Positions 1-64,000 of a DNA stretch of 64,000 nt are shown here, in pieces; the first letter of the stretch is position 1; the number at the start of each line of letters is the position of its first letter. The notes under the pieces are model-generated. The model saw nothing but the letters and a program-made list of their open reading frames with translations. It was not told the origin of the DNA and made no database searches. The stretch comes from Sinomicrobium weinanense. GTDB taxonomy: Bacteria; Bacteroidota; Bacteroidia; Flavobacteriales; Flavobacteriaceae. The stretch is from NCBI RefSeq assembly GCF_018863395.1, contig NZ_JAHKRR010000004.1, forward strand, positions 496,001 through 560,000, given 5' to 3'. The position numbers were made by a program, and so were the translations under genes.

Positions 1-1195
1 AATTAATGGTGTGTCTTTTCAATTTACTGTTAGGTAATATTCCGTCCTGATCCAAACGGGTGTAGGATAGTCGGAAAGACGATTCGTCCGTACCTCCGGA
101 TACGGAAACACTATTGGTTTGTGTAACGGATTGCTCGAAAAAAGCCGCCGCACCATTTTTTGCTGCAACCCATGGGGTTTTCTGCATGTACGTGGGCAAT
201 GCAGGGTCGAATGAGTTCCACTGGTATACCATTAAATTAGGGTCGAAAGCAGGGCCGTAAGAGGCATCGTGTCCGGTAAGTACTATTTTGTCATTAACAC
301 CATCTCCGTCGAAGTCCACATTTTCCCTGAAAGAAGGGCCATAACCTGCACCATATTCTTTTTGGTATTCGGGGAATGTCTTCTTGTCGATCTTCCCGAT
401 AATGGTACTGTTGGTTATGGTTACACCCAGGCCTTGATCTTTCTTCCCTTTTTTTGTGGTGATGATAATGGCACCATTTGCGGCCCTGGAACCGTATAAG
501 GCTGTCGCAGCAGCTCCCTTGAGGACGTTCATGCTCTCTATGTCGTCCGGATTAATGTCCGAAGCTCCGTTTCCAAAGTCAAAACCACTGCCACCACTTA
601 ACTGGGTGTTGTCGTTAATGTTGCTGTTATCGATCGGAACCCCGTCAACAACCCACAAAGCCTGGTTGTTACCTGTTATGGAGTTGGATCCCCGGATAAC
701 CACATTGGTAGAACCACCCATGTTGTTGTTCCTCTTAATCTGTAAACCAGAAACTTTTCCGGAAAGAGCGTTGGCAACGTTTCCGGATTGTACTGTAGAT
801 ACAGCATCGCCTCCTACTTCCTGGGAAGAATATCCGAGTTGCTTTTTCTCTCTGGATATCCCAAGAGCAGTAACAACAACTTCTTCGAGAGCCTGGGCAT
901 CTTCTTCCAGTTGTATATTTACAGCAGAAGATGCACCGATAACTACTTCAGTAGTCTTCATTCCGATATAGGACACCACTAAAGTCTGTCCTTCACTCGC
1001 ATCGATGGTAAAGTTACCGTCAAAGTCCGTCTGAGTTCCCGTGCTGGTCCCTTTTACCAGGATGTTTACTCCGGGTAGTGGCATGCCATCAGCTGCGCTG
1101 GTGACTGTGCCGGAAACCGTTTTTTCCTGTGCAAGACCAATTTGCACCATTAACGCCAGAAAAAGCGTTAAGATTCCGCTAAATTTTGTTCTCAT
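1..1195 (-). CDS. SusC/RagA-family TonB-linked outer membrane receptor, N-terminal part
   Basis: Outer-membrane TonB-dependent porin subunit that, with a SusD partner, imports large nutrients such as glycans or peptides. The reading frame starts at ATG 1195 and runs off the left edge, so about 398 N-terminal residues are visible. They show a signal peptide ending near GLAQ, a carboxypeptidase-D-regulatory-like beta domain (PLPGVNILVKGTSTGT, then DFDGNFTI), a TonB-box-like LEEVVVTALG, and the plug domain with the SusC hallmarks VVIRGSNSITGNNQALWVVDG split over the plug and GAAATALYGSRAANGAI. The C-terminal barrel and any susD gene lie outside the window, so the substrate cannot be told. The family call is secure. 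Confidence 0.95.
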   Translation of the reverse strand, partial: MRTKFSGILTLFLALMVQIGLAQEKTVSGTVTSAADGMPLPGVNILVKGTSTGTQTDFDGNFTIDASEGQTLVVSYIGMKTTEVVIGASSAVNIQLEEDAQALEEVVVTALGISREKKQLGYSSQEVGGDAVSTVQSGNVANALSGKVSGLQIKRNNNMGGSTNVVIRGSNSITGNNQALWVVDGVPIDNSNINDNTQLSGGSGFDFGNGASDINPDDIESMNVLKGAAATALYGSRAANGAIIITTKKGKKDQGLGVTITNSTIIGKIDKKTFPEYQKEYGAGYGPSFRENVDFDGDGVNDKIVLTGHDASYGPAFDPNLMVYQWNSFDPALPTYMQKTPWVAAKNGAAAFFEQSVTQTNSVSVSGGTDESSFRLSYTRLDQDGILPNSKLKRHTIN

Positions 1196-1225
1196 GTTTG
1201 TGACAATTATTTTGAATTAGTGCCC

Positions 1226-1256
1226 CAAATATGTGCAAAAAACCTAACGTTAACAA
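1226..1256 (-). promoter_or_regulatory. Candidate Bacteroidota promoter of the susC-like gene
   Basis: Read on the minus strand, a TTG (1254-1256) is followed after 20 nt by CATATTTG (1226-1233), one base off the TAnnTTTG -7 consensus. It lies about 30 nt upstream of the ATG, so the leader would be short. Called by motif only. Confidence 0.45.
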
Positions 1257-1753
1257 TTTCTTAATCACGACTTGCAATGAAACGCGAAGCCTTGTTTTCT
1301 GAATATTAACTTAAATATTGTTATTGCGATGTTAAAACATTTAAATGTTGGTATTTTTACTCTTTTAAAACTTAAAAACTGAAATAATTTGTAAAAATAT
1401 ACTATGTCAATTTAGTTGTTAATTTTTTTATTTTTTAGTAGGAAAAGTTCTCCTTTTATGTGAATTGAACGTAAAATATGTCGTTCTTGTGAAAGTTTCT
1501 GAGTATGGTGCCTCCAAAAGCTATTTTTGTAACAGGATGAGGTGTTGCAGCAGTGTTTTTTTGTGAGTAGCTAAAAAAGGTGATTAGTTTTGCAGGAAAC
1601 TGTCTTTTGTGGTTTTGGTATGTGGTTTGGATGCGGAAAATTTCCTAAAGGGTGAAAGAGGGTGTTATATATACTTATTGTGTATGGTTTGTAGATTTTT
1701 TTGTGCGAGGGGCGCGAAACGGACCTACATGAAAGAAAATTAATTATTTATGA

Positions 1754-1784
1754 TTTGAATTTTTGAAAAATATTTCTACCTTTG
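1754..1784 (+). promoter_or_regulatory. Promoter of the ribosomal superoperon (upstream of rpsL)
   Basis: TTTG at 1754-1757, a 19-nt spacer and TACCTTTG at 1777-1784 match the Bacteroidota primary sigma consensus TTTG-N19-TAnnTTTG exactly. The rpsL ATG is 54 nt downstream. The rest of the 643-nt gap between the divergent susC-like gene and rpsL (1196-1838) is AT-rich and holds no gene that I can support. Confidence 0.8.
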
Positions 1785-1838
1785 CCACCCTCTAAAAAGA
1801 GGGTTTATTTAATTTAAACAATTATCGTAAAGTAAATT

Positions 1839-2219
1839 ATGCCAACAATTTCACAATTAGTACGAAAAGGAAGGGCCAGTATTACCAAGAAGAGTAAATC
1901 GGTTGCTTTGGATTCGTGTCCTCAACGAAGAGGGGTTTGTACGCGTGTTTACACTACTACACCTAAAAAGCCAAACTCTGCGATGCGTAAGGTTGCTCGT
2001 GTGCGTTTGACTAATGGTAATGAAGTGAACGCGTATATCCCGGGTGAGGGGCACAACCTCCAGGAGCACTCGATAGTATTGGTAAGAGGCGGAAGGGTAA
2101 AAGACCTGCCGGGTGTCCGGTATCACATTGTTCGCGGTGCGCTGGATACTGCCGGTGTACAGGGAAGAACGCAAAGAAGGTCTAAATACGGTGCAAAACG
2201 TCCTAAGGACAAAAAGTAA
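1839..2219 (+). CDS. rpsL: 30S ribosomal protein S12
   Basis: Decoding-centre protein of the small subunit, 126 residues (usual 123-137). The signature [20 protein letters not shown] is at 41-60, and the two lysines whose substitution usually gives streptomycin resistance, K43 and K88 (in [11 protein letters not shown]), are both present, so the protein has the drug-sensitive form. First gene of the str block, followed by rpsG after 76 nt that contain a palindromic hairpin. Confidence 0.98.
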
Positions 2220-2236
2220 TCGTTCCACGGCGATCA

Positions 2237-2264
2237 GTAGAGGCGCACGGCCGTGTGTCTTTAG
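2237..2264 (+). repeat. Palindromic hairpin in the rpsL-rpsG gap, imperfect copy of a dispersed repeat
   Basis: A stem of ten pairs flanks the centre GGCC (AGAGGCGCAC on the left, GTGTGTCTTT on the right). Three pairs are G-U, so the full stem can form only in the + strand transcript. The sequence is a diverged copy of the perfect palindrome after gltA (24037-24060). S7 autoregulates through this intergenic region in Escherichia coli, so a regulatory role is possible but not shown. Confidence 0.6.
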
Positions 2265-2295
2265 CGATTTAGTCAAAAACAATTAATGTAAAGAC

Positions 2296-2772
2296 ATGAG
2301 AAAAAGAAAGGCAAAAAAGAGACCTCTTTTACCGGATCCCAGGTTTAATGACCAGTTGGTAACGCGTTTCGTGAACAACCTGATGTGGGATGGTAAGAAG
2401 TCCGTAGCATTCAAGATATTTTACGATGCTATTGATATCGTAGAAGAAAAAAAGCAAAACGACGAAAAGGCCGCTCTGGATATATGGAAGGATGCGTTGT
2501 CTAACGTAATGCCGCACGTAGAGGTGAGAAGCCGCCGTGTGGGAGGTGCAACTTTCCAGATCCCTATGCAGATCAGGCCGGACAGAAAGGTGTCTATGGC
2601 TATGAAGTGGCTCATCGGGTTTGCCCGAAAGCGAAATGAGAAATCTATGGCTCAGAAACTTGCGGCTGAAGTTCTGGCGGCTGCCAAAGAAGAGGGAGCT
2701 GCGGTGAAGAAAAGAGTGGATACGCACAAAATGGCTGAAGCTAACAAAGCATTCTCTCACTTTAGGTTTTAA
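2296..2772 (+). CDS. rpsG: 30S ribosomal protein S7
   Basis: Primary 16S rRNA-binding protein that nucleates the 3' head domain. It has 158 residues, normal for the family, and opens with the basic [17 protein letters not shown], followed by [16 protein letters not shown] and the helical core with [15 protein letters not shown]. It is 20 nt from fusA, so probably co-transcribed with it. The start is the only ATG that gives the conserved N-terminus. Confidence 0.98.
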
Positions 2773-2792
2773 TAGCTAAGAATATCAATAAA

Positions 2793-4919
2793 ATGGGAAG
2801 AGATTTAAAATATACTAGAAATATCGGTATTGCTGCACACATCGATGCAGGGAAAACAACAACGACAGAGCGTATATTGTTTTATACCGGTGTTAGTCAT
2901 AAAGTAGGAGAGGTGCACGATGGGGCTGCGACCATGGACTGGATGGAGCAGGAGCAGGAGCGTGGTATTACCATTACCTCTGCTGCGACCACCTGTACCT
3001 GGAATTTTCCAATGGAAAATGCCAAGCCTACTCCGGAGACAAAGCCGTACAACTTTAATATTATAGATACTCCCGGCCACGTAGATTTTACGGTAGAAGT
3101 AAACCGATCGTTGAGGGTTCTCGATGGATTGGTTTTTTTGTTTAGTGCCGTAGATGGTGTGGAGCCGCAGTCTGAAACCAACTGGAGGCTTGCCGATAAC
3201 TATAAGGTGCCCAGAATGGGATTTGTGAACAAGATGGACCGTCAGGGGTCTAACTTCCTTAATGTGTGTAAGCAGGTTAAGGAGATGTTAGGGTCTAATG
3301 CGGTGCCGATCGTGTTGCCTATCGGAGACGAAGCTGATTTTAAAGGTATTGTGGACCTGGTGAAGAACAGGGCTGTAGTGTGGCATGACGAGAATTTCGG
3401 TTCTACTTTCGACGTGGTGGATATCCCTGCCGATATGCAGGAAGAAGTTGACCAGTACAGGGCTCAGTTGATAGAGGCCGTGGCTGAATATGACGAGAGC
3501 CTGATGGAAAAATTCTTTGAGGATGAAAATTCCATCACCGAAGATGAAATACATGCTGCTTTGCGTGCTGCGGTTATGGATATGAGTATCATACCTATGA
3601 TCTGTGGTTCGTCGTTTAAAAACAAAGGAGTACAGTTTCTTTTAGATGCAGTGTGCAGATACCTGCCTTCTCCTTTGGATAAAGATGCCATTATAGGAAC
3701 TAATCCTGATACTGAAGAAGAGGTGACGCGAAAGCCCGATGTTACAGCGCCTTTTGCAGCGCTTGCATTTAAGATCGCTACCGACCCTTTTGTGGGGCGT
3801 CTGGCATTCTTCAGGGCGTATTCCGGAAAACTGGACGCAGGTTCTTATGTATTGAACTCCCGTTCCGGTAAAAAAGAGAGGATCTCCCGTATCTACCAGA
3901 TGCACTCTAACAAGCAGAACGCTATTGATTCCATTGCTGCCGGAGATATCGGAGCTGCAGTAGGATTTAAGGATATAAAAACCGGAGACACGCTGTGTGA
4001 CGAGAAACACCCCATAGTTTTAGAAAGTATGGACTTCCCGGATCCGGTGATTGGTATCGCTGTTGAGCCTAAAACCAAGGCCGATGTCGATAAGCTGGGT
4101 ATGGCACTTGCCAAGCTGGCGGAAGAAGACCCGACATTCCAGGTGAAGACCGACGAAGCATCAGGGCAGACCATTATCTCAGGAATGGGAGAGCTGCACC
4201 TCGATATTATCGTTGATCGTCTGAGGCGTGAATTCAAGGTGGAAGTAAGCCAGGGACAGCCTCAGGTAGAATACAAGGAAGCTATCACTGGTTCAGCAGA
4301 TCACAGGGAAGTGTACAAGAAGCAAACCGGTGGTCGTGGTAAATTCGCCGATATTGTATTTACTATGGAACCTGCAGAAGAAGGCAAGTCCGGTCTGGAG
4401 TTCGTTAATGTGATTAAAGGGGGTAATATCCCGAAAGAATATGTTCCATCCGTAGAAAAAGGATTCAGAGAGGCGATGAAAAACGGACCTTTGGCCGGAT
4501 TCGAAATGGATGCCATGAAAGTTACACTGAAAGACGGATCTTTCCACCCTGTGGATTCCGATTCCCTGTCTTTTGAATTGGCTGCGAAATTAGGTTATAA
4601 AGTTGCTGCTAAGGCAGCGAGAGCTGTATTGATGGAGCCCATCATGAAACTCGAGGTGCTTACCCCCGAAGAAAATATGGGTGATATTGTAGGTGACCTT
4701 AACCGTCGTCGTGGCCAGGTGAACAATATGGATGACAGGGCTGGTTCTAAAGTGATCAAAGCTGAAGTGCCGTTGTCTGAAATGTTTGGTTATGTAACTT
4801 CGTTGAGGACCCTGTCATCAGGTAGGGCAACTTCAACTATGGAATTTTCTCACTATGCGGAAACTCCTGCGAATATAGCTGAAGAAGTGATTAAGAAAGC
4901 AAAAGGGGTTGAAGCCTAA
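2793..4919 (+). CDS. fusA: Elongation factor G
   Basis: Ribosomal translocase GTPase of 708 residues. The GTP-binding motifs are intact: AHIDAGKTT at 15-23 (G1), [11 protein letters not shown] near 57-67 (switch I side), DTPGHVDF at 92-99 (G3) and NKMD at 146-149 (G4). A short insertion around residues 71-87 (rich in P, E and K) separates switch I from G3, as is usual in Bacteroidota EF-G. Domains II-V continue to the end without interruption (SHYAETP near the C-terminus). It lies in the canonical position between rpsG and rpsJ; tuf is not in this window. Confidence 0.98.
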
Positions 4920-4930
4920 ATTTTACGAAG

Positions 4931-5236
4931 ATGAGTCAGAAAATTAGAATAAAATTAAAATCATACGATCACAATCTGGTAGACAAGTCTGCAGAGAAGA
5001 TTGTAAAAACAGTAAAAACTACCGGAGCTGTGGTAACAGGTCCTATCCCGTTACCTACTCATAAAAAACTGTTTACTGTATTGCGTTCACCACACGTGAA
5101 CAAAAAATCCAGGGAGCAGTTTCAGTTGAGTTCTTATAAGAGGTTGCTCGATATTTACAGCTCCTCTTCCAAGACCATCGACGCCCTGATGAAGCTCGAA
5201 TTACCGAGTGGAGTTGAGGTAGAGATCAAGGTCTGA
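4931..5236 (+). CDS. rpsJ: 30S ribosomal protein S10
   Basis: Head protein of the 30S subunit (NusE in antitermination), 101 residues. Family motifs: [22 protein letters not shown] at the N-terminus and [28 protein letters not shown] in the middle. It follows fusA by 11 nt and is separated from rplC by 292 nt containing a terminator-like hairpin, so it reads out with the str block rather than as first gene of an S10 operon. Confidence 0.98.
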
Positions 5237-5393
5237 TACCTCGGCTGTGCTCGGCAACTGAAGGGCTTCATCCGTCACCGGGGTAGCTTAGGTTGTGCGA
5301 TAATTGTCGATGCAAGCAGATCATCGGTTCCTGAGCGGAGCCGAAGGACATGTCCGGAGCGATTCGCGAAGGAAAAACGGTAACAAAAAATAT

Positions 5394-5432
5394 ATTCAGG
5401 GTTGAAATATGTTTTTTGACCCTGAATTTTTT
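5394..5432 (+). terminator. Rho-independent terminator-like hairpin between rpsJ and rplC
   Basis: ATTCAGGGT (5394-5402) pairs perfectly with ACCCTGAAT (5419-5427) across a 16-nt loop, and six T residues follow. This has the form of an intrinsic terminator or attenuator in the middle of the ribosomal superoperon. The stretch before it (5237-5390) holds no gene; it contains TCCTGAGCGGAGCCGAAGGA (from 5329), which resembles a dispersed intergenic repeat of Bacteroidota. Confidence 0.7.
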
Positions 5433-5457
5433 GATAAGTAAATTTATTAATAACGAA

Positions 5458-5524
5458 GGTTTGGGTTTTGGATGGTCAGAACCGGGTTCTGAAATCTGAA
5501 ATCTAGGATCTAAAATCTAAAAAT
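5458..5524 (+). repeat. Heptamer array with inverted arms upstream of rplC
   Basis: The right arm is four 7-nt units (AAATCTG, AAATCTA, GGATCTA, AAATCTA at 5492-5519), ending nine bases before the rplC ATG. The left arm is a degenerate G/T-rich run of 7-nt units (GGTTTGG, GTTTTGG and so on). This is one member of the locus-specific heptamer arrays of this window. Confidence 0.65.
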
Positions 5525-5528
5525 CAGT

Positions 5529-6146
5529 ATGTCTGGGTTAATTGGTAAAAAAGTAGGCATGACCAGCATTTTTGACGAGAACGGAAAGAATGTTCCGTGT
5601 ACCGTTATCGAGGCTGGTCCATGCGTGGTTACCCAAGTCAGAACCAAAGAGGTTGACGGGTATGAGGCTCTTCAGCTTGGTTTCGATGACAAGGCAGAAA
5701 AACGTGCTAGTAAGGCCGAACTTGGCCACTTTAAGAAAGCAGGGGTTTCGCCTAAGAAAAAGATCGTCGAGTTCCAGGGCTTTGAAGGAGAATTTAAATT
5801 GGGAGACACCATTACGGTAGAGCACTTTGTAGAAGGAGAGTTCGTAGATGTGGCCGGGACTTCCAAAGGAAAAGGATTCCAGGGTGTTGTTAAGAGACAC
5901 GGTTTTGCCGGAGTAGGGCAAGCTACTCACGGTCAGCACAACCGTCTCAGGGCACCGGGATCCATTGGTGCGGCGTCTTATCCTTCCAGGGTATTCAAAG
6001 GAATGCGAATGGCCGGTAGGACTGGAGCCGAAAGAGTAACAGTAGAAAACCTGAAAGTGTTGAAAGTGGTTCCGGAAAAGAACCTTATCGTGGTAAAAGG
6101 CTGTGTTCCGGGACATAAAAACGCTTATGTAATAGTTCAGAAGTAA
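5529..6146 (+). CDS. rplC: 50S ribosomal protein L3
   Basis: Early-assembly 23S rRNA-binding protein near the peptidyl-transferase centre, 205 residues. Signature [17 protein letters not shown] at the start, and the long central loop with [26 protein letters not shown] (split over about 117-146) that reaches the catalytic centre. The stop codon overlaps the rplD start by one base (TAATG), so the two are probably translationally coupled. Confidence 0.98.
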
Positions 6147-6775
6147 TGGAAGTAGCAGTATTAGATATAAACGGAAAAGAAACAGGCAGAAAGGCGAACC
6201 TTTCCGATGCTGTTTATGCGATAGAGCCAAACAATCATGCTGTTTATCTCGACGTGAAGCGCTACCTGGCCAACCAGCGTCAGGGAACACATAAATCCAA
6301 AGAAAGAGGAGAGATCGCCGGAAGTACCCGAAAGATCAAGAAGCAGAAGGGAACCGGTACTGCACGTGCGGGAAGCATCAAATCTCCTGTTTTTGTAGGA
6401 GGAGGAAGAATTTTCGGTCCAAGGCCGAAAGATTACACTCAGAAACTCAACAAAAACGTGAAGCGCCTTGCCCGAAAATCAGCCCTGAGCATAAAGGCTA
6501 AAGAAGAGGCGATCGTGGTTGTGGAAGATCTCAAATTCGATGCTCCGAAAACCAAAGATCTCACTTCTGTCCTGAAAGCCTTAGGGTTAGAGGGTAAAAA
6601 ATCGCTGTTTGTATTGGGTGAGCCAAATAAAAATGTATATTTGTCGTCACGCAATTTAAAGACCTCTGAGGTTGTAAGTGTTTCAGAATTAAGCACTTAT
6701 AAAATTCTGAATGCCAGCAATGTGGTGCTTCTTGAAGGAGCATTGGAAGGAATTGAGTCGAATTTAAGCAAATAA
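6146..6775 (+). CDS. rplD: 50S ribosomal protein L4
   Basis: 23S rRNA-binding protein lining the peptide exit tunnel, 209 residues. The extended tunnel loop is recognisable by [35 protein letters not shown] and [13 protein letters not shown] (about 48-93). In Escherichia coli L4 represses its own operon; no equivalent leader structure was identified here. It starts within the rplC stop codon, and rplW follows after six bases. Confidence 0.98.
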
Positions 6776-6781
6776 GAAACC

Positions 6782-7072
6782 ATGAGTGTGTTAATTAAGC
6801 CTATAATTACGGAAAAAGCGACCGCTGATAGCGAGATCAACAATCGTTTTGGTTTCATTGTAGACAGTAATGCCAACAAACTGCAGATCAAAGATGCTGT
6901 AGAAGCAACTTATGGTGTTACTGTTGAGAAAGTTCGAACCATGAATTACGGTCCTAAGAGAAGTGTTCGCTATACCAAGGCCGGAATACAATACGGTAAG
7001 ACGAATGCCATTAAAAAGGCAGTCGTTCAGGTAGCTGAAGGAGATACTATTGATTTTTATAGTAATATATAA
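6782..7072 (+). CDS. rplW: 50S ribosomal protein L23
   Basis: Protein at the exit-tunnel rim that docks trigger factor and SRP. 96 residues, beginning MSVLIKPIITEKAT with the family's early (I/L)xxPxxTEK motif, and containing VEATYGVTVEKVRTMN. It sits tightly between rplD and rplB (6 and 12 nt gaps). Confidence 0.97.
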   Translation: MSVLIKPIITEKATADSEINNRFGFIVDSNANKLQIKDAVEATYGVTVEKVRTMNYGPKRSVRYTKAGIQYGKTNAIKKAVVQVAEGDTIDFYSNI

Positions 7073-7084
7073 GGAAAGACAAAA

Positions 7085-7909
7085 ATGTCAGTTAGAAAAT
7101 TAAAACCCGTAACCCCGGGGCAGCGTTTTAGAGTAGTAAACGGATTTGACGCGATTACTACTGATAAGCCGGAGAAGAGTTTGCTCGCTCCGTTAAAAAA
7201 GACCGGGGGTAGAAACAGTCAAGGAAAAATGACCATGCGCTACAGAGGTGGTGGTCATAAGAGAAAGTATCGTATTATAGACTTCAAGAGAGATAAGACA
7301 GGTGTTGAGGCTACGGTGGAATCTATTCAGTACGATCCGAACAGAACGGCGTTTATCGCTCTGCTGAAGTACAGTGATGGTGAAAAGCGATATGTTATTG
7401 CTCAGAATGGTTTGAAAGTTGGCCAGACAGTGGTTTCCGGCTCGGGAAGTGCTCCCGAGATCGGTAATGCTATGCCGCTTTCTGAACTTCCATTGGGTAC
7501 TGTAGTTTCTTGTATAGAACTGCGTCCGGGACAGGGAGCTGTAATGGCTCGTAGTGCCGGTGCCTTTGCACAGTTAATGGCAAGGGAAGGGAAGTACGCT
7601 ACCATAAAACTCCCTTCAGGGGAAACCAGGCTTGTCCTGGGGGCTTGCTTTGCTACCGTTGGAGTAGTGTCTAACTCCGATCACCAATTGATCGTTTCCG
7701 GGAAAGCCGGTAGGAGCAGATGGCTCGGAAGAAGACCGAGAACAAGGCCTGTGGCCATGAACCCGGTAGATCACCCGATGGGTGGTGGTGAAGGAAGGGC
7801 TTCCGGAGGACATCCGAGGTCCAGAAACGGAATCCCGGCCAAAGGCTTCAAGACCCGTTCCCGAACCAAGGCAAGTAATAGGTATATTGTAGAACGTAGA
7901 AAGAAATAA
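7085..7909 (+). CDS. rplB: 50S ribosomal protein L2
   Basis: Largest conserved 23S-binding protein, needed for subunit association and peptidyl transfer. 274 residues, the usual length. The C-terminal signature is complete ([13 protein letters not shown], then [12 protein letters not shown]), including the functionally important histidine in VDHP. The N-terminal RNA-binding OB and SH3-like parts show [22 protein letters not shown]. It is followed by rpsS after 12 nt. Confidence 0.98.
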
Positions 7910-7921
7910 AAGAAATTACAG

Positions 7922-8200
7922 ATGGCACGTTCGTTAAAGAAAGGACCTTACGTTCACTATAGTCTGGAAAAGAAAGTACAGCAAAACATAGAATCTGGAA
8001 AGAAAACGGTTATTAAAACCTGGTCCAGAGCTTCTATGATTACACCGGATTTTGTAGGACAGACTATAGCAGTACACAATGGTCGTCAGTTCGTTCCCGT
8101 ATATGTTACAGAGAACATGGTGGGGCATAAGTTAGGAGAATTTTCACCGACAAGGTCCTTCCGGGGGCATGCCGGTGCAAAGAATAAAGGAAAAAAATAA
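7922..8200 (+). CDS. rpsS: 30S ribosomal protein S19
   Basis: Head protein that contacts S13 and the A-site finger. 92 residues with [19 protein letters not shown] and the signature [19 protein letters not shown] near the C-terminus, both as in the family. It lies between rplB and rplV in the universal S10 order. Confidence 0.98.
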
Positions 8201-8210
8201 GTAGGAAGCT

Positions 8211-8618
8211 ATGGGAGTTCGCAAAAGACAAAGAGCAGAGCAAATAAAGGAGGCTAAACGCGAGTTAGCATTTGCAAAGTTGAATAACTGCCCTACTTCA
8301 CCCAGAAAAATGCGCCTGGTGGCGGATTTGGTAAGAGGTGAGAAAGTAGAAAAAGCGCTTGCTATTTTGAAATTCAGCCAAAAAGAAGCATCCCGTCGTC
8401 TGGAAAAACTGTTGTTGTCTGCAATAGCCAACTGGCAGGCCAAGAACGAAGATGCTGATATTGAAGAAGCAGACCTGTACGTAAAAGAGATTCGCGTAGA
8501 CGGAGGAAGCATGCTGAAAAGGCTTCGTCCTGCTCCCCAGGGTCGTGCGCACAGGATAAGAAAACGTTCCAACCACGTAACACTGGTACTTGGAGCTAAT
8601 AATAACACACAAAGCTAG
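8211..8618 (+). CDS. rplV: 50S ribosomal protein L22
   Basis: Tunnel-lining protein whose beta-hairpin, with L4, forms the macrolide-sensitive constriction. 135 residues, at the long end of the family because of an N-terminal helical extension ([18 protein letters not shown]). The conserved [17 protein letters not shown] and the hairpin region [20 protein letters not shown] are present. Confidence 0.97.
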
Positions 8619-8625
8619 GAGATAA

Positions 8626-9336
8626 ATGGGACAAAAAACAAATCCAATCGGAAATCGCCTTGGGATTATCAGAGGATGGGAATCTAACTGGTACGGAGGC
8701 AAGGACTACGGTGACAAGATCGCCGAAGACGATAAGATAAGAAAATATGTTCACGCTCGTTTATCGAAAGCTAGTGTATCCAGGGTAATCATTGAGCGCA
8801 CCCTGAAACTTGTAACCGTTACTATCACCACCGCACGTCCCGGTATCATTATCGGTAAAGGCGGTCAGGAGGTAGACAAGCTGAAGGAAGAGCTCAAGCA
8901 AATTACCGACAAAGAGGTTCAGATCAACATCTTTGAGATCAAAAGGCCTGAGTTGGATGCTAATCTTGTAGCAGCAAGTGTCGCCCGTCAGATAGAAAGC
9001 AGGATCAGCTACAGACGTGCGATAAAAATGGCTATTGCTGCGGCGATGAGGATGAATGCAGAAGGAGTTAAGATACAGATCTCCGGCCGTCTGAACGGTG
9101 CTGAAATGGCGCGTTCAGAATCTTACAAAGATGGAAGGATACCTCTGTCTACCTTTAGAGCTGATATTGATTACGCACTGCACGAAGCGCACACCACTTA
9201 TGGTAGGCTCGGTATAAAAGTGTGGATCATGAAAGGCGAGGTTTACGGCAAAAGAGAACTGTCTCCGCTGGTTGGTATGTCCAAAAAACAGCAGGGAGGA
9301 AAAGGCGGTGCCAAAAAAGCTCGTCGCAGAAAGTAA
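8626..9336 (+). CDS. rpsC: 30S ribosomal protein S3
   Basis: mRNA-entry and helicase-associated protein. 236 residues. An N-terminal KH domain has the GXXG loop GKGG at 77-80 within [17 protein letters not shown], and the C-terminal S3 domain contains [17 protein letters not shown] and [12 protein letters not shown]. The tail is lysine- and glycine-rich ([17 protein letters not shown]). It sits between rplV and rplP. Confidence 0.98.
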
Positions 9337-9356
9337 TTTTTTAAAGTTAGGAAAAA

Positions 9357-9776
9357 ATGTTACAGCCAAAAAGAACCAAATATCGTAAACAGCAGAAGGG
9401 GCGTATGAAAGGGATTTCCCAGAGAGGGCATGAACTTTCTAACGGAATGTTTGGTATAAAATCTCTGGATTCATCATTCATTACAGCGCGTCAGATAGAA
9501 GCTGCACGTATTGCAGCTACCCGTTATATGAAAAGGGAAGGGCAGTTGTGGATAAAGATATTTCCGGACAAGCCGATCACCAAGAAGCCTCTTGAAGTAC
9601 GTATGGGTAAAGGTAAAGGTGCAGTAGAATACTGGGCTGCAGTAGTAAAACCAGGCAGAATTATGTTCGAGATCGGAGGAGTGCCGATGGACGTGGCTAA
9701 AGAAGCATTGCGTCTGGCCGCTCAAAAACTTCCGGTAAAAACAAAATTCATTGTAGCAAGGGATTATTCAGCTTAA
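9357..9776 (+). CDS. rplP: 50S ribosomal protein L16
   Basis: Protein at the A-site side of the peptidyl-transferase centre. 139 residues, starting [19 protein letters not shown], with [22 protein letters not shown] and the glycine-rich [18 protein letters not shown], the part that faces A-site tRNA. No insertion or truncation. Confidence 0.98.
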
Positions 9777-9791
9777 TTAATTTGAGGAACA

Positions 9792-9983
9792 ATGAAACAG
9801 TCAGAAATTAAAGAATTATCTGTTGCTGAGCTGCAGGAAAGGCTTGGTGAATTCAAGAAGAATTATGCAGACCTGAAAATGGCTCATGCCATCACTCCTC
9901 TGGAAAATCCGCTTCAGCTCAGAAAAGCTAGAAGAACGGTTGCAAGGTTGGCCACTGAGCTCACTAAAAGAGAATTACAATAA
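9792..9983 (+). CDS. rpmC: 50S ribosomal protein L29
   Basis: Small helical-hairpin protein near the exit tunnel, 63 residues. [18 protein letters not shown] and the second helix [18 protein letters not shown] match the family. The partner genes rplP and rpsQ flank it, as in nearly all bacteria. Confidence 0.96.
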
Positions 9984-10000
9984 TTCTATGCTGCTTTAAG

Positions 10001-10261
10001 ATGGAAGAAACAAGAAAATTAAGAAAAGAAAGAATAGGTGTTGTTACCAGTAACAAAATGGAAAAATCCATAGTGGTTTCTGAAGTAAAGCGGGTAAAAC
10101 ACCCTATGTACGGAAAATTCGTGTTGAAGACTAAAAAATATGTCGCACACGACGAACAGAACGATTGCAACATTGGAGATACTGTTAAAATAATGGAGAC
10201 CCGTCCGTTAAGTAGAACCAAGTGTTGGAGGTTAGTTGAAATCATTGAAAGAGCGAAGTAA
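10001..10261 (+). CDS. rpsQ: 30S ribosomal protein S17
   Basis: Primary 16S rRNA binder with an OB fold, 86 residues. Shows [34 protein letters not shown] split over the first strands, then [23 protein letters not shown], the C-terminal signature. Two bases separate its stop from the rplN start. Confidence 0.97.
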
Positions 10262-10263
10262 TT

Positions 10264-10632
10264 ATGGTACAGCAAGAATCAAGATTAAAAGTAGCCGATA
10301 ATACCGGGGCCAAGGAAGTCCTGACTATTCGCGTTCTCGGAGGTACAAAAAGAAGATATGCTTCCGTAGGAGATAAGATCGTGGTTACCGTAAAAGAAGC
10401 CACACCTAACGGAAACGTAAAGAAAGGACAGGTATCCACAGCTGTGGTTGTTCGTACCAAAAAGGAAGTAAGAAGGCCCGATGGCTCTTACATCCGTTTT
10501 GATGACAATGCTTGCGTACTGTTAAATGCCACCGGAGAAATGCGCGGAACCCGTGTATTCGGACCGGTAGCCAGAGAACTTCGCGACAAGCAGTTTATGA
10601 AGATCGTATCATTAGCGCCTGAGGTGCTGTAA
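10264..10632 (+). CDS. rplN: 50S ribosomal protein L14
   Basis: Intersubunit-bridge protein (contacts 16S h14). 122 residues, exactly the usual length. [19 protein letters not shown] at the start and [11 protein letters not shown]-like [28 protein letters not shown] at the end (split at G/A) are diagnostic. Confidence 0.98.
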
Positions 10633-10646
10633 TACATTTGGTAAAA

Positions 10647-10961
10647 ATGATAAAGCTAAAGATAAAATCAGGAGATACAGTAAGGGTTATTGCCGGAGAG
10701 CACAAAGGTGAAGAAGGGAAGGTCCTTAAAGTAGATCGTGAAAAGAACAAGGCGATCGTAGAGGGTGTGAACATGGTTTCCAAACATCAGAAACCCAGTG
10801 CACAAAGTCCTCAGGGAGGGATCGTTAAGAAAGAAGCTCCTCTGCACATATCCAACCTGTCTTTGATCGACCCGAAGTCGAAAGAAGCTACAAGGGTAGG
10901 ATATGAAGTAAGAGATGGCAAGAAAGTGAGAGTTTCCAAGAAATCTAATGAAGTAATTTAG
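10647..10961 (+). CDS. rplX: 50S ribosomal protein L24
   Basis: Assembly initiator for the 5' domain of 23S rRNA. The KOW motif is visible in [26 protein letters not shown] chose ATG 10647 (104 residues, [12 protein letters not shown]) rather than the in-frame TTG at 10638, because the shorter form begins as flavobacterial L24 proteins do. Fourteen bases follow the rplN stop; rplE begins two bases after. Confidence 0.93.
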
Positions 10962-10963
10962 TT

Positions 10964-11515
10964 ATGGCTTACATTCCGAGATTGAAACAAGAGTATAAGG
11001 AGAGAGTTATTTCTGCTCTTACAGAAGAATTTGGGTACAAGAATGTCATGGAAGTGCCTAAGCTGAAAAAGATCGTGCTTAGTCGCGGTGTCGGAGCTGC
11101 CGTTGCGGATAAAAAGTTGATCGACCACGCGGTAGATGAACTGGGTAAGATTACCGGGCAAAAAGCCGTATCTACTGTATCTAAAAAGGACGTTGCTTCA
11201 TTTAAACTTCGTAAGGGAATGCCGATTGGGGCAAAAGTGACCCTTCGCGGAGAACAAATGTACGAATTCCTGGACAGGCTGGTCACTTCAGCTTTGCCAA
11301 GGGTTAGAGACTTTAACGGTATCAAGGCCACAGGTTTTGACGGTAGGGGAAATTATAACCTCGGTATCACCGAACAGATCATATTTCCCGAGATCGATAT
11401 TGACAAGGTGAACAAGATCTCCGGTATGGATATTACCTTTGTAACTTCTGCCAATACCGATAAAGAGGCAAAATCATTGTTAAGTGAATTAGGATTACCT
11501 TTTAAAAAGAATTAA
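10964..11515 (+). CDS. rplE: 50S ribosomal protein L5
   Basis: Central protuberance protein that binds 5S rRNA and contacts P-site tRNA. 183 residues. Conserved [44 protein letters not shown] (split) and [19 protein letters not shown] are all found in order. Normal length and context. Confidence 0.98.
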
Positions 11516-11517
11516 GT

Positions 11518-11787
11518 ATGGCTAAAGAATCCATGAAAGCCCGCGAGGTGAAGAGACAAAAGCTGGTTGCCAAATATGCCGCTAAACGCAAGGCGCTGAT
11601 AGAGGCCGGCGATTACGAGGCATTGCAAAAACTGCCCAAGAACGCTTCACCTGTAAGGCTGCACAACCGATGCAAGCTCACAGGTAGGCCTAAAGGGTAT
11701 ATGAGGGTCTTCGGTATTTCTCGTGTAACCTTCCGCGAAATGGCAAACCAGGGACTGATCCCCGGGGTTAAGAAAGCAAGTTGGTAA
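11518..11787 (+). CDS. rpsN: 30S ribosomal protein S14, zinc-independent form
   Basis: Head protein of 89 residues. The C-terminal [20 protein letters not shown] is diagnostic, but the CxxC...CxxC zinc ribbon of short S14 proteins is absent and the longer N-terminal helix of the zinc-free class is present ([20 protein letters not shown]). It therefore does not depend on zinc. Starts two bases after rplE. Confidence 0.97.
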
Positions 11788-11852
11788 AATTTTAACTGGT
11801 AGTAAGTTCGGGATATGATCGTTCCGAAAACTGTTACCGCAAATAGATACAG

Positions 11853-12251
11853 ATGTTTACAGATCCGATAGCAGATTATTTGACAAGAATCAGGAACGCT
11901 AATAGCGCTGGGCACAGGGTAGTAGAGATTCCTGCTTCTAACTTGAAGAAAGAGATCACCAAGATCCTGTTCGATCAGGGGTATATCCTGAGCTACAAGT
12001 TTGAAGACAACACCGTACAGGGAACTATAAAGATCGCCCTGAAGTATGACAAGGCTACCAAAGAGCCCGTTATCAAAAAAATACAGCGTGTGAGTAAGCC
12101 CGGGCTGCGTAAGTATGTTAGCTCTGCAGATCTGCCCAGAGTATTGAATGGCCTTGGTATAGCTGTAGTGTCTACTTCTCACGGAGTGATGACCAGCAAG
12201 CAGGCCAAGAATGAGAAGGTGGGTGGTGAAGTATTGTGTTACGTTTACTAA
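11853..12251 (+). CDS. rpsH: 30S ribosomal protein S8
   Basis: 16S h21-binding assembly protein; spc-operon repressor in Escherichia coli. 132 residues with MFTDPIADYLTRIRNAN at the start and the C-terminal STSHGVMTSKQAKNEKVGGEVLCYVY. The 65-nt gap before it carries an imperfect inverted repeat (about 11808-11838: GGTA...TTCGG against CCGAA...TACC), larger than the gaps of its neighbours. Confidence 0.98.
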   Translation: MFTDPIADYLTRIRNANSAGHRVVEIPASNLKKEITKILFDQGYILSYKFEDNTVQGTIKIALKYDKATKEPVIKKIQRVSKPGLRKYVSSADLPRVLNGLGIAVVSTSHGVMTSKQAKNEKVGGEVLCYVY

Positions 12252-12270
12252 ATTATAAAGACAAGGAAAA

Positions 12271-12813
12271 ATGTCAAGAATAGGGAAAAGTCCAATCAAT
12301 ATACCTGATGGTGTTACCGTAACTATTGATGGTAACAAGGTAACCGTTAAGGGTAAATTAGGCGAATTAACTCAGGAAGTTAAAGACGTTGCTGTGAAGC
12401 AAGAGGATGGACAAATTGTGATAGAAACCACTGCAGATACCAAAGACCAGAATGCCAAGAGCGGTCTGTACAGAAGCCTTATCAATAATATGGTAGAAGG
12501 GGTATCGGCCGGATTTACCAAGGAGTTGGAATTGGTAGGTGTAGGTTACAGGGCCAGCAACCAGGGGCAGAAGCTCGACCTGGCTCTCGGATTTTCTCAC
12601 AACATCGTTTTGGAACTGGCGCCGGAAGTAAAGGTGGAAACCGTTTCCGAAAAAGGGAAAAACCCCATTATAAAACTTACATCATCTGATAAACAGTTGG
12701 TGGGCCAGGTAGCGGCAAAGATCCGTTCGTTCCGTAAACCGGAGCCTTATAAAGGTAAAGGAGTTAAGTTTGTCGGTGAGCAATTAAGGAGAAAAGCAGG
12801 TAAATCAGCTTAA
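12271..12813 (+). CDS. rplF: 50S ribosomal protein L6
   Basis: Two-domain protein at the base of the L7/L12 stalk near the sarcin-ricin loop. 180 residues, with [18 protein letters not shown] at the start and the signature [19 protein letters not shown] in the C-terminal domain (split), ending in a basic tail. Normal length. Confidence 0.98.
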
Positions 12814-12824
12814 TAATTAGCATT

Positions 12825-13181
12825 ATGGCATTATCAAAGACGGAAAGAAGACAACGTATTAAGAACAGGATCAGGAAGGTGATCAGCGGTACTGCAGAAA
12901 GACCCAGGCTGGCTGTTTTTAGGAGCAATAAAGAGATTTATGCACAACTGGTAGACGATGTAAAAGGAGTAACCCTTGTAGCGGCATCTTCCAGGGATAA
13001 AGAGATTGCCGGCTCAAAAGGCACCAAAACAGAAGTATCTGCATTGGTTGGAAAAGCAATAGCCGAAAAGGCATTGAAAGCCGGGATAGAGATCGTTTCC
13101 TTCGACAGAGGAGGGTATCTGTATCACGGAAGAGTAAAATCATTAGCGGAAGGTGCTAGGGAAGCAGGACTAAAATTCTAA
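12825..13181 (+). CDS. rplR: 50S ribosomal protein L18
   Basis: 5S rRNA-binding protein of 118 residues. The arginine-rich N-terminus ([30 protein letters not shown], read in two parts) and the C-terminal [26 protein letters not shown] are the family hallmarks. rpsE starts six bases downstream. Confidence 0.98.
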
Positions 13182-13187
13182 GAAATT

Positions 13188-13712
13188 ATGTTTCAGAAAT
13201 ACAAAAACGCAGAATTGGTAAAACCCGGCGGACTGGAATTGAAAGACCGCTTGGTTGGCGTACAGAGAGTTACTAAGGTTACTAAAGGAGGTAGAGCATT
13301 CGGCTTTTCTGCTATAGTGGTAGTAGGAGATGAAAACGGTGTTGTAGGACACGGCCTGGGCAAATCCAAAGAGGTTGCCGATGCCATATCCAAAGCCGTT
13401 GAGGATGCTAAGAAAAACCTCGTTCGTATTCCTTTGAACAAAGGAACCCTGCCTCATGAGCAAAAAGGGAAATACGGAGGTGCACGAGTGTACATTCAAC
13501 CCGCTTCTCACGGTACCGGTGTTATTGCCGGTGGGGCAGTGCGTTCGGTTCTCGAAGCAGTGGGAGTACACGACGTATTGTCTAAATCCCAGGGCTCTTC
13601 CAACCCTCACAATGTGGTAAAAGCTACTTTCGACGCTTTGTTGCAGTTGAGGGGTGCCAATACGGTAGCCGCACAACGAGGCATTTCTTTAGAAAAAGTT
13701 TTTAAAGGGTAA
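13188..13712 (+). CDS. rpsE: 30S ribosomal protein S5
   Basis: Decoding-fidelity protein (ram site) and spectinomycin-site neighbour. 174 residues. The dsRNA-binding-like N-domain includes [22 protein letters not shown], and the C-domain has [22 protein letters not shown]. The spectinomycin loop is in the normal TKGGRAFGF form. Confidence 0.98.
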
Positions 13713-13724
13713 ACAAGGATAAAA

Positions 13725-13907
13725 ATGGGAAAGATCAGAGTTACACAAGTAAGGAGCAACATCAAGCGTCCCCAGGATCAAAAGAGGACCCTTGAAGCTC
13801 TTGGCCTTAGAAAAATAGGACAGGTAGTAGAACACGACGCTACACCAAATATCCTTGGTATGGTAAATAAAGTTAAACACTTGGTTTCTGTAGAAGAGAC
13901 TAAATAG
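13725..13907 (+). CDS. rpmD: 50S ribosomal protein L30
   Basis: Small 50S protein of 60 residues, starting MGKIRVTQVRSNIKRPQDQKRTLEALGLRKIG (read in two parts), the family core. Its TAG stop (13905-13907) is the first boundary of a heptamer array that fills the gap to rplO. Confidence 0.96.
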   Translation: MGKIRVTQVRSNIKRPQDQKRTLEALGLRKIGQVVEHDATPNILGMVNKVKHLVSVEETK

Positions 13908-13992
13908 ATTTTAGATGGACGATTTTGGATTTTAGATTGAGAAAATCAACAATCGTAAATCGTAAGTCGTAAGTCGTAAATCGTAAATAATT
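13907..13992 (+). repeat. Heptamer array with inverted arms between rpmD and rplO
   Basis: The left arm has five consecutive 7-nt units on a GATTTTA theme (13907-13941: GATTTTA, GATGGAC, GATTTTG, GATTTTA, GATTGAG). After AAAATCAAC the right arm has five units of AATCGTA/AGTCGTA (13951-13985) and then AATAATT. The arms are roughly reverse complements, so the transcript could fold back. It ends just before the rplO ATG at 14000. Confidence 0.8.
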
Positions 13993-13999
13993 TTTAAGT

Positions 14000-14452
14000 A
14001 TGAACTTAAGTAACTTACAACCAGCAAAAGGTTCAGTACACAAGGACGGAAAGCGAGTAGGCCGGGGAGAGGGTTCCGGAAAAGGTGGTACTGCAACACG
14101 TGGTCATAAAGGAGCCAAGTCGCGTTCCGGATACTCCAAGAAGATCGGTTTTGAAGGAGGGCAGATGCCACTTCAAAGGCGTGTCCCTAAATTCGGTTTT
14201 AAAAATATTAACCGCAAAGAATACGTAGGGATAAACCTGGGTAAATTACAGGACATGGTGGATAAAGGTGTGATCACTGACACTGTGGATATGGATATTT
14301 TGATCAACAACAAAGTAGTAAAGCGTTCCGACCTGGTAAAAATACTCGGCGGAGGCGAACTGAAAACAAAGTTAAAAGTATCTGTACATAAATTTACCGC
14401 CAGCGCTAAAGAAGCCATTGAAAAGGCAGGAGGCGAAGCGGTAGCTTTATAA
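14000..14452 (+). CDS. rplO: 50S ribosomal protein L15
   Basis: Late-assembly 50S protein of 150 residues. The glycine-rich basic N-terminus (KRVGRGEGSGKGGTATRGHKGAKSRSG in two parts, then FEGGQMPLQRRVPKFGF) is diagnostic. Precedes secY by 13 nt, the standard arrangement. Confidence 0.98.
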   Translation: MNLSNLQPAKGSVHKDGKRVGRGEGSGKGGTATRGHKGAKSRSGYSKKIGFEGGQMPLQRRVPKFGFKNINRKEYVGINLGKLQDMVDKGVITDTVDMDILINNKVVKRSDLVKILGGGELKTKLKVSVHKFTASAKEAIEKAGGEAVAL

Positions 14453-14465
14453 GAAAAAACCTACC

Positions 14466-15809
14466 ATGAAGAAATTTTTTGAGACACTAAGCAACATTTG
14501 GAAGATAGAAGAGCTTAAAGGCAGGATACTGGTAACCCTCGGGTTGCTGTTGGTGTATCGTTTAGGTACACAGATCGTTCTTCCGGGTGTTGATTCAGTA
14601 CAACTGGCGGAGTTGTCCAGCAAGACAGACACCGGTCTGTTGGGAATACTTAATGCTTTTACGGGAGGGGCTTTTGCCAACGCTTCCGTTTTTGCTTTGG
14701 GTATAATGCCATATATCTCGGCCTCTATTGTAGTGCAGTTAATGGGAATTGCTATTCCTTACCTGCAAAAACTACAAAAAGAGGGAGAGAGTGGCAGGAA
14801 GACCATTAACCAGATCACCCGCTGGCTGACCATTGCCATATGTGTAGTGCAGGCACCTGCATACCTCTATGGCCTGGGAGCGCTCGGTGTGCCCGATAGC
14901 GCTTTCCTGCTAGGTAAAGGGCTCGATTTTATCATTCCGTCGGTTATTATTCTCGTAACCGGTACCATATTTGCTATGTGGCTCGGTGAAAAAATTACGG
15001 ATAAAGGTATCGGTAATGGAATTTCACTGTTGATCATGGTGGGAATTATAGCCCGGTTACCGCTGTCCTTTGTACAGGAATTTGTTTCCAGAGTGTCTGA
15101 AAACAACGGAGGGCTGATGCTTATCCTTATTGAACTGGTCATCTGGTTCGTGGTTATACTGGCCAGCATTATGCTGGTAATGGCCACAAGGCAGATACCG
15201 GTACAGTATGCGAGGAGAACAGCTTCGGGTGGATATGAAAAAAATGTATTCGGTTCAAGGCAGTATATACCCTTAAAACTGAATGCGTCCGGAGTAATGC
15301 CCATTATCTTTGCACAGGCTATCATGTTTGTGCCGGGAGCATTGGCAGGATTGTCCAATTCAGATGCCGCACAGTCTGTAAAAGCAGCTTTTATGGATAT
15401 TTTCGGTTTTTGGTACAATCTGGTCTTTGCTTTGCTGATCATAGTTTTTACGTATTTTTACACCGCCATAACTGTGCCTACGAACAAAATGGCAGATGAC
15501 CTGAAGAGAAGCGGAGGCTTTATTCCCGGAATAAAACCCGGAAAAGAAACCGGTGATTATCTCGACAAAATAATGTCACTGATCACGTTTCCAGGGTCGA
15601 TATTCCTGGCGATAATCGCTATTTTACCGGCCTTTGTGGTAAAAATTATCGGAATGCAACAAGGCTGGGCCCTGTTTTACGGAGGGACATCTTTGCTGAT
15701 CATGGTGGGAGTTGCGATAGACACCATACAGCAAGTAAACTCCTACCTGCTCAACAGGCATTATGACGGCCTGATGAAAACGGGCAAGAACAGAAAAGTA
15801 GTGGCATAA
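14466..15809 (+). CDS. secY: Protein translocase subunit SecY
   Basis: Channel-forming inner-membrane protein of the Sec translocon, 447 residues with about ten membrane spans. Family motifs: GGAFANASVFALGIMPYISASI in and after the plug region (read in parts), QRRTASGGYEKN-like ARRTASGGYEKNVFGSRQYIPLKLN ahead of TM6-7, and the cytoplasmic loop KRSGGFIPGIKPGKET that interacts with SecA and ribosomes. The only non-ribosomal structural gene in the spc block apart from infA. Confidence 0.98.
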   Translation: MKKFFETLSNIWKIEELKGRILVTLGLLLVYRLGTQIVLPGVDSVQLAELSSKTDTGLLGILNAFTGGAFANASVFALGIMPYISASIVVQLMGIAIPYLQKLQKEGESGRKTINQITRWLTIAICVVQAPAYLYGLGALGVPDSAFLLGKGLDFIIPSVIILVTGTIFAMWLGEKITDKGIGNGISLLIMVGIIARLPLSFVQEFVSRVSENNGGLMLILIELVIWFVVILASIMLVMATRQIPVQYARRTASGGYEKNVFGSRQYIPLKLNASGVMPIIFAQAIMFVPGALAGLSNSDAAQSVKAAFMDIFGFWYNLVFALLIIVFTYFYTAITVPTNKMADDLKRSGGFIPGIKPGKETGDYLDKIMSLITFPGSIFLAIIAILPAFVVKIIGMQQGWALFYGGTSLLIMVGVAIDTIQQVNSYLLNRHYDGLMKTGKNRKVVA

Positions 15810-15811
15810 AT

Positions 15812-15889
15812 GATATTTTGGATTTTCGATTTGCGGTGTCAGATTAAAAAATCAAATCGTAAATCGTAAATTGTAAATCGTAAATCAAA
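15812..15889 (+). repeat. Heptamer array with inverted arms between secY and infA
   Basis: The right arm is a run of 7-nt units at 15855-15889 (AATCGTA, AATCGTA, AATTGTA, AATCGTA, AATCAAA) that ends one base before the infA ATG (15891). The left arm shows the complementary theme (GATATTT, TGGATTT, TCGATTT at 15812-15832). The unit is nearly that of the rpmD-rplO array. Confidence 0.8.
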
Positions 15890-15890
15890 A

Positions 15891-16106
15891 ATGGCTAAAC
15901 AAGCAGCAATAGAACAAGACGGAACCATCATCGAAGCATTGTCTAACGCAATGTTTCGGGTAGAACTGGAAAATGGTCATGTAGTTACTGCTCATATATC
16001 CGGTAAAATGCGTATGCATTACATAAAATTGTTGCCTGGCGATAAGGTGAAGCTGGAAATGAGCCCGTATGACCTTACTAAAGCAAGAATCACTTATAGA
16101 TACTAA
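15891..16106 (+). CDS. infA: Translation initiation factor IF-1
   Basis: A-site-binding initiation factor with a single S1/OB domain. 71 residues, the typical length: [30 protein letters not shown] (in two parts), then [28 protein letters not shown]. Its presence between secY and rpmJ is the usual bacterial order. A heptamer array abuts its start codon. Confidence 0.98.
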
Positions 16107-16109
16107 ATA

Positions 16110-16177
16110 GTTTCAGGTTGCGGGTTTAAAGTTCCATGCTGAATTTAAACCTTGAACCTTGAACCTTGAACTTTGAA
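16110..16177 (+). repeat. Heptamer array with inverted arms between infA and rpmJ
   Basis: Left arm: GTTTCAG, GTTGCGG, GTTTAAA, GTTCCAT (16110-16137). Right arm: CCTTGAA three times and CTTTGAA (16150-16177), five bases before the rpmJ ATG. The unit differs completely from the arrays on either side, but the 7-nt period and the inverted orientation are the same. Confidence 0.8.
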
Positions 16178-16182
16178 TTATC

Positions 16183-16299
16183 ATGAAAGTAAGAGCATCA
16201 TTAAAGAAGAGAAGTCCCGAGTGCAAGATTGTGCGTCGTAAGGGGAGATTGTACGTAATTAATAAAAAGAATCCTAGATTTAAACAAAGACAAGGGTAA
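16183..16299 (+). CDS. rpmJ: 50S ribosomal protein L36, zinc-free form
   Basis: The smallest 50S protein, 38 residues from ATG 16183 to TAA 16297-16299. [19 protein letters not shown], then [19 protein letters not shown]. Of the four zinc ligands of the classic form (C11, C14, C27, H33), only C14 remains (S11, N27, F33), so this copy should not bind zinc. Two bases before rpsM. Confidence 0.95.
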
Positions 16300-16301
16300 T
16301 T

Positions 16302-16676
16302 ATGGCAAGAATCGCAGGAGTAGATATACCAAAATACAAAAGAGGGGTTATTGCATTGACCTATATTTTTGGTATTGGCAAAAGCAGGGCTAAAGAGATC
16401 TTGGCTCAGGCTAAAGTAAATGAAGATACCAAAGTGTCTGACTGGACCGATGAAGAAATTAACCGTATTCGCGAAGCCGTTGGTGTTTACACGATCGAAG
16501 GGGAATTGCGTTCCGAAGTACAGTTGAACATTAAACGTCTGATGGATATAGGATGTTACAGGGGTATCCGTCACAGGATCGGATTGCCGCTGAGAGGTCA
16601 AAGGACCAAGAACAATTCCAGGACAAGAAAAGGTAAACGAAAAACTGTTGCCAACAAGAAGAAAGCAACTAAATAG
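16302..16676 (+). CDS. rpsM: 30S ribosomal protein S13
   Basis: Head protein bridging to the 50S subunit and contacting P-site tRNA. 124 residues with [19 protein letters not shown], the helix-two-turn-helix [12 protein letters not shown], and the C-terminal [20 protein letters not shown] basic tail. Starts right after rpmJ. Confidence 0.98.
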
Positions 16677-16682
16677 TGTAAT

Positions 16683-16793
16683 TAGTATTTAGAATTTAGT
16701 ATTAAGTACAAAGACACTTGATATTTTTGGATATAATCCCAACATGGCAGTCTGACCACTTAATACTTAATACTTAATACCTGATACTTATAA
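16683..16793 (+). repeat. Heptamer array with inverted arms between rpsM and rpsK
   Basis: Left arm: TAGTATT, TAGAATT, TAGTATT, AAGTAC (16683-16709). Right arm: ACTTAAT three times, ACCTGAT, ACTTATA (about 16759-16793), five bases before the rpsK ATG. The arms are reverse-complementary with a spacer of about 50 nt, so a long imperfect hairpin is possible in the rpsM-rpsK transcript. Confidence 0.8.
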
Positions 16794-16796
16794 AAA

Positions 16797-17186
16797 ATGG
16801 CAAAGTCAACAAAAACTTCTAAAAAACGCAAGGTCGTTGTAGAATCTGTAGGAGAAGCACACGTTACGGCATCATTTAACAACCTTATCATATCCCTGAC
16901 CAACAAGAAAGGTGATGTGATAGCCTGGTCGTCTGCTGGAAAAATGGGCTTTAGAGGATCAAAGAAAAACACTCCCTATGCTGCCCAGATAGCCGCAGAA
17001 GATGCTTCTAAAATAGCTCAGGAAGCTGGCCTCAGAAAAGTGAAAGTCTATGTTAAAGGACCCGGTAACGGAAGGGAATCTGCCATCCGTACCATTCACA
17101 ATGCAGGTATAGAAGTCACAGAAATCATAGACGTTACACCGTTGCCGCACAACGGATGTCGTCCGCCTAAAAGAAGAAGAGTCTGA
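16797..17186 (+). CDS. rpsK: 30S ribosomal protein S11
   Basis: Platform protein near the E site. 129 residues. [37 protein letters not shown] (in parts) and the C-terminal signature [16 protein letters not shown] are typical. The 120-nt gap before it holds a heptamer array. Confidence 0.98.
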
Positions 17187-17195
17187 TTTATTTTA

Positions 17196-17275
17196 GATTT
17201 ACGGTTTACGATTTTTGATTTGATATTTTAGACTTCGTAATTCGTAAATCGCAAATCTTAACTCGTAATTTGTAA
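17196..17275 (+). repeat. Heptamer array with inverted arms between rpsK and rpsD
   Basis: Left arm: GATTTAC, GGTTTAC, GATTTTT, GATTTGA, TATTTTA (17196-17230). Right arm: TTCGTAA twice, ATCGCAA, ATCTTAA, CTCGTAA, TTTGTAA (17234-17275), and a decayed end to 17289. The rest of the 171-nt gap (17290-17357) has no recognisable signal. Confidence 0.8.
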
Positions 17276-17357
17276 ACGTAATTCAAAAAACGGGGATAGT
17301 TAACGATTATCGAAGGATAAGCCTTAATTCATAATCATCCCCTTAAATATTTATAAC

Positions 17358-17963
17358 ATGGCAAGATACACAGGTCCAAAAACCAAGATCGCGAGGAAAT
17401 TCGGAGAGCCGATCTTTGGAGACGACAAATCTTTTGAAAAGAAAAATTACCCTCCCGGGCAACACGGAAACAATCGTAGGAGAGGAAAAAAATCTGAATA
17501 TGCTATCCAGTTGATGGAGAAGCAGAAAGCAAAATACACTTACGGTATCCTGGAAAAACAATTCCGGAACCTGTTCGAAAAAGCAAACCGAAGCAAGGGA
17601 GTTACTGGTGAGGTGCTGCTTCAGTTGTGCGAGTCACGCCTGGATAATGTAGTTTACAGAATGGGTGTTTCTCCTTCCAGGAGAGGTGCAAGGCAATTGG
17701 TGTCGCACCGTCATATTACCGTAAACGGGGAAATCGTAAACATCCCTTCATACACTTTAAAGCCCGGCGATGTCGTGGGAGTTCGTGAAAAGTCCAAATC
17801 CCTGGAAGTGATCGAGAATTCCCTGGCCAATAACTCCAGCGTATACGAATGGATCACCTGGAATACAGAGAAGAAAGAAGGAACATTCGTAGCCGTACCG
17901 GAAAGAATACAAATTCCGGAAAACATCAAGGAACAATTAATCGTCGAGTTATACTCTAAATAA
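17358..17963 (+). CDS. rpsD: 30S ribosomal protein S4
   Basis: 16S 5'-domain assembly initiator and fidelity protein, 201 residues. The S4 RNA-binding domain is at about 90-150 ([30 protein letters not shown]). The N-terminal zinc-binding cysteines of some S4 proteins are absent ([16 protein letters not shown]). Together with S14 and L36, this makes a zinc-sparing set. Confidence 0.98.
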
Positions 17964-17984
17964 TAATCAGACAGCTGTCGTATT

Positions 17985-18977
17985 ATGGCAATATTCAATT
18001 TTCAAAAGCCCGATAAAGTTATAATGATCGATTCTTCCGATTTCGAAGGGAAGTTTGAATTCCGCCCTTTGGAACCCGGATACGGATTGACCGTTGGTAA
18101 CGCATTGCGAAGAGTCTTGCTGGCTTCGTTGGATGGTTTTGCTATTACATCGGTAAAAATAGAAGGCGTAGAGCACGAATTCTCTACCATATCTGGTGTA
18201 GTAGAAGACGTAACGGAGATCATCCTGAATTTAAAACAGATCTGTTTTAAAAGGCAGATAGACGATGTGGAGAACGAAACAGTTTCGATCTCCATTACCG
18301 GCAAAGAACAGCTCACGGCAGGAGATTTTCAGAAATTCATTTCCGGCTTTCAGGTACTGAACCCGGATCTGGTGATCTGTAACATGGAATCCAGTGTTAA
18401 CATCAACCTGGAACTCACCATAGAAAAAGGCAGAGGGTATGTTCCTGCAGAAGAGAACAAAAAGCCCAACGTGCCCATAGGAACCATCTTTACGGACTCT
18501 ATCTTTACACCTATCAAGAACGTAAAGTATAGCATAGAGAACTATCGTGTGGAACAGAAGACCGACTATGAAAAGCTGGTTTTTGAGATCATCACCGACG
18601 GATCTATTCACCCCAAAGATGCCCTGACTGAGGCTGCCAAGATACTGATCCATCACTTTATGCTGTTCTCCGATGAGAGAATAACCCTCGAGGCCGATGA
18701 GATCGCACAAACGGAAACCTATGACGAAGAGTCACTGCACATGAGGCAGTTGCTCAAGACCAAGCTGGTAGATATGGACCTGTCCGTACGTGCGCTGAAC
18801 TGTCTGAAGGCAGCAGAGGTTGATACCCTGGGCGACCTGGTATCTTTCAATAAGAACGACCTGATGAAGTTCCGGAACTTCGGTAAAAAGTCCCTGACTG
18901 AGCTGGAAGAACTCGTAAGCGTGAAAGGGCTGAGTTTCGGTATGGATCTGTCAAAATATAAATTAGATAAAGATTAA
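17985..18977 (+). CDS. rpoA: DNA-directed RNA polymerase subunit alpha
   Basis: Dimerising scaffold subunit of RNA polymerase, 330 residues. The N-terminal domain (about 1-230) contains [20 protein letters not shown] and the beta/beta'-contacting region; the C-terminal domain (about 250-320) has the helix-hairpin-helix core [19 protein letters not shown] and [14 protein letters not shown], which binds UP elements and activators. Universal position between rpsD and rplQ. Confidence 0.98.
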
Positions 18978-19048
18978 TCTTTTCCTTTTTCGAATGTATT
19001 CCCCGAAAGGGGAGTACATTACCGGAAAAGAACAATTAGGGAATTAAG

Positions 19049-19636
19049 ATGAGACACGGAAAGAAAATAAACCACTTAGGTAGGAAATCGGCGCACAGAA
19101 AGGCAATGCTGGCCAATATGGCGTGCTCTTTGATAGAACACAAGCGTATCAACACCACTGTGGCCAAGGCAAAGGCACTCAAGCAATTTGTAGAACCGCT
19201 GGTTACCAAGTCCAAGGAAGACACTACCCACAACAGAAGAATAGTGTTTAGCAAGCTCAGAAATAAATATGCGGTAACTGAGCTTTTCAGGGAAGTGGCC
19301 GTTAAGGTGGCAGACCGCCCCGGCGGATACACCAGGATCATAAAACTGGGCAACCGTCTCGGTGACAATGCCGATATGGCATTGATAGAACTCGTTGATT
19401 ACAACGAAACCTATGATGCAGGAAAACCCGCCAAGAAAAAGTCTACAAGACGTGGACGGGTTAAAAAATCCACTGCAAAGACAGATGAAGCAGCTTCAGC
19501 AGAAACTGCAGTAGAAGAAAAAGCTGCCGAGCCGGCAAAAGAGAAAAAAGCCGAAGCCCCGAAGAAGGAGCCCAAGGCCGAAAAGACCGATAAACCGGCA
19601 GAAGGAGAAGATAAAAAACCTTCATCTGAGGAATAA
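19049..19636 (+). CDS. rplQ: 50S ribosomal protein L17 with a long charged C-terminal tail
   Basis: 50S protein near the exit tunnel. The core (about 1-118) is canonical: [21 protein letters not shown] and the C-terminal core [12 protein letters not shown]. It continues for about 70 residues rich in K, A, E and P (from [10 protein letters not shown] to KKPSSEE), bringing the total to 195 against about 120 in most bacteria. Such tails are common in Bacteroidota L17; the tail is probably disordered. Last gene of the superoperon. Confidence 0.97.
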
Positions 19637-19663
19637 CAAATGATAACAGAATCATTACATATC

Positions 19664-19697
19664 AAAAGGATAAACATTTTAGTTTATCCTTTTTTTT
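19664..19697 (+). terminator. Terminator of the ribosomal superoperon
   Basis: AAAAGGATAAAC (19664-19675) pairs with GTTTATCCTTTT (19682-19693) across a 6-nt loop, and the T tract continues to 19697. It lies 28 nt after the rplQ stop and is a clear intrinsic terminator. Confidence 0.9.
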
Positions 19698-19839
19698 ATG
19701 TTATTTTGTAAAACTTTTAAAAGTTCTTCGAAAAATTCCGTTCCGGCAGTAAACCCGGGCAATGATCAGGGAAGCCGGAGAAAACAAATTCCATACGGAA
19801 ACAACTTCAGAAGGACTTTTTTTAAATACTTATCCGTAC

Positions 19840-20964
19840 ATGAAGTATCAATCAAGAAGAAAAGCGGTCATTATCCTTGCGGATGGGACCATTTTTTATG
19901 GAAAAGCAGTAGGAAAAGAAGGGACTGCCTTTGGGGAAGTTTGTTTTAATACCGGGATGACCGGTTATCAGGAAATTTTCACTGACCCATCGTATTTCGG
20001 GCAGATCATGGTCACTACCAATGCCCATATCGGAAACTACGGGGTCAACGAGGAAGAAGTAGAGTCCGATTCCGTAAAGATCGCCGGCCTGGTATGCAAA
20101 AACTTCAGCTATAATTACTCCAGGAAAGATGCCTCCGGATCCCTGGAAGAGTTCCTGGACAAGAACGGGCTTTTTGCCATTTCTGATGTAGATACCAGGG
20201 CACTCGTAAGCTATATCCGGGATAACGGGGCAATGAATGCCGTTATCTCTACCGAAGTGGACAAGATTGACGAATTAAAGGCCGAACTGACAAAGGTACC
20301 TGACATGAAAGGGCTGGAACTGGCTTCCAGGGTTTCTGTCACGGAACCTTACTTTGTCGGTAATCCCGATGCAACTTATAAAATTGCCGCACTGGACCTG
20401 GGGATCAAAAAGAACATTCTCCGCAACCTGGCGGCAAGAGATGCCTACATTAAGGTATTCCCGTACAACACGAGCTTCGAAGAACTGCGGGCATGGAAGC
20501 CGGACGGCTATTTCCTGTCCAACGGTCCCGGAGATCCCGAACCGCTGGAAGAGGTTATTGGCGTGGCCAGGCAAATAATAGACGAAAACCTGCCGCTTTT
20601 CGGTATATGCCTGGGGCACCAGATCATTGCCCTGTCGCAGGGAATATCCAGCTATAAAATGCACCACGGTCACAGGGGGATCAACCACCCGGTGAAAAAC
20701 CTGCTTTCCGGAAAAGGAGAGGTCACTTCCCAAAACCACGGATTTGCCATTAACCGGGAAGAAGTAGAAACACATCCCGATGTGGAGATCACCCATATCC
20801 ATCTCAATGACAATACTGTTGCAGGTATCCGGATAAAGAACAAGAGCTGCTTTTCGGTACAATATCATCCGGAAGCCAGCGCGGGCCCTCACGATGCCTC
20901 CTATCTCTTTGACCAGTTCATCGAAATGGTGGCCAGCAGGACCGCGGTAAACAATGCCGGTTAA
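19840..20964 (+). CDS. carA: Carbamoyl-phosphate synthase small (glutaminase) subunit
   Basis: Supplies ammonia from glutamine to CarB for carbamoyl phosphate, used in arginine and pyrimidine synthesis. 374 residues. The N-terminal CPSase domain has FGEVCFNTGMTGYQEIFTDPS, and the C-terminal class I glutamine amidotransferase has nucleophile C257 in FGICLGHQ and the dyad H343/E345 in QYHPEAS. I chose ATG 19840 (MKYQSRRKA); an upstream in-frame ATG at 19762 would add 26 residues without family resemblance. carB is not adjacent. The stop codon lies inside a small inverted repeat (GCCGGTT/AACCGGC). Confidence 0.95.
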   Translation: MKYQSRRKAVIILADGTIFYGKAVGKEGTAFGEVCFNTGMTGYQEIFTDPSYFGQIMVTTNAHIGNYGVNEEEVESDSVKIAGLVCKNFSYNYSRKDASGSLEEFLDKNGLFAISDVDTRALVSYIRDNGAMNAVISTEVDKIDELKAELTKVPDMKGLELASRVSVTEPYFVGNPDATYKIAALDLGIKKNILRNLAARDAYIKVFPYNTSFEELRAWKPDGYFLSNGPGDPEPLEEVIGVARQIIDENLPLFGICLGHQIIALSQGISSYKMHHGHRGINHPVKNLLSGKGEVTSQNHGFAINREEVETHPDVEITHIHLNDNTVAGIRIKNKSCFSVQYHPEASAGPHDASYLFDQFIEMVASRTAVNNAG

Positions 20965-20981
20965 ACCGGCCAATCCTGTGG

Positions 20982-21001
20982 GGATGCAATGCATTGCATC
21001 C
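20982..21001 (+). repeat. Perfect 20-bp palindrome between carA and eno
   Basis: GGATGCAATGCATTGCATCC is its own reverse complement. It has no T tract, so it is not a classic terminator. Its build (purine-rich start, xATGCA core, mirror end) resembles the GAGACGCA...TGCGTCTC palindromes at 2239 and 24037, so it is probably a variant of the same repeat family. Confidence 0.7.
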
Positions 21002-21053
21002 GTATTAATGTACAGGGTATCAAAAAAAAGGAAAAAGAAAAAACGGATTATAA

Positions 21054-22355
<1,302 letters not shown>

Positions 22356-22440
22356 CGCCGGCTCGGGTGCCACCCAAAATGGTGCCGTTAGGCCTAAGCG
22401 GAACTACGTTCGAATAGTTTCCCGCAGCACAACCATATAC

Positions 22441-22473
22441 AAACTCCGGAAGCATTATGCTCCGGAGTTTTTT
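22441..22473 (+). terminator. Terminator after eno
   Basis: AAACTCCGGA (22441-22450) pairs perfectly with TCCGGAGTTT (22461-22470) around a 10-nt loop, followed by three more T residues. It is 86 nt after the eno stop. Confidence 0.88.
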
Positions 22474-22510
22474 ATAATCCGAACACATAATACGTACCCC
22501 CTTACTTCAG

Positions 22511-22520
22511 CCCCCCCCCC
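22511..22520 (+). other. Homopolymer tract of ten cytosines
   Basis: Ten consecutive C residues lie between the eno terminator and the gltA promoter region. It is outside any gene and about 90 nt upstream of the -7 box, so a change in length would alter only distal upstream DNA. Apart from this tract, the terminator and the promoter, the 354-nt eno-gltA gap holds nothing I can name. Confidence 0.6.
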
Positions 22521-22607
22521 GAGACATACCGGGGCTTGTTACAAAATCACTGGCTTTTATGCTGTAAAACAGTCAAAAATAGTGCTAATTAACCTTATGT
22601 TAACACA

Positions 22608-22615
22608 TAATTTTG
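22608..22615 (+). promoter_or_regulatory. Candidate -7 box upstream of gltA
   Basis: TAATTTTG matches TAnnTTTG. No good TTTG occurs 19 nt upstream, so support rests on the -7 element and on the position, 95 nt before the gltA ATG. Confidence 0.4.
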
Positions 22616-22709
22616 TATTTTCGCAACTCTCGTTCATATCACTCGTTCCGGTCTCTCCCGGCTAATGGCGATATGGATATTATTGAATCAAAAAATCTGT
22701 ATAATTATT

Positions 22710-23993
22710 ATGTCAAAAACTGCTACCTTAGAGTATAACGGTGAGAAATATGAATTTCCCGTAACCGTCGGAACGGAAGATGAAATAGCGATAGATATAA
22801 AGACGCTCCGGGGAAAGAGTGGTATCATAACTCTCGATCCGGGTTATAAGAACACAGGGTCGTGTGAGAGCGCTATTACCTACCTCGACGGCGAACAGGG
22901 AATTCTGCGTTATCGCGGTTATACGATCGAAGAACTGGCCGAGAAAGCCGATTTCCTTGAGGTTGCATATCTTTTGATTTTTGGTGAGTTGCCAACAAAA
23001 AGTCAGCTGGAGAAATTCCACGACGATATAAGGGACCAGGCTGTGGTTGACGAGGAAATGAAAAAGATCCTCGACAGCTTCCCCAAATCTGCCCACCCTA
23101 TGGGAGTACTGTCATCACTGACCAGTGCTCTTATTGCCTTTAACCCTTCTTCGGTCAATGTATCTTCTGATGAAGACATGTACCGGGCCATTGTAAAACT
23201 CATGGCCAAGTTCCCTGTACTCGTAGCGTGGACATTACGCAAAAAATCAGGGCTCCCGTTGGATTACGGTGACGATACCCTAGGATATGTAGAGAACATT
23301 GCCAAGATGATGTTCAAAAAGCCTAACAAGGAGTACAAGAAAAATGATATTGTGATCAACGCACTGGACAAGCTACTGATACTTCACGCAGACCACGAGC
23401 AAAACTGTTCTACCTCTACCGTAAGGATCGTAGGATCGTCGCATGCAGGTCTGTTCGCTTCTATTTCTGCCGGGATCTCTGCACTTTGGGGACCGCTTCA
23501 CGGAGGCGCCAACCAGGCAGTGATAGAAATGCTCGAAGGCATCAAGGCCGACGGAGGAGATACCAAAAAATACATGGCCAAGGCCAAGGATAAGGACGAT
23601 CCTTTCCGGCTTATGGGCTTCGGTCACAGGGTGTATAAAAACTTCGACCCGAGGGCAAGGATCATCAAGAAAGCCGCAGACGAAGTGCTGGGCGACTTGG
23701 GTGTTGTAGATCCTGTACTGGATATTGCCAAGGGGCTGGAAAAAGAAGCTCTCGAAGACCAGTATTTTGTAGACAGGAAACTCTATCCCAATGTAGATTT
23801 CTATTCCGGTATCATATACAGGGCTCTGGGTATCCCCACAGAAATGTTCACTGTGATGTTTGCCCTGGGAAGACTGCCCGGATGGATTGCCCAGTGGAGA
23901 GAAATGCGCCTGCGCAACGAGCCGATCGGAAGGCCGAGACAGGTGTATATCGGTGAAACTCAACGTCCGTTTGCAGATATCGAAAAGCGATAG
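22710..23993 (+). CDS. gltA: Citrate synthase
   Basis: Condenses oxaloacetate and acetyl-CoA at entry to the TCA cycle. 427 residues, as in the hexameric type II enzymes. Catalytic histidine in SSHAGLFASISAGISALWGPLHGGANQAV (read in parts), second histidine and arginines in GFGHRVYKNFDPRA, and aspartate in NVDFYSGIIYRALGIP. The ATG at 22710 (MSKTATLEYNG) is preferred; a start at 22665 would add 15 hydrophobic residues unlike the family. Confidence 0.97.
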   Translation: MSKTATLEYNGEKYEFPVTVGTEDEIAIDIKTLRGKSGIITLDPGYKNTGSCESAITYLDGEQGILRYRGYTIEELAEKADFLEVAYLLIFGELPTKSQLEKFHDDIRDQAVVDEEMKKILDSFPKSAHPMGVLSSLTSALIAFNPSSVNVSSDEDMYRAIVKLMAKFPVLVAWTLRKKSGLPLDYGDDTLGYVENIAKMMFKKPNKEYKKNDIVINALDKLLILHADHEQNCSTSTVRIVGSSHAGLFASISAGISALWGPLHGGANQAVIEMLEGIKADGGDTKKYMAKAKDKDDPFRLMGFGHRVYKNFDPRARIIKKAADEVLGDLGVVDPVLDIAKGLEKEALEDQYFVDRKLYPNVDFYSGIIYRALGIPTEMFTVMFALGRLPGWIAQWREMRLRNEPIGRPRQVYIGETQRPFADIEKR

Positions 23994-24036
23994 GAAAATC
24001 AGAATAATAAATCGAAATTTTTTCGGAAAAACAGGT

Positions 24037-24068
24037 AGAGACGCACGGCCGTGCGTCTCTGCTTTTTT
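24037..24068 (+). terminator. Perfect palindrome with T tract after gltA (dispersed repeat used as terminator)
   Basis: AGAGACGCACGG (24037-24048) is followed directly by its exact reverse complement CCGTGCGTCTCT (24049-24060), then GC and six T residues (24063-24068). The 24-nt palindrome is the best copy of the repeat also seen between rpsL and rpsG. As RNA it would be a strong intrinsic terminator 44 nt after gltA and 26 nt before the next gene. Confidence 0.85.
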
Positions 24069-24093
24069 ATATTTGTAACAAATCATCATCTTT

Positions 24094-25008
24094 ATGTTGA
24101 AATTGAATGTAAAAAACGAGACCTCCAGGCTAAAAACACTGGTATTGGGTACGGCGAAGAACAACGGGCCCGTGCCTGCTCCCGAAGAAACCTATGATCC
24201 CAAATCGCTGGAACACATTCTGGCCGGGACCTATCCGAAGGAAGAAGATATGGTGAGAGAAATAGAAGGCCTTGCCGAAGTGTTCCGAAAATATGATGTA
24301 GAGATCTTCCGGCCGGAGATCATTCCGGATTACAACCAGATATTTGCCAGGGATATCGCTTTTGTCATAGACGATTTCTTTATAAAGTCGAATATACTCC
24401 CGGACAGGGAAAAGGAACTGAAGGCTATTCAATATGTCATGGACAAGATAGCGCCCGAAAAGGTCATTACGCCGCCGGAAGAAGTCCATGTAGAAGGCGG
24501 GGATGTAATGCTGTGGAACGACCATATCTTTGTGGGTACCTATAAAGGGGAGGACTACCCCGACCAGATCACGGCCAGGACCAATATGCACGGGGTGCAG
24601 TTTATCCGGGAGCTTTTCCCGGACAAAGAAGTCAGGGAATTCGACCTCGTAAAGTCCAAAACCGAGGCAAGGGACAATGCCCTGCACCTGGATTGCTGTT
24701 TTCAACCCGTGGGCAGGGACAAGGGCATTATATACGAAGGAGGATTCTACCGGAAAGAAGATTATGAATATCTTGTGAAGCTGTTCGGCAAAGAAAACCT
24801 TTTTCACATCACCAGGGACGAAATGTATTACATGTTTTCCAACGTGTTTTCAATAGATACCGATGTAGTGGTTTCCGAACGCAATTTTAAACGTTTGAAC
24901 AACTGGCTCAGGGAGAACGGTTTTGTAGTGGAAGAAGTCGCCTATGCAGAGATTTCCAAACAGGAAGGACTGTTCCGCTGTTCAACCATGCCATTGATCA
25001 GGGAATAA
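24094..25008 (+). CDS. Dimethylarginine dimethylaminohydrolase / arginine-deiminase-family hydrolase
   Basis: Member of the guanidino-group-modifying (pentein) superfamily, 304 residues. Probable catalytic residues: C296 near the C-terminus (LFRCSTMPL), H198 in NALHLDCCF, and acidic residues in FARDIAF (84-90) and EGGDVML (134-140). The family includes DDAH, arginine deiminase and amidinotransferases; the exact substrate (methylarginine, arginine or citrulline) cannot be read from the sequence. It stands 94 nt upstream of ctlX on the same strand, which suggests a shared role in arginine or citrulline catabolism. Confidence 0.85.
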   Translation: MLKLNVKNETSRLKTLVLGTAKNNGPVPAPEETYDPKSLEHILAGTYPKEEDMVREIEGLAEVFRKYDVEIFRPEIIPDYNQIFARDIAFVIDDFFIKSNILPDREKELKAIQYVMDKIAPEKVITPPEEVHVEGGDVMLWNDHIFVGTYKGEDYPDQITARTNMHGVQFIRELFPDKEVREFDLVKSKTEARDNALHLDCCFQPVGRDKGIIYEGGFYRKEDYEYLVKLFGKENLFHITRDEMYYMFSNVFSIDTDVVVSERNFKRLNNWLRENGFVVEEVAYAEISKQEGLFRCSTMPLIRE

Positions 25009-25010
25009 TT

Positions 25011-25066
25011 ATGAAAGCCATAATGGGCATTTATTTATTGATATAGGCCATTGCCGATCGATATAA
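25011..25066 (+). promoter_or_regulatory. Conserved element upstream of ctlX (copy 1)
   Basis: ATGAAAGCCATAATGGGCAT, then TTATTTATTGATATAGGCCA and a CGATCGATATA end. A reverse-oriented copy with the same two blocks lies at 60331-60383, upstream of the lytS gene at 60292. Both copies end 36-38 nt before their ATG. The first block holds a near-palindrome (GCC[C]AT-A-ATGGGC). Possibly a binding site for a common regulator. Confidence 0.6.
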
Positions 25067-25102
25067 ATAAAGAATATCCGACGGTTTGTAAATTTTACTC
25101 AG

Positions 25103-26041
25103 ATGAAAGAACAGATAACCAATACCATACTGATGATCCGTCCGGTGAACTTCCGGATGAACGAGCAGACAGCGGTGAACAATTATTACCAGAAAGTGCT
25201 GGATGAGCTGTTGCCTGAAACCGTACAGGCCCGGGCACGCGAAGAATTCGATGCCTTTGTCGAAAAGCTGAAGGCAGCCGGGGTAAACGTGATCGTGGTG
25301 GAAGACACCAGGGAACCGGACACCCCCGATTCGATATTTCCCAATAACTGGATCTCCTTTCACGAAAATGCCACGGTAGCCCTCTATCCCATGTTTGCCG
25401 AAAACCGCAGGCTGGAACGGCGCGAAGAGGTACTGGAGGCCGTAGAACAACAAGGGTTCAAAATAGACAGTATTGTCGATTATACCTCGGCCGAGGACGA
25501 TGGTGTATTTCTTGAAGGCACCGGTAGCATGATACTCGACCGGGTGAACCGGAAGGCCTATTGCGCACTTTCCCCCCGTGCCGATGAAGAGCTGTTTATT
25601 GAATTTTGCGAAAACTTCGAATATACACCGGTGGTCTTTACCGCATGGCAAACCGTTGAAGGAGCGCGAAAGGCGATCTACCATACCAATGTGATGATGT
25701 GTGTTGCGGAGGATTTTGCCGTGATCTGTCTGGATGCCATAGACGATAAGAAAGAACGTAAGAACGTTATAAAACATCTCAAAGAAGATGGCAAAGAGAT
25801 CATTGCGATCAGTGAAGCCCAGGTCAACAGTTTTGCGGGAAACATGCTTCAGGTTGCTGGAAAACAGGACAAAAAATACCTGGTGATGAGCGATGCGGCA
25901 CATAAAAGCCTGTCTCCGGAACAGAAGAAAGCCATCGAAAAATACTGTGATATCCTGTCTTCACCCCTCGATGTGATAGAGGCTTGCGGAGGCGGAAGCG
26001 CAAGGTGCATGATGGCCGAGGTATTCCTGGAAACCGTATAG
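25103..26041 (+). CDS. ctlX: Citrulline hydrolase-type protein CtlX (arginine-deiminase-related)
   Basis: 312 residues of the pentein fold. CtlX proteins are reported to remove the ureido group of citrulline to give ornithine. Features: MIRPVNFRMNEQTAVNNYYQ (11-30), FPNNWISFHENA (79-90), LEGTGSMILDR (137-147), catalytic-type H194 in AIYHTNVMM, and C302 in GGGSARCMMAEVF. It is followed by a spacer array and rrf2. The conserved DNA element at 25011-25066 precedes it. Confidence 0.85.
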   Translation: MKEQITNTILMIRPVNFRMNEQTAVNNYYQKVLDELLPETVQARAREEFDAFVEKLKAAGVNVIVVEDTREPDTPDSIFPNNWISFHENATVALYPMFAENRRLERREEVLEAVEQQGFKIDSIVDYTSAEDDGVFLEGTGSMILDRVNRKAYCALSPRADEELFIEFCENFEYTPVVFTAWQTVEGARKAIYHTNVMMCVAEDFAVICLDAIDDKKERKNVIKHLKEDGKEIIAISEAQVNSFAGNMLQVAGKQDKKYLVMSDAAHKSLSPEQKKAIEKYCDILSSPLDVIEACGGGSARCMMAEVFLETV

Positions 26042-26074
26042 AGAGAAAAATAATTGTTATATTAGGGCTAAATT

Positions 26075-26138
26075 GTATACGAGTGTACGGGTGTTCGAGT
26101 AAAAAAACCGTATACCCGCATACCCGAGAACACGGCAG
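26075..26138 (+). repeat. Octamer array with inverted arms upstream of the Rrf2 gene
   Basis: Left arm: GTATACGA, GTGTACGG, GTGTTCGA (26075-26098). Right arm: CCGTATAC, CCGCATAC, CCGAGAAC, ACGGCAG (26108-26138). The unit is 8 nt here rather than 7, but the inverted-arm plan is the same as in the heptamer arrays. It ends 11 nt before the ATG of the regulator. Confidence 0.7.
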
Positions 26139-26149
26139 TTTATAAGTAT

Positions 26150-26560
26150 ATGTTATCAAAAAAGACCAAATACGGGCTGAAAGCACTGGTGTATATGGCC
26201 AGGAAAGAGGACCGCAAACCCGTATTGATATCGGAAATAGCGGAAAGCGAAAATATTTCCAAGAAATTTCTGGAAATAATACTATTACAATTGAAGAACT
26301 CCGGTTTTCTCGGATCAAAAAAAGGCAAGGGCGGTGGCTATTATATGCTCAAAGAGCCCGGTGAGATCACCATTGCTGCCCTGATAAGAATACTCGAAGG
26401 CCCCATAGCACCGCTTCCCTGCGTAAGCCTGCATTTTTATGAAAAATGCAGCGATTGCAAGACCGAGGAAGACTGCTCCCTGAACAAAGTAATGATAGAA
26501 GTAAGGGACAGTATGCTCAATGTCCTTGAAAAAAGGACCCTTGCAGACCTTTCCGGGTAA
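26150..26560 (+). CDS. Rrf2-family transcriptional regulator
   Basis: 136 residues. Winged helix at the N-terminus (KKTKYGLKALVYMA, then ISEIAESENISKKFLEIILLQLKNSGFLGSKKGKGGGYYL-like wing). Four cysteines follow in LPC...EKCSDC...EDCS (about 90-114), a pattern that could ligate an Fe-S cluster as in IscR, although the spacing differs. Next to DUF2061 and cysH, it is probably a sulfur- or cysteine-responsive repressor. A candidate operator lies at 26586-26602. Confidence 0.88.
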   Translation: MLSKKTKYGLKALVYMARKEDRKPVLISEIAESENISKKFLEIILLQLKNSGFLGSKKGKGGGYYMLKEPGEITIAALIRILEGPIAPLPCVSLHFYEKCSDCKTEEDCSLNKVMIEVRDSMLNVLEKRTLADLSG

Positions 26561-26585
26561 GACAAAAAAAAAAATCACTCAAAAG

Positions 26586-26602
26586 TCTAGTAAATCGATA
26601 GA
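26586..26602 (+). promoter_or_regulatory. Candidate Rrf2 operator (TCTA-N9-TAGA)
   Basis: TCTAGTAAATCGATAGA is an imperfect dyad directly upstream of the -7 box at 26610, covering the place where RNA polymerase would contact the -33 region. Its position between the regulator gene and the genes it may control fits a repressor site. No experimental consensus is known to me for this subgroup. Confidence 0.45.
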
Positions 26603-26609
26603 TTAATAG

Positions 26610-26617
26610 TATATTTG
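26610..26617 (+). promoter_or_regulatory. -7 box of the DUF2061-cysH unit
   Basis: TATATTTG fits TAnnTTTG exactly and lies 19 nt upstream of the ATG at 26636. The -33 TTTG is absent, as would suit a promoter that is regulated at the adjacent dyad. Confidence 0.6.
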
Positions 26618-26635
26618 CTCTCTATTACGATTACT

Positions 26636-26872
26636 ATGATACTCGATTTATTAAAAACACAGAAGTTAAAGCCTGCATCAGACAGTCATAGAGTGTCTGT
26701 TTTAAAGGCTGTTTCATGGAGAGTTGTAGGTACGATAGACACTATGGTCATCTCCTATATCCTCACCGGGGATATAAAAGTGGCCCTGGGGATCGGAAGT
26801 ATTGAAATAGTATCGAAAATGATACTTTACTATCTGCACGAAAGAGCCTGGCTGAAAATCACAAAAAAATAG
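26636..26872 (+). CDS. DUF2061 family membrane protein
   Basis: 78 residues with the DUF2061 pattern SVLKAVSWRVVGTIDTMVISYILTGD (in parts) and a second hydrophobic segment (VALGIGSIEIVSKMILYYLHERAW), giving two membrane helices. Function unknown; in Bacteroidota it often sits in sulfate-assimilation operons next to cysH, as here. I chose ATG 26636 because the TTG at 26615 is part of the -7 box. Four bases separate it from cysH. Confidence 0.88.
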   Translation: MILDLLKTQKLKPASDSHRVSVLKAVSWRVVGTIDTMVISYILTGDIKVALGIGSIEIVSKMILYYLHERAWLKITKK

Positions 26873-26876
26873 GATT

Positions 26877-27512
26877 ATGGATTTGAAAAAGATAAATGAT
26901 TTTTTGAGGGACAAGTCCCCCGGCGAGATCGTGGAATGGGCACTGGAGACTGCCAACCGCCCGGTGGTAACCACGAATTTCAGACCTTACGAAGCTGCTA
27001 TCCTGCATGCCACTACCGGAGTAAAAAGTGATATCCCCGTGATCTGGTGCGATACCGGGTACAACACCCCGCAAACATACAGACATGCCGAAAGGCTCAT
27101 AGAAAGCCTCGGCCTTAATATTGACTTGTATGTTCCCAGGCAAACCAGCGCCCATCGCGATGTGGTTATGGGCATTCCCGATATAGATTCGCCCTTGCAC
27201 AAAGAGTTTACCGAGCAGGTAAAGCTGGAACCCTTTCGAAGGGCCATGAGTGCGCATCAACCGGATGTGTGGTTTACCAACCTGCGAAAAGGGCAGACGG
27301 CGTTCCGGGATTCCCTGGATATTGTAACCCTGGGCAGTGATGGAGTTTTAAAAGTATCGCCATTCTTTTATTGGACCGATGAAGAGCTGGACGAGTATCT
27401 CGAAGAACACCGGCTCGAAAACGAATTTAAATATTTCGACCCTACCAAAGTACTGGAAAACAGGGAGTGCGGCCTGCACATACCTGCACAAAAACAAACA
27501 GTCTCTTCCTGA
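26877..27512 (+). CDS. cysH: Phosphoadenosine/adenosine phosphosulfate reductase
   Basis: Reduces activated sulfate (PAPS or APS) to sulfite with thioredoxin. 211 residues: a P-loop-like ATP-pyrophosphatase fold with TTNFRPYEAAILHATTG, VIWCDTGYNTPQTY, and the C-terminal catalytic ECGLH (C198). The two CC pairs that bind the 4Fe-4S cluster of APS-type enzymes are absent, which favours PAPS as substrate. No cysD, cysN or sulfite reductase gene follows; a terminator is 38 nt downstream. The sequence after ECGLH is a short tail. Confidence 0.9.
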   Translation: MDLKKINDFLRDKSPGEIVEWALETANRPVVTTNFRPYEAAILHATTGVKSDIPVIWCDTGYNTPQTYRHAERLIESLGLNIDLYVPRQTSAHRDVVMGIPDIDSPLHKEFTEQVKLEPFRRAMSAHQPDVWFTNLRKGQTAFRDSLDIVTLGSDGVLKVSPFFYWTDEELDEYLEEHRLENEFKYFDPTKVLENRECGLHIPAQKQTVSS

Positions 27513-27550
27513 TCTGTTGAAAATCCCATAATAATTTAATCTTTATATAT

Positions 27551-27584
27551 ACCCGGGCACCGGTTTGGCGGTCCCGGGTTTTTT
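27551..27584 (+). terminator. Terminator after cysH
   Basis: ACCCGGG (27551-27557) pairs with CCCGGGT (27573-27579), with further ACCG/CGGT pairing in the loop, and T residues run to 27584. It ends the Rrf2-linked sulfur block. Confidence 0.88.
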
Positions 27585-27593
27585 ATGTCCGGA

Positions 27594-27767
27594 AATCGAA
27601 TAGAAAGTCCTGGACAATGTGTCCCTGGCTATGTCCGGGGCCTTAACCATGCTGTTTGCCTGTAAAAGTACATGATTGTGATATTTGCTGAAGAAGGTCT
27701 CAAATGACCTTTCGCTATTTTCATGCTGCAGATCGTATAGGATATCCTTCGGCGATTTTTTCATCAT
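27594..27767 (-). pseudogene. N-terminal remnant of an ECF sigma factor gene
   Basis: On the minus strand a frame of about 58 residues (MKKSPKDILYDL ... FETFFSKYHNHVLLQANSMV ... DIARDTLSRTFYSI) resembles region 2 of Bacteroidota FecI-like sigma factors (FEELFxxYxxxLxxFAxxxVxDxxxAEDIxxxVF). After TFYSI it runs into unrelated residues and the cysH terminator region, and region 4 is missing. It is most simply read as a truncated, non-functional copy; a short functional protein is unlikely. Confidence 0.6.
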
Positions 27768-27851
27768 ATAAAGTTGGCATAATGACAAATATAATTATTT
27801 TCAGTGCTTTATGATCGCGCTTATATTTCTGATAAACCGGGAAAAATGTAC

Positions 27852-27859
27852 TATTTTTG
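27852..27859 (+). promoter_or_regulatory. -7 box upstream of the GH20-like gene
   Basis: TATTTTTG fits TAnnTTTG and is 41 nt before the ATG at 27900. No convincing -33 element. Confidence 0.5.
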
Positions 27860-27899
27860 GTTGTACGATTATAGATCCTGCAACCAAAACATTAAAAAA

Positions 27900-29018
27900 A
27901 TGAAAAAAATACTTTTTTTATTTTGTTGCGCTCTTTCTGTCATATCCGTATTTCCGCAACAAAACCTGGACAGTTTGTTACCTGTACGAGGACTTGCCAT
28001 CGCGGCCCCGAAGCCTGATGGGGTAGAGCGGTTTGTTCGTTTTATCGATGAGGAACTCGCCCCCCGGAACGTAAATACCCTGATCCTGAGAGTGGACTAT
28101 AACTATCAATATACCTCCCATCCCGAACTGGCGGAAAGCAATGCGCTTTCCAAAGCAGATGTACAAAGTATAGTGAAGGTGTGCAAACGGCACAACATCC
28201 GTATCGTTCCGCAGATCAATCTTCTGGGGCACCAGTCCTGGGCCGGAACATTGGGCAAGCTCCTGGAGGTCTATCCCGAATTTGACGAAACCCCTCAGGT
28301 GGAGATGCCCGAAAACTACGAATGGCCGAATGAGGACGGGCTGTATTGCAAAAGCTACTGCCCCCTGCACCCGGAAGTACACAAGGTGGTCTTTGCGTTG
28401 GTGGATGAAATAACGAAAGCCTTTGAAGCGGATGCCTTTCATGCCGGAATGGATGAGGTCTTTTACATAGGCAACGAAAAATGCCCCAGGTGCGGGGGCA
28501 GGGACAAGGCCGAACTCTATGCAGGCGAAGTGACCCGGATACGGAACCACCTGGCGCAAACAGGCAAAAGGTTATGGATATGGGGCGACCGCCTTATCGA
28601 TGGTAAATCAACGGGAATGGGCATGTGGGAAGCCAGTATGAACAACACCCACCGGGCCATAGACCTTATTCCCCGGGATGTGATGATATGCGACTGGCAC
28701 TACGAACGCGCCGACCCTACCGCGGTGTATTTTGCCATGAAAGGCTTTGATGTGGCCACCTGCCCCTGGCGTAAGAAGGAGGTCGCAAAGAAACAACTGT
28801 CGCAAATGACAGGCTACCGGGCCAATGCTACGCCAGAAATGAAAAAGAGGTTCCGGGGAATGATACATACCATCTGGACAGATGCCGATAGTTTCCTGGA
28901 CCTGTATTACGGTAAAACAAAAAATAAAGATAAACAGGGAGACCAGGCAGATTGTTTTAAAGTGTTGTTTGATGAGATAAATTCCCTCGGCGAAGCCCGT
29001 GCTGAGCCCTTTGACTAA
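27900..29018 (+). CDS. Secreted GH20-like glycoside hydrolase (beta-N-acetylhexosaminidase fold)
   Basis: 372 residues after a signal peptide (MKKILFLFCCALSVISVFPQ). A TIM barrel is indicated by PVRGLAIAAPKPD, VNTLILRVDYNYQY, HNIRIVPQINLLGHQSWAG and the Asp-Glu pair in FHAGMDEVFYIGNEKCPRC, the position of the catalytic D-E in family 20 enzymes. WIWGDRLIDG and the C-terminal TIWTDADSFLDLYYG fit the barrel end. It lacks the usual N-terminal GH20b domain, so it is a single-domain member; the substrate is unknown. I chose the start that gives the signal peptide, not the upstream ATG at 27804. Confidence 0.82.
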   Translation: MKKILFLFCCALSVISVFPQQNLDSLLPVRGLAIAAPKPDGVERFVRFIDEELAPRNVNTLILRVDYNYQYTSHPELAESNALSKADVQSIVKVCKRHNIRIVPQINLLGHQSWAGTLGKLLEVYPEFDETPQVEMPENYEWPNEDGLYCKSYCPLHPEVHKVVFALVDEITKAFEADAFHAGMDEVFYIGNEKCPRCGGRDKAELYAGEVTRIRNHLAQTGKRLWIWGDRLIDGKSTGMGMWEASMNNTHRAIDLIPRDVMICDWHYERADPTAVYFAMKGFDVATCPWRKKEVAKKQLSQMTGYRANATPEMKKRFRGMIHTIWTDADSFLDLYYGKTKNKDKQGDQADCFKVLFDEINSLGEARAEPFD

Positions 29019-29068
29019 ACCCAGGATAAACTAAAGTCAAAGTACCCGGGAACCGAAATCGTAATTCT

Positions 29069-29494
29069 TTAGAGGTCGTCTATAAAAGTCGGATAGCTGT
29101 CGGATTTTGACTTGAGGATCTTTTTTATAAAATCGCGGCCTGCTTCGTTCCTGACATCTACCTTAAGATAATAGTCGTCTTTGTAAATCGTGTAAATATT
29201 GGTATTTACTTTGAGTATGGATAGTTTGTGGTAAGGGATCACCAGGGCATACCTGTCCAGTATGGCCGTAAATTTAAGGATAATCCCCCTGGGGCGCAGC
29301 TCTATGGTACAGGTGCTGTCTGCCTGGTTCAGGATCAACAGGTTGTGGAGTTGTACGGAAGAAGCCACAATGTCCATTTTCGGGGAATGTATGCCCCCGA
29401 TCTTCACCCGCTCGGCTATGATAAAAGGCTTACCCACCGCTGTTTCGATCTTTTTCTTATTTGGGATATCGTTACAGGAAGCGTAGAGAAGCAT
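29069..29494 (-). CDS. Hypothetical protein, possible lipoprotein
   Basis: 141 residues, not recognised. The start MLLYASCND has a very short hydrophobic run before a cysteine, so a lipobox is possible but weak. The rest is a predicted alpha/beta soluble domain (KPFIIAERVKIGG, IELRPRGIILKF, LKVDVRNEAGRDFIKKIL). A TATCTTTA box just upstream on the minus strand could be its promoter. Convergent with the GH20-like gene and divergent from argS. Confidence 0.6.
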   Translation of the reverse strand: MLLYASCNDIPNKKKIETAVGKPFIIAERVKIGGIHSPKMDIVASSVQLHNLLILNQADSTCTIELRPRGIILKFTAILDRYALVIPYHKLSILKVNTNIYTIYKDDYYLKVDVRNEAGRDFIKKILKSKSDSYPTFIDDL

Positions 29495-29523
29495 GGAATT
29501 TTTGTTATAAAGATACTCTTTTT

Positions 29524-29703
29524 TTAGATATGAGAAATGAGATTTTAGATGTGAGATATAAGCGGGGATTTAATTTGTTGCGGTATAATGTTACCATACA
29601 GGCAATGCTCGGTATTTGCCAGATCCATGGTTTATTCCGTATCTAAAATCCCCTATCTGAAATCTCACCTCTAAAATCTAAAATCTCCCCCCTAAAAACC
29701 CTA
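29524..29703 (+). repeat. Long heptamer array with inverted arms upstream of argS
   Basis: Left arm, at least six units: TTAGATA, TGAGAAA, TGAGATT, TTAGATG, TGAGATA, TAAGCGG (29524-29565). Right arm, at least eight units: ATCTAAA, ATCCCCT, ATCTGAA, ATCTCAC, CTCTAAA, ATCTAAA, ATCTCCC, CCCTAAA (29641-29696). The arms are separated by about 75 nt and are inverse themes (AGAT/ATCT). It is the longest array of the window and ends ten bases before the argS -7 box. Confidence 0.8.
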
Positions 29704-29712
29704 AAGTCTTTT

Positions 29713-29720
29713 TATCTTTG
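29713..29720 (+). promoter_or_regulatory. -7 box of argS
   Basis: TATCTTTG matches TAnnTTTG and is 24 nt upstream of the argS ATG. The -33 position falls in the last units of the heptamer array and shows no TTTG. Confidence 0.6.
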
Positions 29721-29743
29721 CAGGCCTGTACAGGACAAAAAAT

Positions 29744-31531
29744 ATGCAGATGGATATACAAGACCTTATCATCACTAAAGTAAAAGAAGGCGTAAAGCAC
29801 CTATTCGATGCCGAACTTGAAGCCGTGGAACTCCAGCCCACCCGCAAGGATTTTGAGGGCGATGTTACCGTAGTGGTATTTCCCATGCTTCGCGTGCTCA
29901 AAGGAAATCCTCAGGTTATTGGAGAGCAGATAGGCGCTTTTCTTGAAGAAAATGTAGAAGAAGTAACCCGTTTCAACGTGGTCAAGGGGTTTCTGAACCT
30001 GGTGATAGGCGATCGTTATTACCTGGAATTTTTCAAGGCGATAAAAGACCAGGAAAATTACGGGTATGTAACTCCCGATCCGGATGGAAAAGCGGTCCTG
30101 GTGGAGTATTCCTCCCCCAATACCAATAAACCGCTGCACCTGGGGCACATACGTAATAACCTGCTTGGGTATTCGGTGTCGGAAATACTGAAAGCCTCCG
30201 GGAAAAAGGTATACAAGACCCAGATCATCAATGACCGGGGAATCCATATCTGCAAGTCCATGCTCGCCTGGAAAAAATTTGGAAATGGCGAGACCCCGGA
30301 GTCTGTCGGATTGAAAGGGGACAAGCTGGTAGGGAATTACTACGTTGCTTTTGACAAGGCCTATAAAAAAGAGATAGAAGAATTGGTTGCCGGCGGAATG
30401 CCGAAGAAAGAGGCAGAGAAAAAAGCCCCCCTGCTGCTCGAAGCCCAGGAAATGTTGCGAAAGTGGGAAGCCGGGGACGAAGAGGTCGTAAACCTGTGGA
30501 AGACTATGAACCAATGGGTATATGACGGCTTCGATATCACCTATAAAAACCTGGGAGTCGACTTTGATTCCTATTATTATGAGAGCAATACCTATCTCCT
30601 GGGAAAAGACGTCGTAGAAGACGGCCTGGCCCGGGGCGTATTTTTCAAAAAGGGGGACGGAAGTGTCTGGATAGACCTTACCGATGAAGGCCTGGACGAA
30701 AAGATCGTTTTGCGGGCCGACGGTACTGCGGTTTATATGACACAGGACATCGGAACGGCCATACAGCGTGTCAAGGACCATCCCGATATAGGCGGTATGG
30801 TGTATACCGTTGGAAATGAACAGGATTATCACTTCAAGGTGCTCTTTCTTATACTGCAAAAGCTCGGTTACGATTGGGCCAAAAGCCTGTATCACCTCAG
30901 CTATGGCATGGTAGACCTCCCCAGCGGAAAGATGAAGAGCCGGGAAGGCACCGTAGTGGATGCCGACGATCTCATTGTGGAAATGACGGAAACAGCCGAG
31001 GAAATTTCCAAAGAACTCGGTAAGCTGGACGGTTATTCCGGGAAAGAAAAACAGAGACTGTACAGGATCATAGGCCTTGGGGCACTGAAATACTATATCC
31101 TCAAAGTAGATCCGCGGAAACGGATATTGTTCAACCCGGCAGAATCGGTAGACTTTGCCGGAAATACAGGGCCTTTTATACAATATACCTACGCCCGTAT
31201 CCGGTCTATCCTGCGAAAAGCCGAAGGGCTCGACCTTACAAAAAATATTGAAGGGCTCCCCCTGCACGATAAGGAAAAGGAACTGCTAAAACAACTCGAG
31301 GCATTCCCTGAAGTTGTTCGCAATGCAGCAGAAAATTACAGCCCTGCCGTTATTGCCAATTATGCCTACGACCTGGTGAAGGCATTTAACTCTTTCTACC
31401 AGAACGTATCTATCCTGGGTGCGGAAGATGAAGAACGAAAAAAATTCCGGGTACAGCTCTCGCAGAAAGTGGGAGAGGTCATAGCCTCCAGCCTGCGCCT
31501 TCTGGGCATTGATGTGCCGGAAAGGATGTAG
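29744..31531 (+). CDS. argS: Arginine--tRNA ligase
   Basis: Class I aminoacyl-tRNA synthetase, 595 residues. The HIGH motif is HLGH at 132-135 (NKPLHLGHIRNNLLGYS), and the KMSKS equivalent is KMKSREGTVV in the C-terminal half, as is normal for ArgRS. The N-terminal Add1-type domain (EGDVTVVVFPMLR) and the C-terminal DALR anticodon-binding domain (NFAGNTGPFIQYTYARIRS leads into it) are both complete. ATG 29750 two codons later is an equally possible start. Confidence 0.97.
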   Translation: MQMDIQDLIITKVKEGVKHLFDAELEAVELQPTRKDFEGDVTVVVFPMLRVLKGNPQVIGEQIGAFLEENVEEVTRFNVVKGFLNLVIGDRYYLEFFKAIKDQENYGYVTPDPDGKAVLVEYSSPNTNKPLHLGHIRNNLLGYSVSEILKASGKKVYKTQIINDRGIHICKSMLAWKKFGNGETPESVGLKGDKLVGNYYVAFDKAYKKEIEELVAGGMPKKEAEKKAPLLLEAQEMLRKWEAGDEEVVNLWKTMNQWVYDGFDITYKNLGVDFDSYYYESNTYLLGKDVVEDGLARGVFFKKGDGSVWIDLTDEGLDEKIVLRADGTAVYMTQDIGTAIQRVKDHPDIGGMVYTVGNEQDYHFKVLFLILQKLGYDWAKSLYHLSYGMVDLPSGKMKSREGTVVDADDLIVEMTETAEEISKELGKLDGYSGKEKQRLYRIIGLGALKYYILKVDPRKRILFNPAESVDFAGNTGPFIQYTYARIRSILRKAEGLDLTKNIEGLPLHDKEKELLKQLEAFPEVVRNAAENYSPAVIANYAYDLVKAFNSFYQNVSILGAEDEERKKFRVQLSQKVGEVIASSLRLLGIDVPERM

Positions 31532-31591
31532 AGGGAGTTTGGGAGTTTATCAGAAATAGAGATTACATTTCAAACTCCAAGCCTTCAAAAC
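31530..31591 (+). repeat. Degenerate inverted array after argS
   Basis: GGGAGTTTGGGAGTTTA (from about 31533) and the inverse theme CAAACTCCAAGCC...CAAAACT (from about 31571) form a short, decayed version of the inverted-arm arrays. Periodicity is weak. Confidence 0.35.
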
Positions 31592-31592
31592 T

Positions 31593-31624
31593 AAAAAAAA
31601 CCGCCCCACACAAGGTAGGACGGT
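31593..31624 (-). terminator. Terminator of the DUF6607 gene
   Basis: Read on the minus strand: ACCGTCC, a loop of about 11 nt, GGGCGGT (one T-G wobble), then eight T residues (31600 down to 31593). It lies 22 nt past the stop of the minus-strand gene. Confidence 0.8.
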
Positions 31625-31646
31625 CATAGTTAACCATAGATGAAAA

Positions 31647-32543
31647 CTAATTGGCAATAAAGGGCACTATTGCATTTTTAATATCGTCGGCCGAAGCGCT
31701 GTTGTCCAGGTCGAACAATACTTCGTACAGTTTTTTATCATTTGCTTTGGATTGTAGTTTCAGGTCGGCGTGCCTTTGGAAGAGATGGTCCCATTCCGTC
31801 CGGACCCTGGCCCAGTAGGCTTGGTTTTCCTTCCACCATTTCTTTGCGGGATCACACTTGGAATCATCCACTTTTCTGTAATAATTAAGCCCTTTTTCCT
31901 GGGCGAGTACCTTGTCGGCTTCAGCGCTGCGTATCACCTTGTCGTTGTCCTGTTCGTGCAGCCAGCCATAGTCGGTGATCTCATGGCGGTTGGTGCGCCG
32001 GGTTACGTTGTAGTCACTTCTCTTGGTGTGTTCCCTTCTCGGGAGGGGGGCGTCTGTGGTGTTCTGCCAGTAGTGCCTGCCGTCTACATGTACCCAGGTG
32101 GCCGAGCCTTCATAGCGCGGGCTGTCGTCTACCTGGTAGACTTTCTGGGTCCATTGGCCTTTTACATCCTTAGGGTCCAGTTTTTTATAACGCCATTCGT
32201 TGTCCTTGTAGTAGGTGTAAAGCCCGGTGTTCTCGTAAAGCCAGTCCTGCCGCCAATGCTTGATGATCATGGTGTCGTTTACAATAAGCAGGTGCTGAAG
32301 GACGATCTTATTGTCGCTATCCTCAATCGGGGTTACCCATTCCAGGGCACCTGAAGCATAACGGTCGTGAAATTTATAATCCTTGTCCGGGGCAAAGGTC
32401 TCGGCAAAATTAAAGCTCACCTCGTAACAGCCGCACATGTCCTTTATGGCCTTTGTATCCTTTTCTTTTGCGGTCTGGGCATACCCGGCCACACTTATGC
32501 CAAATGCCAACAGTGCCTTAAACAAAACGGAGTTCTTCATCAT
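31647..32543 (-). CDS. DUF6607 family secreted protein
   Basis: 298 residues with a signal peptide (MMKNSVLFKALLAFGISVAGYAQ). The body is rich in W, Y, D and K (KHWRQDWLYENTGLYTYYKDNEWRYKKL, TWVHVDGRHYWQNTTDAPLPRREHTKRSDYN, read in parts), the pattern of DUF6607. Function unknown. It is divergent from the DoxX-receptor-HmuY operon and shares the Fur-like box region with it, so it may belong to the same haem/iron response. Either of the two adjacent initial ATGs may be used. Confidence 0.8.
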   Translation of the reverse strand: MMKNSVLFKALLAFGISVAGYAQTAKEKDTKAIKDMCGCYEVSFNFAETFAPDKDYKFHDRYASGALEWVTPIEDSDNKIVLQHLLIVNDTMIIKHWRQDWLYENTGLYTYYKDNEWRYKKLDPKDVKGQWTQKVYQVDDSPRYEGSATWVHVDGRHYWQNTTDAPLPRREHTKRSDYNVTRRTNRHEITDYGWLHEQDNDKVIRSAEADKVLAQEKGLNYYRKVDDSKCDPAKKWWKENQAYWARVRTEWDHLFQRHADLKLQSKANDKKLYEVLFDLDNSASADDIKNAIVPFIAN

Positions 32544-32618
32544 ATGATATGGTTTAATTAAAAGTTAGATATCAGAGTCCCCCAAACCGAGGCGGGGAGC
32601 CGTGGACAAATTTAATAA

Positions 32619-32689
32619 TTTTATTTAGATTGAATAAAAATAAATTATATATTTGCCTCAAATTTATTAATAATTATTCTAAATAAAAA
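32619..32689 (+). promoter_or_regulatory. Divergent promoter region with -7 box and two inverted Fur-like boxes
   Basis: TTTATTTAGA (32620-32629) and its inverted copy TCTAAATAAA (32678-32687) flank TATATTTG (32648-32655), an exact TAnnTTTG box 39 nt before the DoxX-like gene. The first box covers the -33 position and the second lies in the leader. AT-rich dyads of this sort resemble Fur/iron boxes upstream of iron-uptake genes in Bacteroidota; the regulator is inferred from the neighbouring haem genes. Confidence 0.55.
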
Positions 32690-32693
32690 TAAC

Positions 32694-33143
32694 ATGCCAT
32701 TAAAGATCATCCACATTGTGTTAAGGTTAATACTGGGAGGCATGCTGGTATACGGGGGATTTGCCAAGTTCTCAAAACCTGTTCCCGAACCTACCCAAAT
32801 AATAGAACAGGTACAAAAAGGGGAAGACCTGACCTCAAATATCGATCTCCTGAAAATGAGGAATTATATTTTCGGGATGAAGCAAACCGGATATTTCTGG
32901 CCGTTCCTGGGTATTGTAGAATTTCTTGCCGGAATATTGCTGCTCAGCCAGGTGTTTGGTGCTCTGGGAGCGATCGTAGCCTTGCCCGTGACATTGAATA
33001 TCTTTTTGTTTCACTTTTTCCTGAAGCCCGGCGATATGCCCGGCCTGTTGCAGACCCTTGGGCTGCTGGCGATAAACATATGGCTTATTGCCGCAGCTTA
33101 TTCCCGTTGGAAGCCCTTACTCATCGATAAAAAAATATGGTAA
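32694..33143 (+). CDS. DoxX family membrane protein
   Basis: 149 residues with four membrane segments; MPLKIIHIVLRLILGGMLVYGGFAKF is the DoxX start and WPFLGIVEFLAGILLL the second span. A loop of about 35 residues (EPTQIIEQVQKGEDLT...) lies between helices one and two. It is the first gene of the haem/iron operon; a role in membrane redox or uptake is plausible but unproven. Confidence 0.8.
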   Translation: MPLKIIHIVLRLILGGMLVYGGFAKFSKPVPEPTQIIEQVQKGEDLTSNIDLLKMRNYIFGMKQTGYFWPFLGIVEFLAGILLLSQVFGALGAIVALPVTLNIFLFHFFLKPGDMPGLLQTLGLLAINIWLIAAAYSRWKPLLIDKKIW

Positions 33144-33185
33144 ATAGCAGGTCCGGAACAAAACTTTATGAACTAACTAACTGCA

Positions 33186-35345
33186 ATGAACGCATATCTG
33201 CAAAGACATAAAATTCTACTCTTTTTCCCCGGTATACTGGCATTCTATCAGGCTTATTCCCAAGCTGAGGTGGATACGGCCTCCGCGAAAGTCAATGAGC
33301 TCCACGAGGTTATAGTAACAGACCAGTACAAAAGGGGAAGCGTATCCGGAAAATTGTTTACGGTTAGCGAAATAACCCGGAAAGATATAGACCAACTGGC
33401 CGGAAACAACCTGGCGGATATACTCCATTACCAGCTGAATATCGATATTGTTCCCGATGCACGGTCGGGCAGGTCTACCGTACGTATGTTCGGGCTGGAC
33501 GGGGAGTATGTAAAGATACTGGTAGACAACATCCCCCTGGTCAGCGATAACGGTTATGGTAATAATATAGACATCACCCAGATCAATCTCGATGAGGTGG
33601 AGCGGATAGAAGTGGTAGAAGGGGCAATGGGCGTCCTCTACGGGGACAATGCCGTTGCCGGGGTGATCAATATAGTGACGAAAAAGGGGATAGAAGGAAA
33701 ATGGGAAGTGACAGCGGCCCTTCAGGAAGAGACCGTCGGAGGAGAATATGACTGGTCTGACAAGGGACGGCATGTTCAATCCCTGAGAATAGGTCATAAT
33801 ATCGCTGACGGACTATATGTTTCCGCAGGTTTTAACCGGAATGATTTCCAGGGATTTTTTAACGATTTCCGGGGAAAGGACTATTTTAAGACACAGGGCA
33901 ATTCCGTGAGCAATGACGGGCTCCGGGGCTATGAGTGGAACCCCAAGGAACAGCTCAACCTCACAGGAGGGCTGTACTACACGGCCCCTCGCTTTAATGT
34001 CTATTACAAATTCGGGTACTACGACGAAACCCTGGACATATATAACCATGCAGTCAATGCCAGGGTAGAAGATAATACATACAAGATCACGGCAAATGAT
34101 ACCCAATACCGTACCTCCCGTTTTTTACACCAGTTCTATGCAGACGGCAAGTGGAACTCCATGAACTACACTCTGGCCTTGTCTTTTCAGAAGCAGGAGC
34201 GTGACAATGAGGATTATGTCTATAACGTAGGAGAACAGAGAAAACAGGAAGTGACACAGGATATTACCGATCAGTCCAGCGATCTGCTGTTCTCGAGGGG
34301 AATGCTGAGCCGGATCTTCCCGGGATCGGAATTTTTTGACCTTACCGTAGGTTACGAACTCGTGAATCAGAAAGGGTATGATGTTTCGGCCAGCGGCCAT
34401 TCCACAAACATTGTGGAGAACCGGCTGGAAAACTACGATGTTTTTGCCGCTGCCGACCTGAATATTACAGACAGGTTTGCCCTCTATCCCGGATTGCGGC
34501 TCAATAATAATTCCAGCTACAATACCCACTGGATATGGGGACTGACTGCCGGATATAAGTTGTCCGATGATATAGATGTAAAAGGAGTGTTCGGTTCGGC
34601 CTATAAGACCCCGACCTTTCCTCAGTTGTTCTACTATTTTGTGGACGCCAACCACGACGTGCAGGGCAACCCCGACCTGAAACCGGAAGACGGGCTTTCT
34701 GCCCTGGTCTCGATAGAGAAGCGTTCCGACCTGGAAAAAGTGAGGCTTAGACATGCCCTTAAGGGATTTCACTTTAATATCAAGGATAAAATAAGCCTTA
34801 TCCTGGTGGGCGATGATGCTCCCGGGGGAAGTTTCCGTTATATGAACATAGACAGGCACCGGGTACTCGGAGCTTCCTTCGAGAATACACTGTATTATAA
34901 AAACCTCCGGGCCGGACTGGGGCTCAGTTATATCGGCATTGCACAGGAACTCGGAGCGGAGGATGATAGCAAGAACGATTACCTCTTCAACTTTACGGCA
35001 AACGCTTCTGTGAGCTATACGATACCTTCCATCCAGACCATATTTACCACGCAATTCAAATACAACGGCAAGCAACCCCAGTATGTGGAGCAAACGAATG
35101 ATACCGGGGAAACGATATTCGTAAAAGGCGAACAGGATGCCTTTACCTGGTGGGATGCCAGTATCAGAAAATCTTTTTTAAACAAAACACTGGAACTCAC
35201 CGCAGGGGCCAGGAACCTGCTCGATGTGGTAAGTGTGAACACAACTGCCGTTGCAGGAACTGCCCATGGTGCCCCTCCCGGTACTGTACTATTGGGGTAT
35301 GGGAGGTCTTTTTACCTGAAACTTTTGTATAATTTTAAACTCTGA
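33186..35345 (+). CDS. TonB-dependent outer membrane receptor, probably for haem
   Basis: 719 residues. Signal peptide (to about AYSQA), TonB box ELHEVIVTDQ, plug domain (NLADILHYQLNIDIVPDARSGRSTVRMFGLDGEYVKILVDNIP in parts, then GAMGVLYGDNAVAGVINIVTKKG), and a 22-strand-type barrel ending in aromatic F (LLYNFKL). No N-terminal signalling domain. The neighbouring HmuY gene, eight bases downstream, is the best evidence that the substrate is haem; HmuR-like is the likely role. Confidence 0.88.
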   Translation: MNAYLQRHKILLFFPGILAFYQAYSQAEVDTASAKVNELHEVIVTDQYKRGSVSGKLFTVSEITRKDIDQLAGNNLADILHYQLNIDIVPDARSGRSTVRMFGLDGEYVKILVDNIPLVSDNGYGNNIDITQINLDEVERIEVVEGAMGVLYGDNAVAGVINIVTKKGIEGKWEVTAALQEETVGGEYDWSDKGRHVQSLRIGHNIADGLYVSAGFNRNDFQGFFNDFRGKDYFKTQGNSVSNDGLRGYEWNPKEQLNLTGGLYYTAPRFNVYYKFGYYDETLDIYNHAVNARVEDNTYKITANDTQYRTSRFLHQFYADGKWNSMNYTLALSFQKQERDNEDYVYNVGEQRKQEVTQDITDQSSDLLFSRGMLSRIFPGSEFFDLTVGYELVNQKGYDVSASGHSTNIVENRLENYDVFAAADLNITDRFALYPGLRLNNNSSYNTHWIWGLTAGYKLSDDIDVKGVFGSAYKTPTFPQLFYYFVDANHDVQGNPDLKPEDGLSALVSIEKRSDLEKVRLRHALKGFHFNIKDKISLILVGDDAPGGSFRYMNIDRHRVLGASFENTLYYKNLRAGLGLSYIGIAQELGAEDDSKNDYLFNFTANASVSYTIPSIQTIFTTQFKYNGKQPQYVEQTNDTGETIFVKGEQDAFTWWDASIRKSFLNKTLELTAGARNLLDVVSVNTTAVAGTAHGAPPGTVLLGYGRSFYLKLLYNFKL

Positions 35346-35352
35346 CCTTAGT

Positions 35353-36567
35353 ATGAAACGTTTTTTTCTTTTACAAACCTTTTTTGCGGGCCTGTTGATC
35401 ACCGGGTGCAGCAATGATGATGACGGCCCGGGAACAGCACCCGAAGTCCCCGTAGTGGAATCGGCCACGATAGATGCGGAATCGGGAGGGGACAACGAAC
35501 CCAACCAGGTGTACATAGACCTGAGTACGTCCAATACTACCCTAGTGCGAAGGGATGCCTGGGAACTCGGTTTTTATTCCGGATCACAGAACAGGGTGGT
35601 GCTGAACACTTCCATTCTGGTGACGGCCGCAGAACTTTCGGGATTTACGGACATTGATGCGGTAAACAGCAATACTGCTTTTGAAACACCTGTGCAGTTA
35701 AAGTCACTGGACTTACAAACGCAGCAAACTGTTGACGTCACGGTAAATAATGTAGAAGAGCTCAAGGCAGGGCTCCCGTTGGGATATAGTATGTACGGTA
35801 ATCCGGAAAGCGGGATATCTTTTACGGACACCAAAGAAGGATCACTGGAAGGTACTGCTATTGCCGAAGTTTCCACAACCGATGCCGATAACAAGGTCTA
35901 TATCGTTTCCGCCGGAAGTGCGATCCCGACAGCAGCAGCAGATCCCGGTTCTATAAACACCACAGGCGATCACAGGGGATTTTACAAAATAAGAGTGTTG
36001 ACCGACGGGAATGAATATACCTTGCAATATGCCGAACTGGATGCCGAAGACCATCAGGAGGTACAGATCAGTAAGGATGATGCTTATAATCTGAAAGCCT
36101 TTAGCCTGGTAAACGGTGCCGAGGTAAATGTGGAGCCGGTGAAAGAAGAATGGGACATTAATTTTACCAGTGTATATTCTTATTACGGGAGTTATTTCGG
36201 AACAGTTGCCGGTGTCACTTTTTCCGACTACGCTTTGCACAATACCCTTGGAAATGTAGGGCTCTATACTATTTTTACCCATAAAACCGAAGAAGGGGAA
36301 ACCGTAGAAACCGGGGAACCTTCTTTTGAAGAATTTACCAAAGCCGATATCGCAGAAACCGAATTTATATATGACGACAGGGCTGTTATAGGAAAAGATT
36401 GGAGAGAAACCGCCGGATTCGGGGGATCGACGAACCGTGTAAAAGACGACAGGTATTATATCGTAAAGGATGCTGCCGGAAACTATTTCAAGTTACAGTT
36501 CACAGCCTTTATGAGTGCGGGCGGTGAAAGGGGATATCCCCAGTTTAAATACGAATTATTAGAGTAA
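35353..36567 (+). CDS. HmuY family haem-binding lipoprotein, two-domain form
   Basis: 404 residues. Lipobox LLITGC (cysteine near residue 19), then an acidic linker (NDDDGPG). Two HmuY-like regions follow: QVYIDLSTSN...RRDAWELGFYSG (about 50-210) and AYNLKAFSLVNG...EEWDINFTSVYSYYG (about 230-400). Porphyromonas HmuY takes haem from host proteins and passes it to HmuR; this protein is about twice as long and carries the fold twice. The terminator at 36729 ends the operon. Confidence 0.85.
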   Translation: MKRFFLLQTFFAGLLITGCSNDDDGPGTAPEVPVVESATIDAESGGDNEPNQVYIDLSTSNTTLVRRDAWELGFYSGSQNRVVLNTSILVTAAELSGFTDIDAVNSNTAFETPVQLKSLDLQTQQTVDVTVNNVEELKAGLPLGYSMYGNPESGISFTDTKEGSLEGTAIAEVSTTDADNKVYIVSAGSAIPTAAADPGSINTTGDHRGFYKIRVLTDGNEYTLQYAELDAEDHQEVQISKDDAYNLKAFSLVNGAEVNVEPVKEEWDINFTSVYSYYGSYFGTVAGVTFSDYALHNTLGNVGLYTIFTHKTEEGETVETGEPSFEEFTKADIAETEFIYDDRAVIGKDWRETAGFGGSTNRVKDDRYYIVKDAAGNYFKLQFTAFMSAGGERGYPQFKYELLE

Positions 36568-36580
36568 CCTTTGTTATAAT

Positions 36581-36610
36581 CAACTACCTCGGGGCAAGCC
36601 CAGGAGGTAT
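36581..36610 (+). repeat. Intergenic hairpin element after hmuY
   Basis: ACCTC (36586-36590), GGGGC AA GCCC in the middle, and GAGGT (36604-36608) form a compound inverted repeat. The sequence resembles an intergenic repeat I know from other Bacteroidota, but only one copy is seen here. The remainder to 36728 has no gene. Confidence 0.4.
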
Positions 36611-36728
36611 TCAAACGAGCAGACCTTAGCTCATTTCGATGTAGAGCATCGGAGAATAAGACCCATTTAATGGGATTCAATTATTTTGAAGTTAGTTAGT
36701 TTTTAAGTTTTTTATTTTTTAGTTGCAG

Positions 36729-36763
36729 AAATCCCGGAGACCGTCATGGTTTCCGGGGTTTTG
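36729..36763 (+). terminator. Terminator of the DoxX-receptor-HmuY operon
   Basis: AAATCCCGGAGACC (36729-36742) pairs with GGTTTCCGGGGTTT (36748-36761) in RNA, with two G-U pairs and a 5-nt loop, ending in TTTT. It lies four bases before the end of the convergent receptor gene. Confidence 0.8.
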
Positions 36764-36766
36764 TGT

Positions 36767-39307
36767 TTAAAAGAACACCCGGAACGTCATATTGGGGGTA
36801 ATGCCCAGCGAAAGGTTCTCCACCTGCTGTACCTCGGTACTCTGATCATTTTCCAGCCGGTAGTAGATGTCGAGGGTGTTCTCTTTGTTGAGTACGTTCA
36901 GTATGGCAATCCCCAGGGTAGCCCTTACCTTTTCACTGATGGAAAAATTATAGGTAGAGGAGAGGTCGGCCCTGATAAATTCGGGAAGCCTGTCGCTGTT
37001 AGAACTATTGTAATTGATCGTATTCCCGGTCTTTCTTTCTGTAACTTCATTACCTTCCCGGGGGCGTGTATAAGGTTTTCCCGTATGCCAGTTGAGCCCC
37101 AGGGCGAGCTTCAGGTTTTTCATGATATAGGTCCCTGCAAAGGACACGGAGTGGCGGATATCGAGATTATTGGGGAAACGGGAAGGATCCAGGTCCCCGA
37201 ACTCGTAATCGTTTATGGCATAGGTATAGCTCAACCACGTACTGTATTTGCCTGCTTTTTTATTGATCAGGAATTCCAGCCCTTTGGAGGTGTAGTTTCC
37301 GGAGGTCCTGAGAAACTGGCCCTGGTTCTGGAACTCCTGTCCCGATGTGGTAATGCCGTCCACTGTTTTGTAAAAGCCCTCCAGGCCCGTGTAAAAGCTC
37401 CTTTTGTTGTAATTGATACCGAGAGATATCTGTTTGCTCATGGTTACGGGCAGATCGCTGTTGTTGGCCAGTATCCAGCGTCTTTTTTCCACACCCAGGA
37501 AATCGCGCTGCAGGTCGATAACCTGGTTGGTGACCTGGCTTCGCGTTTCTCCCTGAAATTCCACTGCGATATAGCGCGACAGTTTCTGACGGATATTCAG
37601 CCGGGGCTCTACGATGAATTTATCGAATTTTCCGATGTAGTTGAGCCGCACTCCCGCCCGGATAAAGGTTTTCTGTTCGGGCGACTGGTAGTTGACCTCC
37701 GAGAACAGGGCATGGTTCCGGATCACATCCTTTTGTTTGGTGCGAAACCTGGGGATGTTGATGTCGTCTGTGTTGGTGATGCCTACTTCGTAGAACTGAT
37801 AGCCGTTGCTCACGTTAAGTGCATTGCTCAGCCTGTAATTCGTGTGTAGTTTTACCCCGCTTTCCAGTACCTCATTATTAAGCAGCAGGCGCTGATCCGT
37901 AAAAAGGGTATAGTTGACTGCATCCAGGTCGTACCTGGTGTAATAGCCTGTCAGCAACGATGTGAACCGGTCAGACCACTGGCTTTCTATACTGCCGCCG
38001 AAGGCCAGGTTTTGCTGGTCCAGGGAACTTTCTTTAGACTCTGATGTGGAGACAGTGCTTTCGTTGTATAAAAGGCTGTTGTTGAACAGGGTGGCATTGG
38101 CCCGTATCTTGTGTTTTTCGTTGGGGTCATAAAGTACTTTAAGGCTGGTATCATAAAAGAAAAAATCCTCTTCCCGCTCAATGTCTTCCGATACTTCCTG
38201 GTTGTGAATGTCCGTGATCTTGGAATCCTGGAACACCCTTTGGAAGTACGAATTATAGGTGGGCGAAGAAATAAAATCGGTAGCAGAGCGCCGGGCCGAA
38301 AGGTGAACGGCGAGTTTTTTGTTCAACGGTATACGGGCAAAGGCATCCACACTGATGAGGTTAAACCCTGCTCCCCCGGTAAAGCTGTCGTTTACAGTGT
38401 TTTCGGAATGCATGTCGATGGTGCCGCTCACCCCGTCGCCATATTGTGCACTGGTTCCGTTTTTAATGACGGAAACATCCCTGGTAAGGTAGGGGTTAAA
38501 GGCAGAGATCAGGCCGAAAAAGTGACCGGACTGGTACATTTTTATCCCGTCCCACAGGATGAGGTTCTGATCGTGAGACCCCCCCCGGATATTGATGTTA
38601 GATACCGTTTCGTTGATGCTTTCCACTCCAGGAAGGGCCTGTATGGTGTGCAGGATATCGGGTTCTGCAAGCCCCGGGAGGATACCGAATTTTTCCGTGC
38701 TGATGCTTACGCTTCCGTCCATTTTCTTTTGAAGCCCGGTAGTGAGGTATTGCTGCACCACTACTTCGTCCAGCCTTTGATATTCGGGATGGAAAAGAAG
38801 GCTTTTACAGGGCATGCCCATCCATCCGGCAACCGGAAGATCGATTGTTTTGTAGCCCATCGACCGGAGGTGCAGCACAGCATCTGAAGGAACATTGGGG
38901 AAGTGAAAATTACCGAGGCTGTCCGTTACCGTTGCCCGAGTGCTCCCGATGACCTCCACAGTGGCCCCGCTTACAGGTTCGCCGGTGGTGGCATCCTTAA
39001 GGCTGATACAGACTTCCCCGCCCTTCCGGGTTATGACGTAATAGCGTTCGTCCAGCTTTTCAAAGACCAGCGCGGTCTGTGCCTCTATTTTGGAAAGGAT
39101 AAGCGGCAACTGCTCCGAGAGGTTGGGAGTAATAACCCGGTAAGGAGCGATGTCCGCATCGGAATAGGAAAATTTTACATGAAAGCGGTTTTCCAGTACA
39201 GGCAGTATCAGCGACAGGGGATCTTTTTTCTGGGCAAACAGGCTGGAGGAAAGGCACAATAACAGAAAACAGGTCAGTAACTTAACCAGTTCAGTCTTTA
39301 TCGGCAT
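36767..39307 (-). CDS. TonB-dependent receptor with N-terminal signalling (STN) domain, partner of FecR/sigma
   Basis: 846 residues from the ATG at 39307 (MPIKTELVKLL). Signal peptide to SSLFAQ, a secretin/TonB short N-terminal domain (about 25-95: PLSLILPVLENRFHVKFSYSD, YYVITRK), a CarboxypepD-reg-like beta domain (TGEPVSGATVEVIGSTRATVTDSLGNFHF in parts), plug (NINIRGGSHDQNLILWDGIKMY) and barrel ending RVFF. The STN domain would signal ligand occupation to the FecR protein encoded just upstream; the start overlaps the fecR end by 17 nt. A longer start at 39334 is possible. No SusD gene follows; the ligand is unknown. Confidence 0.9.
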   Translation of the reverse strand: MPIKTELVKLLTCFLLLCLSSSLFAQKKDPLSLILPVLENRFHVKFSYSDADIAPYRVITPNLSEQLPLILSKIEAQTALVFEKLDERYYVITRKGGEVCISLKDATTGEPVSGATVEVIGSTRATVTDSLGNFHFPNVPSDAVLHLRSMGYKTIDLPVAGWMGMPCKSLLFHPEYQRLDEVVVQQYLTTGLQKKMDGSVSISTEKFGILPGLAEPDILHTIQALPGVESINETVSNINIRGGSHDQNLILWDGIKMYQSGHFFGLISAFNPYLTRDVSVIKNGTSAQYGDGVSGTIDMHSENTVNDSFTGGAGFNLISVDAFARIPLNKKLAVHLSARRSATDFISSPTYNSYFQRVFQDSKITDIHNQEVSEDIEREEDFFFYDTSLKVLYDPNEKHKIRANATLFNNSLLYNESTVSTSESKESSLDQQNLAFGGSIESQWSDRFTSLLTGYYTRYDLDAVNYTLFTDQRLLLNNEVLESGVKLHTNYRLSNALNVSNGYQFYEVGITNTDDINIPRFRTKQKDVIRNHALFSEVNYQSPEQKTFIRAGVRLNYIGKFDKFIVEPRLNIRQKLSRYIAVEFQGETRSQVTNQVIDLQRDFLGVEKRRWILANNSDLPVTMSKQISLGINYNKRSFYTGLEGFYKTVDGITTSGQEFQNQGQFLRTSGNYTSKGLEFLINKKAGKYSTWLSYTYAINDYEFGDLDPSRFPNNLDIRHSVSFAGTYIMKNLKLALGLNWHTGKPYTRPREGNEVTERKTGNTINYNSSNSDRLPEFIRADLSSTYNFSISEKVRATLGIAILNVLNKENTLDIYYRLENDQSTEVQQVENLSLGITPNMTFRVFF

Positions 39308-40205
39308 ATATAATGATCTCGTCTTTTTTGCCATCCGTGAATTCGTACTTTAGACGGAATGGCAAGGTAATACTTTTTAAGGCGGTTTCTATATCCCGGT
39401 TACTAAAACTTCCGGTGAAATGGCGATTCGTCTCCGTATCGGTCCTGATCTTAACGTTGTATTGCCTTTCAAATTCTTTCAGCACCTCGCGGTAAGGCAC
39501 ACTTTTAAACGAACTTTCGTTGCGTATCCACGAAGGTACATTATCGGCAAAGCCTCCTGTTTGGACGACTTCTCCTCCCAGGGCCCTGAATGTATTTCCG
39601 GGGGCCAGCCTTGTAGTGTCTTTTTGATAGACCACCTGTATGCTGCCTTCGTAACAGCTCACTTCAAAATAATCCTTGCGGTTTTTTACGTTGAACTGTG
39701 TGCCCAGTACAGAAACGGTCCCCAAAGAGGCCTGTACGTCAAAGGCATTGCCCTCAGCTACCTTAAAGAAGCCCTCTCCATCCAGTTTTACCAGTCTTTT
39801 TTTATTCCATTTTTTCTCGTTGTAGGTCAGGCTGGAACTTGCATTGAGGGTAACTTCAGACTTGTCCGGAAGTACGACATCCGTTTTCTCTGCATTGGCA
39901 GTAGAGATCACCGTATCCCCGTTTCCCAGGAACAGAAAGGATACCAGGATAACCGCAGCGACGGCGGCCACCCCTGCCATCCATTTCCAGGGGCGGAGCG
40001 GCACAACTTTAGATGAAGAAGCGCTCTGCTGCTGCTGTATTTTTTGCAAAAGAGTAGCCCGGTCAAAAGCCGGGGCTTCTAACTTGTCGGCATGGGCAAT
40101 GATCTTCTCGTACAAAGAGAGGTCCTCAGATCTTTTCAGGATCTTGAGCTCTTCTTCGGAGATCTCCCCGCTCAGCCATTTTGCTAAGAGATTATCGTTC
40201 TTCAT
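39291..40205 (-). CDS. FecR-type anti-sigma factor
   Basis: 304 residues. Cytoplasmic N-terminal part (MKNDNLLAKWLSGEISEEELK), one membrane helix (WMAGVAAVAAVILVSFLFLG, about 79-98), periplasmic FecR domain (VVLPDKSEVTLNASSSLTYN, LVKLDGEGFFKVA, QASLGTVSVLGTQFNVKN), and a C-terminal DUF4974/STN-like domain (EFERQYNVKIRTDTETN, DIETALKSITLPF). It relays receptor occupation to the sigma factor of the gene before it and overlaps the receptor gene. Confidence 0.92.
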   Translation of the reverse strand: MKNDNLLAKWLSGEISEEELKILKRSEDLSLYEKIIAHADKLEAPAFDRATLLQKIQQQQSASSSKVVPLRPWKWMAGVAAVAAVILVSFLFLGNGDTVISTANAEKTDVVLPDKSEVTLNASSSLTYNEKKWNKKRLVKLDGEGFFKVAEGNAFDVQASLGTVSVLGTQFNVKNRKDYFEVSCYEGSIQVVYQKDTTRLAPGNTFRALGGEVVQTGGFADNVPSWIRNESSFKSVPYREVLKEFERQYNVKIRTDTETNRHFTGSFSNRDIETALKSITLPFRLKYEFTDGKKDEIIIYADKD

Positions 40206-40271
40206 CGTTGGTCTTTAGTTATTTAACAATCTTAAGGGTAAAAACCCTACCCCCGGGAATTTACGAATTGC

Positions 40272-40415
40272 GATTGACGATTTCAGATTGCGGATTTTTG
40301 ATTTCATCCTTTAGTTCTTTCATACACCCAAAATACCCTGTCTATCTCCCACTCGCCCCATCCCCGGTAATCAACCCCACACTTCCAACTTCGTACTTCT
40401 AACTTCGTACTTTCA
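40272..40415 (-). repeat. Heptamer array with inverted arms between the sigma factor gene and fecR
   Basis: One arm on the + strand: GATTGAC, GATTTCA, GATTGCG, GATTTTT, GATTTCA (40272-40306). The other: ACTTCCA, ACTTCGT, ACTTCTA, ACTTCGT, ACTTTCA (40381-40415), whose last unit enters the stop of the sigma gene. The two arms carry different themes here, so a long stem is less likely. It fills the 207-nt gap, which holds no gene. Confidence 0.75.
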
Positions 40416-40925
40416 AAACCCTTCTATTTCTTTTCTAAGGCTCACCAGGGCCTTGTGTATCCGCTTTTCTACCGCTTTTACCGAAATACCGAGTATTTCC
40501 GCTATTTCCGCATATTTTTTTCCGTCTATCCGGTGCAGCAGGAAGGCGGTCCGTTGGGCTTCGCTCAGGTTGGCAATGGCGGTTTGCAGCTTTTCCATGT
40601 ATTCCTTTTCTTCCAGGACAAATTGCGGGCTTTCACGATCTGTGTCATCCGGTTTTTCCCTCGCATAGCGGAGGACCACTTTTTGATGAGCCACAATATT
40701 TAAAAACAGGTTGTTCGCTACGGTGTACAAAAACGACCGGGCTTTCTCAAACGGCACCTTGCTGCAGTTCTTCCACAGCTTTATAAATGACTCCTGAACA
40801 ATGTCTTCGGCCTCGTAGCTGTCACCGCACTTGTAATAGATAAAGTTCCTCAACGTCTCTGCATGGGAGTTGTACAGGGTGATATACGTTTTTTCGGAAC
40901 ATACCGAACTGTTTTGTTGTGACAT
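40413..40925 (-). CDS. ECF RNA polymerase sigma factor, FecI-like
   Basis: 170 residues from ATG 40925 (MSQQNSSVCSEK). Region 2 has YEAEDIVQESFIKLWKN and AYTVA-like FLYTVANNLFLN; region 4 has LSEAQRTAFLLHRIDGKKYAEIAEILGIS and VKAVEKRIHKAL. Upstream in-frame ATGs would add 79 residues without similarity. With fecR and the STN receptor it forms a cell-surface signalling operon. A CAAAGATA (minus strand TATCTTTG) box lies 24 nt before the start. Confidence 0.93.
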   Translation of the reverse strand: MSQQNSSVCSEKTYITLYNSHAETLRNFIYYKCGDSYEAEDIVQESFIKLWKNCSKVPFEKARSFLYTVANNLFLNIVAHQKVVLRYAREKPDDTDRESPQFVLEEKEYMEKLQTAIANLSEAQRTAFLLHRIDGKKYAEIAEILGISVKAVEKRIHKALVSLRKEIEGF

Positions 40926-40948
40926 ACAATTTATAACTAATGGTGAAA

Positions 40949-40956
40949 CAAAGATA
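40949..40956 (-). promoter_or_regulatory. -7 box of the sigma-fecR-receptor operon
   Basis: Minus-strand TATCTTTG is an exact TAnnTTTG match 24 nt upstream of the sigma gene ATG. No TTTG at the usual -33 distance was seen. The rest of the gap to the divergent lipoprotein gene (to 41257) shows no further clear signal. Confidence 0.55.
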
Positions 40957-41257
40957 TTTATTTTAAAAAACTGAAAAAAAACGAAAGGTACCTCCTGTGC
41001 ACGAGAACGAATGATCCCTGGTAATATTATATGATGCCTATAAAGACATCTCAATGCCAAACTGTTTTTATTTTTCTTCCGGATTTGTACGGGGGAAGAG
41101 GTCTGTGTACATTGCAGTAGTATTGTTGTAAAAAAAACGTGTCCTGTAAATGGTTGATGCACGGCCTTTTCCGGGACGAATCCAAAAAAAAGTTAAAATG
41201 AGAGGTAGGGTATTTCGAGGTGCACCTGTTTTACATACAAAACGTACTGGAAAAAGC

Positions 41258-41938
41258 ATGAATGATTATACAGGAGGCCTTTGGGTAATAATGATCTCCT
41301 TTTTGTTTCTTTCGTGCCAGAGTGAGGTCAATGAAACGATAGGAGAAGACCCGGATGCAGTGATCACTCCCGGTTCGGAAATGGCTATGTGGTTACAGAG
41401 GGCCACAGCCAATAATGGAAGTTCTGACGATTTTATGGATGGATACAGTTGCGGGACCGTAAAACTTCCCGTTGCCATTACACTCAACGGAGCCGTACGC
41501 ATGGTAAATAACCAGAGCGAACTGAAGACCGTAAAGCGGATCGTTGAACAATTGGATATGCCCGTTACCCTGCAATACCCGGTGACTATCATTACCGGAG
41601 ATTACACTGAGGTGACGGTAAATTCCGAAGCTGAGCTCGAAGTGTTGAGGCAGGCGTGTGGCAGTAATCCGGAAGGCAGGATAGCCTGTGTGAGTTTCCA
41701 GTATCCGGTGGAGATGCTTGTTTACAATGCCAACAATCAATCCAACGGCAGTGTAACCATCAATGACGACAGGGAATTTTACCTGTTTATTAAAGAAATA
41801 GGTAACCTGCACACCAGTATCAGCTATCCCGTGAAGTTAGATTTTACCACGGGTGGGAAGATAAACATAAATAGCAACAGCGGATTGATAACTGCTATAA
41901 GGCAAGCCGGGGAAGTATGCCGGCCCGATGGCGGATAG
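41258..41938 (+). CDS. Lipoprotein with four internal repeats, function unknown
   Basis: 226 residues from ATG 41258. Lipobox IMISFLFLSCQ. The mature part (about 60-220) is built from four similar modules of some 45 residues, each with a (L/Y)PV strand motif and then an Nxx(E/G)L-type helix: KLPVAITL...NNQSELKTVKRIV, QYPVTIIT...NSEAELEVLRQA, QYPVEMLV...NDDREFYLFIKEI, SYPVKLDF...NSNSGLITAIRQA. Two cysteines (GYSCG and EVC) flank the array. I do not know the family. It may be co-transcribed with the DUF4382 lipoprotein 26 nt downstream. Confidence 0.75.
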   Translation: MNDYTGGLWVIMISFLFLSCQSEVNETIGEDPDAVITPGSEMAMWLQRATANNGSSDDFMDGYSCGTVKLPVAITLNGAVRMVNNQSELKTVKRIVEQLDMPVTLQYPVTIITGDYTEVTVNSEAELEVLRQACGSNPEGRIACVSFQYPVEMLVYNANNQSNGSVTINDDREFYLFIKEIGNLHTSISYPVKLDFTTGGKININSNSGLITAIRQAGEVCRPDGG

Positions 41939-41964
41939 ACAAACGCTTTGATGATAAACGGAAA

Positions 41965-42909
41965 ATGAACAATGTTATGAAAAATCGAGTTTTGAATTTG
42001 TTATTGCCCTTGTTACTGGTAGTGTTTGTAGTATCGTGTTCTGACGACGACGATGGAACCGATAACAGGCCTACTGCAAATGCCAAAGTGTATATAACGG
42101 ATGCTCCTGTGGACAATGCCGGAGTGAAAGGGGCTTTTGTTACCATAACCGATGTAAAGGTCGATGGGGTTTCAGTAGAGAATTTCAATGCTATGACCAT
42201 AGACCTCATGCAATATCAGAATGGTGACACACAATTACTTGGCGACCTTGAGGTGAAAGCCGGAGGTGATGCCAATGTAACCCTGGTACTGGACTATGAA
42301 ACAGATGCACAGGGAAATGCTCCCGGCTGTTACATACTTACCGATGTAAAACATGCCCTGGAGTCTGGTAACAATGAAATTACCCTGGACGACGATGTAG
42401 ATATTATAGCCGAGACCACTAACGAACTTGTAGTGGATTTCGATCTGAGGAAGACCATCCGAAGCAGTGCGGAATCCGAATTTGAATTTGTGTCCGGAGC
42501 CACGTTGGAAAATGCTGTCCGCGTAGTGAATAAAGCAGAGACCGCTGAGATTAATGGTAATGTATCCGGCAGGTCGAATGCCGATGGAGACGTGATCGTC
42601 GTGTATGCTTATGAGAAAGGGGAATACAGCGATAATGAAGAAAATGAAAACAGTGAGGGGATACGTTTTGCAGGTGCTGTGACCAGTGCTCTGGTAAATG
42701 ATATGGACGAATACAAACTCACTTTCCTGGAAGAAGGAGAATATGAACTGCACTTTGCGTCTTATTCCCGTAACAGTATTACAGGAAAAGCGGAGTTTCA
42801 ATCCTCATTAACAGTAGAATCACTGTTGGATTTAAATATTTTGAATTTGAAATTGATGTCCTCGGTTAACTTATCTGTCAATGTTAGGATAACCGGAACG
42901 GTCAACTAG
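41965..42909 (+). CDS. DUF4382 domain lipoprotein
   Basis: 314 residues. Signal peptide with lipobox VFVVSC and an acidic linker (SDDDDGTDN). The DUF4382 domain covers about 35-180 (AKVYITDAPVDNAGVKGAFVTITDVKV, MTIDLMQYQNGDTQLLGDLEV in parts, APGCYILTD); a C-terminal carboxypeptidase-regulatory-like beta domain follows (AEINGNVSGRSNADGDVIVVYAY). Surface role unknown. I preferred ATG 41965 over the upstream frame start at 41917, which overlaps the preceding gene. Confidence 0.82.
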   Translation: MNNVMKNRVLNLLLPLLLVVFVVSCSDDDDGTDNRPTANAKVYITDAPVDNAGVKGAFVTITDVKVDGVSVENFNAMTIDLMQYQNGDTQLLGDLEVKAGGDANVTLVLDYETDAQGNAPGCYILTDVKHALESGNNEITLDDDVDIIAETTNELVVDFDLRKTIRSSAESEFEFVSGATLENAVRVVNKAETAEINGNVSGRSNADGDVIVVYAYEKGEYSDNEENENSEGIRFAGAVTSALVNDMDEYKLTFLEEGEYELHFASYSRNSITGKAEFQSSLTVESLLDLNILNLKLMSSVNLSVNVRITGTVN

Positions 42910-42963
42910 TAAAATTTAGGTTGTTTGGATTGGGCTGTCGGGTAGGGGTGCCTGGCAGCCGGG

Positions 42964-42995
42964 AAAGGAGGCCATTTTGGCCTCTTTTCTTTTTA
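42964..42995 (+). terminator. Terminator after the DUF4382 gene
   Basis: AAAGGAGGCC, a short ATTTT loop, GGCCTCTTTT, then CTTTTT. The stem is GAGGCC/GGCCTC extended by A-T pairs, 55 nt after the stop. Confidence 0.85.
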
Positions 42996-43087
42996 TAGCT
43001 GTTCTTCGATGATATACGCTCCTGATACCGAGAGGCAAAAATGTTTAAAATTCACCTTTCTGTCTGGTAGTCTTCCGTTCAAATTCT

Positions 43088-43095
43088 TAAATTTG
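43088..43095 (+). promoter_or_regulatory. -7 box of ffh
   Basis: TAAATTTG matches TAnnTTTG, 77 nt before the ffh ATG. The -33 element is not clear. Confidence 0.55.
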
Positions 43096-43171
43096 CACCT
43101 CCCTATCGGTACAGGTGCCGTCAGGGCCGCCGAAATTAAACGGCACTCGTGTAAAAAAGAAGCAGGTAATT

Positions 43172-44509
43172 ATGTTTGACAATTTAAGTGAAAAGCTGGA
43201 TAAAGCCCTTCACGTCCTCAAGGGGCACGGGCAGATTACGGAGATCAATGTAGCGGAAACCCTGAAAGAGGTAAGGAGAGCACTGCTCGACGCCGACGTT
43301 AACTTTAAGATAGCCAAGGAATTTACCAATACGGTCAAGGAAAAAGCCCTGGGGCAGAACGTACTCACTACGCTGCAGCCCGGACAACTTATGGTAAAGC
43401 TGGTCAAGGACGAGCTTACCGAACTCATGGGGGGCGATGCCGAAGGCATAGACCTGTCCGGTAACCCGTCCGTGATACTGATGTCAGGATTGCAAGGGTC
43501 CGGTAAAACCACTTTTTCCGGCAAACTGGCCAGTTTTCTAAAAAATAAAAAGACCAAAAAACCACTGCTCGTAGCCTGTGACGTGTACCGCCCGGCGGCG
43601 ATAGACCAGTTGCATGTAGTAGGCGGGCAGATCGGAGTGGAGGTGTATTCCGACAGGGACAATAACGATCCCGTGGCCCTGGCCAAGGCAGGGATTGCAC
43701 ATGCCAGGGCCAATGGCCACAACGTGGTTATTATCGATACCGCAGGTCGCCTGGCCGTGGATGAAGAGATGATGACGGAGATCTCCAATATCCACAAGGC
43801 GATCACTCCTCATGAAACCCTGTTTGTCGTAGACGCAATGACCGGTCAGGATGCTGTGAATACAGCCAAGGCCTTTAACGACCGGCTCGATTTTGACGGT
43901 GTTATCCTCACCAAGCTCGACGGTGATACCCGGGGCGGGGCAGCCATTTCCATCAAATCGGTGGTGAACAAACCCATTAAGTTTATCGGTACGGGCGAAA
44001 AGATGGATGCCATAGATGTGTTCCACCCTTCCCGTATGGCCGACCGTATCCTGGGAATGGGAGACGTGGTTTCCCTGGTAGAACGTGCCCAGGAACAATA
44101 TGACGAGGAAGAAGCCCGGAAATTACAGAAAAAGATAGCCAAGAACCAGTTCGGTTTTGATGATTTCCTTTCCCAGATACAGCAGATCAAGAAAATGGGA
44201 AGCATGAAAGACCTGATGGGCATGATACCCGGAGCAGGCAAGGCCCTGAAAGATGTGGATATCGATGACGACGCCTTTAAGCACATAGAAGCCATTATTC
44301 ATTCCATGACACCGGAAGAGCGTTCTACCCCGTCTGTGCTGAATGCCACCCGTAAAAAGAGGATAGCCAAAGGGTCGGGAACCTCCGTGCAGGAAATCAA
44401 CCAGTTGTTGAAACAGTTCAACCAGATGAGCAAGATGATGAAAATGATGCAGGGCGGAGGCGGCCGCAAAATGATGCAGATGATGAGCGGGATGAAAGGG
44501 ATGAGATAA
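43172..44509 (+). CDS. ffh: Signal recognition particle protein Ffh
   Basis: SRP GTPase that binds signal sequences and 4.5S RNA and docks at FtsY. 445 residues from ATG 43172 (MFDNLSEKLDKAL). N domain to about 90; G domain with G1 GLQGSGKTT (106-114), DTAGRL (G3) and TKLDGDTRGGA (G4); methionine-rich M domain at the C-terminus (MMKMMQGGGGRKMMQMMSGM), preceded by the RNA-binding SGTSVQEINQLLKQF. The upstream frame start at 43115 adds residues without similarity. Confidence 0.97.
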   Translation: MFDNLSEKLDKALHVLKGHGQITEINVAETLKEVRRALLDADVNFKIAKEFTNTVKEKALGQNVLTTLQPGQLMVKLVKDELTELMGGDAEGIDLSGNPSVILMSGLQGSGKTTFSGKLASFLKNKKTKKPLLVACDVYRPAAIDQLHVVGGQIGVEVYSDRDNNDPVALAKAGIAHARANGHNVVIIDTAGRLAVDEEMMTEISNIHKAITPHETLFVVDAMTGQDAVNTAKAFNDRLDFDGVILTKLDGDTRGGAAISIKSVVNKPIKFIGTGEKMDAIDVFHPSRMADRILGMGDVVSLVERAQEQYDEEEARKLQKKIAKNQFGFDDFLSQIQQIKKMGSMKDLMGMIPGAGKALKDVDIDDDAFKHIEAIIHSMTPEERSTPSVLNATRKKRIAKGSGTSVQEINQLLKQFNQMSKMMKMMQGGGGRKMMQMMSGMKGMR

Positions 44510-44513
44510 AGCT

Positions 44514-44632
44514 AGAAGTTCGAAGTCGGAAGTCAGAAGTAGGGGGCCTGATGAAGAGGAGATTGAATGAGATTGATAAAAACCTGCAACCTGAAACTTG
44601 AAACCAGAAACTATAAACCACAAACCATAAAT
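44514..44632 (+). repeat. Heptamer arrays between ffh and folD
   Basis: Left arm: AGAAGTT, CGAAGTC, GGAAGTC, AGAAGTA (44514-44541). Right arm: CTGCAAC, CTGAAAC, TTGAAAC, CAGAAAC, TATAAAC, CACAAAC, CATAAAT (44584-44632), the last unit reaching into the folD ATG. The arms carry different themes (GAAGT and GAAAC), but both keep the 7-nt step. Confidence 0.8.
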
Positions 44633-45524
44633 GGAATTACTCGACGGGAAGAAAATATCCAACCAGATCAAGGATGAGATCGCCGCGGAAGTGGCCGAAA
44701 TGAAGAGAAAAAAGGAAAAAGTACCCCATCTTGCCGCTGTTTTGGTAGGGAACGACGGTGCCAGCCTCACTTATGTGGGCAGTAAGGTAAAAGCGTGCGA
44801 AAGAGTAGGGTTCGAATCCACTTTGGTAAAACTTCCCAGCACCATCAGTGAGGTGGAATTGCTGAAAAAGATCAAGGATCTCAATGAAGATAAGGACATC
44901 GACGGCTTTATAGTACAGCTCCCCCTGCCCGAGCAGATCGATACCCAGAAAGTACTTATGGCGGTAGACCCTGACAAGGACGTAGATGGTTTTCACCCGG
45001 TGAATTTCGGGAAAATGGCCCTGGACATGACCACGTTCATTCCTGCTACCCCTTTCGGGATCCTCGAATTGCTGGAACGCTATAATGTAGAGACCAAAGG
45101 AAAACACACCGTGGTTATTGGACGGAGCCATATTGTGGGAAGGCCCATGAGCATCCTCATGGGGAGAAGGGGATTCCCCGGAAACTCAACAGTGACCCTG
45201 ACACATAGCCATACCAAAAATATTACACAGATCACTTCACAAGCCGATATTATTATTACGGCATTGGGGCAGCCTAATTACCTGAAGGCCGAAATGGTAA
45301 AAGACGATGTGGTGGTGATCGATGTGGGAATTACCCGGGTGCCGGACGAATCCTTGTCCAAAGGATATAAGATCACCGGCGATGTGGACTTTGAGAATGT
45401 AAGCAAAAAAGCCAGTTATATCACTCCTGTTCCGGGTGGAGTAGGCCCTATGACCATTGCCATGCTGTTGAAAAACACCCTGCTGGCCAGAGAAAGGCAT
45501 ATGACCAACGGGAGGAAGAACTAA
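44631..45524 (+). CDS. folD: Bifunctional methylenetetrahydrofolate dehydrogenase/cyclohydrolase
   Basis: Interconverts 5,10-methylene- and 10-formyl-tetrahydrofolate. 297 residues. Signatures: YVGSKVKACERVGF with the catalytic lysine region, DGFIVQLPLPEQI, the NADP-binding VVIGRSHIVGRPMSILMG, and PVPGGVGPMTIAML. Length is normal for the family. The 122 nt after it hold no gene; they include CCCTGA-type repeat fragments. Confidence 0.97.
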   Translation: MELLDGKKISNQIKDEIAAEVAEMKRKKEKVPHLAAVLVGNDGASLTYVGSKVKACERVGFESTLVKLPSTISEVELLKKIKDLNEDKDIDGFIVQLPLPEQIDTQKVLMAVDPDKDVDGFHPVNFGKMALDMTTFIPATPFGILELLERYNVETKGKHTVVIGRSHIVGRPMSILMGRRGFPGNSTVTLTHSHTKNITQITSQADIIITALGQPNYLKAEMVKDDVVVIDVGITRVPDESLSKGYKITGDVDFENVSKKASYITPVPGGVGPMTIAMLLKNTLLARERHMTNGRKN

Positions 45525-45646
45525 GAAACTTCGACGGGGCCTCAAAAGCAATGATTTTCTCGTCACCCTGAACTTTTACCCTGAGTACAAGCAATCAGCA
45601 TGACGGTTAACAAGGTTTTTGAGCCCCCCTTTTTAATGATATCAGG

Positions 45647-45880
45647 CTATACCAATGCTACGCAACGGTTATTTTGACGCTCCAGTATCTGTTCTACTTC
45701 AACTTCCGTAATACCACAGGAAACGACCCGCAGGATATTATCCACGTCTTCGAGATCGAAATTGGCCTGTTTTACTCCCTCGTGGAGCAGCAGGGCCTCC
45801 AGGATGGCATTGGCCTCTCTGGTGGAGTTTATGCTGGTGGCAAAGACCAGTACTTCTAACGGGGCAGTTCTATTGTTCAT
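45647..45880 (-). CDS. Small HMA-like protein without CxxC
   Basis: 77 residues from ATG 45880 (MNNRTAPLEVLVFATSINS). The pattern beta-alpha-beta-beta-alpha (PLEVLVFATSI, REANAILEALLLHEGVKQANFDLED, NILRVVSCGITEVEVEQILE) and the length resemble heavy-metal-associated domains, but the CxxC metal motif is missing (TSIN in its place). Metal binding is therefore doubtful. ATG 45880 lies inside the end of the preceding gene (11-nt overlap), suggesting translational coupling; a start at 45925 is possible. Confidence 0.65.
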   Translation of the reverse strand: MNNRTAPLEVLVFATSINSTREANAILEALLLHEGVKQANFDLEDVDNILRVVSCGITEVEVEQILERQNNRCVALV

Positions 45881-46172
45881 TGCTATCGGTTTGACGGTTA
45901 CACATTTTTTCTTGCCATTTTTCACGGAATCCGGATTTCCATCGATGCTTCATGTGACGTGGAGGGCCGTATCCCCGTCTGTATCTCCAGCCGCTTCCCA
46001 GGAATAACAGCTTACACAGCAGTAATACCCCCAGGGTTTGCAGGAAAGTGAGCGTAGTGATACCGAATATCATGGGCATGAGCCAGTTCCACAGCTGCAT
46101 CACTACAAAGACATAAAGGGTAATAACAGCCAGTTTTAAGATTACGAATCCTGTGATTTTCAATGCTTTCAT
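45870..46172 (-). CDS. Small membrane protein linked to an ECF sigma factor
   Basis: 100 residues with two hydrophobic segments (ITGFVILKLAVITLYVFVVMQLWNWLMPMIFGI and TFLQTLGVLLLCKLLFLG, in parts), then a basic, aromatic tail (WRYRRGYGPPRHMKHRWKSGFREKWQEKM). I recall similar LWNWLMP...ILFG proteins with H/R-rich tails next to sigma factors in other Bacteroidota. Its position right after the sigma gene (3-nt gap) suggests a membrane partner or regulator of that sigma factor. Confidence 0.7.
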   Translation of the reverse strand: MKALKITGFVILKLAVITLYVFVVMQLWNWLMPMIFGITTLTFLQTLGVLLLCKLLFLGSGWRYRRGYGPPRHMKHRWKSGFREKWQEKMCNRQTDSNEQ

Positions 46173-46175
46173 GGG

Positions 46176-46739
46176 TCAATCGTTTAATTCGTTATACAAT
46201 AATTGCAGTTCTTTTTTGAGCCGTATCACGGCATATCTTTTTCTGGACAACACGGTGTTGACAGACACTTTTTGTCTTTTGGCGATCTCTGCTACGGGTA
46301 TTCCCTCCAGTTCGTGGAGCGCAAAGGCATCCTGTTGCTCTTTCGGGAGCATTTCCAGGGTATATTCCAGAATCCGGTATACTTCTTCCTGCCACAGTTC
46401 GGTTTCCTGGTGTGCCGGAATGTGTTCCTGTAACCAATCGAAAATGCTGTTTTCGTTCTCCTCGTCATTCGAAGGCCTTGTGAGGTCAGAGGCAGGGGTA
46501 GGTTTCTTTTTACGGATAAAATCAATGGCTTTGAACCTTGCTGTGCTGTAAAGCCATGAAGTGATCTTGTCCATGTCCTTGATCTCCTCAAAACCCAGCA
46601 CCAGGTTGTAAAAGACATCCTGAACAATATCCTTTGCATCTTCCCGGTTGGGGATCCACTGTCTCAGAAAATAGATCAACCTGCCTTCTTCTGATAAAGT
46701 TACCCGTTCTATGACACTATTTTTTGCCTGTTGATCCAT
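46176..46739 (-). CDS. ECF-type RNA polymerase sigma factor
   Basis: 187 residues. Region 2: LIYFLRQWIPNREDAKDIVQDVFYNLV and ITSWLYSTARFKAIDFIRKKKP; a linker of about 45 residues; region 4: LPKEQQDAFALHELEGIPVAEIAKRQKVSVNTVLSRKRYAV. It heads a three-gene minus-strand operon with the membrane protein and the HMA-like protein. No FecR-type anti-sigma is nearby, so the membrane protein is the best candidate for control. Confidence 0.9.
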   Translation of the reverse strand: MDQQAKNSVIERVTLSEEGRLIYFLRQWIPNREDAKDIVQDVFYNLVLGFEEIKDMDKITSWLYSTARFKAIDFIRKKKPTPASDLTRPSNDEENENSIFDWLQEHIPAHQETELWQEEVYRILEYTLEMLPKEQQDAFALHELEGIPVAEIAKRQKVSVNTVLSRKRYAVIRLKKELQLLYNELND

Positions 46740-46744
46740 GCAGT

Positions 46745-46837
46745 GGAAATGCGTTATACTTATATAGTCGGAATACCGGATGAAATATTTTACAGATAGG
46801 TGATTTTTTTTGCATTTTATTATGAATTGGCATTTCC
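46745..46837. promoter_or_regulatory. Inverted repeat in the divergent region between the sigma operon and the Cys-rich peptide gene
   Basis: GGAAATGC (46745-46752) and GCATTTCC (46830-46837) are exact reverse complements 77 bp apart in the 177-bp divergent region. A third, shorter AATGCGT occurs near 46860. This might be a shared operator, but the spacing is large and chance is not excluded. I found no perfect TAnnTTTG box here, which would fit transcription by alternative sigma factors. Confidence 0.3.
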
Positions 46838-46916
46838 CCTTGCTGAAAAATGAATATAAAATGCGTCTTTTTACGTGATGTTCCGTCTTAATAAATGTAA
46901 CTTAAAATTCATTATT

Positions 46917-47021
46917 ATGAAAACAACAGCTCGTTGCGAATGCCAGTGTGCGTCTTGTAAAGAAGGGAACTGTTCTGACTGTACCTGTAAGAATTGTAAC
47001 TGTGCCCATTGTGAGTGTTAA
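46917..47021 (+). CDS. Metallothionein-like cysteine-rich micropeptide (34 residues)
   Basis: ATG 46917 opens a frame of 34 residues ending at TAA 47019-47021. Eleven cysteines are at positions 7, 9, 11, 14, 19, 22, 24, 27, 29, 32 and 34, mostly as CxC and CxxC pairs, with one histidine (31) and no aromatic or large hydrophobic residue. Such composition (32 percent Cys) is typical of metallothioneins, which bind Zn, Cd or Cu(I) in thiolate clusters; it is shorter than SmtA/BmtA and lacks their fold signatures. It lies upstream of a SigZ gene and opposite a sigma/membrane/HMA-like operon. The length is below most gene-finder limits. Confidence 0.75.
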   Translation: MKTTARCECQCASCKEGNCSDCTCKNCNCAHCEC

Positions 47022-47093
47022 TGTTTGGTTTTGATCTTGCGATTTTCCCAAACCTTAATCGAAAAACGATAATTCTGTCAATGACATGTTTTA

Positions 47094-47181
47094 TTCTGTG
47101 GTTCTCTGTGGAACCTCTGAGCAACTTTGTGTAATAACTATTTCACAGAGATACACAGAGGTTTCACAGAGTTTCGCAAAG
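47094..47181 (+). repeat. Inverted array of CACAGAG-type units upstream of sigZ
   Basis: Left arm TTCTGTGG, TTCTCTGTGG, AACCTCTGAG, CAACTTTGTG (47094-47131). Right arm TTTCACAGAG, ATACACAGAGG, TTTCACAGAG, TTTCGCAAAG (47141-47181). Units are about 10 nt, and the arms are reverse complements with a 9-nt loop, so a long hairpin is likely. Related CACAGAG repeats occur in many bacterial genomes. Confidence 0.7.
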
Positions 47182-47267
47182 ATTTGATCATGGGCTTAAT
47201 GTCATTACAATTTATGCGGTTACTTAAATGTTATCTCTTGCAGTGACGCTTTTTGTATATTCGTATT

Positions 47268-47810
47268 ATGGAAACAGCAGAGGTGTGGAAACAATTTTCA
47301 GAAGGGGTAAGGGGATATATCCGTAACAGGATAAACGACCCGGAAACAGTGGAGGACCTGTTGCAGGAAGTCTTTGCCAAAGTTCATATCAACCTGCACA
47401 AGGTGCAGAACGAAGCCCGTGTAAAAGCCTGGGTGTATACGATTGCCCGCAATGCGGTAACGGACCATTACAGAAAGAGGGATCACCCTGTTCTCCTTCC
47501 GAAAGAAAGAGCCATTGCCGATATGGAAGAAGAAAAAGAAGAATTAACGGCGAAAGACTGTCTTTTACCACTTATTCACAACTTGCCCGAAGCGTACCGG
47601 AGGGCCATGCTCCTCAGTGAGATCGAGGGCCGGAAACAGGCAGAGGTTGCCGAAATACTCCAAATCTCGCTTTCTGGGGCCAAATCCCGCATACAAAGAG
47701 GGCGCAGGCTTTTGCAGTACGGCTATATGGACTGCTGCAATTACAAACTCAACGAAGACGGATATCTTGTGGGAGAGCACCAGGAAGACTGCAAGGTCTG
47801 TAATTCGTGA
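47268..47810 (+). CDS. sigZ: SigZ-type ECF sigma factor with a cysteine-rich C-terminal tail
   Basis: 180 residues from ATG 47268 (METAEVWKQFSEGVRGYIRNR). Region 2: DPETVEDLLQEVFAKVHINL and VYTIARNAVTDHYRKRD; region 4: LPEAYRRAMLLSEIEGRKQAEVAEILQIS and GAKSRIQRGRRLLQ. A tail of about 25 residues follows with DCCNYKLNEDG and EDCKVCN, four cysteines in a CC...CxxC layout, typical of SigZ proteins and suited to metal or thiol sensing. It lies 246 nt downstream of the Cys-rich peptide. The TTG start at 47253 is less likely. Confidence 0.88.
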   Translation: METAEVWKQFSEGVRGYIRNRINDPETVEDLLQEVFAKVHINLHKVQNEARVKAWVYTIARNAVTDHYRKRDHPVLLPKERAIADMEEEKEELTAKDCLLPLIHNLPEAYRRAMLLSEIEGRKQAEVAEILQISLSGAKSRIQRGRRLLQYGYMDCCNYKLNEDGYLVGEHQEDCKVCNS

Positions 47811-47831
47811 TTTATGTTAGACAGACATGGA

Positions 47832-48584
47832 TCATTGATCCAGCCATGCCTTAAAATATTTAACGCGGTCCCTGCTCACAATGATATTTTCCCGCTCGCC
47901 GACGTTCAATGTCAATTTCAGGCGATTGCTGAACCATTGCTTTATAGAACCTATGGCAGAAATATTCAGGATAAACTTCCTGTTCACCTGGAAGAATACC
48001 GAAGCATCCAGCTCCTGGGCCAGCTTGTTTACCGAAGGATCCACAATGTGCTTTTCTCCCGAAAAGGTATAGGCTGTGGTAAGCCTGCTCTCCGATTTAA
48101 AATAGGCAATCTCCCCGGTATTTACAGACCTGTATTGATCTCCCAGCTTTATCAGCAACCGGTTCCTGATCGTGTTCGGGCTCAGCGCTGCCCTGAGCAT
48201 TTCCTTTTCCGGAGGCCGGAACGCACCTTTCAGGCGTTCCAGTTTGCGGAGTGCCCGGGCAATATCTTCAGGGCCGTAGGGTTTGACGATGTAATCTATG
48301 CTGTTCAGGGCAAAAGATCTCAGGGCATAATTGCTGTATGCGGTAGTAAATATTATAGGAGCTGTGACTTCTACCCGGTCGAATATCTGAAAGCAGTTGC
48401 CATCGGTCAGTTCGATGTCCTGGAAAACCAGGTCGGGCATTTTATGGGTACGGAACCAATGAATGGCAGCTTCGTTAGACTCAAGTATGGCGGCGATCCG
48501 GATGGTGTCGTCATATTGCGTCAGGAGGTCGCATAAGCGATTAGCCGTATGTGTTTCATCTTCAATGACCAATATTCTCATCAC
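47832..48584 (-). CDS. LytTR-family response regulator
   Basis: 250 residues. Receiver domain at 1-120 with the acidic pocket EDE (8-10) and phosphoacceptor D56 in DLVFQDIEL, plus TTAYSNYALRSF and the lysine in VKPYGPED. LytTR DNA-binding domain at about 140-245 (RLLIKLGDQYRSVNTGEIAYFKSESRLT in parts, FFQVNRKFILNISAI). The start codon region overlaps the end of the kinase gene upstream by about 20 nt. Partner of that kinase. Confidence 0.92.
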   Translation of the reverse strand: MMRILVIEDETHTANRLCDLLTQYDDTIRIAAILESNEAAIHWFRTHKMPDLVFQDIELTDGNCFQIFDRVEVTAPIIFTTAYSNYALRSFALNSIDYIVKPYGPEDIARALRKLERLKGAFRPPEKEMLRAALSPNTIRNRLLIKLGDQYRSVNTGEIAYFKSESRLTTAYTFSGEKHIVDPSVNKLAQELDASVFFQVNRKFILNISAIGSIKQWFSNRLKLTLNVGERENIIVSRDRVKYFKAWLDQ

Positions 48585-49605
48585 TGTTGTTTTTGAAAAT
48601 AATAGGCAGTTTTACCACAAAATCTCCTGCAACTACACCATAATCGATATTTTTCCCGCACAACAGGTAAAACCGTTTTGACAAATTAATGAGCCCCACT
48701 CCGGTAGAGGCATGGGATGGTTTGCCCGGATTGAGGTTATTGCTGACATAAATAAAGTCCTGATCGTTGTATAGCCTGATCTCCAGGGGATGGGTTTTGT
48801 TATGGCTGTTGTGTTTAATAGAATTTTCCGTAAGTACTTGCAGGGTCCCCGGTGGTACTATAACGTGTTCTCTTATCTCGAGGTGGTTTGTGAGCCTTAT
48901 AGCATCGCCGAATCGGGTATGGATCAAAAAGAAATAATTGTTTACGAAATCCAGTTCTTCCTCAAGGCTGACATACATTTGGTCGTTCCGGTCTATGGAA
49001 AAGCGCAGTATCCTGGACAGCTTCAGGATAAAGTCGGAAGCCAGGTCGGCATCTTTGTATACAAGTGAAGAGAGCACGCTGAGGCTGTTAAACAGAAAAT
49101 GGGGTTCTATCTGGGCTTTTAACAGCTTGTAATGGGCTATGGCATTTTCCTTTTTCAACTTTTCGGCAAGAAGCTGGTTTTCCTTGACGGTCAGTTCGGT
49201 CTGGAAATATTCGTAAAAACTGAGGGCGGACATAAAGAGGACGAGTACCCCCAGGATAAGCACCGGGTTGAAATATCCTATGTTTCCCCAGTCCGTTCTG
49301 AAATAGTGAACATCGACATAACGGTAAACGATATTGGTTATTAAAGCAAAAAGATAACCGTAACCCAGGCAGAAAAACAGGTATACGAGGGGTTGCTTTC
49401 GGGGGGTAAACCATTTCTTTTTCAGGAAATCCAGTATATACAGGCACAACATCCACAGGCTGATAACAAAGATGGAAAAATAGATGCCCCTGCGGGTAAA
49501 GGCGAAAAAGTGGTGAAAGGTTTCGTCTCCCCATTTTATAATAAGGTGCAACCCGTAAATGAGAAGCAGCCGGGCAAAAAAAGTATGTAGGGCTTTGTTT
49601 TTCAC
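48562..49605 (-). CDS. LytS-type sensor histidine kinase
   Basis: 347 residues. Four membrane helices in the first 135 residues, a short coiled coil (VKENQLLAEKLKKENA), then the His_kinase family signature AQIEPHFLFNSLSVLSSL with phosphorylated H169, and a HATPase domain (VLTENSIKHNS, GVGLINLSKRF). No periplasmic sensor domain of size, so the signal is sensed in the membrane. Operon with the LytTR regulator. Confidence 0.92.
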   Translation of the reverse strand: MKNKALHTFFARLLLIYGLHLIIKWGDETFHHFFAFTRRGIYFSIFVISLWMLCLYILDFLKKKWFTPRKQPLVYLFFCLGYGYLFALITNIVYRYVDVHYFRTDWGNIGYFNPVLILGVLVLFMSALSFYEYFQTELTVKENQLLAEKLKKENAIAHYKLLKAQIEPHFLFNSLSVLSSLVYKDADLASDFILKLSRILRFSIDRNDQMYVSLEEELDFVNNYFFLIHTRFGDAIRLTNHLEIREHVIVPPGTLQVLTENSIKHNSHNKTHPLEIRLYNDQDFIYVSNNLNPGKPSHASTGVGLINLSKRFYLLCGKNIDYGVVAGDFVVKLPIIFKNNSDENIGH

Positions 49606-49679
49606 TTACGGTGCCATTGAATGTTTAAAATTAAGGTTTATTATTTAGCGTGTGGCAAAACTCAATTTTGGAGGCAAAA

Positions 49680-49753
49680 GGTTGAAGGAGATTGAAACGC
49701 TTTTAAATCAATCTCCCGATAGCATCGGGATTCAATCTTCTTCAATCTTTCAA
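49680..49753. repeat. Inverted GATTGAA repeats with a CCCGAT hairpin downstream of the epimerase gene
   Basis: GGTTGAAGGAGATTGAA and AATCAATC on the left, TTCAATCTTCTTCAATCTTTCAAT-type repeats on the right (49731-49753), with TCCCGAT (49714-49720) and ATCGGGA (49724-49730) forming a tight hairpin between. Period is about 9-10 nt. It may end transcription of the minus-strand operon, but no T tract is present. Confidence 0.5.
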
Positions 49754-49771
49754 TACCACCAGGTTCAGTAT

Positions 49772-50755
49772 TTAAAAATATCCTTCACTTTTAAACCAGT
49801 TTACAGCGTTGTTTATGGATTCATTGATGTCCGTATCCCGCATGTTCAGATGTTTCCGGGCTTTTGCGTTGCTGAAATAATTGTCCAGGGACAGCATTCT
49901 TACATGGGTTTTCAGCAAACGGAGCCTTTTGGAGGGAAAGATACGGTGAGCCAGGCCAAAGGCGGTTTTTGTAAATCCGGGAATGGGTATGAGCCACTTG
50001 CGTTGCCCTGCCACATCCAGCACTTTTTTAAAATAGGCTTTATAAGACAGGTTGGTGCCCGAAAGCAGGTAGCATTCTCCCGTTCTGCCCAGGGTCAGGG
50101 CGTTGACGGTGGCGATGGCCGCGGCACGGACGTCGACAAAACTTTTGCCTCCCTTCGGGTAGAACAGCACCTTTTTCTTTAGTGCATACAACATCAATGC
50201 ACCGCTGGACGGCCTGGTATCATAAGGGCCGGTCATAAAAGTAGGGGCTACCACCACGGCAGGAAAACTGTTTTTACGGGCCTTGTCCAGTACATATTTT
50301 TGGGCCAGGTACTTGCTGTAAGCATAACCGGAGTCCTTTAACCAGTTCATAAAGCCCGATTCTTCGTTTCCCGGGTCACTTATGGTCCCGTTGGTAAAGC
50401 AGTTGGCCGTGCTTACCAGTACAAAGCGCCGGATGTGGTGTTGCTCACAGGCCCGGACCAGGAGCTCGGTAGAGGTGAAATTGGCCTTTTTATAAGGGGT
50501 GAAGTCTGTGGTGTTCTGGGAAGTCATGGAGGCACAATGGATCACGTAGTCTGCCTTTTTTACTGCCAAAGTTACATCGTCCGTATTGTGGAGCTCGCCG
50601 CGGCAGATGGTACAATTCAGTCCGTTCAGGGCACTGATATTGCTTGCGGGCCTTACCATGGCGATCACCCTGAATCCCCTTTGCAGCAATACCCTCGCGA
50701 TATGATTGCCCAGAAAACCGTTTGCACCTGTTACCAATACCGTTTTTTCCGTCAT
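49772..50755 (-). CDS. NAD(P)-dependent epimerase/dehydratase (extended SDR)
   Basis: 327 residues with the Rossmann motif TVLVTGANGFLGNHIARVL (about 5-23), the serine/tyrosine-lysine catalytic set (VLVSTANCF, YAYSKYLAQK with YxxxK), and VAPTFMTGPYDTRPSSGAL. Resembles dihydroflavonol-reductase and 3-beta-hydroxysteroid-dehydrogenase-like proteins and HpnA. Substrate unknown. Last gene of a four-gene operon; starts three bases after the SDR stop. Confidence 0.85.
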   Translation of the reverse strand: MTEKTVLVTGANGFLGNHIARVLLQRGFRVIAMVRPASNISALNGLNCTICRGELHNTDDVTLAVKKADYVIHCASMTSQNTTDFTPYKKANFTSTELLVRACEQHHIRRFVLVSTANCFTNGTISDPGNEESGFMNWLKDSGYAYSKYLAQKYVLDKARKNSFPAVVVAPTFMTGPYDTRPSSGALMLYALKKKVLFYPKGGKSFVDVRAAAIATVNALTLGRTGECYLLSGTNLSYKAYFKKVLDVAGQRKWLIPIPGFTKTAFGLAHRIFPSKRLRLLKTHVRMLSLDNYFSNAKARKHLNMRDTDINESINNAVNWFKSEGYF

Positions 50756-50758
50756 CTT

Positions 50759-51550
50759 TTATTGTCTTAACTCGTGTTGTAATTTGCTGCTTAATATCTT
50801 TAACTGGAATTTTACAGGCATCAGCCGTTGGAGGATAGAGCTGAACCTGTTCATTTTCCCGGGAATGATGATCGATTCTTTTTGAAGTAATTTTTTCATA
50901 CAAATGGCTGCGGTGGTTTCGGCAGACAAAATGGTAGACCGGATAAACCTTCCATGCGAATTTATCCGGTTGGTAGTATCGCTGTTGGTAGGCATTCCCC
51001 CGGGATGTGCTACGGCCACGTGAATGTTGCTATCTTTCAGTTCTGCATTGAGCCCCCGGGAAAAGGAATAGACAAAAGCCTTGGAAGCGGGGTAGACAGT
51101 TTTATAGGGCATAGGGGAGAAAGCGGCCAGGCTGGAAATGTTCAGAATGTAGGATTCTTTCTGTTTTTTAAGTATGGGGAGCAACTGGTGGGTAAGGACC
51201 ACCAGCGAACGCATGTTCAGAAACAGAATATCGTCAATATAAGCAAGGGAGGCATCCGTAAACCTTTTGGTCCCGCCTGTCCCTGCATTATTGATCAGAA
51301 TATCAATGCTGTATTTCTTTATGCGATTGACGGTTTTCGATACATTCTCCGCTTTGGTCAGATCTGTTTCATAACAGATAATATGAACATAATATCGGGA
51401 CATAAGGTCTTCTGCAATACTATGCATATGCTCACCTGGCAACGAGACGAGAATGAGGTTTCGCCCCAGTTTGGCACACACTTCGGCCAGAGCTTTTCCC
51501 AATCCCTGGCTGGCGCCTGTGATGACTGTAAATGTGTTTTGATTATGCAT
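50759..51550 (-). CDS. Short-chain dehydrogenase/reductase
   Basis: 263 residues, classical SDR: NAD(P) motif TGASQGLGKALAEV (about 11-24), NNAGTGG, catalytic NISSLAAFSPMPYKTVYPASKAF with serine, tyrosine (YPASK) and lysine, then HPGGMPTN. The start ATG at 51550 overlaps the DUF2062 stop by one base (TAATG). Similar SDRs act on lipids or polyketides, and the START gene in the same operon points to a lipid. Confidence 0.88.
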   Translation of the reverse strand: MHNQNTFTVITGASQGLGKALAEVCAKLGRNLILVSLPGEHMHSIAEDLMSRYYVHIICYETDLTKAENVSKTVNRIKKYSIDILINNAGTGGTKRFTDASLAYIDDILFLNMRSLVVLTHQLLPILKKQKESYILNISSLAAFSPMPYKTVYPASKAFVYSFSRGLNAELKDSNIHVAVAHPGGMPTNSDTTNRINSHGRFIRSTILSAETTAAICMKKLLQKESIIIPGKMNRFSSILQRLMPVKFQLKILSSKLQHELRQ

Positions 51551-51990
51551 TAGCAACGTGATTTTTTTCTAAACCAGAGCAGGACCACATAGTAACTGGC
51601 CCATGCACAAAAAATACCGGTAATACACCCGCCTGCCAGCAAGGAATACAATACGTTTTTCCCCGAGGACCACAAGATATGTAAAAGATCTGTGCCGATC
51701 TTGTCCGGGAAGACAAAATCGGAAGATAATCCCAGGACTGTTTTTCCCAGCCAGTAATTGAATGTAAAAATAAATGTCCCGGTGAACAGGTTGGTATTAA
51801 AAACGGCCAGGCAGGCAGCTTTCTTATTGACTTTCATACAGGATGCAATGCCCAGGGATATAAACATTTGTAGCCCCGGCACGGGCATCATGCCAATAAA
51901 AGAGCCGATGGCAAACCCCTTTGCAATCTGCTCCGGACTGCCTTTAAGAGCGAAAATTTTTGTTTTTAATATAGTTAAAACCCTGCTCAT
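51550..51990 (-). CDS. DUF2062 family membrane protein
   Basis: 146 residues, three to four membrane segments. GSPEQIAKGFAIGSFIGMMPVPGLQMF is the DUF2062 signature (xxPxxxAxGxAxGxFxGxxPxxGxQ). Function unknown; in other bacteria DUF2062 occurs near glycosyltransferases and lipid genes. Coupled to the SDR gene by a 1-nt overlap and 8 nt downstream of the START gene. Confidence 0.85.
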   Translation of the reverse strand: MSRVLTILKTKIFALKGSPEQIAKGFAIGSFIGMMPVPGLQMFISLGIASCMKVNKKAACLAVFNTNLFTGTFIFTFNYWLGKTVLGLSSDFVFPDKIGTDLLHILWSSGKNVLYSLLAGGCITGIFCAWASYYVVLLWFRKKSRC

Positions 51991-51998
51991 ATAAAAGT

Positions 51999-52610
51999 TT
52001 ACCGGACTTGTTTTCTCAATTTTTCAACAGACGCTATCAGTTTGGCCTGTACCACAGGGTCTGTGAAAGCTCTCGGAAAATCAGGTTCATCTTCCGTAAT
52101 GGCCCGATGGACCACCTTTGTTCTTCCGTCGGGGACCGGAATAAACTTCCATGTGGCCTGGTAAGACATGATCCGCTTTATATGTTGCCATTCCGGCCTG
52201 GCCTTTGGTGTACTGTTCATTTTTATGATGGAGGCATTTCTGGTGACCGTCAGTTCGTTTCGGGTAATGAGGTCCCTGGAGCGAAATGGCCAGGGAAGGC
52301 GAAATTGTATATAGGTCTGCCATTGTGTTGGAGAATTTAATTGTATGTCGCAGTCGTGTGCCGTTACAGACCATTGCAGGAATTTTTCGGCATTTGTGAA
52401 TTGCTCTATAAGCGTGGCGATATCCGAATGTATCATAAATACGGCTTCCATTTCCCTTGCCTTCCTTCCGTCCGGGATACTGACCCACCGGTAGCTGATG
52501 GTAATGTCTTTTTCATCCCTGGCCATTTTCCATTCCGTAGCCGGCTCCTGCGGATATCCTGCTTCGAAAAGGAAGAACATAAAAAATAAGGAAGTCCCTA
52601 ACTGTTTCAT
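51999..52610 (-). CDS. Secreted START-domain lipid-binding protein
   Basis: 203 residues from ATG 52610 (MKQLGTSLFFMFFLFEAGYPQ, a signal peptide). The remaining part matches the START fold of bacterial StAR-like proteins: WKMARDEKDITISYRWV, IATLIEQFTNAEKFLQWSVTAHDCDIQ (in parts), YIQFRLPWPFRSRDLITRNELT, ATWKFIPVPDGRTKVVHRAITEDEP. Probably binds a lipid in the periplasm. First gene of the operon START-DUF2062-SDR-epimerase. Confidence 0.85.
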   Translation of the reverse strand: MKQLGTSLFFMFFLFEAGYPQEPATEWKMARDEKDITISYRWVSIPDGRKAREMEAVFMIHSDIATLIEQFTNAEKFLQWSVTAHDCDIQLNSPTQWQTYIQFRLPWPFRSRDLITRNELTVTRNASIIKMNSTPKARPEWQHIKRIMSYQATWKFIPVPDGRTKVVHRAITEDEPDFPRAFTDPVVQAKLIASVEKLRKQVR

Positions 52611-52953
52611 CGGGTTTGTATTAGAGCGTAAATGTATATACAGCGGGCAACGCTGCAATGGAGATTCTTCCCGGAGGCAGTATTTTGTGCTGATCGGAAT
52701 AAAACGGGACCTGAACGGTATGATCGTGATTTGTGGTTCTGATATTATGGCACGATCGGTTGTTGTGGTTTACTGTTTCGGAAAGTGCTGTCTAAATCAC
52801 CTGTATTGTAATAAGGAATAATTATGCCAAAAGTGTAATGGTCTTTATTTTAGTCGGTTATGGTGGTTTTGAGATGTGGTTACTGTACGGTTTCAGCACA
52901 TGTTGTGTCCGTTAATGACACATTATTGTTTTGATAGATTAACCCAGAGATCC
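52611..52953. other. 343-nt gap without a recognised feature
   Basis: Between the START gene and the convergent-facing end of the next minus-strand gene. No frame with coding character, hairpin with T tract or array of tandem units was seen on either strand. It must hold the promoter of the START operon, but I see no exact TAnnTTTG on the minus strand. Confidence 0.4.
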
Positions 52954-54315
52954 CTAAGACCCCTGGACCTTCAGGACAAAGGCCGTAGTGTCTACCTCTA
53001 CCCGGTACATCTGTTTGTTAAGGACTTTTATCGATTGTTTAAACAGACCTTCGGTGATACTGTCCTTTTCTCTTGCCGCCATATAGAATTTACAGGAGGG
53101 TGAGCCATGTTTTATCCGGGATAGCATCATGGCCATTCCCGGGAGTGATCTGGTAATTGATTTGGCAATCGGAACGGTATCGTAAAGGGGGGCTTTCCAG
53201 GTGAGGTCCAGGACCGGGTAGTCACTGCTGTCGATCTCTTTGGCAGCGTAAGCGGGTTTTATCCTGTGTTCGGGATCGTAGATCCTGAAGAATACCGCTT
53301 TGTCCGTACTGTCTGTAATATTCCACGGTGCGGGTTTTAGTTCCCGGATATTCTTCTGGCCGGTGATGAGTACCAGCGGAAGTTTTAACGAATCCGGGTT
53401 GCGGATAAAGGCCCTCAGATCATTAACGGCATTGTTGTATTGGAATGCCGGGATCCCCAAAGGGTTGTCATAGCGAACCGGCGGGAGCAGGGTGAGTTTC
53501 GCATCCATATCATTGGTATAGAGAAAAAGCCTTCCTTCCGTTTTTAGTTTTTCATTTACGATGTGTTTTGCTTCCTTCAGGTAAGTATCGTGCAACTCCT
53601 TGTTGTCCTGCATTATTTTGATAAAATCGGGATCTTTCTGCTTAAACCAGTCATCGCCACAGGTACGGGCCAGGGCAAGCAATCCGAATGCAAGTCCGAG
53701 AGGGATGGTCCACACCCCTTTGTTATTTCGGCGGATTACCTTTTTGATCTGCCTGTCGGGAGTTTCGTCCTGAACCCCCGTTTCTTCTGTGGTCTTTTCT
53801 ATTCCGGATGTTCCCCGGGTTTCGGGAAGCTCTTCGCGTTCTTCTCCATGGACTTTTTCGAGCCTTTGAGATAGCTCCAGGATAAAGCCTTCAAAGATTT
53901 CGGCGTCTTCCGGTTTATTGTACTTACTGCCTTCCCTGGTGAGGAACCAGGCCAGTTTTTTGCCGGATCTCAATCTCATCTTTAACGAAGGCGGCGGTGC
54001 TCCCAGCGGACCGAAATTGTATATTTTTACAATATCGGCATATGCTACCCTCCCGTAATGTTTTGAAGTAAATCCCGTGTCGTCGGTTGTGATGATATCT
54101 TTGGCCTTACCGTGTTTAATAAAAAAATAAAGGCCGGTTCCTATGGGGACGAAAAGGGTAAGGATAATAAGTATCGTACCCAAGGTTGTAGAATCTATAA
54201 ACTTCACGACATCCGATGCTATAAATAAAGATACACCGGCAATAGCCCCGAGGAACCCAAAGAGTAAGTATCTGGAAGACTTTCCATTCTGAAAATTAAA
54301 AGAATATCTGTTCAT
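52954..54315 (-). CDS. Hypothetical membrane protein
   Basis: 453 residues from ATG 54315 (MNRYSFNFQNG). Two membrane segments near the start (LLFGFLGAIAGVSLFIASDVV and LGTILIILTLFVPIGTGLYFFI), a PH-like cytoplasmic part (DIITTDDTGFTSKHYGRVAYADIVKIYNFG in parts, MRLRSGKKLAWFL), an acidic linker (about 180-215), one more membrane segment (TIPLGLAFGLLALA), and a long soluble C-terminal part. No family recognised. Upstream in-frame start at 54390 is possible. Confidence 0.65.
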   Translation of the reverse strand: MNRYSFNFQNGKSSRYLLFGFLGAIAGVSLFIASDVVKFIDSTTLGTILIILTLFVPIGTGLYFFIKHGKAKDIITTDDTGFTSKHYGRVAYADIVKIYNFGPLGAPPPSLKMRLRSGKKLAWFLTREGSKYNKPEDAEIFEGFILELSQRLEKVHGEEREELPETRGTSGIEKTTEETGVQDETPDRQIKKVIRRNNKGVWTIPLGLAFGLLALARTCGDDWFKQKDPDFIKIMQDNKELHDTYLKEAKHIVNEKLKTEGRLFLYTNDMDAKLTLLPPVRYDNPLGIPAFQYNNAVNDLRAFIRNPDSLKLPLVLITGQKNIRELKPAPWNITDSTDKAVFFRIYDPEHRIKPAYAAKEIDSSDYPVLDLTWKAPLYDTVPIAKSITRSLPGMAMMLSRIKHGSPSCKFYMAAREKDSITEGLFKQSIKVLNKQMYRVEVDTTAFVLKVQGS

Positions 54316-54500
54316 TCCCTGTTCAATAAAAGTAAATAGTTGAGGTGCCCAATCCTGTATGAATGCAGGTTTTTGTAGCACAAACCACAAAAGTACGATC
54401 TTGAGTTACAATAACGAAATAGTGGAAAACCGGGATTTCTTTGGGTTACAGGTATTCCATTGCAGTTGTGTATTATTCGAAAAAGGAATAATTTTAGCCC

Positions 54501-55343
54501 GTGGATAACTGTGACCATAAAGGAAATAATTTGTGTAAAACCGTTAAAACGACGGTTCTCTTCCGTTTTTTTGTCCGGGTACCCCTGCTCTTGCCGTTAC
54601 TTTTCCTGGCCGTTTTAGGATGCAGTTCTGAAAACACCATTCCCGATATTTACGTAGACCAGATTTCTGAAACCTTCATGGACGGGGAAAATGCTGTCCG
54701 GAAACAATATCGCGATAATGTGGAAATATGCAGATCGCTTGGTAAAAAGGTCAGCGGACTTTCGGAAGAGGAGGTGAAGAAACTGGGGGTAAGGCGTTAT
54801 CAACTCGCCATTACTGCACAGCAGGTTGCCTTTCGCAAAGAATCCTGGGGATACCGTGCAACCGGGCATTATTACAACCCGGGAGAATGCCGGTTTACCC
54901 TTGTATATTCTGGTGAGCTTACGGTTAAGGTCCCGGGTAAAACCGTGATATACGACCTGGCAGAGAAAACCGTCACCGAAGAAGAACAGGGTATTCCTGA
55001 AGCCTTCGGGCTTCCTTTCCGGCCCTTGGCCGAAACTCCGGACACCGAAGAAATGGAACCAGAAGATGCTTTGAACGCCGAAAGGTCTGAAGGAGAGATC
55101 GAGGGGCAGCCCACTGTACGGTGGACATACCCGGACGGTAGCATAGAAGTACTCTGGTCCGGTGGAAGGAAATGGGGGTTCAGTGAAATGCCGTCCGATG
55201 AAAGGTTTGCCGCCCCGGGAAGTATGATACTGGAAAAAGAAACGAAAAAGGAAAAGTATACCGTAAAATTAAAAACCCGTCGTTTTACCGTGGGGACTCC
55301 CATAGATCAGGGGCCTTTTACCATACCGGAAGCCGGGCCCTGA
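54501..55343 (+). CDS. Hypothetical lipoprotein
   Basis: 280 residues if GTG 54501 is used; a TTG at 54531 would give 270. The signal region PLLLPLLFLAVLGCSS has a good lipobox. The mature protein has a helical first part (GENAVRKQYRDNVEICRSLGKKVSGLSEEEVKKLG in parts), a beta-rich core (FTLVYSGELTVKVPGKTVIYDL) and an acidic loop (DTEEMEPEDALNAERSEGE). Not recognised. A TAATTTTA box at 54489-54496 would put the transcription start near 54503, which argues for the TTG start. Confidence 0.6.
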   Translation: MDNCDHKGNNLCKTVKTTVLFRFFVRVPLLLPLLFLAVLGCSSENTIPDIYVDQISETFMDGENAVRKQYRDNVEICRSLGKKVSGLSEEEVKKLGVRRYQLAITAQQVAFRKESWGYRATGHYYNPGECRFTLVYSGELTVKVPGKTVIYDLAEKTVTEEEQGIPEAFGLPFRPLAETPDTEEMEPEDALNAERSEGEIEGQPTVRWTYPDGSIEVLWSGGRKWGFSEMPSDERFAAPGSMILEKETKKEKYTVKLKTRRFTVGTPIDQGPFTIPEAGP

Positions 55344-55664
55344 CCTGTGTACATCTCCGTTAAAGAGGCTCCATTGCAAAATCCCAGTTTTCAGGGATTG
55401 TGGTTTCGAAAACACCATGTTACATTTGTATTTCTGTCTGCTATACCAGCGATGGAGTATGTCTAATATAACCCTGGTTCGACATAAGAATAATTTTTTA
55501 TCATCAGGTCGGGAGCTGCGACGCAGGAGCAGTGTATCAAGACCTTGCGTTCAAGCACTTCTCGATACGGTATTTTAATACACTTGGGTGTTCTGAACTA
55601 CCACCTACTCGAAGTGACGTCTTTGGACTATTGATTTATGTTGAACAGAAGTTAATATATCACA
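55344..55664. other. 321-nt gap with a dispersed-repeat-like segment
   Basis: No gene. The segment 55557-55621 (CTTCTCGATACGGTATTTTAA ... CTACTCGAAGTGACG, quoted in part) has the layout of an intergenic repeat I recall from Flavobacteriaceae (TTCTCGATAC ... CACTCGAAGTGACG). Only one copy is present in this window. The rest shows nothing. Confidence 0.4.
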
Positions 55665-57716
55665 ATGATCGGTAACCCCCTTTATTTTCCGTTCCACAGG
55701 AAACTTTTGATCTATGTGCTCTCGGTAGGACTTTGTTTCGTTGCAGGTCTTTTCCCGGCAAGAGCACATATTGTAGAAGATTCGCTGAGGCTGGTACTCG
55801 CCCGCAAGGACCTTCCGGTACAGGAGCAGGTGATGGCTATGGGCAAGCTGGCCCGTATTATCTATTACAGGAAAGACCAGAAGGAAGCCTATACGATCCT
55901 CGGAAAGGCGATACAACTATCGGAAAAACTGGAAGACGGGGAGTACAAAGCCTACCTGTATGCGATCCTCGCCGGGCAATATGCGGATGACCAGGAGTTC
56001 CTGAGATCAAAGAACAGCCTGGACAGTGCCCTGTATTACAGCAGTCGCACCCGGAACAATACGATCCGTGGATATGTACAGTATACCCGGGGAAGGATAA
56101 ACCTTCGGGATAATAAGTTCCGGGAGGCCATAGCCGGTTTTCTGGAAGGGCTCCGCCTGACGGAAAAAGAAAAAGCCTACGCTTATAAAAGCAGTATATA
56201 TGCGGGAATGGCCGATATATACAGCCAATGGGCCGATACACACAACGAGGAAAAATATGCCGGGTTGTGCTGGTCGGAAGCGGTGAAGAGCAATGATCCC
56301 GACATACAGACTGCCGCGGCCCACAGCAAGGCAAACAGCTTTATAAACCGGTATAAAAAAGACACTTCCAGGCAGATTATGCTGGATTCGGCCCTTTACT
56401 ATTACAAATACTCCATATCCGTTTTAAAGAAGAACAGGGACCGGGTCGTACACCTTACCCGGCTGCCCGTTGCTGCATATAACCTTGCTAAGGTACATTT
56501 AAAAGAGATGCCTGTGTCCCGGAAGGACACGGTTTTGAATTACCTGGACACCGCCATAGAGGAAGGGATCAAAACCGGGGCAAACCGTGTTTTGGCAAGG
56601 AGCTATTTAATGCTTGCCGAATATGCTATCGCGGAAGAAGACTACGGCAGGGCAGACCTCCTTATCGGGAATGCGATTATGGCCATTCACCAGGAACCGG
56701 CCGAAGACCACGGAATAAAGGCCCTGATATCCTGGTATTATTCATTGATCCGGGAAAAACAGGGCAATGTGAAAGAAGCCCTGCGCTATTACAAACAGTA
56801 TATTGCCGAATATACCAGTCTTTTTGACCTGGAAAAAATGACGCTTGCCCAAAAACTGGAAGCACAATACGAAGCCAGCAGAAAAGAAAGGGAACTGGCC
56901 GTATTGCAGGAAAAGATCATATACGGCAAAAAACTGAACCAATTGTATATCGGGCTGGCTCTCGTAGGTTTTATTGCGGTTATTATCCTGGTTTATGCCA
57001 ATAAACAAAGGACCAGGGCTATGAAACAGCAGAAGCAGTTACACAAAATGGAGGTCAGTAAGATAGAACAGAAAAGTCGTATTTCCCTGCTTTCGGCCAT
57101 GCTCGAAGGACAGGAACAGGAACGCAGCCGCCTGGCGCGTGACTTACACGACGGCCTGGGAGGCCTGCTTTCTGGGATCAAAATAGAGATGTCCACCATA
57201 AAGACCGTCCTGATCAAAGCGGAGAGCCGCGAGCTTATGAACAAGACCATGGAACATCTGGACGATGCCGTAAACGAATTGCGCCGCATAGCCCATAGTA
57301 TGATGCCTGAGATACTCATAAGATACGGATTGGGAGAAGCCATCCGCGAATATTGCCAGCGGCTCAGGACCTCCGGGGTGAATATAGAGTGTCAGGTATT
57401 CCATTACACCAACGATATGGACCATTCCCGGCAGATGGTCCTTTACCGCATTATGCAGGAACTGGCAAACAATGCCATGAAGCACGCCCGGGCTTCCCTT
57501 ATTTATGTACAGTTACAGCAGGTGGAAGATAAAATATTCCTCACCGTTGAAGACGACGGCATCGGTTTTGACAAAGGTGAGATAAAAGCAAAACAAAGTG
57601 CGGGCTGGACCAATATCAGGGCCAGGGTGGAGTTCCTGGGCGGCAACCTGGATGTGCTTTCCGAAAAGGGCTCCGGTACAACGGTTACCGTGGAATGTTC
57701 CATGGCTCACGAATAG
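55665..57716 (+). CDS. TPR-containing sensor histidine kinase (NarX/DesK type)
   Basis: 683 residues. Signal peptide or anchor (KLLIYVLSVGLCFVAGLFPARA), a periplasmic array of TPR-like helical repeats (about 40-420), one membrane helix (LYIGLALVGFIAVIILVYA, about 427-445), coiled coil, and the HisKA_3 motif EQERSRLARDLHDGLGGLLSG with H495, then HATPase_c (MQELANNAMKHARA, VEDDGIGFD, WTNIRARVEFLGG). Convergent with the NarL-type regulator 48 nt downstream, its probable partner. The TPR domain may sense peptides or proteins. Confidence 0.92.
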   Translation: MIGNPLYFPFHRKLLIYVLSVGLCFVAGLFPARAHIVEDSLRLVLARKDLPVQEQVMAMGKLARIIYYRKDQKEAYTILGKAIQLSEKLEDGEYKAYLYAILAGQYADDQEFLRSKNSLDSALYYSSRTRNNTIRGYVQYTRGRINLRDNKFREAIAGFLEGLRLTEKEKAYAYKSSIYAGMADIYSQWADTHNEEKYAGLCWSEAVKSNDPDIQTAAAHSKANSFINRYKKDTSRQIMLDSALYYYKYSISVLKKNRDRVVHLTRLPVAAYNLAKVHLKEMPVSRKDTVLNYLDTAIEEGIKTGANRVLARSYLMLAEYAIAEEDYGRADLLIGNAIMAIHQEPAEDHGIKALISWYYSLIREKQGNVKEALRYYKQYIAEYTSLFDLEKMTLAQKLEAQYEASRKERELAVLQEKIIYGKKLNQLYIGLALVGFIAVIILVYANKQRTRAMKQQKQLHKMEVSKIEQKSRISLLSAMLEGQEQERSRLARDLHDGLGGLLSGIKIEMSTIKTVLIKAESRELMNKTMEHLDDAVNELRRIAHSMMPEILIRYGLGEAIREYCQRLRTSGVNIECQVFHYTNDMDHSRQMVLYRIMQELANNAMKHARASLIYVQLQQVEDKIFLTVEDDGIGFDKGEIKAKQSAGWTNIRARVEFLGGNLDVLSEKGSGTTVTVECSMAHE

Positions 57717-57764
57717 TTCTTTGGTGTTCCGGAAACAGAATAAGATTTCTTCGGGAGAGACAGA

Positions 57765-58388
57765 TCAAAGCAGTTTAAACTCCGTGGCATATTTTATAAT
57801 GGCCGTCATGTTGTTCACGTCGAACTTCTCCATCAGGTTTTTGCGATGGGTTTCCACGGTATGCGGGCTGATAAAGAGTTTTTCCGCTATTTGCGAAGAA
57901 GTAAGGCCTTCGGTAACCAGTTGCAGGATCTCCTTTTCCCGGCGGGTTATCTTAGGGATGGTATCCAGGCCGTTATTGTCCTGGTTGTGATATATTTCTT
58001 TGGATTGTTTGCACATATAAATGTGGCCTTCAAGGACCTGGTGAATGGCCTCGATGATCTCGTCCCCGATGGAATTTTTAAGGACATACCCGTTGACACC
58101 GTTTTGCAGAACGCTTCCTATCACCGCTTTTTCGTTGTGTACGCTCAATACGATGATCTTCAGGTCGGGATAGATATCCCGGATCTGTTTGCTCAATTCA
58201 ATACCGCTGATATCCGGCAGGTTGATGTCCAGCAGTAACAGGTCCGGTACTTCCCGCGAAAGCGCATCCATCGTATCCTTGCTGTTTTGAAAAATCCCTG
58301 TCAGGGCGATCTCGTCTCTCGCAGATAGCAGGTTTTTGATCCCTTCCAGTACAATCGGGTGATCGTCAGTGATATAAACTCGTATCAA
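57765..58388 (-). CDS. NarL/LuxR-family response regulator
   Basis: 207 residues. Receiver with DDHP at 8-11, phosphoacceptor D54 in DLLLLDINLPDISG, and the KNS switch region (VLKNSIGDEI); LuxR-type helix-turn-helix at about 140-200 (TRREKEILQLVTEGLTSSQIAEKLFISPHTVETHRKNLMEKF in parts). HisKA_3 kinases pair with this class, so the convergent TPR kinase gene is the expected partner. Confidence 0.93.
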   Translation of the reverse strand: MIRVYITDDHPIVLEGIKNLLSARDEIALTGIFQNSKDTMDALSREVPDLLLLDINLPDISGIELSKQIRDIYPDLKIIVLSVHNEKAVIGSVLQNGVNGYVLKNSIGDEIIEAIHQVLEGHIYMCKQSKEIYHNQDNNGLDTIPKITRREKEILQLVTEGLTSSQIAEKLFISPHTVETHRKNLMEKFDVNNMTAIIKYATEFKLL

Positions 58389-58522
58389 TTGTTCAGTATT
58401 TAAAGTAAAAAGATAAACTTACGGTTAAGTGCCAGGTGTTGAGTGTATACAAAAGTAGGGTGTAGAATGCTTTCCTGCAATCCCCGGTTTCAGGTATTTT
58501 TTCCGGATAACGGGCCGGGATA

Positions 58523-59263
58523 TCATTTACTCATCAGATTCTTGTACACCACAGTATTTAAAAACTCATCTTTTCGCTGCCTGGAAACAGGAAGTGCCTT
58601 ATGATTAATGTAAACGCGATTTCCTTTTATCAAATCAATGTGTGAAAGGTGTACCAGGTATGATTTGTGTATTCTGAAAAAAGAATCTTTGGGAAGTATG
58701 TTCTCAAGGAAAGTCATGGTTTGATGTATGACCAGGACTTTATCCCTGAAGTGCAATTTCAGGTAATTTTGCATGCTTTCCACATACAGTATATCGAGCC
58801 ATGCGATCTTCATAAAAGAATCTCCCTGGCGTACGTACATCGGGGAACCGGGGTCTTCACCGTTATTCCGTAAATTAAAGATCTCCCTGGCCCTTAATGA
58901 AGCCTGGAAAAAACGCTTGAACGTAATGGGTTTCAACAGGTAGTCCACCACCTGCAGTCTAAAACCTTCCAGGGCATATTCCGAATGGGCCGTGGTTAAA
59001 ATGGTCAGGGGAGGAGTATCCATGGATTCCAGGAATTCCAGCCCCGAGAGGTTAGGCATTTGAATGTCGAGGAACATAAGGTCTATGACGTTATTTTTGG
59101 TGTGTTCGGCCGCTTCGATAGCAGAAGAACAGACCCCGGCGACCTCCAGGAAGTCCAGTTTGTCAATATAGGAAATGATCCCGTCCCTGGCTATGGGCTC
59201 ATCGTCCGTTACCAGGCATTTTAAAACGGTGTTGTCAGCGGGGTTTACGGCTTGTTCTTCCAT
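58523..59263 (-). CDS. LytTR-family response regulator
   Basis: 246 residues. Receiver with DDEP at 20-23, D66 in DLMFLDIQMPNLSG, TTAHSEYALEGF and LKPITFKRF; LytTR domain at about 140-240 (MYVRQGDSFMKIAWLDILYVESMQNYLKLHF in parts, FFRIHKSYLVHLSHID). Three bases separate its start from the kinase stop upstream, so they form an operon. Confidence 0.93.
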   Translation of the reverse strand: MEEQAVNPADNTVLKCLVTDDEPIARDGIISYIDKLDFLEVAGVCSSAIEAAEHTKNNVIDLMFLDIQMPNLSGLEFLESMDTPPLTILTTAHSEYALEGFRLQVVDYLLKPITFKRFFQASLRAREIFNLRNNGEDPGSPMYVRQGDSFMKIAWLDILYVESMQNYLKLHFRDKVLVIHQTMTFLENILPKDSFFRIHKSYLVHLSHIDLIKGNRVYINHKALPVSRQRKDEFLNTVVYKNLMSK

Positions 59264-59266
59264 GAT

Positions 59267-60292
59267 CTATAATGTAATGTTTAATTGAATGGTATAGGCC
59301 AGGTCTGTTTCCCTGATATGTAGTTTGTGATTTCCAGGATAGAGGATATCCAGGCGTTCCTTTATGTTTTTCAAACCCAGCCCCGAGGCGGAAGCATTTT
59401 TCTTTTGTAGCTGTTGTGTCGATTTTGAATTTTCTACTTCCAGGTAAAACGAATTCCGTTTTTGTTCCGCAAGCACATTGATATATCCTTTTTCCGACAG
59501 GGAGCGGGAAACGTGTTTAAATGCATTTTCTATAAAAGTGATGAACAACAAAGGCTGTATTTCTTTTTCCCCGTCTTTGATCTCCCAGGTACAATGCACC
59601 TTTAACGCATCTCCCCACCTCATTTTTTCCACCTCAATGACATCCCGGAGAAATTGTACTTCCTGGTTTAAGGATACCGATTTCTTTTTGCCGTTATAAA
59701 GCTGGTAACGGAGTATATCCGAATATTTGATCAGCAGGGTAGAAGCCAGCTCCACATCTTTTTGCATCAGAATGTGAATGTGGTTCAACACATTGAACAT
59801 AAAATGCGGATTGATCTGTTCCTGGAGAATTTGTAACTGGCTCCTTAAATGTGTCTCCTGCAGCTTGGTGTATTCGTAATAAAACCGCAATCCGCAAAAA
59901 CCGAGGTTAACGATGAGAGGAGTTGGTAATTCACCTATAAATTCTAATAGCAGGGAATCTCTATATATCCATTGTGAGGAGGTGAAAAAACCTTTTTCTT
60001 CCAATAGCATAAACCCCTGGAAAGTCAGTGCATTTATAAATGAAAGAAGTATGGACAGCCCTATGAACCAACCGAGAAAAACATTCATTTTTTTATGGTA
60101 CATCGCCTTTTGTAACGGGCGGTTGCTCAAAAAATAGGAGATCAGGATAGTCGGTATAAAAATACATGCGATCAATAAAAGGGCCGGCAGAGGCGGGAAA
60201 TGATCCTTGAACTGTACCCAGACCAGGAAAACAATGATCGCCCAGATGAGGATAATGACCCGGTTATAACTTTTAAAAAAATAATCTTTCAT
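59267..60292 (-). CDS. LytS-type sensor histidine kinase
   Basis: 341 residues. Four membrane helices in the first 135 residues; His_kinase motif LQILQEQINPHFMFNVLNHIH with H163; HATPase part PLLFITFIENAFKHVSRSL and GLGLKNIKERLDILYPGNH. Like the kinase at 48562 it lacks a large extracytoplasmic domain, but the membrane parts differ, so they are not a recent duplication. A conserved DNA element precedes its start (60331-60383). Confidence 0.92.
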   Translation of the reverse strand: MKDYFFKSYNRVIILIWAIIVFLVWVQFKDHFPPLPALLLIACIFIPTILISYFLSNRPLQKAMYHKKMNVFLGWFIGLSILLSFINALTFQGFMLLEEKGFFTSSQWIYRDSLLLEFIGELPTPLIVNLGFCGLRFYYEYTKLQETHLRSQLQILQEQINPHFMFNVLNHIHILMQKDVELASTLLIKYSDILRYQLYNGKKKSVSLNQEVQFLRDVIEVEKMRWGDALKVHCTWEIKDGEKEIQPLLFITFIENAFKHVSRSLSEKGYINVLAEQKRNSFYLEVENSKSTQQLQKKNASASGLGLKNIKERLDILYPGNHKLHIRETDLAYTIQLNITL

Positions 60293-60330
60293 CTATACAA
60301 AAATTCATAAGCCATTGACCTGGCTTTGGT

Positions 60331-60383
60331 TATGTCGATTGATATTGGCCATTCTTTTTTAAATGCCCATTATGGGCTTTCAT
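60331..60383 (-). promoter_or_regulatory. Conserved element upstream of lytS (copy 2)
   Basis: On the minus strand: ATGAAAGCCCATAATGGGCA, an A-rich spacer, then AATGGCCAATATCAATCGACATA. It aligns with copy 1 (25011-25066, upstream of ctlX): the first 22 bases differ by one base, and the GGCCA...CGA(T/C)ATA block recurs at nearly the same spacing. It ends 38 nt before the kinase ATG. The small frame it could encode is not conserved between the copies, so the conservation is of DNA. The 246-nt gap to the divergent gene holds nothing else that I can name. Confidence 0.6.
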
Positions 60384-60538
60384 ATTGCAAAATTAACAGA
60401 TAATACTATTGGTCTGTTACTGTTTGTCAAAGCCGTATTGCCATTCGTCAATTGTATTTTACTAAATAGGCATGACAGCTAATATTTGCGGTGTCAAATC
60501 CATACGGGATGAGATTTTAACCATTAAAAGCAATACTA

Positions 60539-61453
60539 ATGATAACAGTGATAAGACTTTTTTATATTCTTCTGTTAACCCTGTTGTTCGGGGCCAGGTT
60601 AAATGCCCAGGTAGAACTGAGAACAGAATATATAGGATCTTCCGGTTTCAGGGATGAGGACAACAAAAAAACAGGAGGCAAAGGAGATGCAAAAATATTT
60701 TCGGTAAATGCCAGAATCCCCTTTTCGGTAAAGATGAATGAAAACAACCGGCCTACGGTATGGGGTATGAGCATAGGAGGAAGTTATACTTCCTTTAATA
60801 ACGAAAATATGGACAGGGCTCTTGGCCCGGATGAAATAATGAATGCGCAGATAGGCCTGTTCCATATGAGGCCCATTAGCGAAAGATGGTCTATCCTGGC
60901 CATGCTGGGTGCCGGGGTTTATACCAGTCATACTGAGGTGTCGGATGTGGGATTAAATAATGTCCTCGGCAATGGCGGTGTGATATTTATATGGCATTTA
61001 AAGGATAATCTGGATTTAGGGTTGGGCCCTGTTATCAATACCTTGCTTGGATATCCCATGGTCTTTCCCGGAATTTACTTTAATTGGGAATTAAACGGGC
61101 GTTATGAACTCAAAGCCTCCGCTATGAACGGGCTTGCCGTTTCAGCAGGGGTGCAGCTACGCGAAAAATTCATGTTAAAACTAATAGCAGAACTCAACGG
61201 GGCACTTGCATTAGAAAAAATTAACGGTAAAAAGATGATGTTTACACATTCATACTTTGTGGCAGGCCTTCAACCCGAGTTTATGATTAACAAATCATTT
61301 TCTATCTCGGCTACTGCAGGTATTTCGGCCGGCCGCAATGCGTATTACCAGGAAAGAAACTTAAAATCCGTTTTTAAAAGCGATGATGAGAAAAGGGATC
61401 CTCGTTTTACCGCTGCTCCCTATTTTTCCTTGGGCCTGAAGTACGGATTCTGA
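60539..61453 (+). CDS. DUF6268 family outer membrane beta-barrel protein
   Basis: 304 residues with a signal peptide (LLLTLLFGARLNAQ). Alternating hydrophobic strands (WGMSIGGSYTSFNN, WSILAMLGAGVYTSH, DLGLGPVINTLLGYPMVFPGIYFNW in parts) and the terminal phenylalanine (SLGLKYGF) indicate a barrel of about 12 strands. Function unknown. Divergent from the LytS/LytTR operon, so it could be a target of that system. Confidence 0.75.
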   Translation: MITVIRLFYILLLTLLFGARLNAQVELRTEYIGSSGFRDEDNKKTGGKGDAKIFSVNARIPFSVKMNENNRPTVWGMSIGGSYTSFNNENMDRALGPDEIMNAQIGLFHMRPISERWSILAMLGAGVYTSHTEVSDVGLNNVLGNGGVIFIWHLKDNLDLGLGPVINTLLGYPMVFPGIYFNWELNGRYELKASAMNGLAVSAGVQLREKFMLKLIAELNGALALEKINGKKMMFTHSYFVAGLQPEFMINKSFSISATAGISAGRNAYYQERNLKSVFKSDDEKRDPRFTAAPYFSLGLKYGF

Positions 61454-61532
61454 TACCTTCTGTTTTTTTATTATCTTCCGGGACAAAATGCGGCTATGGG
61501 TCCATAGCTGTTTAAACCTTAAATTTTGTACC

Positions 61533-62186
61533 ATGGATTTTACCCGATTGTTCCGGTTTCTCCGGGACCTGAATACTAATAATCATAAAGAATGGATGGA
61601 TGCCCACCGGAAAGAATATCATACGGTTCGGGATTCTTATAAAAAATGGCTGGAAACGCTGGATGCGGAATTGTCTGCCACAGACCCCGATTATGAGCAC
61701 ACCCCGGCCGGAAAGGCACTGAACAGGATCAATAACAACCTCCTGTATCATCCCAACAAGCCCGTATATAAAGACAATTTTGGTGCGGTGCTGGACAAAT
61801 CCCCGGTTAAAAGTGAGTTTTATATACACCTCGGTATTTCCGAAAGTTTTATTGCCGGTGGTTTCTACCGACCGGAGAAGAATATCCTGGCGAGTATCCG
61901 GGACGCTATTGATTATGACGGGGAAGAACTCCGGAAAATACTGGGAAAGCCGTCTTTTAAAAAACTGTTTGGCGGAGGATTGTATGACGACCGCCTCAAA
62001 GGCAATCCCAAAGGATATACCAAAGACCATCCCCAGATAGAGCTGCTGCGCTACAAAAGCTATGTGGTGGTCCATGAACTTTCAGAAAAAGAGATCACTT
62101 CTCCCGGGTTTATGGAAGAAGTGATCTCGGTATACAGGAAATTACTTCCATTCCGCAATTACCTCAGTAAGGCGATCACGGTATAA
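61533..62186 (+). CDS. DUF2461 domain protein
   Basis: 217 residues from ATG 61533 (MDFTRLFRFLRDLNTNNHKEW). The family pattern is clear: FLxxLxxNNxKEWFxxxRxxY, then ALNRINNNLLYHPNKPVYKDNFGAV, FYIHLGISESFIAGGFYRPE, and LRYKSYVVVHELSEKEI. Cytoplasmic, function unknown. It ends one base before the convergent DinB gene, so the two genes share their 3' boundary. Confidence 0.88.
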   Translation: MDFTRLFRFLRDLNTNNHKEWMDAHRKEYHTVRDSYKKWLETLDAELSATDPDYEHTPAGKALNRINNNLLYHPNKPVYKDNFGAVLDKSPVKSEFYIHLGISESFIAGGFYRPEKNILASIRDAIDYDGEELRKILGKPSFKKLFGGGLYDDRLKGNPKGYTKDHPQIELLRYKSYVVVHELSEKEITSPGFMEEVISVYRKLLPFRNYLSKAITV

Positions 62187-62187
62187 T

Positions 62188-62832
62188 CTATTCAGAAGGG
62201 AAACCGGCGTCGGCTTTTACTTCCTCGATCTGGAGTGTGTGCCTGGCGGTGTGCGATGCTATAAACAGTGCAAACTGGTAACCATCGATAGCACCGAAAG
62301 GCGAATCGGTAACATGGTTGCGCATGTCTTCGACTTTGGCATTTTTAATATATTTCAGTATCCCGGCACGCTGTTTCTCAAAGGCCTTGATAGCCTCTTT
62401 GACATCGGTATATTTACCGGAAGGTTGTATTTCTTCCGGGGCTTTTGCCTTATTGCTACGGTCGGTCATCCCTTTGATCAGGTCCTCTCCGGAGATCTTT
62501 ATCTCTTCTTTTCGCTCCGGATTGGCGGGCTCCTGCATCAGTTTTTCCACCATGCCGAAAATGTATTCTTCGGTGAGGATGATGTGTTCCAGGCACTGGG
62601 CCACCGACCATTTTTCCGGTGATGCCTTGTATTGCAGCTGTTCGCTGCTCAGTCCTTTTACATTTTTCAACAGGTTTTTGTTGGTCTCTTTAAAATAGTC
62701 GAGCAGGGCCTGTTTGTCATTTTTGAAGGTTATCTCAACAGGATTTTCCCGATTATCGACGCGGATGGTGTCATTGGGACTGAAAGCGGTCAGTATAACA
62801 AAGGCCGCGATAAGAATGCTTACTTTTTTCAT
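62188..62832 (-). CDS. DinB family protein, exported
   Basis: 214 residues. Signal peptide (KKVSILIAAFVILTAFSPND), then a four-helix DinB-like bundle with a possible metal triad of histidines: SVAQCLEHIILTEEYI, and FIASHTARHTLQIEEV near the C-terminus. DinB-like enzymes are thiol-dependent or metal-dependent hydrolases or transferases, usually cytoplasmic; the signal peptide is unusual. Substrate unknown. Confidence 0.85.
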   Translation of the reverse strand: MKKVSILIAAFVILTAFSPNDTIRVDNRENPVEITFKNDKQALLDYFKETNKNLLKNVKGLSSEQLQYKASPEKWSVAQCLEHIILTEEYIFGMVEKLMQEPANPERKEEIKISGEDLIKGMTDRSNKAKAPEEIQPSGKYTDVKEAIKAFEKQRAGILKYIKNAKVEDMRNHVTDSPFGAIDGYQFALFIASHTARHTLQIEEVKADAGFPSE

Positions 62833-62904
62833 GGTTCCTGATTTTAGTTTGATGTGAATTGAATAGACACCGGGTGTTTGCCCGGAAATTGGTGTGTAAA
62901 TCTG

Positions 62905-63324
62905 TTATTCTACTGTATTGTCATTCCTGTCCGTGTCCTTTTTCCGGAAAGGGATAAGGGTGCGCAGGCGTTCATCGCAAAAATATAATGCGAGCCATAC
63001 CAGTATTCCGAAGATGACGGCAAACCAGACAGGTTCGCCTACCCGGAAATGTGTAGTCGTGGCGCCACCCAGGTAGCCCGTAAGTAAAATGGCTCCCAGT
63101 ATCGAAGTTCTTGGAACGATATAAAAGATGGTACAGATAAGTAAAATAATACCCATAGGCACTACGGCACTTTCCGGATAGCCGAGGGCTATTGAACCTT
63201 CTACGGCCGGAGTAGCTTTAACGATCTTCATAATGGCATCCAGGAGCAGGAAGAGGATAAGTAATATACTGATGATCCTTCCGGTCCAGAACATTTTTTT
63301 TGAGGTTTTTTTAGATGTTTCCAT
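62905..63324 (-). CDS. DoxX-like family membrane protein
   Basis: 139 residues, four membrane helices (GRIISILLILFLLLDAIMKIV, PMGIILLICTIFYIVP, LGAILLTGYLGGATTTHFRVG, VWFAVIFGILVWLALYF). The DoxX_2 signature GAILLTGYLGGATTTHFR is complete. Charged tails at both ends. Role unknown; downstream of the SDR gene on the same strand. Confidence 0.85.
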   Translation of the reverse strand: METSKKTSKKMFWTGRIISILLILFLLLDAIMKIVKATPAVEGSIALGYPESAVVPMGIILLICTIFYIVPRTSILGAILLTGYLGGATTTHFRVGEPVWFAVIFGILVWLALYFCDERLRTLIPFRKKDTDRNDNTVE

Positions 63325-63408
63325 ATTTGTTTTGGATTTATGGTTTGTTTTTGAAAATGTGGTGTTGTTAATTTTAATATAAAGATACTTATAATTTTCA
63401 CTATTTGC

Positions 63409-64000
63409 CTAGAATGCAATATTGGTGGGCTTATAGTTTAGGGCTGTGGTGGTGCCGACGGTCAGGTCGATGGTAACTCCTGTGATCTTCCCTGCTTTTT
63501 CGGAAGCCAGGAACACAGCAGTATTGCATATGTCTTCCATTACGGGGAGTTGTTTTAACATAGTGTCGTCTTTCAGTTTGTTCAGCATACCTTCCATCGC
63601 TTCGGGATTTTTTTCCGCAGCTTCCCTGAAAGGCCTGGAATCGGGTGAGCCGGCAGACCTGATATTGACCACGCGAACATTGTGAGGGCCTAATTCACAG
63701 GCGAGGTTTCTCGAAAAACATTCTATAAAAGCACAGGCAGGACCAAAACCACCTACATTAGGATATCCGATCCCCCCGGAGGTTGCGGTCAGTGAAAGGA
63801 TAATCCCCGATTTTTGTGTTGTCATTCTTTGGCTCGCAGCAATTGCGGTTAAAAAATGGGCTTTTGTAGCAATGTTTACCGGGCGCTCAAAATCGGTAAG
63901 GGACATATTTATCAGGGGAATGTTTTGCGTATCCTGTAAGTTGATGGCATTGAACGAAATGTCAACAGTCCCCGCAGTACGTATCATATCATCCAAATGA
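63409..64000 (-). CDS. Short-chain dehydrogenase/reductase, C-terminal part
   Basis: The frame is open to the right edge, so the N-terminal NAD-binding part lies beyond the window; about 197 residues are visible. Visible parts: DISFNAINLQD, a helix FLTAIAASQRM, SLTATSGGIGYPNVGGFGPACAFIECFSRNL (in parts) and VVNIRSAGSPDSRPF. The usual YxxxK catalytic pair is replaced: the expected tyrosine region reads GFGPACAF, with no YxxxK. The protein may be an atypical or inactive SDR, but a database search on the full gene is needed. Confidence 0.75.
   Translation of the reverse strand, partial: HLDDMIRTAGTVDISFNAINLQDTQNIPLINMSLTDFERPVNIATKAHFLTAIAASQRMTTQKSGIILSLTATSGGIGYPNVGGFGPACAFIECFSRNLACELGPHNVRVVNIRSAGSPDSRPFREAAEKNPEAMEGMLNKLKDDTMLKQLPVMEDICNTAVFLASEKAGKITGVTIDLTVGTTTALNYKPTNIAF

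Follow-up and report, generated by a model that had tools for sequence, protein, structure and literature searches.

We propose that a short cysteine-rich frame in Sinomicrobium weinanense encodes a micro-metallothionein for soft metals and metalloids, which would be the main output of a SigZ regulon and would share a two-gene unit with sigZ, in which it comes first; on the basis of sequence comparison we consider this reading probable. The frame lies in a 64,000-nucleotide stretch of the genome, hereafter called the window, and the features of the module are collected in Table 1. The first-pass annotation had presented the frame as a metallothionein-like micro-gene. That description is supported, with one correction: the micro-gene is one half of a SigZ module, not a lone gene.

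Table 1. Positions of the module's features in the window and the evidence used for each
Feature	Position	Strand	Evidence
Promoter-like box TGCGTCTTTT-N12-CGTCT, proposed SigZ-dependent promoter	46862..46888	+	genome scan, upstream alignment
Micro-metallothionein-like gene, 34 aa, 11 Cys	46917..47021	+	translation, conservation, dN/dS
Strongly folded stretch separating micro-gene and sigZ; in relatives, hairpins that resemble terminators	47022..47267	+	folding z scores
sigZ, SigZ-type ECF sigma factor; linker C98, C-terminal C156, C157, C175, C178	47268..47810	+	TIGR02959

The micro-gene and its conservation

Translation confirms the frame that the first-pass annotation had proposed, from ATG to stop, and the cysteines fall exactly at the positions claimed for them (7, 9, 11, 14, 19, 22, 24, 27, 29, 32 and 34). 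The peptide is 32% Cys with CxC and CxxC motifs and has no F, W or Y, i.e. it has the composition of a metallothionein. Its Cys content places it first among the 346 frames in the window that start with ATG and encode 20-80 aa (25% when read from an upstream ATG, runner-up 16%), and 20 windows shuffled by base pairs gave at most 6 Cys in any frame of 20-45 aa. The claim that the Cys pattern goes beyond chance is thus borne out by the frame ranking, by the shuffled windows and by the conservation described below. The open frame extends upstream to a GTG, giving a 48 aa version, and the conservation of the protein starts at ATG 46917.

No second copy was found in the organism's own genome (5.36 Mb, 30 contigs searched). 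As had been foreseen, annotation overlooks the gene: the window peptide matches no curated model in Pfam or NCBIfam, those for metallothionein families included. When the peptides of 20 relatives were compared with the same two collections at E up to 10, the sole match was to M20_dimer (E 0.21), which is unrelated, and a PDB sequence search left the peptide family without a match. A plasmid-borne gene was also considered and found little favour, as tblastn against 72,556 plasmids returned one 13-residue Streptomyces match (E 7), in a search where low-complexity filtering may hide matches.

Matches to the micro-gene with E ≤0.01 were found in 21 of 198 relatives, the own genome being counted. 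One of them (G185, L021; E 0.008, one stop) was left out before alignment, and in all 20 aligned relatives, two of which belong to the same genus, the 11 Cys and Gly17 are invariant. The gene has thus passed the first of the refutation tests proposed for it, which would have counted a lack of homologues with conserved cysteines against it. With a profile (E 0.001) the gene was detected in 69 of the 397 family genomes searched, and a phylum-wide draw of 345 genomes contained it in 5, every one from the same family, which we infer to be the Flavobacteriaceae because of the names of the relatives found in the SigZ scan. The comparison of synonymous and non-synonymous change that had been suggested gave a dN/dS of 0.10 overall and about 0.26 outside the Cys codons in 34 close pairs (at least 80% identity), the 32 loci used having been chosen from 35 by a strict Cys pattern which L140, L143 and L150 do not fit. 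Within the 28-codon stretch bounded by the outermost Cys, on which these dN/dS values are also based (32 named loci and the window), third codon positions are the most variable ones. Judged by this conservation, 46917-47021 is a real, conserved gene.

On broken frames in sister genomes, which had been named as grounds for doubt, the gene also passed, both aligned same-genus copies keeping all 11 Cys. Erosion is seen in some genomes of the family. The micro-gene of G270 is frameshifted and its sigZ carries two stops, Cys residues are lost in G093 and G064, and a stop lies near the start in G408; the departures from Cys conservation are degenerate or SigZ-less copies. Two other genomes of the same genus (G001, G002) have neither the micro-gene nor sigZ.

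Linkage to sigZ

The sigma factor of the window scores 170.3 bits against the SigZ family model TIGR02959, above its cut-off of 168.65, which is passed by 3 of the 20 relatives' genomes with the others just under it; against a second SigZ model, NF007215, it reaches 184.6 bits, short of the cut-off of 212. The Cys columns are occupied in most of 45 relatives (C98 in 40, C156 in 45, C157 in 44, C175 in 33 and C178 in 36), where the last two columns carry 11 and 9 gaps that come partly from cut matches. An AF2 model of SigZ has a mean pLDDT of 88.8 and a pTM of 0.49.

The single SigZ match at E 1e-25 sits immediately behind the micro-gene in 18 of the 20 genomes. In the samples of the family, all 51 SigZ matches of at least 170 bits are located 6-249 bp behind a micro-gene on the same strand; the peptide was sought in 397 genomes and SigZ in 395, two sets that are not fully identical, the gaps are measured between matched stretches, and one of the 51 matches (G052) is cut by a contig end. 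G476 has an adjacent SigZ too, though it stands outside the list of SigZ matches. Among the 69 genomes with the micro-gene, 52 have an adjacent SigZ and 17 do not, and the latter count against an explanation by a SigZ module. No SigZ-like frame was found in the stretches examined around these 17 micro-genes. Three of the SigZ-less genomes (G064, G093 and G303) retain the usual downstream neighbours, which looks like loss of sigZ in place. In two other SigZ-less loci, both from one genus (L031 in G057 and L114 in G354), the micro-gene stands before genes that by eye are carbonic anhydrase-like and SulP-type transporter-like, perhaps a link to zinc supply.

The window contains a second ECF sigma gene on the minus strand (46176-46739), divergent from the module and kept in the same-genus genomes G003 and G004; the two small frames behind it have no family match in Pfam or NCBIfam.

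The spacer between the micro-gene and sigZ folds at -68.5 kcal/mol (window positions 47019-47264; z -4.3 against dinucleotide shuffles). In relatives, z is -2.8 or lower in 29 of the 30 spacers folded (mononucleotide shuffles), L173 being the exception without structure; two spacers of named relatives were too short for folding. These hairpins suggest partial termination, by which more peptide than sigma factor would be made. The dominant feature of the window spacer is a CACAGAG inverted repeat (about 47095-47171), which was not seen in the relatives' aligned spacers and looks like an inserted repeat element.

A promoter-like box at the micro-gene

The box upstream of the micro-gene ends 28 bp before the ATG, and from its distribution we propose that it is a SigZ-dependent promoter. 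An alignment of upstream regions gives the consensus TGCRTCTTTT-N13-GTCT. Every SigZ-positive locus of the first set (18 of 18) has the box, as do 28 of the 32 named loci that belong to the window's class; in the latter it ends 25-30 bp upstream of the ATG (the exact box is absent at L142, L151, L161 and L162). In 27 of 31 further SigZ-positive genomes the exact box stands at the micro-gene (G378, G203, G224 and G262 do not have it), and 3 other sites compare with 2 hits of the reversed-pattern control; in SigZ-positive G476 the box has one mismatch. At the micro-genes without SigZ the box was found in 0 of 17 loci.

The own genome contains two exact box sites, against 0 for the reversed pattern. 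The second of them (L065:1501-1527, i.e. G000:C1:1299098-1299124) ends 17 bp before a TonB-dependent receptor gene, which is a possible further target of SigZ. A one-mismatch search of 24 genomes found 40 sites, 19 at the micro-gene and 21 elsewhere, compared with 14 in the control, so most of the 21 are probably due to chance. Four of these 21 were examined: the TonB receptor, two CDF exporters and a site in G102:C13 that falls within a potassium-channel-like gene. Behind the box sites of G004:C14 and G380:C24 no convincing gene was recognised.

Metal and metalloid genes behind the same box

A scan for relatives of SigZ gave 449 loci, of which the best 80 named ones were taken. These 80 loci contain 66 box sites, L187 and L195 among the loci concerned, while the reversed control gave 0 in 0.99 million strand-bases. 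Among the best 80 of 449, the gene behind the box is arsM (arsenite methyltransferase, above the NF008823 cut-off) in seven loci (L174, L177, L179, L181, L191, L199 and L207), arsI/cadI (above the NF041414 cut-off) in three (L185, L192 and L216), an ArsP_1 permease in two (L196 and L213) and a DUF2703 gene in one (L175). The loci with arsM, arsI/cadI and arsP are mostly labelled as other phyla, the labels being record titles, mostly of MAGs. In Bacteroides ihuae and in a Bacteroidales MAG (L178 and L182) the box belongs to a MATE exporter gene on the opposite strand, and an FAD-dependent oxidoreductase lies behind it in L202 and in L218:1305 (G282), in the latter genome after a second SigZ-like sigma factor. 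The SigZ proteins of L178, L182, L186 and L193 have a C-terminus ending in or near CCCC.

Less securely, CDF exporters and DUF3703 proteins may be counted as box-linked genes in relatives. CDF exporters start 24 and 18 bp behind the box in two relatives according to the one-mismatch search, where each site taken alone is weak because the off-gene sites barely exceed the control. DUF3703 proteins follow the box in L057 and L146 (by Pfam) and in L148 and L170 (by eye).

Beside the module of the window no known metal-resistance gene was recognised, and the second box of the own genome belongs to a TonB receptor, which counts against a metal reading. In its favour, arsM, arsI/cadI and arsP, and less securely the CDF exporters, stand behind the same box elsewhere, so the comparison supports the metallothionein-like reading of the first-pass annotation. 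As what appears to be the same switch precedes arsenic and metal detoxification genes elsewhere, we think it very probable that the peptide binds metal as a protein in miniature. With regard to the metal that would be bound, arsenic genes dominate elsewhere, and the zinc-type exporters in relatives are a weaker hint.

Reversed gene order and other micro-genes

A Cys-rich micro-ORF is found near SigZ in 46 of the best 80 of 449 loci compared with 2 in 314 kb of far flank, a count whose thresholds were chosen after the data were seen. The micro-ORF lies before the sigma gene in 38 of the 46 and behind it in 8, in 7 of these on the same strand. In seven loci among the best 80 of 449 (L183, L188, L194, L201, L204, L205 and L209) the micro-gene is behind the sigma gene and the box is found at both genes; it is exact at both in L183, L201, L204 and L205, and one copy deviates in L188, L194 and L209. 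It would be difficult to account for this arrangement if the box were not the promoter used by SigZ.

A second SigZ-like group, scoring 165 bits or less, has a different micro-gene, whose product is 37-39 aa long, contains 14 Cys and ends in CC. This micro-gene stands directly before the sigma gene in 9 of 11 loci inspected, and a TGYRTCYTTT...GTCT form of the box occurs in 7 of 10 loci of this group, L180 being one of them; the second-clade sigma loci L132 and L135 are without a micro-ORF. Outside the phylum, Pseudoalteromonas lipolytica (L210:319-3540) has a SigZ relative that follows a box-bearing Cys-rich frame of 67 aa; this copy is preceded by alcohol-dehydrogenase- and esterase-like frames which resemble formaldehyde-detoxification genes.

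Proposed mechanism and alternative explanations

In the model that we propose, SigZ would sense a metal or metalloid directly through its Cys residues in a CorE-like manner, and active SigZ would read the box and cause strong transcription of the peptide gene. The hairpin behind the micro-gene would stop most transcripts and leave the peptide in excess, while read-through would yield some more SigZ as positive feedback. In the cytoplasm the peptide would use its 11 thiolates to hold soft metal ions (Zn, Cd, Cu(I) or As(III)), and this uptake of metal would close the loop.

It is also conceivable, though we hold it to be unlikely, that the peptide is mainly a regulator of SigZ, which it would restrain by metal buffering or in an anti-sigma-like manner (withholding metal from SigZ or binding to it), detoxification being secondary. 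The linkage of all 51 SigZ matches, the joint breakage of both genes in G270 and the lack of a recognised anti-sigma factor in the ORF listings beside sigZ would fit such a role, whereas 17 of the 69 genomes with the micro-gene keep it in the absence of SigZ, and its slot is filled by Cys-rich peptides of several architectures, which argues against one specific protein contact.

We find it quite improbable that what the thiols of the peptide take up is not metals but electrophiles or oxidants (aldehydes, disulphide stress). The strict CxC/CxxC spacing exceeds the needs of a plain thiol sink, and the box precedes arsM, arsI/cadI, arsP and CDF transporter genes in other loci. What speaks for a sink is that some relatives have a pyridine-nucleotide-disulphide oxidoreductase and an MFS transporter as neighbours of the module, together with the frames resembling formaldehyde-detoxification genes before the Pseudoalteromonas copy and the FAD oxidoreductases behind the box in L202 and L218.

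A short frame with Cys codons, then a strong hairpin and then a regulated gene could also be the mark of a leader peptide, in which ribosome stalling at the Cys codons resolves an attenuator hairpin and turns sigZ on. Canestrari et al. (in 2020) reportedly described such attenuation by poly-cysteine leader peptides in mycobacteria, and the micro-gene shares with those ORFs the position of a short Cys-rich frame before a regulated gene. The resemblance ends with the order of the genes, which is reversed in other clades: the micro-ORF lies behind the sigma gene in 8 of 46 loci, and in 7 of them it is on the same strand with a box of its own (both counts from the best 80 of 449). Moreover, the frame is kept in the 17 genomes without SigZ, and selection acts on the spacing of its amino acids, with the Cys positions and Gly17 conserved and a low dN/dS even outside the Cys codons. 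The reversed order and the SigZ-less copies in particular disfavour attenuation, to which we give very little credence.

Finally, a chance open frame or a relic, which the silence of annotation models might suggest, is already refuted by the conservation in relatives and is practically excluded by purifying selection, the promoter box, the sigZ linkage, the Cys ranking and the shuffled windows as well.

Comparison with known systems

Small metallothioneins are familiar from other organisms. SmtA/BmtA and the Pseudomonas proteins have about 50-80 residues and mycobacterial MymT about 53, and the copper metallothioneins of fungi such as Neurospora, which are eukaryotic, form a single cluster with CxC motifs, about 25 residues and 7 Cys. 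Set side by side by description, the Neurospora type and the window peptide are both very short and carry CxC motifs. SmtA/BmtA and the Pseudomonas metallothioneins are, like the window peptide, small and Cys-rich, and metal-thiolate clusters have been shown for them, e.g. Cd4Cys9His (PMC7387436). They also use His, and smtA is under the Zn repressor SmtB, in contrast to the sigma factor proposed here. MymT, again compared by description, is likewise small and Cys-rich and is copper-protective and controlled by RicR (PMC10141476).

A close parallel to SigZ is found in Myxococcus, where CorE depends for its copper response on a CXC in the linker and a Cys-rich domain at the C-terminus, and CorE2 responds to Cd and Zn (PMC8999054). 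CorE, CorE2 and SigZ are all ECF sigma factors with Cys in the linker between sigma-2 and sigma-4 and in a C-terminal extension. Unlike the CorE-like groups (ECF44/ECF238), SigZ has a single linker Cys, kept in 40 of 45 relatives (the second clade has CC there), and no CXC occurs in the window protein. The C-terminus of SigZ has a short CC...C..C (CC in 44 of 45, the further C..C in 33-36 of 45), much shorter than a domain. A further difference is that the proposed targets of SigZ include a metallothionein-like peptide. The mechanism of SigZ is plausibly like that of CorE, even without the CXC.

In the open-licence literature we found no link between SigZ and metallothioneins, SigZ and arsenic, or metallothioneins and ECF sigma factors, and no metallothionein of this system from Flavobacter or Bacteroidetes. 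To our knowledge SigZ has been assigned neither a signal nor a promoter nor a metallothionein partner, and the open-licence literature yielded none.

Significance

Beyond this genome we lean, with some reserve, towards a wider reading, namely that SigZ-type ECF sigma factors are a single class of metal(loid) sensors which occurs in several phyla and reads a nearly invariant box, TGCRTCYTTT-N11-14-CGTCT. In many bacteria this class would drive genes for arsenic methylation, a lyase or a permease, and in Bacteroidota and at least one Pseudoalteromonas its main output would be recurrently evolved Cys-rich micro-peptides, i.e. sigma-controlled micro-metallothioneins overlooked by annotation. Should the proposed reading of the module hold, very small bacterial metallothioneins would form a family in a phylum where the open-licence literature yielded none, and the SigZ sigma factors would gain a proposed signal, promoter and regulon. 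The module would then be a minimal circuit of metal response, consisting of one sensor sigma factor, one 34-residue buffer and one promoter.
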